A stretch of 33,427 nt of DNA from Thermoplasmatota archaeon. Lineage in GTDB: Archaea; Thermoplasmatota; E2; DHVEG-1. The notes beneath the pieces were generated by a model, which saw only the letters and a program-made list of their open reading frames with translations, was not told where the DNA came from and did not search any database. The stretch is taken from positions 1-33,427 of the forward strand of contig JARVGL010000010.1 in NCBI GenBank assembly GCA_029762575.1, written 5' to 3'. Shown here one piece after another: positions 1 to 33,427 of the stretch. Position 1 is the first letter of the stretch, and every line of letters begins with the position of its first letter. The position numbers and the translations under genes are program-made.

Positions 1-891
1 GAACTCTTCAATGACCTCTTCAGGTAGTTTTCCCAGGAGTTCATCTGTTATGCTAAGAAGTTTTCGAACGTCCTCATCAATACTAATTTCTTGAGGGTTA
101 TAGTTGGATTCATCGTTTGTAGATACCGTTGTTTCCTCCTCCTGTTTCTTGTGTTCTACTGCTCCTTTTTCTTTTGTTTTAAGGACTTTGTTTTTAGATA
201 ATCCCCAGGTTATTCTTCGTTTCCTTGTTTGTTCCTTATTTTTAATGGCATCATCAGTATCATATGTGAACCATCTTGTCTTGATTTTAGATGGGGACTT
301 GTTTTGATTTGTCTGCTCCGTCTCAATCGAATCAGAAGGAGTCTGTTTATCTAACGTGTTTTCAATTGTTTCTTGGGGAAATATTTCATGATTTTGACTT
401 GTGGAGGAATCATCAGAGGTGATCACCGGTATCATCTTTTTCACTTCGTGATCTTCCCTCTTTGGTAAACGATCTTTGTTGATGCGGATCTTTATTTTTG
501 GAATTGAAAAGCCTTTTTTTACATTCTGTTGATCTAAACCATTAGAAGGTTGATAGTCTTCAGATTTATATTCATCTTTTACGTTGAGATCGGGATATTT
601 TTCCCATGTTTCTTCTTTTGAAACGATATCATTCTCTTTAAAAGCTTGTTGTGTTTCCTCAAACGGCTTAATGAACTCCCGTTCGTCTTTTTTTTCATGC
701 TCTCTCTTAAAAGAATCATTGATTCCTTCATCGCAGCTCTCTTTATTTAACAATGAGTCGATTTGTTTTTCAGTATGTTGAATTTCTTCTTTTGAATATC
801 TAATCGAATGATCAGTATGTATGGTATCTAAAACATTTTGAGTATCTTTTGGTTCCTCTTTTTTTTTCTTATTACCGATAGATAACTCCAT
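1..891 (-). CDS. Partial charged, low-complexity protein (C-terminus beyond window)
   Basis: I translated the minus strand here because the ORF track lists only plus-strand shadows. An uninterrupted frame of 297 codons runs from ATG at 891 to the window edge with no stop, so the gene is cut by the window. The start is the first ATG after an in-frame TGA and has AGGAG about 10 nt upstream. The protein is very rich in Lys, Glu, Asp, Gln, Ser and Thr, with no membrane segment or signal peptide, and looks mostly disordered. The last visible stretch (about residues 272-297) is more ordered, with LLSITDELLGKLPEEVIEEF, an amphipathic helical segment. I do not recognise a family. It is divergent from a prepilin peptidase, so a link to type IV pilus/archaellum-type machinery is conceivable but unproven. 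Confidence 0.75.
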   Translation of the reverse strand, partial: MELSIGNKKKKEEPKDTQNVLDTIHTDHSIRYSKEEIQHTEKQIDSLLNKESCDEGINDSFKREHEKKDEREFIKPFEETQQAFKENDIVSKEETWEKYPDLNVKDEYKSEDYQPSNGLDQQNVKKGFSIPKIKIRINKDRLPKREDHEVKKMIPVITSDDSSTSQNHEIFPQETIENTLDKQTPSDSIETEQTNQNKSPSKIKTRWFTYDTDDAIKNKEQTRKRRITWGLSKNKVLKTKEKGAVEHKKQEEETTVSTNDESNYNPQEISIDEDVRKLLSITDELLGKLPEEVIEEF

Positions 892-1077
892 ATCTCATCT
901 TCTCCTCATCTTACAAAGTAACCCATTTAGAAGAGTTCTCTCTGCATCCCAATCACACATTGAAGGTATTATATGTAAGACCATGATTTTAATAAACGTT
1001 TCTATTTATTTCTTGTCTAGGGGGCCAATACTACCATCATATTAATATGCATAGTTTTGTTAATGGAATTCGATCGG

Positions 1078-1797
1078 ATGAGCGACTATCTTTCTTTCTT
1101 AGATCTGGGTAGGTTCATTGTAGGAGTAATTATCCTTAGCTATGCATCCTATACCGATATCAAAACGCGAAGGGCACCAAATATCCTCTGGATCATCATG
1201 GGGACAATTGGATGTGTTTTCCTTGTTATCCAGTATCTGCTCACAGGTTTTTCAAACCAACTGATGTATCTTGTTTTTATACCGATTATGATCTTTTTAA
1301 TGTATGTTCTTTTTCAACTTGGTTTGATTTTTGGTGGAGCGGATGCCAAAGCGCTCATGGCATTAGCAATCCTTGTACCCATTCTACCTACTATATTTGG
1401 TTTTCCTCTCGCCTTCTCATTTATGCCTTATTCCTGGGTGATTTTTTCAAATTCCGTTGTCCTCTTTCTTGTACTCCCTGTTTCCTTGTTTATATATAAC
1501 ATGATAAAAGGCAATAGGATTTTTCCCCAATGCTTTTTAGGGTATCCATTAAATCTTGAAGAGGCAAAACATCGATTTGTCTGGCCACTTGAAAGAATAA
1601 TAGCTGGGAAAAGAAAAATTTCTTATAAACCCTCAAGTGTCGATGAATTAGAGATATATGGATCGTTTGAAAAAGCAGGTATCAAAGAGATATGGGTTAC
1701 ACCTAAGGTTCCCTTTATGATACCGTTACTTGCAGGTTTCATCACGGCATTCATCGTTGGTGATATCCTTACGATCATCATAGGTATCTTTTTGTAA
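1078..1797 (+). CDS. Archaeal prepilin/preflagellin peptidase (family A24)
   Basis: An integral-membrane aspartic peptidase that would cleave class III signal peptides from pilins or archaellins on the cytoplasmic side of the membrane. Numbered from ATG 1078, the first catalytic Asp is D27 in SYTDIKTRR after the first helix. The second is D89 in FGGADAK, the GxGD-type motif, here GGAD. Several further hydrophobic segments follow, with a cytoplasmic loop and a final C-terminal helix, as in archaeal FlaK/PibD/EppA relatives. Length (about 240 aa) is normal. In-frame alternatives are TTG 1057 and ATG 1063. I prefer 1078 because its N-terminus matches the family best and an AT-rich element near 1038-1048 would place the transcript start just upstream. 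No pilin or secretion ATPase gene is in the window. Confidence 0.87.
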   Translation: MSDYLSFLDLGRFIVGVIILSYASYTDIKTRRAPNILWIIMGTIGCVFLVIQYLLTGFSNQLMYLVFIPIMIFLMYVLFQLGLIFGGADAKALMALAILVPILPTIFGFPLAFSFMPYSWVIFSNSVVLFLVLPVSLFIYNMIKGNRIFPQCFLGYPLNLEEAKHRFVWPLERIIAGKRKISYKPSSVDELEIYGSFEKAGIKEIWVTPKVPFMIPLLAGFITAFIVGDILTIIIGIFL

Positions 1798-1857
1798 GCA
1801 GATGATTTTATAGGAAAAAAACAAAAATAGTAGTTATTAATTACGCATCGCCGCACC

Positions 1858-2934
1858 ATGACAAAAAAAGATTATTACGAGACCCTCGGGATTGATAGAA
1901 ATGCAGATAAACAGCAGATTAAAAAAGCTTATCGAAAGCTTGCATTGAAATATCATCCAGATAAGAATCAAGACAAGGGTGCTGAGTCAAAGTTCAAGGA
2001 GATCTCAGAAGCATATGCTGTTCTCTCTGATGATCAGAAACGACAGATGTATGATCAATATGGTCATGCTGGTATCGATCAGCAGTTCAGCCAAGAAGAT
2101 ATCTTTCGTGGTGCGAATTTTGGGGATATATTCAGAGGTATGGGGTTTGATTTCGAGGATATTTTCAGTTCATTTTTTGGTGGACGGGGTTTCTCACAGA
2201 GGGACCGTCGATTTAGAGGATCAGATCTTCGATATGATATTGAGATAACGCTTGAAGAAGCATACAATGGATTGAAAAAGGAGATTCAATTCCCAAGATC
2301 TGAAATCTGTGATACCTGCCATGGAACAGGTGCAAAACCAGGGACACAACCAAAGACCTGTCCCACCTGTCAGGGGACAGGCCAGATGAAACAATCGAGA
2401 AGAACCGCTTTTGGTATCTTCACCCAGGTCGGAGTCTGTACGAAATGTAACGGTGCTGGACGAGTCATTGAAAAAGTCTGTCCAAGATGTGAAGGATTAG
2501 GGAGAATACGAGCGATAAAGACCATTGACATCTCTATTCCTAAAGGTATCGATGATGGTACGCAACTTCGATTACATGGAGAAGGTGAATCAGGACAGGG
2601 TGGCAACGGAGACCTCTATGTCGTAGTTCACCTGAGGAAACATCCCGTGTTTCGTCGTCGTGGTGATGATCTGTTCATGGTTAAAGAGATATCCTTTCCT
2701 GAAGCTACACTGGGATCAAAAGTAGACATCAAAACGATAAATGGTGAGACCGGTACATTAAAGATCCCTGAAGGGGCCCAGTATGGCGATATCTTTAAAT
2801 TAAAACGAAAAGGAATGCCTTCTATCCGTGGTTCATCATATGGCGATCTTTATATCGAGATCCATATCAAAACACCGGTAAGATTGTCCAAAACCGCAAA
2901 AAAGCTTTTAGAGAAGTTCAAAGAAGAGATATGA
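1858..2934 (+). CDS. dnaJ: Chaperone DnaJ (Hsp40, type I)
   Basis: J-domain co-chaperone that stimulates the Hsp70 (DnaK) ATPase and delivers unfolded clients. Domains in order: J domain (residues about 4-70) with the HPD motif at 33-35; a Gly/Phe-rich linker (about 75-115); a zinc region with four CxxCxGxG-type repeats ([32 protein letters not shown]); and the C-terminal substrate-binding beta domains. At 358 aa it is full length. The ATG lies about 22 nt after an AT-rich TATA-like element (TTATTAATTA) with no Shine-Dalgarno, so the message is probably leaderless. dnaK and grpE are not adjacent. In archaea this chaperone set is generally taken to have come from bacteria and is missing from many hyperthermophiles. 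Confidence 0.96.
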
Positions 2935-2973
2935 TACATCGGTTAGGTATCGTTTTCCGTTAACCCTGCGGAT

Positions 2974-3013
2974 AAATATTTATATTTACCATATTATAAT
3001 CTTTCATAGGGTG
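2974..3013 (+). promoter_or_regulatory. TATA box and Shine-Dalgarno for the C25 peptidase gene
   Basis: An AAATATTTATAT element at 2974-2985 looks like an archaeal TATA box. AGGGTG at 3008-3013 is a Shine-Dalgarno 9 nt before ATG 3023. This favours ATG 3023 over the GTG at 3011 used by the ORF track, because that GTG lies inside the ribosome-binding site. Confidence 0.55.
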
Positions 3014-3022
3014 TATATAAAA

Positions 3023-5317
3023 ATGAATGGACGACATACTATTGTACCCTGTATCATACTGATTTCTTTTCTCATACCTTGTTTTCATGGAATCTGTTTG
3101 GAATCAGGGATTACAAGCGATAATCCTATGGATGCTATTGTTCTACATTATGATTTCTCTCTGCCGCATATTGAACCGATTCTTATCGATGATATCCTTT
3201 TCCATAAGATAACCATTGATGATCTTCCCATCACTCAACGAACCGCTCAGCCTTGTCTCCCCGTGAAACCGTTACGTATCCTCCTACCCAATGGTTTCAC
3301 TGTTAAAGATATCCATGTTGAGGTCGATCAACACCCGGTCACCTTTCCCTCTATTCATCCTATGAGGGGAGCTCCTGTGATCTCGTTACAACACATATCA
3401 AATGATGTTAGTATCCCGTCATGGTCTCAGGGTGTGTTTGATAAGCCTTATACCATTATCGGCCTTTATACGATGAGAGGATATGTTATCCTATATCTCA
3501 ACCTTCATCCCGTCATCTATGATGAACACTCACATCAGTTGATCCATTATCCCAGTATTAGTGTCAGAGTTGATACGACACAAACCTTAGTTTCAAGAAC
3601 TGTTCGAGATGTTCAGAATGATAGAACCCTTGTGACATCAATCGTTGAAAATCCTGAGATGATCCAAACATACGCCTCATCGATAGATCAGTCATTGACG
3701 AATCATGGTGCTAGATATCTTATCGTCACAAATCAACGATTAGCACAATCTGGATTGCAGATGAATTTCAATCAACTTATACAATCAAAAATAGATAAAG
3801 GGATCACAGCACGTATCATCACTGTTGAAGAGATACTCTCCGATGATTCTTTTTCTGTCAATGGAACATGGGGTGATAATAATCCATCAAACCCTTTTTA
3901 TACAACACCGCTTACCTCGAATTACTCTCGATTTGATGATACACAAGCAAGAATACGTAACTATATTCGATATGCATATCTTTCTCTAGGAACAGAATAC
4001 GTGCTTCTAGGCGGAGATGCGGATATCAATGATGAAGCCCACAATATCATTCCCGCGAGAGGATTGTTTGCAAATGAAAGCGGTCTTCCTTTGTTCTCAA
4101 CAGGGGTGTCACCTGATGAAGAGGAAGATGATATACCTTCAGATGTCTATTATGCATGTCTTGATGGGAATTTCAACCATGATATGGATGAACATTTTGG
4201 TGAATCAAAGGATAGAAATGAAGTGGCGTTCATCGATGAAGCTGATCTCCTCTCTGAGGTATCTGTAGGTAGGGCTTGTGTGGATTCAGATATGGAGGTT
4301 TCAAATTTTGTGCGAAAGACTCTCCCCTATGAACAAAACAGTGATTCACCTTATTTAAGAAAGATCTTATTTGTTGGAGAATACCTTGGTTTTCCTGGTA
4401 TCTCGGCATATGGAGGGAATTATAAGGATCTAGTAAAACCATTTATCCCTTCATCATATAACATTGAAACACTCTATGATAGGGATCTACTATATTCTTG
4501 GAATAAATATGATATCATCGAGATCATCAATAATGGGACACCCCATATCATCAATCATGATGGTCATTCCTATTATGGGTATAATCTCAAGATGAATAAT
4601 GCAGATGTGGATTCCTTGACAAACACCGATTGTTTCTTTCTTTATTCACATGGTTGTATGGCCGGTGGTTTCGATAACCCTCATGGCTATGATTGCATTG
4701 CTGAAAGACTGACTGTTGAGACGCCATATGGTGCATTTGCAGCGGTCATGAACGCACGATATGGTCTAGGTAGTGAGAACAGTCTTGATTCTCCATCCCT
4801 CGCATTGGATATCTCGTTCTTTAAAGCCTTGTTCACTGAGAACATCCGTAAGATCGGACCAGCTAATCATTTCTCCAAAGAGGATCATATCTGGCAGATA
4901 GATGAGAATGGAATCCGCTGGGTTTTTTATGAGACAAATCTATTTGGTGATCCTGAGCTTTCGATCCATGATTCTTCTGTGACCCCTATAGAAATCTTTG
5001 TGGAGATACAAACACCTGAACCTGGAGGACATATCTATATGAAAGATAAAAAGATCTGTTCTCTCTCGTTTCTTAAACACCCATTGCTTTTAGGAACTTG
5101 TACCATTACTATAGATGCCTATTCGATTCCAGAGGGATATGTACAATCCGTTGAGTTCCTTGTGGATGATAATTCTGTTCATAAAGATACCAACGAACCC
5201 TATGAATGGTATATCGATACTTCCTTGAAAGGATCTTATACTCTTACAGTGATTGCACACGGACGGTATGGGGAACATGCATCTTCGTCGATCCAATTCT
5301 TAGCATGGATACGATAA
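3023..5317 (+). CDS. Secreted gingipain-like cysteine peptidase (family C25)
   Basis: Predicted extracellular endopeptidase of clan CD. The N-terminus has a short basic start and a hydrophobic signal-peptide core (TIVPCIILISFLIPCFHG). A propeptide-like region of roughly 200 residues follows (PxLPVKPLRILLPNG type, as in C25 propeptides), then the catalytic domain. The catalytic His lies in INHDGHSYYGYN (residue 515 from ATG 3023). The Cys lies in YSHGCMAGGFDN (residue 545). After the peptidase domain a beta-rich Ig-like domain ends the protein (about 660-764). No C-terminal membrane anchor or sorting signal is evident, so it is probably released or held non-covalently. Such peptidases are known from uncultured sediment archaea thought to degrade detrital protein. 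The substrate specificity (Arg or Lys) cannot be read from the sequence. Confidence 0.88.
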   Translation: MNGRHTIVPCIILISFLIPCFHGICLESGITSDNPMDAIVLHYDFSLPHIEPILIDDILFHKITIDDLPITQRTAQPCLPVKPLRILLPNGFTVKDIHVEVDQHPVTFPSIHPMRGAPVISLQHISNDVSIPSWSQGVFDKPYTIIGLYTMRGYVILYLNLHPVIYDEHSHQLIHYPSISVRVDTTQTLVSRTVRDVQNDRTLVTSIVENPEMIQTYASSIDQSLTNHGARYLIVTNQRLAQSGLQMNFNQLIQSKIDKGITARIITVEEILSDDSFSVNGTWGDNNPSNPFYTTPLTSNYSRFDDTQARIRNYIRYAYLSLGTEYVLLGGDADINDEAHNIIPARGLFANESGLPLFSTGVSPDEEEDDIPSDVYYACLDGNFNHDMDEHFGESKDRNEVAFIDEADLLSEVSVGRACVDSDMEVSNFVRKTLPYEQNSDSPYLRKILFVGEYLGFPGISAYGGNYKDLVKPFIPSSYNIETLYDRDLLYSWNKYDIIEIINNGTPHIINHDGHSYYGYNLKMNNADVDSLTNTDCFFLYSHGCMAGGFDNPHGYDCIAERLTVETPYGAFAAVMNARYGLGSENSLDSPSLALDISFFKALFTENIRKIGPANHFSKEDHIWQIDENGIRWVFYETNLFGDPELSIHDSSVTPIEIFVEIQTPEPGGHIYMKDKKICSLSFLKHPLLLGTCTITIDAYSIPEGYVQSVEFLVDDNSVHKDTNEPYEWYIDTSLKGSYTLTVIAHGRYGEHASSSIQFLAWIR

Positions 5318-5451
5318 ACAATAGAGATTTACATCTTTGTATTATGTGGTATGTTTGATGTCTCTTTCTTTCATCATCTCATCAGACTATCCATCATTAT
5401 ATCTACCTTTCTGAATAATCCTAACAAAGAGGTTTTTCTCTCTGAGTGGTA

Positions 5452-5459
5452 CATTTAAG
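5452..5459 (+). promoter_or_regulatory. Possible TATA box for tRNA-iMet
   Basis: CATTTAAG resembles an archaeal TATA element and lies about 55 nt before the mature tRNA 5' end, which would leave a leader of roughly 30 nt. Other AT-rich stretches nearby are possible, so this is tentative. Confidence 0.3.
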
Positions 5460-5511
5460 TATGTGAAAACTATTCCCTACTCTCGTATTGAATTATCTCA
5501 TTGTATCTGAG

Positions 5512-5585
5512 AGCGGGGTGGGGTAGCCAGGAGATCCCGACGGGCCCATAACCCGTAGACCAGTGGTTCGAATCCACTCCCCGCT
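5512..5585 (+). tRNA. Initiator tRNA-Met (CAT)
   Basis: The sequence folds into a complete cloverleaf. The acceptor is AGCGGGG/CCCCGCT, giving the A1-U72 pair typical of archaeal and eukaryotic initiators. The D arm is GGG/CCC with TAGCCAGGAGAT between. The anticodon arm is ACGGG-CCCATAA-CCCGT, with the three consecutive G-C pairs of initiators. The T arm is AGTGG-TTCGAAT-CCACT. CCA is not encoded; ACTCA follows. Position 33 is C rather than the near-universal U. No intron is present. A T7 run just downstream probably ends transcription. Confidence 0.97.
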
Positions 5586-5590
5586 ACTCA

Positions 5591-5597
5591 TTTTTTT
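5591..5597 (+). terminator. T-run terminator after tRNA-iMet
   Basis: Seven consecutive T residues start 6 nt after the mature tRNA end. Oligo-T on the non-template strand is the usual intrinsic termination signal of archaeal RNA polymerase. Confidence 0.6.
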
Positions 5598-5641
5598 AAT
5601 AAACATGTACTTATGCTTCATATATGATTTCGGATATCGTG

Positions 5642-6382
5642 ATGGAAAAAAACAAGAGATACTGGGAGATAGATGCGGTCAGGGGGATCGCGGTTATATT
5701 GATGATACTGTATCATATCTGTTTCGATCTGGATTTCTTAGGTATCATTACGATCCCAATGAATTCACTTTTCTTCCTGTTGTTTCTATATCCTATTGGA
5801 ACGCTTTTTTTACTTCTAGTTGGTATCTCACTGACCTTACGATATGCACAGATGCCGGAGTATGTATCGTTTCAAAAAAGGTTTTTCTTATTCTTCAAAC
5901 AGGGGATGGTTATCTTTTCTTTTGGCTTGCTTATCACTGTTGTTACTTTTCTTTATCCAAGACAAGGGTTTATCATGTTTGGTGTACTGCATTGTATCGG
6001 TATATCTATTATCATTGGTTATTTTTTTATTTCAAAGAGATTTCTTTCTCTTATCTTTGGAGTCCTTTGCATTGTCTTTGGTCTTATGTTACCATATATT
6101 CAAATTGAATCGTATTGGTTTCTCTGGCTAGGGTTTCGACCAATAGGGTTTTACACTCTTGATTATTTTCCACTCCTCCCTTGGTTTGGTGTCGTTCTTA
6201 TCGGTATCTTCCTTGGAAACATCTTTTACCCAAATGGAGATAGACGATTCAAATCATTTTTATCGTATAAACCAATATTTCTAAATGCTTTTGTATTTCT
6301 CGGTAGGCATTCATTATCTATTTATCTACTCCATCAACCCATCATTATTGGAATATTAACCGTATTCTTCGTTTTACTGTAA
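5642..6382 (+). CDS. Multi-pass membrane protein, DUF1624/HGSNAT-like acyltransferase family
   Basis: An integral-membrane protein of 246 aa with about seven hydrophobic segments. The N-terminus (YWEIDAVRGIAVILMILYHICFDL) is the hallmark of the DUF1624 / heparan-alpha-glucosaminide N-acetyltransferase catalytic family, which is related to acyltransferase-3 proteins that move acyl groups across membranes onto sugars. The end (GRHSLSIYLLHQPIIIG) matches the conserved final helix of that family. The specific acyl donor and acceptor are unknown; modification of surface glycans or lipids is a guess. I start at ATG 5642 rather than 5624 because the family N-terminus follows directly and an ATATATGA element about 20 nt upstream fits a leaderless message. 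Two other track ORFs in this interval are shadows. Confidence 0.8.
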   Translation: MEKNKRYWEIDAVRGIAVILMILYHICFDLDFLGIITIPMNSLFFLLFLYPIGTLFLLLVGISLTLRYAQMPEYVSFQKRFFLFFKQGMVIFSFGLLITVVTFLYPRQGFIMFGVLHCIGISIIIGYFFISKRFLSLIFGVLCIVFGLMLPYIQIESYWFLWLGFRPIGFYTLDYFPLLPWFGVVLIGIFLGNIFYPNGDRRFKSFLSYKPIFLNAFVFLGRHSLSIYLLHQPIIIGILTVFFVLL

Positions 6383-6387
6383 AATGA

Positions 6388-7413
6388 TCAATACTTCAAA
6401 TCTAATGATGGAACAACAACCCCTGATCCTTTCTGTATCTCACCGACAACTTGTACCCTTGCCTTTGAATATTGTTTTAGAATCCGTATGGTTTCATCGA
6501 CATCATGTTTGTTCACGATAACTGAAAAACCCATACCCATGTTAAACGTCTTATACATCTCAAAACTATCAATCGTTCCCTCTGATTGAAGAAAAGTGAA
6601 CACTGGTTGAGGGGTTAATGGATTCAAGATAGCATATTTAACCGTTGATTTCAACCGTGATAGATTCTTTAACCCACTCCCCGTTATATGAGCTAGACCA
6701 TGAACTGGTATATGCTGTAGTAATGTAATGATCTCTTTAACGTATATCTTAGTTGGTGTCAATAATACTTCTCCAATGGTCCTGTTAGGGTATCCTTTTT
6801 CTGGGAATTGATCTTGATATGAGTATGATGATTGGTCCATGATCTTTCTTACGAGTGAAAATCCATTTGAATGAACACCACTACTTTCAAGACCAATGAT
6901 GATATCTCCTGGTTCAATTGATTCTCCTAATACTATCTGATCTTTTTTTGCATATGCTAGACAGGTCCCTGCAAGATCAAACCCGTTGATAAGTTCAGGA
7001 AGCGATGCTGTTTCTCCACCAATGATAGAGATATTAGAAAGAGCTGCTCCTTTTTCTAGACCTTTGCCAATTTCCTTTGTTATATCTGGATTTGGATCAT
7101 CAATTGCAAGATAATCCACAAATGCCAATGGTTCAGCCCCAACACAGATTGCATCATTGACGTTCATAGCGATACAATCAATACCAATCGTATCCCAAGT
7201 ATTGAGGATATTTGCAAGAAGAACCTTGCTGCCGACACCATCAGTACAAAGCACTAGGACATATTCATTGAATTCGATCATTCCAGCATAATGGCCGCCA
7301 AGTGGTCTTCCAATCCCCTTCCTTTTTGTCTTAATCATACACAATAACTCTTTAATCGCTCTTTCCTCCTTATCAATGTCCACACCTGTTTCAGCATATG
7401 TCATTTTTTTCAA
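6388..7413 (-). CDS. purM: Phosphoribosylformylglycinamidine cyclo-ligase (AIR synthetase)
   Basis: Catalyses the ATP-dependent ring closure of FGAM to AIR, step 5 of de novo purine synthesis. Conserved PurM segments are present: MTYAETGVDID near the N-terminus, LCTDGVGSKV (ATP/metal site), IGIDCIAMNVND, IGGETASLPE, LESSGVHSNGFSLVR and HITGSGLKNL. Length (about 340 aa) is normal. Start choice: the track's GTG at 7422 overlaps an AGGTGA ribosome-binding site. TTG 7413 sits 5 nt after it, and ATG 7404 is 14 nt after it. I favour TTG 7413, with ATG 7404 as the alternative. It is divergent from thiL, which belongs to the same structural superfamily, and shares a 120-180 bp AT-rich promoter region with it. 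Confidence 0.95.
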   Translation of the reverse strand: MKKMTYAETGVDIDKEERAIKELLCMIKTKRKGIGRPLGGHYAGMIEFNEYVLVLCTDGVGSKVLLANILNTWDTIGIDCIAMNVNDAICVGAEPLAFVDYLAIDDPNPDITKEIGKGLEKGAALSNISIIGGETASLPELINGFDLAGTCLAYAKKDQIVLGESIEPGDIIIGLESSGVHSNGFSLVRKIMDQSSYSYQDQFPEKGYPNRTIGEVLLTPTKIYVKEIITLLQHIPVHGLAHITGSGLKNLSRLKSTVKYAILNPLTPQPVFTFLQSEGTIDSFEMYKTFNMGMGFSVIVNKHDVDETIRILKQYSKARVQVVGEIQKGSGVVVPSLDLKY

Positions 7414-7422
7414 AAAGGTCAC

Positions 7423-7594
7423 CTGCTCTCTTTTTTATGCAGGTTGATATATTAGAGATGATGTGATAAAGTTTACTCTTGCCTGTCTTTGATGCAAAAA
7501 ATCTATCTACATATTTTATAAAGTTTTATAATGTATCTATGTATTGAAACTGTTGAATGGTGCATTAGAAGGACATGTTGATAGTGGTGGATCC
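7423..7594. promoter_or_regulatory. Divergent promoter region between purM and thiL
   Basis: This AT-rich gap carries TATA-like elements for both directions. TTTTATAAAGTTTTATAA (about 7515-7533) could serve thiL on the plus strand. A TGATATATTAG stretch (about 7444-7454) could serve purM on the minus strand. AGTGGTGGA (7583-7591) is a Shine-Dalgarno 3 nt before the preferred thiL ATG. No clear operator repeat was seen. Confidence 0.4.
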
Positions 7595-8572
7595 ATGGCA
7601 CAGACTCTAAAAGATATCGGAGAGCGGGGTTTGATAGAACTAGCCTGCTCAATCATTTCAAAGGATGAATCGTTTCAAGCCATCGGTGATGATTGTGCGT
7701 TTATATCATTAGGTGAATCCTATCTCTTGGTCTCAACAGATATGATATCTCAACAGACACATCTCTCATCTGGTATGAGGCCGTGGGATATCGGCTGGTT
7801 TGTCACAGCGATAAATCTAAGTGATCTAGCAGCAAAAGGAGGTATTCCGTTAGGTATACTTCTTGCATATGGTCTACCAAAAGATATGTTAGTATCTGAT
7901 TTTAAGGAGATCGTAAAAGGGGCTGATACCTGTGCAACCACTTATAAGACCTCGATAATTGGTGGTGATACAAAACAGCATCCTGAACTAGTGATTACTG
8001 GTACTAGCATCGGTATCGTCTATAAAAAGGAATGTATGAGCCGGCGAGGAGCTAAAGAAGGAGATATCATCGCGGTTACCGGCGCCCTTGGAAAAGCTGC
8101 TGGTGGTTTTCTTTCCCATAAGAACGGAAAAAAATATGAAAGCCTTTCCGGCCTTATTCATCCCAATCCACGACTTTCAGAGGGCAGGAATCTAGCAGCA
8201 ACAAAAAAAGTACATTGCTGTATGGATATCTCCGATGGGCTATCATCTTCCCTTTATCAACTTCAAAGTCTCAATAACATTGGTTTTAATATCATAGCTT
8301 CTGATCTACCACTTGATCCAGTACTCACATCTCTATGTATCAATGAGGATGAGCAAGAGGAATATGCTCTCTATTTTGGAGGAGACTATGAACTACTCTT
8401 ATGTATCTCTGAGGAATCCTTTCCAGAATTAAAAAAAGCGATCGCTCCTGCTTCCTTAACATCCATTGGAAAGGTGACACATAAGAGATCTATCACTATA
8501 ATCAAAGACGGAAAAACCCGTAACCTTACGAACAAAGGTTATGAACATTTCCTCACCCACCCTTTTTTATAA
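7595..8572 (+). CDS. thiL: Thiamine-monophosphate kinase
   Basis: Phosphorylates thiamine monophosphate with ATP to the active cofactor thiamine diphosphate. The family signatures appear in order: LKDIGERGLIE at the N-terminus, IGDDCAF (metal and ATP binding), STDMISQQTH, DLAAKGGIPLG, IIGGDTKQ, TGALGKAAGG, CMDISDGLSSSL and FGGDYELLL. The ORF track begins at TTG 7544, but the family N-terminus starts around residue 18 of that frame. ATG 7595 has a GGTGGA ribosome-binding site just upstream, so I use it (325 aa, normal length). No other thiamine genes are adjacent. Confidence 0.95.
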   Translation: MAQTLKDIGERGLIELACSIISKDESFQAIGDDCAFISLGESYLLVSTDMISQQTHLSSGMRPWDIGWFVTAINLSDLAAKGGIPLGILLAYGLPKDMLVSDFKEIVKGADTCATTYKTSIIGGDTKQHPELVITGTSIGIVYKKECMSRRGAKEGDIIAVTGALGKAAGGFLSHKNGKKYESLSGLIHPNPRLSEGRNLAATKKVHCCMDISDGLSSSLYQLQSLNNIGFNIIASDLPLDPVLTSLCINEDEQEEYALYFGGDYELLLCISEESFPELKKAIAPASLTSIGKVTHKRSITIIKDGKTRNLTNKGYEHFLTHPFL

Positions 8573-8647
8573 TGTACTTGATGAATGGGAGAAGCTTGTT
8601 CAGAAAATCATTTAAACGATAACAAAGAAACTTACTATTGGTCATAT

Positions 8648-9940
8648 ATGAAAAAACAAGCGGTTGCAGCTTTTGTTATCATTCTCATTGTCATACCAAT
8701 CTTTTCAGGTTGTGTTGAGGATGATATTCTAAAGAATAGTCTGCCGGTTGTTGAGATAGAATATCCGCAAACAGATGATATCGTTTCAGGGATTGTAAAA
8801 ATAACAGGTACTGCATTAGATGCGGATGGAATTGATACGGTTAAATTTGTTGAAATCAAGATCAACTCAAGTGATTGGGAACGAGTTGAAGGAACATCTC
8901 AATGGAGCTATGATTGGGTTACCTATCGAGCTCATGAAGGATCAACAATGATATCTGTTCGAGCATGGGATGGAACAGATTATTCTCTTATAGTCGAGGT
9001 CAATGTCTTTGTACAAAACCCAAAGATTTCTGAAACCGATGCTCATAAATGGGCTGTATTTGTGATTGCTGCTAATTTCCCAGCAACAAATGAGACAAAG
9101 CTTGGGAACGGTGGTCTATTCCTTGCCGAAGAGATGGCAAGATTTTTCATTGAGGACCATGAGTTCCCGACGAATAATATCTTTATTTTATTTGATGATG
9201 GTTGGATTCGGGCAGATAATGGATATGGGGCCCGTATTGAAACATTACAACAACGAACACATCCCTATGATATCAACTACGGTGGTGCAACAGAGGCAAA
9301 TGTTGAAGCAGTTCTGTATCATGTTATAAGAGAGTCCAATAGATATTCTGATAGTACCGTGTTTCTTTGGTTTGCTGGTCATGGCTGGGGTGACGAGAAG
9401 AAAACTATCACTGGTGGCAAAATACTTGAGAGGAGCGCATTATTTCTTTGGGATGGCATGATTACTGATAAAAAACTTGGTGACTTGCTGTACAGTCTAC
9501 GAGCAGATAAGACATGTATCATTGTTGATGCATGTTTCAGTGGAGGGTTTGCTGATAAAACGATTCTTGATTTCCCAACGTTTTTCCTTATCCACTCGGG
9601 TATCACTGGTTCTCATCGTGTCGTGATGTCAGGAGCAAGTAAATATCGTGTTGGCTATGCAAGTACTACAAGAGGTCCACTGTTTAGTTTATTATGGTTC
9701 CAGGGTTTACAATCAGGTGAAGCGGATGGATATCGTTCAGGGTTCCGATCCACAGGAAAACCTCCGTTGTTTGCGATGTTCCAGGATGGAAAGGTCTCCG
9801 CGGAAGAAGCATTCTATTATGCGCGATATACTTTAAGGACGGATGAGAATTTTGCGGATTTTTCGAATATGGAACCTCAGATAAATGATCAATACCCTAA
9901 TAAGGGAAATCTTCGCAGTCGGTTGGGTCTAATATTCTAA
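8648..9940 (+). CDS. Caspase-like (clan CD, C13/C14-type) cysteine peptidase lipoprotein with Ig-like domain
   Basis: Predicted lipid-anchored surface peptidase. From ATG 8648 the protein begins MKKQAV with a hydrophobic core ending in a lipobox (IFSGC, Cys22). An Ig-like beta domain follows (about 33-125; VKITGTALDADG type), then a caspase-fold domain. The catalytic His is in WFAGHGWGD (H245) and the catalytic Cys in VDACFSGGF (C296), the spacing expected for caspase/legumain relatives. The track's start at 8585 would put 21 polar residues before the signal sequence and is unlikely; a TATA-like CATTTAAACG at about 8609-8618 fits the later start. It could be a true protease or a self-processing enzyme; DACxSGG proteins vary in substrate. 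It is the second clan-CD peptidase in the window and lies downstream of thiL with its own promoter. Confidence 0.85.
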   Translation: MKKQAVAAFVIILIVIPIFSGCVEDDILKNSLPVVEIEYPQTDDIVSGIVKITGTALDADGIDTVKFVEIKINSSDWERVEGTSQWSYDWVTYRAHEGSTMISVRAWDGTDYSLIVEVNVFVQNPKISETDAHKWAVFVIAANFPATNETKLGNGGLFLAEEMARFFIEDHEFPTNNIFILFDDGWIRADNGYGARIETLQQRTHPYDINYGGATEANVEAVLYHVIRESNRYSDSTVFLWFAGHGWGDEKKTITGGKILERSALFLWDGMITDKKLGDLLYSLRADKTCIIVDACFSGGFADKTILDFPTFFLIHSGITGSHRVVMSGASKYRVGYASTTRGPLFSLLWFQGLQSGEADGYRSGFRSTGKPPLFAMFQDGKVSAEEAFYYARYTLRTDENFADFSNMEPQINDQYPNKGNLRSRLGLIF

Positions 9941-10110
9941 AGGGAAATGAAAGGTAGTTAGAGATGCTTTCTTTGATGTGTACTATTGAAGGAATAGGTC
10001 AATAGCTGCCAGAAAAAGTATTTATATGCAATGATGAATTTATTAATTATTGGTGGTATATCTCACCTTGAAAGCAATAGATATGAAAAACTTTAATAAA
10101 GGGGGAACCA

Positions 10111-10126
10111 TACTATAAATATAGTA
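10111..10126 (+). promoter_or_regulatory. TATA region inside an inverted repeat (TACTAT-AAAT-ATAGTA)
   Basis: A 6-bp inverted repeat around AAAT coincides with the most TATA-like sequence before the gene at 10162. The start codon is about 44 nt downstream and is preceded by GGTG (10153-10156), so a short leader of roughly 15-20 nt is expected. The dyad could be a binding site for a dimeric regulator overlapping the promoter, or just a symmetrical TATA box. Confidence 0.4.
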
Positions 10127-10161
10127 AAATACAAATCCCTAAATATTAACATGGTGTTTCT

Positions 10162-10914
10162 ATGGATCTGAAAAAAAATGATAGGATCATTCTTATTGTA
10201 GGTGTTGTTATATTAATCATATCTGGTATTGGGATCGCGCTTTATACTGCTCCATCAAATGATAAACCTCTTGGTGAGGCTCACGTAGGCTATAATGAAT
10301 ACACGTATACTTGGTCTCAGAAGACCGGGGAACAAGTCATCGGTGATTCTCTTTATGCTGGAAAATCATCACCCTATTCTAGTGCAGTTATCATAAAAAG
10401 CGACCCAGGGGTTGTCATCACAAGTGTTGAATTCAAACTTGACTGGGAGGATGATGTCACCTATGGTCTTATTCGAAAAAAAGGACTTGATACCTTGAAT
10501 GCAATTATAGCATATGGTGCCAATGAAAAATCTGATTCATCTCTAGGGAGTGGAAATCATTCATTCTTATTTACTCTCAACGAACGACCAAAGGATGGAA
10601 AATTTGAAGCTGCAAGTGTTCAAGATGCTCAAGATATCATCGATGAATTGACCTCTGGGAAAAACTCTGCTACTTTTGATGTAACCGTCACTGTTGATAC
10701 AGGTGAGCGGATCTTCAGATTATTTAAATTCCTCAAAGACAAAGGAAATGATTTCGAACTAACTGCATCATATACGTATTATACATGTAACCTAAAGGAA
10801 TCAGAGCCACCGGACGATTCAGGAGATGAAACAAAGGCGACAGGTGATGACGGTTTTGACCATAAAGTCGGAGAGTTTTACGTTAACCTTGGGTATGGCC
10901 GGGGAATGATATAA
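10162..10914 (+). CDS. Membrane-anchored extracellular protein of unknown function
   Basis: Not recognised. The protein (250 aa) starts with a short polar, lysine-rich stretch and one strong transmembrane helix (about residues 9-28, IILIVGVVILIISGIGIALY). About 220 residues of soluble, beta-rich, acidic sequence follow and would lie outside the cell. There is no lipobox and no class III (pilin) cleavage motif, so it should stay anchored by the uncleaved helix. A Ser/Asp/Glu/Gly-rich low-complexity patch (SEPPDDSGDETKATGDDG) near residues 214-230 looks like a linker before a short C-terminal tail. The start is supported by GGTG 5 nt upstream. It lies between a surface peptidase and the rqcH-pelota operon with its own promoter, so context gives little functional information. 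Confidence 0.75.
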   Translation: MDLKKNDRIILIVGVVILIISGIGIALYTAPSNDKPLGEAHVGYNEYTYTWSQKTGEQVIGDSLYAGKSSPYSSAVIIKSDPGVVITSVEFKLDWEDDVTYGLIRKKGLDTLNAIIAYGANEKSDSSLGSGNHSFLFTLNERPKDGKFEAASVQDAQDIIDELTSGKNSATFDVTVTVDTGERIFRLFKFLKDKGNDFELTASYTYYTCNLKESEPPDDSGDETKATGDDGFDHKVGEFYVNLGYGRGMI

Positions 10915-10936
10915 GGATAACATCAAATATCCTATC

Positions 10937-11986
10937 CTATTTTTCTATTTTGAACCTTAAAAGAGCTGCGATACCGCCAATTCCATCAAGTTTCTTTCCC
11001 GCTTCATGCATGGTGTTGATGATCGTGAATTTACTTTGCTGAGATTGCGCTAGCTTTATTAATCCATCTCCCTCCTGCGTTCTCACGTATGTATCTGCTA
11101 CCAATAGATGGTCCACTGCACCAAGTTCCAGTTTCTCTTTGACATCCTTGTAACCGTAGCTAGCAACACCATCCTTTTTTATCTCAACAAATAACGTTTC
11201 AACAAGATTTGTTTCAAAGACCACTCTGTTCTCTTTTGTAATATGATCAACAACCCCTGATTTCATTGCTTCCTGAACACCATTCATCCCTGCATTACCT
11301 GAGGCACTGTTGAAACACTGCTGAAAGATCTCTGGTGCTACTGTTTTTCCATATTGTATTAAATGATCTTTTGTAAACCCGGGTCCTACAACGATCAAAG
11401 GAGCGGTCTTAGGTTTATTATGTTTTATTAGTGAAATGATCTCTCCATAATATTCTTTTTCAGTATTCACAGATTCATACATCTTCCCTGAACGATGAGA
11501 TTGTATATCTGCAACCCATTGCACTCCGCTTTGTCTGAGAATCGCAATAGTTGCAGTCTCTTCATCCAATGAGACAAAGACGATGAGAGACCGCTTTGTT
11601 TGCTGTACTGCTTCTTGTAATCGTTGTATATCATATTCTTTCCATTCAGATTTTACAATAGTGATAGGGTCTTTGTCATCTGCTGTCACATTAAACGTAT
11701 GATATGATCCTTTATCCTGAGGACCTTCTTCGATGACACCATGGATGCGTAATCTATCTGAGAACTCATGGAATCGAATCTCTTCGACCCTGATACTTAG
11801 TTTCATCCGTTTCTTTGTTGTTTTCTTCGTCCGGATCTTATCTGTTCCCTGTTCATCTGTTCGAAATGTCATAGCACGGACTAGATCATCTTTTTGAATG
11901 ATGTTTGAAAGATGCCAGATATCATCAAGTGTCTGAGGTAGGAGTTTTATTTCTCCATGCTGCAGATCTTCAAAGATAATCTTCAT
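10937..11986 (-). CDS. pelA: Pelota, archaeal ribosome-rescue factor
   Basis: Archaeal Pelota/Dom34 homologue, an eRF1-like protein that binds the empty A site of stalled ribosomes and, with aEF1A and ABCE1, splits them. The order is a Sm-like N-terminal domain (about 1-130; begins MKIIFEDLQHGEIKLLPQ), a central domain with VSLDEETATIAIL and the CFNSASGNAGMNGVQEAM segment, and an L7Ae-like C-terminal domain (LGAVDHLLVADTYVR). The GGQ peptide-release motif of eRF1 is absent, as expected for Pelota. Length 349 aa is typical. Its ATG overlaps the rqcH stop in ATGA, so it is the second gene of an operon and probably translated by coupling. Confidence 0.95.
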   Translation of the reverse strand: MKIIFEDLQHGEIKLLPQTLDDIWHLSNIIQKDDLVRAMTFRTDEQGTDKIRTKKTTKKRMKLSIRVEEIRFHEFSDRLRIHGVIEEGPQDKGSYHTFNVTADDKDPITIVKSEWKEYDIQRLQEAVQQTKRSLIVFVSLDEETATIAILRQSGVQWVADIQSHRSGKMYESVNTEKEYYGEIISLIKHNKPKTAPLIVVGPGFTKDHLIQYGKTVAPEIFQQCFNSASGNAGMNGVQEAMKSGVVDHITKENRVVFETNLVETLFVEIKKDGVASYGYKDVKEKLELGAVDHLLVADTYVRTQEGDGLIKLAQSQQSKFTIINTMHEAGKKLDGIGGIAALLRFKIEK

Positions 11987-13968
11987 TTCGTTTCACCTAT
12001 TTGATCGGATGTTTGAAAACCAACCAAAGATATGATCAAGCAACCACCTGGCGGGAGTACTTTGTTGATATCATCAACCGATCGCTTAAACAATGTTGAA
12101 AGTCTTTGTGTAAGTTGTTTTCTATCATCATTACTTGGTCGAAGGATGACATAACGGTCGCACCATTGTTGGATTGCTTCCACAGGGCCACCGATTATTT
12201 TTTCAGTTCCATCTAAGGAAAATGCCCCTATACCCATCTCTAACTTACATTTACAGTAATTCCTTTGACCTCTGATGATAAATGATCCTTTTGGGATAAA
12301 TTCCCCTGATCGAGGTGTTTTACTGACTTGTTCTGGAAGAACCCAGTATGCTTGGGCTTCGGAGAATTGTTTCCATGCCTTTGAATAGACTGCAGAAAAG
12401 ATACAACCTTGAAGAACTGCTTGTTCAGTGATATCAATAGGTTTATCATCATAGGTCTTATGTTTTATGATACAACTTGGAGCACCTTGGATATCTGCAT
12501 GGGCATATCGATCCATTGTTTCTAGATGTTTTTTTACGATTAGATCATTGCTTTTTGCATCTCTTCCACCGATGACAAGATTACCATCTGTTGATAGGAA
12601 CCATCGATATTTCTCAAACCAATACATTCTTTCCGGTTGCTGATGTTCTTGTTTTTGGATTTCTTGATCTTTCTTTAGTTGTTTTTGTACTGTTTCGATT
12701 ATCTGATTTGTATGTTGTATCGCTTTTTTTGCTCCTTCTCGTTTTTGTTTGAACTTTTTGCTATCCTCATAGGCTTTTTCAGCGTTCTCTGAGATACTCT
12801 TCCTCATATCAATGATGATGGTCTCTTGTAATCCTTTAACATCGGGAAGTCGAAGGTGTATGGTTTGTGTTGAGAGATCAAAGGATTCAACGAGCCTATG
12901 TTCTGATAAAAAGGTTAATAGATCTTTCTTATCTTTTAAATCCAGGTAGTGATGTGTTTCTTGCAGCAGTTGATCTATTTGTTGGAAATGAAGGTAGAGT
13001 ATCTCACCATGATGTTGCTTACGTATCATTTTCTCTTCAAGATCTTGAATGGCCTGTTGTTGTTGAAGCAATTGACGATGAAGTTTCTCCATCTGTTTTT
13101 GTGTTTTAGATACCTGTTTCGTATGTACCGTTTGTACTATGAACGTATCCCACCCTCGGGCTATGGAATCAATAGGTTCATAGGATACATCTGTGAAACT
13201 ATGAAACTCAAAAGGTAAAAGACTTAAAGGTTCATCGTTCTTTATCACAAGAACTGGTTGTATCTTGTGTTCTTTGATATTTCCTAAGATCTGTTTCATC
13301 TCAACATAGAGACCTTCAATATCTTTTTCTGTTAGATCTAGTGGTTTCGTATGTTTTGTGATCTGGGCTCTTGCACAGATCTCTTCAGCATACAATCCAC
13401 TCAGATTCAAAGAGATTGCTAATGTCCGTACAATATCACTAGTACTATCATGGATAAGTCTAATGAATTCTTCTTTTTCGATGTTAAATGGGTTTTTTTG
13501 GGACGGCGGAGGAACATATTCATGTCTAGGTTTAATGATCCTATGTGCCCATTCCTGGTGTATAAGAGGTAAAATGATGGTGTTTTCCTCGTTGATAAGG
13601 ATGATGTTTCCATCTGAGAATAATTCAATGATGAGAGTAAAGATCTGATTCTTAGAACATTGTATTCGTATGATCCTATCAAACTCATGCTGGGTTACTG
13701 AAATGATTCGAGCATTTGAAAGATATTTACGCAGGGTCATAGCAAAAGCGGTCGGTTTTAATGGTGTAACAAGTTGTTTATCAGATAGGCAGAGAAGTTC
13801 ACCGTTCTTGATATATATCTGCTCTCGTTTCTTAGTTAACGGATTCCGCAGTCTCAGTAGAAGTTCATCCCTTGAAAGTTGATAGATCTTATCAATGAAA
13901 CACCCTTGTATCTCTTGCATTTCTGATACAATGGTATAGATGTCTAAAGCAGCCAGTTGTCTTTTCAT
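11983..13968 (-). CDS. rqcH: RqcH/NEMF-family ribosome quality-control protein
   Basis: Archaeal member of the RqcH/Rqc2/NEMF family, which binds large subunits carrying stalled peptidyl-tRNA and, in bacteria, adds C-terminal alanine tails. Numbered from ATG 13968, the NFACT-N domain begins MKRQLAALDIYTIV and carries the conserved Asp-Arg pair at D97-R98 (HEFDRII), the residues needed for tailing in studied homologues. A helical/HhH region and a long Gln/Lys/Glu-rich coiled coil (about 275-440) follow. The NFACT-R domain then starts near YWFEKYRWFLSTDGNLVIGGRDA, with HADIQGAPSCIIKH. The track start (TTG 13980) is four codons longer; ATG fits the family better and lies about 25-30 nt after a TTTTTAAG element. 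The first gene of a two-gene operon with pelota. Confidence 0.93.
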   Translation of the reverse strand: MKRQLAALDIYTIVSEMQEIQGCFIDKIYQLSRDELLLRLRNPLTKKREQIYIKNGELLCLSDKQLVTPLKPTAFAMTLRKYLSNARIISVTQHEFDRIIRIQCSKNQIFTLIIELFSDGNIILINEENTIILPLIHQEWAHRIIKPRHEYVPPPSQKNPFNIEKEEFIRLIHDSTSDIVRTLAISLNLSGLYAEEICARAQITKHTKPLDLTEKDIEGLYVEMKQILGNIKEHKIQPVLVIKNDEPLSLLPFEFHSFTDVSYEPIDSIARGWDTFIVQTVHTKQVSKTQKQMEKLHRQLLQQQQAIQDLEEKMIRKQHHGEILYLHFQQIDQLLQETHHYLDLKDKKDLLTFLSEHRLVESFDLSTQTIHLRLPDVKGLQETIIIDMRKSISENAEKAYEDSKKFKQKREGAKKAIQHTNQIIETVQKQLKKDQEIQKQEHQQPERMYWFEKYRWFLSTDGNLVIGGRDAKSNDLIVKKHLETMDRYAHADIQGAPSCIIKHKTYDDKPIDITEQAVLQGCIFSAVYSKAWKQFSEAQAYWVLPEQVSKTPRSGEFIPKGSFIIRGQRNYCKCKLEMGIGAFSLDGTEKIIGGPVEAIQQWCDRYVILRPSNDDRKQLTQRLSTLFKRSVDDINKVLPPGGCLIISLVGFQTSDQIGETK

Positions 13969-14238
13969 TACACGGAGCAATATAAGGATTCATCTTAAAA
14001 AGAATGACCCTTTATCATTTTTGTTAGAGATAGTTGCTTTTGCCCATCTCATGATTGTCTTACATATAATTCTCAGAACGTAACATTTTCACTTTATGAT
14101 ACTTACGTGGTTTGTGTACTATGTTTCACAAGCCTTGTTTGTTCTCTTCACCATGGTGCCTATGGTAACAAATCAATGTGAAATACTCTCTGGGCCCCAG
14201 ATACCAATAAAAAAGGAAAAAAGATAATTAAGTGTGTA
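13969..14238. other. Intergenic gap between rqcH and the receiver-domain gene
   Basis: About 300 bp separate the divergent starts at 13968 and 14281. The rqcH promoter (TTTTTAAG, minus strand, near 13995-14005) lies at one end. I see no RNA gene or repeat. A 43-codon plus-strand ORF (14096-14227) with a hydrophobic start is present, but it lacks a ribosome-binding site and is not convincing. Confidence 0.4.
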
Positions 14239-14277
14239 GTATATACCCTACCTGGATACCGTGATGGTTTAGGTGAT
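14239..14277 (+). promoter_or_regulatory. TATA box and strong Shine-Dalgarno of the receiver-domain gene
   Basis: GTATATACC (14239-14247) is a good TATA candidate. AGGTGAT (14271-14277) is a near-perfect archaeal Shine-Dalgarno, 3 nt before ATG 14281. It is one of the strongest ribosome-binding sites in the window. Confidence 0.6.
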
Positions 14278-14280
14278 AAG

Positions 14281-14652
14281 ATGGCTAAAAGAATTATGGT
14301 AGTTGATGATAATCCAGATGTTGTGTTCTCTGTGAAAAACGGTCTTGAAAACATATCTGATGAGTTTTTCATTCAAGGAGTTGAAAGCGGAGAGAAATGT
14401 CTGGAGCTGCTGGAGACAGAAAAACCTGACCTCATCCTTCTAGACATCATGATGCCAGGGATGAGCGGATGGAAAACATTTGATAAGATCAAAGAAAATG
14501 ATTCTTGGAAAGGAATCCCTATTGTCTTTCTTACTGCACGAACAGATAGGGTAGCGAAGAACGCAGGATCATTCTTAGGAGAAGATTATATTGAGAAACC
14601 TTTTGAGATCCATGACCTGAAACAACGGATAGATCACGCGCTAAAGAAATAA
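14281..14652 (+). CDS. Stand-alone response-regulator receiver domain
   Basis: A CheY-like single-domain receiver of 123 aa. The acidic pocket is D9-D10 (VVDDNPD) and the phosphoacceptor is D55 in LILLDIMMPGMSGW. The switch Thr is in VFLTART (T85) and the conserved Lys is K106 in YIEKPFE. No output domain follows, so it would signal by protein-protein contact, or act as an intermediate in a phosphorelay. No histidine kinase gene is in the window, so the partner is unknown. A separate TATA box and strong ribosome-binding site suggest it is its own transcription unit; the next gene starts 125 nt downstream behind another promoter-like element. Confidence 0.93.
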   Translation: MAKRIMVVDDNPDVVFSVKNGLENISDEFFIQGVESGEKCLELLETEKPDLILLDIMMPGMSGWKTFDKIKENDSWKGIPIVFLTARTDRVAKNAGSFLGEDYIEKPFEIHDLKQRIDHALKK

Positions 14653-14777
14653 CATCCTCATATCTCCAATCGTTTTCAAAGTGAATCCAAACAGCAGAAA
14701 CAAACCCATTCAAATATTTCTCCTTCTTGTAACAAGTAGATATAAGTTTTTGTAATATCTCATTATATCAATTCTTT

Positions 14778-15803
14778 ATGCTTTATATCATCATGATAAC
14801 CCCCCAATGTAATCTTACTTGTTCCTATTGTGGCGGTGATCTTCATGGCATGCCAAAAACGATCACCTATGATAGACAGATACTTGCGGACATCATCTCT
14901 AAAGATAAACAGGCTGTTGTGGCATTCTACGGTGGCGAACCTCTCCTTCAACCAACCATGGTAAAAGACCTTATCATGTATCTTAAAGCAGATCATTTTG
15001 TGATCAATACGAATGGATACTATATACAATCCATCAGAGACATACTTGATCGTTTTGACACGATTCTCCTTTCAATAGATGGGAGAAAACAGATAACGGA
15101 TCATTATAGAGGGGTAGGATGTTATCAAAAGGTGCTAGATGCTCTTGAGGTGATACATCATTCGGATTTCTCTGGAGATCTTATCGCTCGAATGACGATA
15201 TCCTATAAATCAGATATCTTTCTAGATGTAAAACATCTCTTGGATCTTTTTCCCTTTGTTCACTGGCAGGTTGATGCGGTTTGGAGTTGTCTCTGGGGGC
15301 TATCCGAGTTCAAAGAATGGGTTGGATCGTCCTATAAACCAGGCGTAAAAAAACTTATTAAATGGTGGGTTTCAGAGATACAACAGGGCAGAATCCCAGG
15401 TATCGTCCCTTTTTTAGGTGTTATGAGCCGTCTCCTGCATGGTGGAGGGTCTCTTCCGTGTCAGGCAGGAACGGAATCAGTTACCATTTCCACTGATGGA
15501 AAGATACTTGCATGCCCCATTGCCCCAGAAAGTCTTTGGAATAATATTGGCGATCTTTCTTCAGGTTTTAAAAGGATATTTGTTGATGAACCATGTCCCT
15601 CCTGTGACGTCTATCCTATCTGTGGAGGCCGATGTTTGTATGCAAATAAAGAACGGTTCTGGGGAAAAGAAGGATTCGAAGCAATATGTGATATGACACG
15701 GTTCTTGATCAATGAACTACAAAACGTTGTCTCTATATGCGAACCATATAAGGACCGCATAATGTATCCACCGTATAATAACACGACAGAGATCATACCA
15801 TAG
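14778..15803 (+). CDS. Radical SAM enzyme with SPASM-like C-terminus, possible peptide-modifying
   Basis: A radical S-adenosylmethionine enzyme of 341 aa. The cluster motif is CNLTCSYC (C11, C15, C18) at the extreme N-terminus after MLYIIMITPQ. YGGEPLL is the SAM-binding GGE motif, and INTNGYY and SIDGRK follow the family pattern. The C-terminal third has SPASM-type cysteines: LPCQAGTESVTISTDGKILACPI, then CPSCDVYPICGGRC and a later Cys, enough for one or two auxiliary Fe-S clusters. This layout resembles the archaeal AF1577-type group proposed to modify peptides; that assignment is from memory and tentative. No obvious precursor peptide lies next to it. A GATATAAG element about 40 nt upstream could be its promoter. 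Confidence 0.85.
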   Translation: MLYIIMITPQCNLTCSYCGGDLHGMPKTITYDRQILADIISKDKQAVVAFYGGEPLLQPTMVKDLIMYLKADHFVINTNGYYIQSIRDILDRFDTILLSIDGRKQITDHYRGVGCYQKVLDALEVIHHSDFSGDLIARMTISYKSDIFLDVKHLLDLFPFVHWQVDAVWSCLWGLSEFKEWVGSSYKPGVKKLIKWWVSEIQQGRIPGIVPFLGVMSRLLHGGGSLPCQAGTESVTISTDGKILACPIAPESLWNNIGDLSSGFKRIFVDEPCPSCDVYPICGGRCLYANKERFWGKEGFEAICDMTRFLINELQNVVSICEPYKDRIMYPPYNNTTEIIP

Positions 15804-15822
15804 AACTATAGTTTTAATGAAT

Positions 15823-16743
15823 TTATACGATCGTTCCTGTGCCCATATGATGGAGTTTATCAGCATTCAGGTCTAGGAGAATAACCTTTTGCAATCTCCT
15901 AAAACAGATAGGTTTTTCTGAGATGACTGAAATTGTATCATTGGTTATGTCGGCAATCGTAATAGGGACAGTTTGCAAACCGATTGTTGCATGGAATTTT
16001 CCTTTTGAAAGAGGAGGATAAAAACGATTTTTTTCAAAAGAGAGGGTGAGATTTGAACCAGTTTCAACTATATCAGGTTGGCAGAGTATGAACCCTCTTC
16101 TTAACTCATCAACTGTTACACCTTTAAGAGCTAGCCCCACTCTTGAACCTGCAGGCGCCTCATTGACATCATCATCCTGCATTTGAATGGAACGTACAAC
16201 GACCTCTTTCTTTAGAGGTAGCAGCCAGAGCTTATCATGTTTATGTAGGATTCCCTGATTTACATATCCAAGGACGACTTCCCCAACTCCTTTCACATGG
16301 AAGAAATGATCTATTGTGATGACCACCGGTTCATCATATGATCTCTTAATTCTCATACCTTCTAGATATGTGTTAATGGAATGAATATTCTTCTCAATTA
16401 TCTGAAACGATTCCAATGATGTTGATTTGATCATAGATCGTAAAGGGGAAGGATCAGAGAACGGAGGGATGATGAACACTCCTTCTTTTTGACCAATAGA
16501 ATCCAATAAGAGGATGGTCTCACCTAGAGCAGATGTTATTTGTTCCGCTGAGATAATTGCTACATCAATCGAATTCATTATTTGACTTTTTGGGATTATC
16601 TTATCCTCAAAAGCATAGAGGAAAGAATAGACGGCATCATCTGTTTTTCGATGGAAAAACACCATATCGCTCTGTGTCGCTATTTTCCCTAGTTCTTTTG
16701 CAAAGGCGTCATCATGAAAGATACCAATGGTAATCTGATTCAT
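15823..16743 (-). CDS. EF-Tu/EF1A-like protein with degenerate G domain
   Basis: A 306-aa relative of translational GTPases. Residues about 140-225 match EF-Tu domain 2 (IDHFFHVKGVGEVVLGYVNQGILHKHDKLWLLP, then a SIQMQDDDVNEAPAGSRVGLALKGV segment). The remaining C-terminus matches domain 3 (FHATIGLQTVPITIADI and RLQKVILLD). The first 135 residues occupy the place of the G domain but lack a GxxxxGK P-loop and an NKxD motif, so GTP binding of the usual kind is unlikely. Archaea carry SelB/EF1A-related paralogues of this type with no clear function. A role near the ribosome or tRNA is inference from homology. It lies convergent with the radical SAM gene (19 nt between stops) and next to a tRNA gene. 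Confidence 0.75.
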   Translation of the reverse strand: MNQITIGIFHDDAFAKELGKIATQSDMVFFHRKTDDAVYSFLYAFEDKIIPKSQIMNSIDVAIISAEQITSALGETILLLDSIGQKEGVFIIPPFSDPSPLRSMIKSTSLESFQIIEKNIHSINTYLEGMRIKRSYDEPVVITIDHFFHVKGVGEVVLGYVNQGILHKHDKLWLLPLKKEVVVRSIQMQDDDVNEAPAGSRVGLALKGVTVDELRRGFILCQPDIVETGSNLTLSFEKNRFYPPLSKGKFHATIGLQTVPITIADITNDTISVISEKPICFRRLQKVILLDLNADKLHHMGTGTIV

Positions 16744-16835
16744 ATCCTCGCATCAATATCATTTACATAAAAGTATCCGTTTGTATTCCTCTTCTAATCA
16801 AGGTTTCTTATAAGCTATTACGATGATCAGCTCTT

Positions 16836-16850
16836 AAAAAAAACAAAAAA
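16836..16850 (-). terminator. T-run terminator after the CAU tRNA
   Basis: On the minus strand the mature tRNA end is followed 2 nt later by T6, one G, then T8, a typical archaeal oligo-T terminator. Confidence 0.6.
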
Positions 16851-16852
16851 TA

Positions 16853-16926
16853 TGGGCCCGGCAGGATTTGAACCTGCGACCAACTGGTTATGAGCCAGTC
16901 GCTCCACCAGACTAAGCTACGAGCCC
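16853..16926 (-). tRNA. tRNA with CAU anticodon (elongator Met, or Ile2)
   Basis: A complete cloverleaf on the minus strand. The acceptor is GGGCTCG/CGGGCCC with discriminator A. The D arm is GCTTAGTCTGGTGGAGC, the anticodon arm is ACTGG-CTCATAA-CCAGT (CAU with U33), and the T arm is GCAGG-TTCAAAT-CCTGC. G1-C72 and the anticodon stem rule out an initiator. Elongator Met is the default call, but archaeal tRNA-Ile2 also reads CAU after agmatidine modification, and sequence alone does not settle this. CCA is not encoded. The leader can pair with the first three bases of the tRNA (see findings). Confidence 0.93.
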
Positions 16927-16965
16927 AAGGCAGCATACTTGCCTCGGGATAATAGCATTAGTAGT

Positions 16966-16976
16966 ACTTAAAATTT
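16966..16976 (-). promoter_or_regulatory. TATA box of the CAU tRNA gene
   Basis: On the minus strand AAATTTTAAGT lies about 45 nt before the mature tRNA. Initiation 25 nt downstream of its centre would fall near 16946, at the start of the leader hairpin. Confidence 0.45.
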
Positions 16977-17013
16977 AGAGGTAAAAATTTCTGCTTCCTC
17001 TTAAAACTTCATT

Positions 17014-17292
17014 TTAATTGTCAATGATATCAGTATTCATCGATTCCCAGAAACATTTTATATCTTTTTTCAAGGTTTCTTCCCAAGCATCGCTATAGAG
17101 GTCTTCTTCACCATTTCCATGATCACTGTTTTCAAATGGTTCGATGTTCAAACAATTCTTTTGGTTATATCTCGTTTTTCTCACCCTCTCATATCTCTTT
17201 ATTGGTGTATACTCTTCTATTAGGTTGTATTTAAAGTACCTCTGTGAACTTTTCAAAAAGGTAAAACGACATTGGTTAGTAGAAAATCTCAT
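17014..17292 (-). CDS. Small protein of unknown function
   Basis: Not recognised. A 92-aa frame with codon choice like that of its neighbours. The N-terminal half is basic and aromatic (NQCRFTFLKSSQRYFKYN, ERVRKTRYNQ). The C-terminal third is acidic (GNGEEDLYSDAWEETLKKDIKCFWESMN). There is no membrane segment and no CxxC pair; three isolated cysteines are present. The start ATG 17292 lies about 25 nt from a TATA-like TATATATTACTTAATC on the minus strand, which fits a leaderless message. It is divergent from priL with only 34 bp between the two start codons and sits next to a tRNA gene. A small nucleic-acid-associated protein would fit the charge pattern but is a guess. Confidence 0.55.
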   Translation of the reverse strand: MRFSTNQCRFTFLKSSQRYFKYNLIEEYTPIKRYERVRKTRYNQKNCLNIEPFENSDHGNGEEDLYSDAWEETLKKDIKCFWESMNTDIIDN

Positions 17293-17326
17293 TAACCATT
17301 CTTCTGTTTAAGATTAAGTAATATAT
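17293..17326. promoter_or_regulatory. Overlapping divergent promoters (small ORF / priL)
   Basis: Only 34 bp separate the two start codons. The interval contains TTTAAGATTAAGTAATATATA, in which TATA-like elements for both directions overlap. Both genes would have little or no 5' leader. Confidence 0.45.
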
Positions 17327-18385
17327 ATGAAGGATCTTTTGACGCTAGCGAAATATCCATTCCTCTCTGATGCGAAGATTTACGTTCGAAAAGAAGCTCC
17401 AACGGTTCAAGAACTCTTGGAAGACCCTTTATTTGAACGAGCACGTTTGATAGCAATCGATCGTTTGGATAACGCTTTTCATCATAATGATGTGGGCGAC
17501 CGAAGCCTTATAACCGAGACTGAAGCCCTTATGGAGCTTCTTTCATATCCTATCGCTCGGATGATCACTGTTTGTATCGGTGATTCCTTTCTTATCAAAC
17601 GATATGCTCTCGGTGAGGCGGTTCATTTGTATAAGAATCTTTTAAAGGAAGCTATCGATTTTCTTCTCTATAGCGCTAAAGAATTCGAGCTTGATATTCA
17701 ATTTGATGTTGATGAGGATCGGTTATCTATCTCTTTCATACATTATTTACGATATGCACCGACTCGTTATAAGACCTGGAAGATGATCAATCGTGAGATG
17801 ATCGATGGATATATCACTATCAATCATAAGGATCTTTGCCGATTACTTCAGGAAGCATTACGTCATCGAGTTAATAACGAACTCAAAGATAAGATCTGCC
17901 ATCCTATGGTCCAGAGTTTTTTCTCAGAGGATATAACCCGAATTCAAAACAAGGTCCTGATGCATCGAAAAAAAATGGAGACAGCTCCTATTGGTAGGTT
18001 GGATGTTGCGAAACTTCCTCCATGTCTAAAGGACATCCTTGCAGCGATACAATCTGGTGAAAATGTGCCCCATATGGGTAGGTTTGCTCTTGTAGCGTTT
18101 CTTAGTTCTTTGAAAATGACCGCTAATGATATCGTAAAGGTATTTAGCACGGCTCCTGATTTCGAAGAGGAAAAAACCCGTTATCAGATAGAACATATAA
18201 CAGGGACCACGGGTGCAACCACTTATACTGCGCCTGGATGCGATAAGTTAAAGACATATGGATTGTGTCCCTCTGAAAAAATTGATGAGTTGTGCCGTAG
18301 TACCAACCATCCTCTGAATTATTATCGGAAGAAATGGCAAAATGAAACACATTCTACCAAGAGATCGTCTCAATCAAAGAAATAG
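17327..18385 (+). CDS. priL: DNA primase large subunit
   Basis: Regulatory subunit of the archaeal/eukaryotic heterodimeric primase (PriS-PriL), which makes RNA/DNA primers at the fork. The N-terminal helical part (about 1-200) is followed by the Fe-S domain. Its four cysteine ligands are visible at residues 233 (LPPC), 305 (APGC), 314 (GLC) and 323 (ELC), binding one 4Fe-4S cluster. C305 and C314 lie in APGCDKLKTYGLCPS, and the motif STNHPLNYYRKKW near the end is the family signature. Length 352 aa is normal. No Shine-Dalgarno precedes ATG 17327, consistent with a leaderless message. The catalytic subunit gene priS is not in the window. tmk and nucS follow, forming a replication/repair neighbourhood. 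Confidence 0.94.
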   Translation: MKDLLTLAKYPFLSDAKIYVRKEAPTVQELLEDPLFERARLIAIDRLDNAFHHNDVGDRSLITETEALMELLSYPIARMITVCIGDSFLIKRYALGEAVHLYKNLLKEAIDFLLYSAKEFELDIQFDVDEDRLSISFIHYLRYAPTRYKTWKMINREMIDGYITINHKDLCRLLQEALRHRVNNELKDKICHPMVQSFFSEDITRIQNKVLMHRKKMETAPIGRLDVAKLPPCLKDILAAIQSGENVPHMGRFALVAFLSSLKMTANDIVKVFSTAPDFEEEKTRYQIEHITGTTGATTYTAPGCDKLKTYGLCPSEKIDELCRSTNHPLNYYRKKWQNETHSTKRSSQSKK

Positions 18386-18440
18386 TTATAATATCTGTTT
18401 ATTTCTCTAAAATATTGACACTATTTGAAAGATTACTGCT

Positions 18441-18481
18441 GTATGCTAAAACATATAAGATGTTTTGGCATGTCCTTTTTT
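18441..18481 (+). terminator. Hairpin plus T-run between priL and tmk
   Basis: GTATGCTAAAACAT and ATGTTTTGGCATGT pair over 14 bp (three G-T wobbles) around a 5-nt loop ATAAG. The 3' arm is followed after two C by six T. This looks like a bacterial-style intrinsic terminator. It lies 55 nt after the priL stop and 45 nt before the tmk ATG, so it could end the priL message or act as a leader structure of tmk. Confidence 0.5.
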
Positions 18482-18525
18482 ATCTTTAGATTGATAAACA
18501 ATTGAAAGTAGTATGGATGTGGGGT

Positions 18526-19125
18526 ATGAAACATTTTATTACCTTTGAAGGAATTGACGGATCAGGAAAGACGACCGTCATGCACTTGGTCTATCAAGAG
18601 TTACTTAAAAAGGGCGTGAAGGTGCAAGTCACCTGTGAACCAACGGATACCTGGATGGGTGATTGTGTAAAAAAATGCATAAAAAATGATGTTGATCCTT
18701 TTGTTACAGCGTTTACCTTTATCGCTGACCGATTCCTTCATGTTAAAGAGATAAAAAAATGGCTTGATCAAGGATATCTTGTTCTCTGTGATAGATATGC
18801 TGAATCCACCTATGCCTATCAAGGAGCTCAACTACGTGATCACTTGGAAGATCCGATCCACTGGCTTCAAGATCTTTCAAAAGACCATATACTCATACCT
18901 GATCGGACCTTTCTTTTCGATATAGACCCAGATATTGCGATGAATCGTATCAAGCATAGAGATGAACTTATCTCATTTGAAAAAGCCTCATTTCTTACAA
19001 AGGTTCAGAAAAATTATCTAGAATTAGCAGTAAGTGATCATTTTCAGATACTTGATGCTACACAATCAATTGAAACGCTCACCCATATATGTGTTGAGGA
19101 TATCCTCTCCTCAGAATGTTGTTAG
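18526..19125 (+). CDS. tmk: Thymidylate kinase
   Basis: Phosphorylates dTMP to dTDP with ATP, an essential step to dTTP. The Walker A motif is in ITFEGIDGSGKTT at the N-terminus. The nucleotide-binding CDRYAESTYAYQGA segment is the DR(Y/H) thymidylate-kinase signature, and EPTDTWMG is the conserved EP loop. The lid region is short. The track starts at TTG 18502, with eight extra residues (MKVVWMWG) before the family N-terminus. ATG 18526, directly after a G-rich stretch (GGATGTGGGGT), gives the usual start MKHFITFEGIDG and 199 aa. The stop overlaps the convergent nucS stop by 4 bp. Confidence 0.95.
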   Translation: MKHFITFEGIDGSGKTTVMHLVYQELLKKGVKVQVTCEPTDTWMGDCVKKCIKNDVDPFVTAFTFIADRFLHVKEIKKWLDQGYLVLCDRYAESTYAYQGAQLRDHLEDPIHWLQDLSKDHILIPDRTFLFDIDPDIAMNRIKHRDELISFEKASFLTKVQKNYLELAVSDHFQILDATQSIETLTHICVEDILSSECC

Positions 19126-19901
19126 AAATATTCTTTTAATGATCTCTGATCGTCGTCATGTAGTAGTATCTTTCGTTCGATCTCCTGCCATTCGAGACCA
19201 TAATCCACAAGTAAATGTTTCACCATATCTGGGATACGTGGGGCACAAAGGATGCCTCGTACCTCTGCATGATCACTATCCCGTCGAATATCGTTTACAT
19301 ACATGCGAAGCTGATGAACTGAACTTATCGATGCAACACTTCTTTTTACCTCAATGATCACCGGTACATGCTTTTTATCATATCCAAAGAGATCTATCAT
19401 ACCGGATTTCACTTGTTTCTCCCGTTTTTGTATCCTTAATCCTTCTTCGATACAACTAGGGTCACTTACGATCTGGTCTACCACATCTGTTTCCATGCCA
19501 ACGATCCGTAAAACAGAAGTATCACGTAATTGAGCAATATATATCAAAAGAATAGTACGGAAACGAATCTTCATCTTCTCCGATGGATTCATATGTCGGG
19601 TAGAGACAACGAACAGTTCTTCTTCAGTATAAAACTTGGTTTTTGAGCCTGCAGGCTGCCAGTTTATAGGTTCACGCATCACCGGTTGATGTACAAGGAC
19701 GTTTCCATCTTGTTTTAGTAATATCATCCGTTGACCCCAGTCAAGAAAGGATGTAGCGCGTCCATCGTATTCGACCATGCAATCTCCTACAATATGAAGA
19801 ACGGTCTTTTCTGGTTTCTTCTGATGATGCTTCTTTATAAAGGATAACGCTTCCTCACCTTCCGGGTTTGTGATTATCTTTATCGCTCTTCTCACCACCA
19901 T
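19122..19901 (-). CDS. nucS: Endonuclease NucS (EndoMS), mismatch-specific
   Basis: Archaeal/actinobacterial endonuclease that cuts both strands at mismatches and can process branched DNA, working with the PCNA clamp. The N-terminal DNA-binding domain carries the family motifs GDCMVEYDGRA and VHQPVMREPINWQPAGSK. The C-terminal RecB-like nuclease domain has the catalytic Asp in GMIDLFGYD and the ExK in VIIEVKRS. The protein ends in QRSLKEYF, an exact PCNA-interacting peptide (QxxLxxYF) at the extreme C-terminus. Length 259 aa is typical. It is convergent with tmk, with overlapping stop codons. With priL and tmk nearby it forms a replication/fidelity cluster. Mismatch repair by this enzyme is usually associated with absence of MutS/MutL, which cannot be tested here. 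Confidence 0.95.
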   Translation of the reverse strand: MVVRRAIKIITNPEGEEALSFIKKHHQKKPEKTVLHIVGDCMVEYDGRATSFLDWGQRMILLKQDGNVLVHQPVMREPINWQPAGSKTKFYTEEELFVVSTRHMNPSEKMKIRFRTILLIYIAQLRDTSVLRIVGMETDVVDQIVSDPSCIEEGLRIQKREKQVKSGMIDLFGYDKKHVPVIIEVKRSVASISSVHQLRMYVNDIRRDSDHAEVRGILCAPRIPDMVKHLLVDYGLEWQEIERKILLHDDDQRSLKEYF

Positions 19902-19931
19902 TATTTCTTAGATGGGATTTATACTGAAAGT

Positions 19932-20483
19932 TCAGATTTCTTTAGTGTTCTGAGACACTATTTGTTTAAGTATAGTATATGGATCGATGAGGCCATCTGG
20001 AGGTGTCTTATCAAACCAATTACCACCTTTATACAAAGATGATTGTATTGGTTCAGTATCATAAATCTCCAGATGAAGCATACTGTTTTTTCCCGTGGCG
20101 ACCAATTGTTGGATGTACTCTGGGCTTTTATTGGAGATCATCCTAGGATTAAGGACCTGACGTACATGACCTATCAGATCTCCAGCGTTGATCTGTTGAC
20201 CGATCTGTACTATTGGTGGCCCTAGTTCAGCATACCGATAATAAAGACCAGAACATGCTTTGATGATCAGCTGATAGGTATCAAACCAATATGAGATGAT
20301 GGCGGGTGAAGTGAACAAAGAGCTGTTGACCACAACGCCTTTTTCAATAGCAAAGACTTTTGATCCTATTGGGGTATGGATATCTATCCCACAATGGATT
20401 CTATCACCACGATCCTCTAAAAAACCCCCCGGGGTTTTATCCGTAGGCAAAGATACGTTTTTCTTTTCCACGGGCCAGAACAT
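19932..20483 (-). CDS. LytM/M23-fold protein with altered catalytic residues
   Basis: A 183-aa protein with the M23 (LytM) metallopeptidase fold and no signal peptide. The first zinc motif is intact: H30 and D34 in RIHCGIDIHTPIGSKVFA. The usual YAHLS histidine is Glu (E86 in RYAELG). The HxH motif (normally HLHFE) reads MLHLE, so the first His is Met134 while the zinc-ligand His136 remains. Three zinc ligands are therefore kept and two catalytic histidines are lost, so hydrolysis by the classical mechanism is doubtful. The GQQINAGDLIGHV segment is the standard post-catalytic strand. Its ATG lies 4 nt after the pfkB stop, and the GGTGA ribosome-binding site contains that stop codon (TGGTGACCATATG), so it is translationally coupled to the sugar kinase. 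The organism should have no murein; the role is unknown. Confidence 0.75.
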   Translation of the reverse strand: MFWPVEKKNVSLPTDKTPGGFLEDRGDRIHCGIDIHTPIGSKVFAIEKGVVVNSSLFTSPAIISYWFDTYQLIIKACSGLYYRYAELGPPIVQIGQQINAGDLIGHVRQVLNPRMISNKSPEYIQQLVATGKNSMLHLEIYDTEPIQSSLYKGGNWFDKTPPDGLIDPYTILKQIVSQNTKEI

Positions 20484-20487
20484 ATGG

Positions 20488-21573
20488 TCACCAATCCTCG
20501 ATAAGTTTCATTGCAAATCCTTTTATTTCATCAGAAGAGGGAGGTATTGGTTCCTTTTTAGAGATATAGCATGCGGCAACGAGATTTGCAAAAGCCAAAC
20601 GCTGCTCAAAGGAAAAATCCAGGAGTTCACCAATGATATTACCTGCATTCCATACATCTCCGGCACCTGTTGCCCGGTATACCTTGAGAAGAGGTACTGT
20701 GTCAACACAGACCTGCTTTGAGTTAGTAATGGAATAAGAACATCGTGCGGTATGAACATCAAGACGGGACCGTATCCTCTGATGAAGGATACGGCCTGCT
20801 TCATATATCTCATCGTTTGTTTCATATTGATTATGACCAGAATATTTTCGGATTTCATTTTCGTTCAAACTCATAATATCCACAATGTCCTTAGAAAACA
20901 CCGTGTCGAGGAAATCATCAATATCCATAGAGCGAGGGCTTGGGTCACCTGTATCGATATATGTTTTAACATCATGGTTCTTCGCATATTCAAACACATG
21001 GCTTGCCAGATATGTACCCTTCCTATTCATACTCCAATTCATCACACCAACAAGATGTGCCGATCGGATTAATTCCCAATCTTGAGTGTTTAGGTCATCA
21101 ACACCAAATGTTGTAACAGATCCAGGATCTTGGAGAAAGACATTTGAATGGTTCTTACCAAACTCCAAAGCAACGGTATATGCGTTCTTGCCATCTCCTT
21201 TCGCATGAGAGATATCTACACCATATGGTTTCAAGAAATATTCAATGAGATATATACCAAGTTTATCAGTCCTACAGATAAGATGGGAGTGTACTCCTAG
21301 CCTTGCTAACGCAAGAGCGGTGTTTGCAGCATTACCCCCTTGTGAAATAACCTGAGTTAGACCAGGGATATTTCCACCACCTTGCATAAAACGTGATTGA
21401 ATTGTTGACATACCTTCTTTGAAATCAGGAAATGAGACGATATGATCAATAAAGAAATCTGGGAGCAACACTACCTTATAGTCTTTTAGATCATTGGTAT
21501 CATAACGTTCAAAGCATTTGAGTCCTTCTTGTACTATCCTCTTTAGCATTGTCTCTAACGCACCATCCATCAA
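20488..21573 (-). CDS. PfkB-family carbohydrate kinase
   Basis: A ribokinase-superfamily sugar or nucleoside kinase of 361 aa. The first signature is in SQGGNAANTALALARLG; LICRTDKLG follows. The ATP/anion-hole signature is RATGAGDVWNAGNI, with the catalytic Asp in GAGD (usually GAGDxFxAG; here Trp replaces Phe). SLNENEIRKYSG is the typical NxxE motif. The substrate cannot be read from the sequence. It is about 50 residues longer than ribokinase, with an N-terminal extension (about 1-30). It is the first gene of a coupled pair with the M23-like gene and divergent from a GT4/GT5-like glycosyltransferase, so a sugar or glycan pathway is plausible. ATG 21570 is an equally likely start. Confidence 0.85.
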   Translation of the reverse strand: MMDGALETMLKRIVQEGLKCFERYDTNDLKDYKVVLLPDFFIDHIVSFPDFKEGMSTIQSRFMQGGGNIPGLTQVISQGGNAANTALALARLGVHSHLICRTDKLGIYLIEYFLKPYGVDISHAKGDGKNAYTVALEFGKNHSNVFLQDPGSVTTFGVDDLNTQDWELIRSAHLVGVMNWSMNRKGTYLASHVFEYAKNHDVKTYIDTGDPSPRSMDIDDFLDTVFSKDIVDIMSLNENEIRKYSGHNQYETNDEIYEAGRILHQRIRSRLDVHTARCSYSITNSKQVCVDTVPLLKVYRATGAGDVWNAGNIIGELLDFSFEQRLAFANLVAACYISKKEPIPPSSDEIKGFAMKLIEDW

Positions 21574-21699
21574 GTCATAGATATGATACTATAACAGCTT
21601 TTAGATTATCAATATTATCAATCAAACGCAAAACAATCTAAATCGGTTATTTTATTAACCATGACCTCTATTCTTCCTAGACTTTGAAGGTGGACGGGG

Positions 21700-22980
21700 A
21701 TGACTACACAAAATCATCAGATAGGTAGACAGATTTCAATTGCTCATTTTTCCTGGGAATTTCCCCCAGCTATCTGGGGTGGGTTAGGAACATTTGCTGC
21801 AGAACTTACAAAACAACAGATCGCTCAAGGTCACAATGTCACGGTCTTTGCGATAAATGATGGTAACTCTCTTTTACCAATGGAGATTCAAAACGGTATT
21901 ACCGTGTATAGGCCAAAGATGATTGATATCACACAACCACTTTCCATTGTGTCAAACAGTGATCTCCAATCGTGGGGGAAGCATCTTACATTCTTCTCCG
22001 ATGTCTTTTCATATAATTTTCTCTCTGCAAAAGTCCTAGTTGATAAGATCACCCAATCAAACAATGGAGATCATATCGATATGATCGAGGCACATGATTG
22101 GCTGGGGATATTTGGAGGTATGATGGCTAAAAAAGCGTTGAACATACCTCTCATCTTTCATGTTCATTCAACAGAACATGGCCGTTCCGTAGGAAATGGT
22201 TCCCCTACAATACAACATATTGAGAAAACAGGTGCAGAAGCCGCTGATGGTGTCATTACTGTCTCCTATGCGATGAAAGAAGAACTTGAACACCTTGGTT
22301 TTCCTAAAGAAAAGATCCGTGTATGTTGGAATGGGATAGACCCAGCTAAATATGATTCTTCAAAGATAAAAGAAGAACAACGACAAAGTCTGCGCGCTCG
22401 ATATGGTATTAAGCCAGATGAGATCTTCTTGTTTTTCATTGGTCGGTTGGTGACAGTCAAAGGCATCATGCAACTTATTGAGGCGATGCCTGAGATCCTT
22501 GGGCAATATCCTCATGTAAAACTTGTTGTGTTAGGGGTTGGTGATCTAGAGGATCAGATACGATCTCGGATAGCTGACTTAGGCATATCTGATCATGTCA
22601 TCCTTCGTATGGAATTCATCTCAGAAGAAGAGAGGATCCTTCATTATGCTGCTTCTGATGTTGTGGTGTTACCGTCGTTATATGAACCATTTGGGATCGT
22701 CTGTACTGAAGCAATGTCTATGGAAAAACCTGTTGTTGTCGGGGCTAGGGGCATCAATGGTATGAGAGAACAAATTGTTTCATCAGGAGAAAAGCAATGC
22801 GGTGTTCATATCAATCCTTTTGATTCTCTTGATATTGCCTGGGGTGTCAATTCTGTGTTATCTTCGCCTGAGAAATGGAAGACCATGGGTCAACAGGGCC
22901 GCAGAAGAGTATTTGAGTTATTCACCTGGGACCATGTAGCAAATCGTGCATTGGAGATCTACCAAGAATTTCTAAGATGA
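21700..22980 (+). CDS. GT-B glycosyltransferase (GT4, glycogen-synthase-like)
   Basis: A retaining GT-B glycosyltransferase of 426 aa. The N-terminal half begins ISIAHFSWEFPPAIWGGLGTFAAELTK, a GGLG donor-binding loop shared by glycogen synthases and GT4 enzymes. The C-terminal half has FFIGRLVTVKGIMQLIEA and the EX7E motif EPFGIVCTE, with VLPSLYEPFG just before it. FHVHSTEHGRS lies in the acceptor region. Archaeal proteins of this type are often annotated as glycogen synthase. The donor (ADP-, UDP- or GDP-sugar) and acceptor are not determinable. GGTGG lies about 5 nt before ATG 21700 as a ribosome-binding site. It is divergent from the pfkB-M23 pair, and a shared sugar-polymer or storage pathway is inference. 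Confidence 0.88.
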   Translation: MTTQNHQIGRQISIAHFSWEFPPAIWGGLGTFAAELTKQQIAQGHNVTVFAINDGNSLLPMEIQNGITVYRPKMIDITQPLSIVSNSDLQSWGKHLTFFSDVFSYNFLSAKVLVDKITQSNNGDHIDMIEAHDWLGIFGGMMAKKALNIPLIFHVHSTEHGRSVGNGSPTIQHIEKTGAEAADGVITVSYAMKEELEHLGFPKEKIRVCWNGIDPAKYDSSKIKEEQRQSLRARYGIKPDEIFLFFIGRLVTVKGIMQLIEAMPEILGQYPHVKLVVLGVGDLEDQIRSRIADLGISDHVILRMEFISEEERILHYAASDVVVLPSLYEPFGIVCTEAMSMEKPVVVGARGINGMREQIVSSGEKQCGVHINPFDSLDIAWGVNSVLSSPEKWKTMGQQGRRRVFELFTWDHVANRALEIYQEFLR

Positions 22981-23005
22981 CCATATTTAAAATATTTGAT
23001 CAGGT

Positions 23006-23872
23006 TCATTTTTCTCGAAATAATACTTCAGCATGAGGATAAGCAAATTCCACATCTGAACTGGTACGTATCAGCTTATATATCTCCCTTCTGATATCTG
23101 TAGATATCTGATTTCTACTTGTGGCAATCGTATGATATCGTACGGTGACATCGATCCCTGAATCCTTGAATTGAAGACGGGTATGTGGTGGTTTGTTACT
23201 ATATTGTTTTAAGAAATGTTTTTTCAAAGGTTCAAGAATGGTTTTTGCAGCTTTTATTACGAATCCCTCTGCTTTTTCTAGATTACTTTCATATGTTATC
23301 GATACTGTTACCTCGTCAAGTATCATATTGTCCTTGTGATTATAATTAATTATCTCTGTATCAAAGATGATAGAGGTTGGTAGCATAATTGTTCTATCGG
23401 ATTGTTCTTCGCCAAGGATGGTGCCTCCGATCTCATCAAGATAGATATGTGTCAATGAAATATCAGTGATATCTCCTTTTACGTTATCGATTTCGATCCT
23501 ATCACCTATATGAAATGGTCGTTTGGTGATGATGATGACCCAAGCAACGACACCAGATATTGGCTTCTGCAACGCCCAACCAAGGGCAACGGTGAGAAGC
23601 CCTGCGATGAAACCAATATCTTCCCAATGACCATAATATGACGATATCGAGAAGATAAGGATGAGCAATATAAAAGAATACTTCAGAAGATCTAGGAAAA
23701 CGGTTGTTGTTGAAATATCCTTCTTCGTTTTAGCTTTTTTTAATAGACTGCGTTTAATGACTCTAAAGATGATAGCAAACACGGTCAATATGATGATGAT
23801 GTTGATGATGGATCTAATGATATCAGCATATTGCAAAAGAAAAGTATAGATTCCATCTACAGTTATTTCCAT
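23006..23872 (-). CDS. MscS-family small-conductance mechanosensitive channel
   Basis: A membrane channel that opens under tension to release solutes on osmotic downshock. Two to three N-terminal helices (about 10-40, 62-85) precede the pore helix IAGLLTVALGWALQKPISGVVAWVII. The MscS beta domain (RPFHIGDRIEIDNVKGDITDISLTHIYL) and the C-terminal alpha/beta domain follow. Length 288 aa matches the basic MscS type. The track start is TTG 23878; ATG 23872 (MEITVDG) is preferred. It converges on the glycosyltransferase with 25 nt between the stops. Presence of a glycosylglycerate-type operon elsewhere in the window fits an osmoregulated cell, but the two are not linked genetically. Confidence 0.93.
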   Translation of the reverse strand: MEITVDGIYTFLLQYADIIRSIINIIIILTVFAIIFRVIKRSLLKKAKTKKDISTTTVFLDLLKYSFILLILIFSISSYYGHWEDIGFIAGLLTVALGWALQKPISGVVAWVIIITKRPFHIGDRIEIDNVKGDITDISLTHIYLDEIGGTILGEEQSDRTIMLPTSIIFDTEIINYNHKDNMILDEVTVSITYESNLEKAEGFVIKAAKTILEPLKKHFLKQYSNKPPHTRLQFKDSGIDVTVRYHTIATSRNQISTDIRREIYKLIRTSSDVEFAYPHAEVLFREK

Positions 23873-23949
23873 GATCAAGATAGGAAACTATTTGGTGCTT
23901 AAAAGTTTGTCTTTTTACTGGTTTCGTCCTTTGCTTAAGGTCTGTTCTG

Positions 23950-24045
23950 TTATTTCTTTTTTCCTTTTTTACCCATGAACTCGAAAACACGTTTATGGAT
24001 CTCTTGAATGCGCCGGTTCTTATGATCTTCGAATGGTTCGCTCAT
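23950..24045 (-). CDS. Small ORF, 31 aa, basic (not in ORF track)
   Basis: A 31-codon minus-strand frame too short for the track. It starts MSEPFEDHKNRRIQEIHKR and ends in a lysine-rich tail (FMGKKGKKK). The central part can form an amphipathic helix. GTGGTG (24050-24055) is a Shine-Dalgarno 4 nt before ATG, nearly the same as the GGTGTTTC site before the gene at 10162. A strongly AT-rich, palindromic promoter-like stretch lies 30-40 nt upstream. It sits between mscS and alba in the same direction. No family is recognised. Ribosome-binding site, promoter and protein-like composition together make it a reasonable real gene, perhaps a small nucleic-acid-binding or ribosome-associated peptide. 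Confidence 0.5.
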   Translation of the reverse strand: MSEPFEDHKNRRIQEIHKRVFEFMGKKGKKK

Positions 24046-24055
24046 GAAACACCAC

Positions 24056-24098
24056 TTTGTATATAGTATAATAATATTAATATTATAATAATATTGTC
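24056..24098 (-). promoter_or_regulatory. AT-rich palindromic promoter region of the 31-aa ORF
   Basis: The stretch is almost pure A/T and includes the perfect 16-bp palindrome ATAATATTAATATTAT (24071-24086). On the minus strand a TATA box within it would place initiation near 24053, just upstream of the GTGGTG ribosome-binding site. Confidence 0.45.
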
Positions 24099-24125
24099 AT
24101 TAAAAAATCCATCGGTAATTGATAG

Positions 24126-24201
24126 TGTCAACATCAGTTGATACAATAGTAAAAGAAATACTATACCGCTAAGGGATTATTCATTTGATGATATCATCCC
24201 T
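24126..24201. repeat. Cluster of inverted repeats between alba and the small ORF
   Basis: Three dyads lie close together: TGTCAAC/GTTGATA around ATCA (24126-24143); AGGGAT/ATCCCT (24172-24177 and 24196-24201); and inside the latter the perfect 12-bp palindrome GATGATATCATC (24187-24198). They lie in the 3' flank of alba and could form RNA structure or bind protein. Confidence 0.4.
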
Positions 24202-24223
24202 ATTATATGGTTATCTAGATATC

Positions 24224-24514
24224 TTATTTTGTTGAAAGACGTATCTCTATGGAGGAAACGTTATGTGTCCGTCCTTCATCGTTTGTAACACTTTCTGTTC
24301 CAATAATGATCTCCTTGACATTAGCATCGGTGACAAAACGGTTCCGTACGATCTCAGCGGTATCAACAGCTCTGCTGATTGCTCGGCCCCTGGCCTTAAT
24401 GACAACTTCACTAGTATTATCCCTTTTAAATTCGGTGACTACGGCAAGTACATAGCTCATTGGTGGCTTGTTTCCAATAAAAATAACGTTTTCATCTGTT
24501 TCTTCCTTGGGCAT
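24224..24514 (-). CDS. alba: DNA/RNA-binding protein Alba
   Basis: Abundant archaeal chromatin and RNA-binding protein; dimers coat double-stranded DNA. The 96-aa protein is typical: [20 protein letters not shown] near the N-terminus, [24 protein letters not shown] in the middle, and the beta-hairpin [14 protein letters not shown] at the end. Lys16 in IGNKPP occupies the position of the lysine that is acetylated in Sulfolobus Alba. It is preceded by a strong AGGTGA ribosome-binding site (24521-24526) and TATA elements, as expected for a highly expressed gene. It stands alone rather than in an operon. Confidence 0.97.
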
Positions 24515-24520
24515 GGTTCT

Positions 24521-24584
24521 TCACCTTCTCAATACTGTATTATTGAACAACACCTATCCTTTATAAAAGAAGATATTTAAATCT
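24521..24584 (-). promoter_or_regulatory. alba promoter and Shine-Dalgarno
   Basis: AGGTGA (complement of 24521-24526) lies 6 nt before the ATG. Upstream on the minus strand are TTTTATAAAG (about 24558-24568) and the symmetrical AGATTTAAATATCT (24571-24584), both good TATA candidates. The symmetrical element could also be an operator. Confidence 0.55.
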
Positions 24585-24657
24585 TTTGTGTAAAATCCAT
24601 GCAACTGTCCTTTTTTTATAGGAAATTAGGTTTTTTATGTATGATCCAGTCATAAGA

Positions 24658-25281
24658 CTACGGAAAAAGATGGATGAGATCTTCTGGTCGAGAAACAAGA
24701 TACGATGGATCTATCTTTCGGAGTTTCTGTAGATCATGCCATCCCCAGCTGACCGCTACCGTATCCACTTTAGCTTTTTTTCCTTCAAGGATGTCTCCTA
24801 CCGTATCCCCAATGTAGAACACATTGTTGTGACCATTTTGCTCTATGATCATTTGTATCTTCTTTACTTTGCTAGGCTCCTTCTCAGAGCCAATGATATT
24901 TTTAAACATTGTCAACTGATGCAAAGAGAGGAATTGGTTTACGACATGAGACTCATTTGAAGTAATGATATATAATGAATTATTTGATGAAAGCGTTTTT
25001 AATACTTGCCTCATTCCAGGAAAAACCTGTAGCTTCTCCTGATTCAAAACCAGTTCATCCCTCATAAAATACATGATTCTCTTGATTTGTTCCCGTGACA
25101 TACCTTTCTCTAACATTTTTTCAAACATATTCCCATCAAAAAGGGACAGAAACACCTGTTTTGATCCAATCTCCTCAAAACCTTCTTGTTTACATGCTTG
25201 GATGAAATAGTCCATGAAAAGATCAAGAGAATCAACTATAACTCCATCGTAATCAAAAATCAATATCGACCCCATGAACAT
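24658..25281 (-). CDS. HAD-superfamily hydrolase (Gph-like phosphatase)
   Basis: A haloacid-dehalogenase-type phosphatase of 207 aa with an alpha-helical cap after motif I. Motif I is FDYDGVIVDS, motif II is LYIITSNES, motif III Lys is in SEKEPSKVKKI, and motif IV is FYIGDTVGDILEGKKA. This is the layout of phosphoglycolate phosphatase and pyrophosphatase-like members (HAD-IA); the substrate is not predictable. ATG 25281 lies about 25 nt after a TATTATTAATC element on the minus strand, consistent with a leaderless message; ATG 25275 is an alternative. It has no operon partner. Confidence 0.9.
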   Translation of the reverse strand: MFMGSILIFDYDGVIVDSLDLFMDYFIQACKQEGFEEIGSKQVFLSLFDGNMFEKMLEKGMSREQIKRIMYFMRDELVLNQEKLQVFPGMRQVLKTLSSNNSLYIITSNESHVVNQFLSLHQLTMFKNIIGSEKEPSKVKKIQMIIEQNGHNNVFYIGDTVGDILEGKKAKVDTVAVSWGWHDLQKLRKIDPSYLVSRPEDLIHLFP

Positions 25282-25447
25282 ATCAGGAAAATGATGAGAT
25301 TAATAATACTTTCGTCCCTAAAATACGCTCTGCTGATAACCCTTTTTTAGATAGTAGATTATCATTAATAATCAAGAATCAAAACTAACTTTCAACTACA
25401 AGAATGTTATAGTACTACTTCATCAATTCACTTGTACGGTGTCTCAT

Positions 25448-26077
25448 ATGATCGACGTATTTCTCTCAGTCTTTATACCGTTGCTGATTATTGTGAATCC
25501 TTCCTCAACATTAGCTCTTTTTTCAGCAATAACAAGTAAATGTTCAAAAGAAGAGAGAATGCAGACAGCTAAACGTACCGTCTTTTATGCTTCTCTTTTA
25601 CTTATCATCTTTGCAGTAGCTGGCTCAAGCATCCTTGAATATCTTGGTATCGATATCTTCTCACTTCGAATAGCTGGAGGAATACTCCTCTCATTTGTCG
25701 GTCTAGATATGGTTCGAAGAGGCGAACAATTTGGTGAAAGCACCCCTGAAAAAGGCCAACAGATCGATTATTCTCTCGTTCCCCTAGCCATGCCATCCCT
25801 TTCAGGACCTGGTGCTATAACAGTAATCATCATCAGTATGAGAACGCTCACGGTCAACTATTCGATATGGGTCTCACTGATCATTGCGATTCTTTCAATA
25901 GTCTTAACTCTCTTTATAACATATCTCATATTCTCTAGTTCAGGTATTATCATTAGACTTCTTGGAAATAAGGGAATGGATGCATTTACAAGAGTCATGG
26001 GGCTTCTCACTGTTGCAATCGCGGTACAATTCGCCCTTGCAGGTCTTGCTTCATGGATAGAAACCTTAGGATTCTGA
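25448..26077 (+). CDS. MarC-family integral membrane protein
   Basis: A six-helix membrane protein of about 209 aa. Family features are FIPLLIIVNPSSTLALFSAIT at the N-terminus, LRIAGGILLSFVGLDMVRRG in the first half and VPLAMPSLSGPGAITVIII at the start of the second half. The two halves repeat the same three-helix pattern. MarC proteins were once linked to multiple antibiotic resistance in bacteria, but that role was not upheld and the transported substrate is unknown. ATG 25448 has GGTG 6 nt upstream; the track's GTG 25439 lies in that ribosome-binding site. It is divergent from the HAD gene. Confidence 0.9.
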   Translation: MIDVFLSVFIPLLIIVNPSSTLALFSAITSKCSKEERMQTAKRTVFYASLLLIIFAVAGSSILEYLGIDIFSLRIAGGILLSFVGLDMVRRGEQFGESTPEKGQQIDYSLVPLAMPSLSGPGAITVIIISMRTLTVNYSIWVSLIIAILSIVLTLFITYLIFSSSGIIIRLLGNKGMDAFTRVMGLLTVAIAVQFALAGLASWIETLGF

Positions 26078-26241
26078 TATGAGCTCACAGCGGTATTGAA
26101 TTGGTGAGATCACAGGCATACTGTATGAAAGACAATAATGATAAAATAATAATATTTCCCCTCAAAAAATCTTTGTTAAAACATCAGATAAATACGTATT
26201 CTTAGAGAATGATTATAGTTTTCCAATTTTTTTAACAAGTT

Positions 26242-26802
26242 CTAATAGCGATATCCTTGACTTTCTATCTCATCAACTTCAACACCAAGACCCAATGCTA
26301 TCCTATTGACGAAATTAAAATAACTACTGATCAGCACCACCTCTAGTATATCTTTATCCTTAAAACCATTCTTTTTTAACCGATCTACATCTTCATAGTT
26401 AACATTTTTTGGGTACTTGGTCAGTTTAACTGCAAATTCAACTAACGCTTTCTGGGGGTCACTGAGAAGATCTGATGCTTCTTTTTTCAATAACACATCC
26501 TCAATCTTTTTCTCATCCTTCCAATAAAAACGTAATGCATCTGTATGATGTCGTATACAATATTCGCAGTGATTGATAGATGATACAATGACTGCAATGA
26601 GTTCTTTATCTTCACGTTTCAGATCAGATTTATTGAACATTAATGAAAGATAGAGATCTAAATGGTTTTTCATAGCGGTTGGATGAAGGCTGTGAACTTT
26701 GAGGATATTGGAAATGTTACCTCTTTTCTGCACCAGCGTTTGGTATATCTCTTTTAGTTCATCTTTTGCATCTTGCTCATCGATAATAGAGATATATGTC
26801 AT
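26242..26802 (-). CDS. AhpD/CMD-like peroxidase-related protein
   Basis: A carboxymuconolactone-decarboxylase-fold protein. Counting from ATG 26802, the redox motif is INHCEYCIRHH (C79, C82, H86), preceded by REDKELIAVIVS. This is the AhpD-like CxxC...H active site seen in peroxidase-related enzymes (about 180 aa). AhpD proteins reduce a partner peroxidase or act as alkylhydroperoxidases. The start may also be ATG 26823 (2 nt after the upstream stop), but MTYISIIDEQDA is the usual family N-terminus and has GTGAG just upstream. It is the second gene of a pair with the zinc-ribbon/HPPD-like gene and probably cotranscribed, so the two may handle the same oxidised or aromatic compound. That link is inference. 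Confidence 0.83.
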   Translation of the reverse strand: MTYISIIDEQDAKDELKEIYQTLVQKRGNISNILKVHSLHPTAMKNHLDLYLSLMFNKSDLKREDKELIAVIVSSINHCEYCIRHHTDALRFYWKDEKKIEDVLLKKEASDLLSDPQKALVEFAVKLTKYPKNVNYEDVDRLKKNGFKDKDILEVVLISSYFNFVNRIALGLGVEVDEIESQGYRY

Positions 26803-26825
26803 CTGTCTCACTAACTCTAACATTC

Positions 26826-28004
26826 TTATTGTTTTTCTGTTGATTCTGTAAGTAGTGTCACATTGCTTTTCGTGAAAAAACCATCGAAATCACCATATCG
26901 ATGGATATACTCATTTACTAGAAGAGTATTATCTGAAGGAACGGTAAATGTTTGTTTCAAACCCTCCTCAGGTGAGCCAACAAGATCAATGAGAAAACCC
27001 GTTCCCCTTTGTTTTAACAAGCTAAAAGTATCTTCAATATGGTCTGTTTGAAAGGCAAGATGATGGGTGCGAGGACCATAGTTATAGATAAATTTCTCTG
27101 TTGGTCCAGATTCCTGCAAAGAGATAAATGGTGTCACACCTGAAGTGAACACCATCGCAAAATCCTTATCTGATAATCGGGCAACGTTTGTAATAGAATT
27201 GAACATTTTCACATAGATGGCAAAATCAAAAGTATAGTTTGTTAGCTCCATGAATTCAATTATTGCTTGGTCCCTATGTTCTGCTTTGACTCTTGTTGCT
27301 GCGTGATCTATATAATTAATGTTCTTTTTGAATGGTTCTATAGGTTGCTTTAAGACATCATGAAATCTATTTGCTTTATCCGACATATAGGTTCTTTGTC
27401 TTGTATGCCATTGAATAAAACCAATGGAATTACCCGTATACATTGATGGTTGAGTTTGAATAAAGGAAAAACCATCGTTATGTTCAATTTCTTGTGAAAG
27501 GAATGATACTCCTCGATTCCTTTGGATATCCACATATTTACCTATGTCGTTTGTCTCATAGACATAGGTCTCAAGTCGAGTATTTGGTAGATGCATTGAT
27601 TTAGGATGCTGATTGAATACGGCAAATGGGTTTTTCTCTTTAGGATCTATTCTTTGTTGTATCAGGATATCTGCTGAATCCTTTTGGCCTAGAACACAGA
27701 CCTTCTTGTCTTGTGTTTGAAACGATTCCTTGTAAGAGACCCCGGTGTTTTGTAGTAATTCTTGTATCGCATTTGTCCAATGACGCGTTTCCGTATTGAT
27801 GACAACACATTGTAACCCACCAACAAGTCCTTGCAGACCAACGATCTTTCGATCTTGTAAGATCCTATGAGCCTCTTTACGAAGATACGTATCACTATTA
27901 CTAAAATCATAAAGATGTTTCTTATGTGCATGACAATTAGGGCAATTCAAACCTCCTTCATTATCATGAACACTCATACATTTTGAACAAATCACTTTAG
28001 TCAT
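26826..28004 (-). CDS. Zinc-ribbon protein fused to HPPD-like (VOC) dioxygenase
   Basis: A 392-aa protein with two parts. Residues 1-30 form a zinc ribbon (CSKC at 6-9, CPNC at 21-24). Residues about 60-390 are two vicinal-oxygen-chelate modules arranged as in 4-hydroxyphenylpyruvate dioxygenase. The three iron ligands of that enzyme appear conserved: H233 in YIDHAATRV, H315 in THHLAFQTDH, and E365 in LLVNEYIHRYG, with LKQTFTVPSDN before the last one. HPPD converts 4-hydroxyphenylpyruvate to homogentisate using O2. The fused zinc ribbon is not a feature of classical HPPD, and substrate-binding residues cannot be checked by eye, so substrate and O2 use are open. The track start is TTG 28031; ATG 28004, after AAGGT, is preferred. 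It is upstream of the AhpD-like gene. Confidence 0.78.
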   Translation of the reverse strand: MTKVICSKCMSVHDNEGGLNCPNCHAHKKHLYDFSNSDTYLRKEAHRILQDRKIVGLQGLVGGLQCVVINTETRHWTNAIQELLQNTGVSYKESFQTQDKKVCVLGQKDSADILIQQRIDPKEKNPFAVFNQHPKSMHLPNTRLETYVYETNDIGKYVDIQRNRGVSFLSQEIEHNDGFSFIQTQPSMYTGNSIGFIQWHTRQRTYMSDKANRFHDVLKQPIEPFKKNINYIDHAATRVKAEHRDQAIIEFMELTNYTFDFAIYVKMFNSITNVARLSDKDFAMVFTSGVTPFISLQESGPTEKFIYNYGPRTHHLAFQTDHIEDTFSLLKQRGTGFLIDLVGSPEEGLKQTFTVPSDNTLLVNEYIHRYGDFDGFFTKSNVTLLTESTEKQ

Positions 28005-28234
28005 ACCTTGACCTTTAACCTTACTAAACAAGGATCGATACTAAATTCTTTCTCTTTCAGTATATCACTGATTATCTTTGCTCTTTTCTTTTTAGATATA
28101 CTATCCGTTTCACAGAGTTCATTATATTTTTAGAGTGTTCTATCTATTTGGAATAATTGTTCAAATGGTTTAATGGTGTAAAAAGAATTAAATACACGAC
28201 ATTTTTATATTATCTTATTGATAGGAGAATCGAT

Positions 28235-29800
28235 ATGAAAATTAATGTCCTAAGCGTTTTGATAATACTCATGTTTTTTCCAACGATTATACATGCATCT
28301 ACTTCAATTGATCATATAGAACATGGTCGAAGCGCTATTACTATGGTTGATGATCTTGATCCCCTTGTAGATCTTACAGTAACCTTTGAACTATTAAAGA
28401 TACGATCACTTGAAAAAAAAGATAATCACCTTAACGTAAGAGAATATATCGATAAATATAGTTATCCAGATTTTTATGTAAAGGTTTGGATCAACGATGA
28501 AATGTTTAAAAGCCCCATTTGGAGAAATACTCGTTACGTTTATGATCCTGATTGGAAGGTGACCTCTAATGTTCCCGATGATGAGGAATGGGTTAACATT
28601 ACAATCCAATTATGGGATTGGAATCTAGGCAGAGATCAAAAATGTGATATTAGTGGATATCAACAAGGGGGAAAGGATAGTTATGATGTCGAGATCAAGT
28701 ACAGTCTTAAAACAGGTCATTGGATGGGAGATGATTACGCCGAACAATATTTCCTAAACGCTGATCCCAGCGGCTACGGGCGATTGAACGGATGCGATGA
28801 TGGCAGCATCTATCAACATGATTTCGATGCGGAACTCTGGTTTGATATCTATCAAAATGATTTTGATGGAGATGGTATCCCGTATTGGACAGAAGTAAAC
28901 GTTTTTGGTACAGATCCCACGATTGACGATCGAGGAAGGGATGATGATGGCGATGGGGTTCCTATCGAATGGGAATGGAAATGGGGTCATTCGTTTAGCT
29001 GGGATTATCAAATATTTGACTATCAACATATTTGGCGTTATGATCCTTTTATATGGGAGGATCATAAGAACCTTGACCCGGACAATGACGGGCTCTCTAA
29101 TTATGAAGAGTATCTCACGTGGCAATGGGGCTCAGATCCCTTTAGAAAGGATTTATTTGTAGAAATGGACCAGATGGCACCTGGGCCAAATGGTGAAACA
29201 ACAGATTTCCCTGAGGAATCAAAAGAACTACTTCGCACAGCCTACGGCCGGCAGAATATCGTTTTTCATCTTGATGATGGATGTATGGGTGGAGGTGAAC
29301 GTATCCCGTTTGATGATTCTGCTACAGATGATGAGATAAGAAACATATACTGGAATTATTTTTTACATCAAGATGAGGATAATTGGAGATGCGGAGTATT
29401 TCATTATGGATTAGTAATCTATAACGCTGAAAGATATCCTGGGTTTGGGTTCTGGGGTGGAGTAAAACCAGTAATTGATTCCTATCAGATATCCGCCCTT
29501 GGTATGGAGAAAAAAGCGAGATATCCCTATTTAACAAGAGATATCGTCTATGCAAGTGCGTATATGCATGAATGTGGTCATACCCTTGGTATTTTCCATG
29601 GAAATACTCCAGGTTGTGATGATCAAGAGGGCAAATATCCATGGCAGTTGAACTATTGGAGATGGCGACCATATAAAAGCGTGATGAACTATGGATATAT
29701 GTACCAAATGGTGGATTACTCAGATGGAAGCCGTGGAAAAAATGATTTTAATGACTGGAATCGAATCGATCTAACCTTCTTTAAAACCCCTCTCTGGTGA
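28235..29800 (+). CDS. Secreted metzincin-type zinc metallopeptidase with calcium-binding repeats
   Basis: A predicted exported metallopeptidase of 521 aa. From ATG 28235 (GGAG 8 nt upstream) a signal peptide runs MKINVLSVLIILMFFPTIIHA. The N-terminal domain is beta-rich (about 40-195, DPLVDLTVTFELLKI). Residues about 205-305 carry thrombospondin type-3-like Asp-rich repeats (NDFDGDGIPYWTEVN, DDDGDGVPIEWEWKW, LDPDNDGLSNYEEY) that should bind calcium. The zinc motif HECGHTLGIFH (H445, E446, H449, H455) is a full metzincin HExxHxxGxxH, followed by a Met-turn-like SVMNYGYM. Two more cysteines (GCDD, CGVF) may form disulfides. The track start (28157) adds 26 residues before the signal peptide and is unlikely. 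It is a third, unrelated class of exocellular peptidase in the window. Confidence 0.87.
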   Translation: MKINVLSVLIILMFFPTIIHASTSIDHIEHGRSAITMVDDLDPLVDLTVTFELLKIRSLEKKDNHLNVREYIDKYSYPDFYVKVWINDEMFKSPIWRNTRYVYDPDWKVTSNVPDDEEWVNITIQLWDWNLGRDQKCDISGYQQGGKDSYDVEIKYSLKTGHWMGDDYAEQYFLNADPSGYGRLNGCDDGSIYQHDFDAELWFDIYQNDFDGDGIPYWTEVNVFGTDPTIDDRGRDDDGDGVPIEWEWKWGHSFSWDYQIFDYQHIWRYDPFIWEDHKNLDPDNDGLSNYEEYLTWQWGSDPFRKDLFVEMDQMAPGPNGETTDFPEESKELLRTAYGRQNIVFHLDDGCMGGGERIPFDDSATDDEIRNIYWNYFLHQDEDNWRCGVFHYGLVIYNAERYPGFGFWGGVKPVIDSYQISALGMEKKARYPYLTRDIVYASAYMHECGHTLGIFHGNTPGCDDQEGKYPWQLNYWRWRPYKSVMNYGYMYQMVDYSDGSRGKNDFNDWNRIDLTFFKTPLW

Positions 29801-29856
29801 TAAAAAGCAAAACGTTTCCACCTGCTATTTCTCTATATCCAATTGTTGAAATATAT

Positions 29857-31095
29857 CTAATAGATCCCTTTTAGATAATCAAAGCGGTCCTCAAATATCT
29901 CTGCCTGATGTTGAATGACTTTTTCTGCTTCATTGATATCCATGGTTTCAACTTGCTCAGCATACGATACAAAACGCCCTATCCATAACGTCTTAAGAGT
30001 ATCGAGGAGCAACTGTTTGTCTTCCTCTGTTGTAATGTTCTTGTACGCCGATGAATACTGATACACAATATCTGCCCATATCTCTGCATCAAAATTGATA
30101 TTATTTTTGATTATCTGATCGATTTTTTCGATAAAATGATCTGTGATATATCTATGAAATAGATGTTTGTGAGCTTGAAAATCATGTTGAAATGATTCTT
30201 TCATATCTTTGATATTTATACTCACCGGAATCGGGTTTTTACTAAAGCATTCTCGATAATAGGAGCTTTTCCATCTATTTGGTTTCTTCCGCCAGTACGA
30301 TTCATAATATTTTGCAAGGGCAAACATCGACCCGGTCACTTTTCGAAACATAGGTATCAAGAATTTTTCAGGTTCCAGATACCGGGTAGTAGATTCATGG
30401 ATCTTTAAAGAGAACAATCCTTCTTTGACATACATACCTTGTGCGGCAGCAGTTGTAACAATAAATATGTCAACACCAAAATCTGGAGGAAACAAGGGAT
30501 GATTTCGTAAATGTTCATAAAGATTCTTCGAAAGAGCAAATTCTCCAGCTATTGGTTGACGAATATCTATACCATATAATGCCCGGGTGAATGGATATAC
30601 AAGATTATTGGTGATGACCCCATCATTTTTATCACGTATATAGTACGGAACTGTGAGATCTGCCCGCCCGTAGACAACGGGATTAGCTATCGATTGGATC
30701 CAGGAAGGTTTTATATTGAGAAGATCCCCGTCGAGAAGGACCACGCATTTTGCTTTGATCTCATGGGCTATCTCTAGAATTGTCATAATCCCAGCACCTT
30801 TTCCACCAATGGTGAGATCATCTGTAACGATCATCTCGATTGAATGATATGGTTGGAATAATCGAATTGCTTCATCGGTCCTATCACTGGATTTTGCCTT
30901 TGATACAGCTATAGCCATACGATAATCTGGAAAGAATTCATATAATCCTTCGTTAACTACGTTAAGAACATTGAGAATGGTTGCCTCAACATCCTTACAG
31001 AGAACCCCAACGAAGATATCAATTGGTTTTATCTGTTTACATCTTTCGATTAAACTCTCATCTAACGTGATATGTTTGTTCCAATCTTGATTCAT
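29857..31095 (-). CDS. GT-A glycosyltransferase, glycosylglycerate-synthase-like
   Basis: A cytoplasmic inverting- or retaining-type GT-A enzyme of 412 aa. IDIFVGVLCKDVEATI begins the nucleotide-binding fold. Metal binding is by DGD at 122-124 (VVLLDGDLLNIKPSW). GGKGAGI near residue 98 resembles the GKG loop of the neighbouring GpgS. FGVDIFIVTTAAAQGMYVKEGLFSLKIHES is similar to the acceptor-site region of mannosylglycerate/GT81-type synthases. A C-terminal helical part of about 130 residues is not recognised. It starts 15 nt after the gpgS stop with an AGAGGATGAG ribosome-binding site, so it is the third gene of the operon. The likely role is adding a second sugar to a glucosylglycerate (phosphate) core, or an alternative glycosylglycerate synthase; sugar identity is not determinable. 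Confidence 0.78.
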   Translation of the reverse strand: MNQDWNKHITLDESLIERCKQIKPIDIFVGVLCKDVEATILNVLNVVNEGLYEFFPDYRMAIAVSKAKSSDRTDEAIRLFQPYHSIEMIVTDDLTIGGKGAGIMTILEIAHEIKAKCVVLLDGDLLNIKPSWIQSIANPVVYGRADLTVPYYIRDKNDGVITNNLVYPFTRALYGIDIRQPIAGEFALSKNLYEHLRNHPLFPPDFGVDIFIVTTAAAQGMYVKEGLFSLKIHESTTRYLEPEKFLIPMFRKVTGSMFALAKYYESYWRKKPNRWKSSYYRECFSKNPIPVSINIKDMKESFQHDFQAHKHLFHRYITDHFIEKIDQIIKNNINFDAEIWADIVYQYSSAYKNITTEEDKQLLLDTLKTLWIGRFVSYAEQVETMDINEAEKVIQHQAEIFEDRFDYLKGIY

Positions 31096-31110
31096 ATCTC
31101 ATCCTCTCTA

Positions 31111-32310
31111 TTATTCGTTATCAACAATTACAACATCGAGGAGTTGTTCCCGTATCTTCTTTCGTGCAGATATTGTTCTCAACCAGTCAGGTATTCGTGA
31201 CCCAACAGGATGTTGGAGATAATGTTCTCCAGATACCATTATTTGTTTACTGAATCTCTCAACCATATGTTCCTCGATATGTCTATCATATCTTAGGTTG
31301 TTAAAATGCGCATCTGCATGATATTTTCGTATCGCATCTTGTGCATATCGTTGATAGAGCACACGGAGACTTCGGATATAATCTTGGGATATTGTGATAT
31401 TATCCTCCTCGATTAATGCTCTTAGAAGTGTTTCTAATATATCTCCCACCATTTTCATAAGGCCTTGTTCCTCTGTACCTATCTTCTGATGTTTATGATC
31501 ATAGAATCCAAGATCCGTTTGACATATTCTCTTTGTAATCACATTCCTATACATCTCAGCCATGATGCCTATCTCAAGACCCCAATTACCAGGAATATCA
31601 ACATCTCTTGCTAGATCACTTGTTAAAGCAAACTCGCCTGAAAGGGGATATCTAAATGAATGAAGAAATTGAACGAATTTCAAAGGTCTTGTATGTTTTT
31701 CTAAAAATGCTTCGAGCAATGGTTGAAGAAACAAACGTACCACACGACCATACATGATACCTTTTTCTGTGTTGACCCTTGCATAATATCCTTTATTGAA
31801 CTTAAAATCAAGTTCAGGTTCAACAAGGGGATAGAACAGTTTTGTAGGTATCGTTTCATCATACAGCATAATGTCTGCATCATGTAACCCAACAGCATAT
31901 GATTTAAGTGATGCGATACCTAATGCAAGCCAGACATCACGACCTTTCCCCTGATATTTCAATAGGTCAATCCCATCTGATTTCAACTCTTCCAAAAGCT
32001 TTTCGATTTTCGGCCCGTTACACCACATGATTAAATGAGGGATTTTTAGATCTGTGAAAAATTTTTTTACATGATTAAATTCCCGTTCATTTTGGGCAGC
32101 AAGGGGAATGATTATCTCATGTAGATACGTACATTTATTTAGTTCTTTCTTGATTACTCCAAGAGCATCCCCTGTTATCTCTCTATATAACATTGGCATG
32201 ACTATAGAGACAGGGCGATCAACTGCTCCCTCTATCACGGTGTTTGCTATTGATTTGTAATCTGCGTTGAAATCATGTAATGTAGTTATTTTTTCTTGTT
32301 TAATATCCAT
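31111..32310 (-). CDS. gpgS: Glucosyl-3-phosphoglycerate synthase (GT81)
   Basis: Makes glucosyl-3-phosphoglycerate from an NDP-glucose and 3-phosphoglycerate, the first committed step of glucosylglycerate synthesis. The 399-aa protein shows VSIVMPMLYRE (nucleotide fold), GKGRDVWLALGIA at 121-133, the metal-binding DAD at 144-146 (VGLHDADIMLY), and YPLSGEFALTSDLARDV followed by GNWGLEIGIMAEMYRN. FYDHKHQKIG and GLMKMVGDI complete the GT81 pattern. The track ORF begins at 32352, inside the previous gene. ATG 32310 has a strong GGAGG ribosome-binding site 9 nt upstream and overlaps the HAD stop by 11 nt, so the two are translationally coupled. The third gene follows 15 nt after the stop. Confidence 0.87.
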   Translation of the reverse strand: MDIKQEKITTLHDFNADYKSIANTVIEGAVDRPVSIVMPMLYREITGDALGVIKKELNKCTYLHEIIIPLAAQNEREFNHVKKFFTDLKIPHLIMWCNGPKIEKLLEELKSDGIDLLKYQGKGRDVWLALGIASLKSYAVGLHDADIMLYDETIPTKLFYPLVEPELDFKFNKGYYARVNTEKGIMYGRVVRLFLQPLLEAFLEKHTRPLKFVQFLHSFRYPLSGEFALTSDLARDVDIPGNWGLEIGIMAEMYRNVITKRICQTDLGFYDHKHQKIGTEEQGLMKMVGDILETLLRALIEEDNITISQDYIRSLRVLYQRYAQDAIRKYHADAHFNNLRYDRHIEEHMVERFSKQIMVSGEHYLQHPVGSRIPDWLRTISARKKIREQLLDVVIVDNE

Positions 32311-32959
32311 GTTCTTTTTCCTCCAGATGTGTGATGATCGTTCGAAGATCATCTATTGAAACATCAGCATATTTCTTCACTTCTTCAGGTGCATGAATTG
32401 CAAATCCAAGACCTGCTTTCTGTAACATACCACAATCAACAAGGCCATCACCAACAGCGATGATATCCTCAAATGAAACAGCATACTTTTCTGCTAAAAC
32501 ATCTACAATACAACTCTTAGAGATAGAGTATATCTTATGGGTGACCTCATCTATGACCTTTCCCTTATTATGTATCAAGAGATCACCAGTAACAATTCCC
32601 TCATGTATCACGAGTGTATTTGCATACACATGATCAACGTTAAGTTTTTTTTGCAGATCTTGAGCAATAATATCGTAGCTATCTGTTGCAATCGCTATAA
32701 TCATATCTCTTTTTCTTAATTCAGAGAGGACCTCTATAACATGTTGACGAAGAGGTAATTCCCGAAAAAGGTTTAGTAATTCATTTTTACTGGACCCCTT
32801 TAATAATCGAGCGATTTTCAACGATTTTTGATACGGTTGATCATTAGTATTAAGGATGTCATGCAATTGTCTCTGAAACCCTTTTTTTTCTGCAAAATGA
32901 AAAATCGTTCTACCATCAAGCAATGTTCCATCCATATCAAAAAGAGCGATACGATACAT
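32300..32959 (-). CDS. HAD phosphatase (SerB-like), likely glycosyl-3-phosphoglycerate phosphatase
   Basis: A HAD-superfamily phosphatase of 219 aa similar to phosphoserine phosphatase. Motif I is LFDMDGTLLDG, motif II lies in IAIATDSYD, the Lys motif in HNKGKVIDEV, and motif IV reads IIAVGDGLVDCGML. The cap is a small helical insertion after motif I. It is the first gene of an operon with gpgS and a second glycosyltransferase, which suggests it removes the phosphate from glucosyl-3-phosphoglycerate to give glucosylglycerate (GpgP function). Sequence alone would equally allow SerB activity. ATG 32959 has AGAGGATA just upstream; the track start at 32992 adds 11 residues before the family N-terminus. 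Confidence 0.85.
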   Translation of the reverse strand: MYRIALFDMDGTLLDGRTIFHFAEKKGFQRQLHDILNTNDQPYQKSLKIARLLKGSSKNELLNLFRELPLRQHVIEVLSELRKRDMIIAIATDSYDIIAQDLQKKLNVDHVYANTLVIHEGIVTGDLLIHNKGKVIDEVTHKIYSISKSCIVDVLAEKYAVSFEDIIAVGDGLVDCGMLQKAGLGFAIHAPEEVKKYADVSIDDLRTIITHLEEKEHGY

Positions 32960-32992
32960 TATCCTCTCAAACAAGGTAAAGGGGCTCTTCAT

Positions 32993-33427
32993 TAAAACCT
33001 TTTACGGAACAATCAAAGACGAAACAACCTCGATGGTCCCCATTCAGCCTTCGATAATAAGATTCAACACATTGTTAGATGAAATCCTTTAAGATCAATA
33101 ACGTGTCGTTTGCAAAACAGAGATAAAAAGACGGTTTTCAGTACTTTGAAGCTCTACCTATAAAAAGAGATAGATGTAAAAAGTGCTCCCGTCGGGAAAA
33201 TGAGTTAATTCTCCAATGCCCCCCTCTTATATTTATGAAAAGATATGGGAAGATGTTGATCACCAATTTACTGGTAAAAATATTGATTTTCTCGATATCA
33301 TTTAATAATTTTAATATTTTTAAAAAATTTGAAATTAGATCTTCCACATCATCTATATGTTCATAATCTACGAAATGAAAATTTTACAATTCTTCTTGAT
33401 CTATTTCAAATAAAAAGAAGATTTGAA
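32993..33427. other. Right-edge region without a confident gene
   Basis: About 430 bp upstream of the HAD operon. The first part contains the operon promoter on the minus strand, but no single TATA box stands out. Near the edge several short frames compete: a 29-codon plus frame (33216-33305, MPPSYIYEKIWEDVDHQF), an open plus frame without ATG from about 33287 to the edge (contains LDLPHHLYVHNLRNENF), and a minus frame over the same bases (33138-33347). None has a ribosome-binding site. The sequence is very AT-rich from about 33270. Confidence 0.35.

Follow-up and report, generated by a model that had tools for sequence, protein, structure and literature searches.

An HPPD-like two-module VOC subfamily found across archaeal and bacterial phyla, with a retained metal-ligand triad and a changed substrate pocket

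Several described systems resemble parts of the locus analyzed here. HPPD (TIGR01263) and hydroxymandelate synthase (HMS) share with its central protein a two-module VOC fold, an HHE triad, a C-terminal GF..N motif and a metal-side Gln and Phe. The 2-oxoadipate dioxygenase/decarboxylase HglS and Escherichia coli YdcJ (DUF1338, PF07063), whose activity is reported as identical to that of HglS (PMC7286885), share its HHE triad and have, like it, an Arg at the fourth position past the first His (H+4), but differ in domain layout. VOC enzymes of the methylmalonyl-CoA epimerase and glyoxalase I type have four protein ligands. A fourth point of comparison is genomic rather than structural: the Anbu operon, described with four genes (ATP-grasp, Alpha-E, transglutaminase and Anbu) and with no mention of a dioxygenase or glyoxalase, has a role that is still unsolved (PMC5666114, PMC6376114). 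We find that the window, a 33,427-nucleotide stretch of a Thermoplasmatota archaeon, encodes a member of a cross-phylum VOC subfamily that is undescribed in the libraries and literature searched for an HPPD-like family of anaerobes. It belongs with enzymes of the HPPD/HMS/HglS kind and is not a new kind of system.

Architecture and fold of the VOC protein

The gene (26826..28004, minus strand) starts with an ATG at 28004 and encodes a protein of 392 aa, which profile searches, an AlphaFold2 model, a fold search and alignment identify as an HPPD-like two-module VOC protein with an optional N-terminal zinc ribbon. Its N-terminus, MTKVICSKC...CPNC, carries the ribbon knuckles CSKC (residues 6–9) and CPNC (residues 21–24) at 27933..27989 (minus strand). 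By secondary structure and profile alignment, module 1 covers approximately residues 61–199 (27408..27824, minus strand) and is without a metal site; module 2, approximately residues 229–369 (26898..27320, minus strand), is the predicted metal-binding module from the model and profile alignment.

A single-sequence search of the PDB found no close chain, the Pfam matches of the protein were glyoxalase domains that all fell below threshold, and TIGR01263 scored 24.9 bits against an equivalog cut-off of 277. A profile built from the 46-member alignment placed HPPDs as its top matches (E 2e-6). The AlphaFold2 model (pLDDT 90, pTM 0.88) had HPPD and HMS as its top PDB folds over nearly the full length, with E down to 6e-20, a TM score of about 0.6–0.7 and 13–17% identity. 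The first-pass annotation had described a CxxC..CxxC ribbon on a two-module VOC protein with H, H and E at the ligand positions, and had called for a structural model; both the ribbon and the triad (H234, H315 and E365) are present, and the model has the HPPD fold. PADLOC, PHROGs and a viral fold library returned no informative match, and we set aside a defense-system or phage origin on that basis.

Metal site, substrate pocket and the question of oxygen

We scored conservation over 82 distinct sequences, using the ungapped rows of each column (one row is truncated), and compared the subfamily with four plasmid-borne HPPDs by profile alignment. Invariant residues are D233, H234, A236, R238, R244, P301, T302, E303, R312, H314, H315, Q351, F353, E365, Y366, R369, G375, F376, F377, N381 and V382, and conservation on this scale argues that the catalytic motifs are not a chance resemblance. 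H234 (27303..27305, minus strand) lies on strand b1, is conserved in 82/82 sequences and aligns with the HPPD DH motif; together with H315 of the H314-H315 pair (27060..27065, minus strand) and E365 (26910..26912, minus strand) it occupies the HPPD iron-ligand positions. The second sphere is also kept, because Q351 and F353 align with the Gln and Phe of HPPD LLQIFT and, like the equivalents R369 and N381, are retained in all ungapped rows. An insert of about 25 residues that precedes this LLQIF strand in HPPD, after the GMEFL strand, is absent from the subfamily.

The substrate side of the pocket differs from that of HPPD. The Gln of SQI, the Gln of VQH and the Phe of GNF, which we take to be the aromatic-substrate residues of HPPD, are each replaced by something invariant: H314 stands in place of the VQH Gln, V382 in place of the GNF Phe, and the P301/T302 region in place of the SQI Gln, with a loop register that is uncertain by one residue. 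The pocket comparison proposed at the first pass thus comes out, at the level of alignment, against an aromatic substrate. At the H+4 position, the four HPPDs have Asn, whereas all 82 subfamily sequences have Arg (R238; 27291..27293, minus strand), as do HglS and YdcJ. HglS uses this residue, Arg74, to hold 2-oxoadipate by its distal carboxylate, and the R74A substitution abolishes activity (PMC7286885). The local motifs are alike (HGAIRV in YdcJ and HAATRV here), but an hhalign comparison of the VOC profile with YdcJ was not significant and PF07063 did not match the VOC protein at E≤1. We therefore treat the correspondence of R238 with Arg74 as an analogy of motif spacing and strand geometry, not as homology, and claim no membership of the HglS family.

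Could the protein nevertheless be a genuine HPPD or HMS acting on 4-hydroxyphenylpyruvate? Its fold and triad are the same, but we consider this very improbable given the TIGR01263 score, the replaced pocket residues and the genomic context, in which neither HmgA (homogentisate dioxygenase) nor an HPPD above the TIGR01263 cut-off was found in any of 30 carrier genomes (0/30 for each). A canonical HPPD is rejected on these grounds, and the aromatic-acid pathway raised by the first-pass annotation is disfavored by the same observations.

The reading that we favor, tentatively, is that the VOC protein is a metal-dependent, probably Fe(II)-dependent, 2-oxo-acid enzyme of the HPPD/HMS/HglS kind that acts on a carboxylate-bearing, non-aromatic substrate. 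H234, H315 and E365 of module 2 would hold a divalent metal, of which Fe(II) is the likeliest, and leave three coordination sites open. A 2-oxo acid, probably a non-aromatic dicarboxylic one or similar, could chelate this metal while its far carboxylate pairs with R238, much as 2-oxoadipate is held by Arg74 of HglS. With O2, the expected chemistry would be oxidative decarboxylation with intramolecular hydroxylation; in view of the hosts, this is the least secure step. The HPPD-fold model, the profile homology to HPPD, the triad with its second sphere, R238, the changed pocket and the lack of HmgA and HPPD in carriers all speak for this reading. Counting against it are the awkwardness of O2 use in most carriers, the YdcJ comparison, which leaves the arginine match short of homology, and the lack of an operon partner in anaerobes that would point to the substrate.

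Oxygen is where the favored reading meets its strongest competitor. Of 30 carriers, 4 have cytochrome bd subunit I (weakly matched in one of them), 3 have a haem-copper oxidase and 24 have neither. Many of these assemblies are drafts and single absences are weak evidence, but the overall picture is consistent. Hosts that mostly lack both main oxidase families argue against routine O2 use, and the identity of several carriers (Methanothrix, Methanoregula, Clostridium, Desulfovibrio and a Prometheoarchaeum) and the distant similarity to methylmalonyl-CoA epimerase fit an HPPD scaffold adapted in anaerobes to an O2-independent, metal-dependent VOC reaction on a carboxylate substrate, such as an isomerization, epimerization or lyase reaction. 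The metal site pulls the other way. Unlike epimerases and glyoxalase I, the protein has no ligand residue at the fourth-ligand position, on the strand of residues 283–288 (AMVFTS), and a three-ligand center of this sort favors an oxygenase-type reaction. Moreover, the same invariant residues recur in a Pseudomonadota sister clade in which at least two members have haem-copper oxidases. On balance we regard the O2-independent reaction as a serious possibility, somewhat less probable than the oxidative 2-oxo-acid enzyme. Among the options first put forward, that of a VOC enzyme with a new function is supported, and the host looks anaerobic.

Distribution, zinc ribbon and neighboring genes

The window assembly comprises 1.58 Mb in 161 contigs, and the nearest named relatives by the VOC gene are Thermoplasmatota MAGs. 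The gene is patchily distributed, occurring in 7/293 genomes of the host phylum, 16/50 of the Methanothrix family and 8/196 of the Clostridium family, and it is also carried by Planctomycetota, Desulfovibrionales, Elusimicrobiota, Zixibacteriota, Krumholzibacteriota, Ozemobacter, an Undinarchaeon and the Prometheoarchaeum; none of the plasmid records of the collection matched. Members cluster strongly by phylum in the tree, where a long, fully supported branch separates 42 core members from the Pseudomonadota sister clade. Some Methanothrix matches show apparent in-frame stops (that of L022 precedes the probable start codon).

The fusion of a zinc ribbon to the VOC modules, highlighted at first as distinctive, is real in the window protein but does not define the family. 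The four-ligand motif is present in 17/46 VOC homologs, and the others have apparent decayed remnants (for example, MERSICDDL and MRKHICPQL) or none. Parsimony places eight changes of the ribbon on the tree, at least four of them on well-supported branches, and we reject the ribbon as a defining part of the family. It is a dispensable appendage of the VOC protein, which would serve as a structural or docking add-on.

The fetched core-clade loci contain no conserved operon, and neighbors recur at the level of a lineage only, in Methanotrichales. There, TspO is frequently found downstream of the VOC gene (L005, L023, L041 and L042) or a small cupin upstream of it (L021, L022, L026 and L042), and an MBL-rhodanese gene is near and downstream in several loci. 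Mostly stand-alone genes without pathway context, together with an optional ribbon, would suit a non-catalytic sensor of metal, ligand or O2, or a scaffold; we think this improbable, because over 20 residues around the metal site are strictly invariant in bacterial and archaeal members alike, which argues for catalysis.

Immediately downstream in the window is the AhpD/CMD peroxidase-related gene (26242..26823, minus strand; 193 aa), on the same strand and 2 nt from the VOC gene. Relatives of its product start at the residue that corresponds to Met8 (position 26802), and with that start the two genes would be 23 nt apart. The protein is an ordinary TIGR01926 member with no notable difference from that family (147.3 bits against a cut-off of 81.8; the AhpD core domain also passed), and its CxxCxxxH redox motif reads CEYCIRHH (residues 86–93; 26545..26568, minus strand). 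An AhpD-like CxxC...H gene in the same direction was therefore correctly recognized at the first pass; the proposal that the two genes form a system for peroxide or O2 detoxification, or for an oxidized substrate, has fared poorly. Close spacing on one strand is in its favor, but a search of the flanks of all fetched VOC loci found the CMD protein in the window only, and a 75% identical VOC homolog in the same archaeal family (L002/L053) has a convergent, unrelated gene downstream. Among 60 relatives searched, 20 had a CMD match and six a VOC match (two of these marginal), and just one genome besides that of the window, G058, clearly had both genes, which lie on different contigs there. Homologs of the CMD protein at about 50% identity sit in mixed, unrelated gene contexts, and in relatives the gene stands alone. 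The pair is thus not conserved in related genomes; we reject a conserved VOC–AhpD pair, rate joint function as highly unlikely and read the adjacency as a local accident in which an independent, thiol peroxidase-related gene would have come to lie downstream by chance.

Other genes of the window merit brief mention. At 29857–32992 (minus strand), two glycosyltransferase-like genes, one weakly mannosylglycerate-synthase-like and one weakly glucosyl-3-phosphoglycerate-synthase-like, adjoin a HAD phosphatase gene in a possible compatible-solute cluster. The gene at 28157–29800 (plus strand) encodes a protein that is probably secreted; it shows a C2 domain at borderline score, a weak match to TSP3-like repeats and a zinc-metallopeptidase-like motif, HECGHTLGIFH.

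The Pseudomonadota sister clade and the Anbu operon

The sister clade, found in 29/369 genomes sampled of the class, has about 30% identity to the core VOC proteins, and its members often lie in or beside the Anbu operon. Of 23 Pseudomonadota loci, 13 adjoin an ATP-grasp, Alpha-E, transglutaminase or Anbu-like proteasome gene (among them L115, L116, L118, L045, L050 and L051), and one genome (G407) has two VOC copies, each next to a separate cluster of this kind (L116 and L117). Pfam confirmed the ATP-grasp, Alpha-E and transglutaminase neighbors; the proteasome-like neighbor looks like Anbu, a reading of its sequence because Pfam gave no match. Alpha-E is present in 20/20 sister-clade carriers tested and in 5/19 non-carriers (Fisher p about 8e-7, uncorrected for relatedness), whereas it was found in 0/28 core-clade carriers, the window genome included. 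A link between a VOC protein, dioxygenase or glyoxalase and Anbu was not found in the literature searched, a scope that does not establish priority.

A broader and more speculative picture, which we hold to be unlikely, is that the HPPD scaffold, with HHE intact, was recruited in strict anaerobes from many phyla for an O2-independent reaction of a dicarboxylic 2-oxo acid, and that the aerobic sister clade represents an unrecognized fifth enzyme of the Anbu operon.

For the family as a whole, a dioxygenase-type center that is invariant in methanogens, clostridia and further anaerobes would mean either that a specific O2 reaction takes place in these organisms or that the scaffold has been turned to non-O2 chemistry. 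For the Anbu operon, the sister clade may provide a new chemical clue in the form of a 2-oxo-acid-type metalloenzyme.
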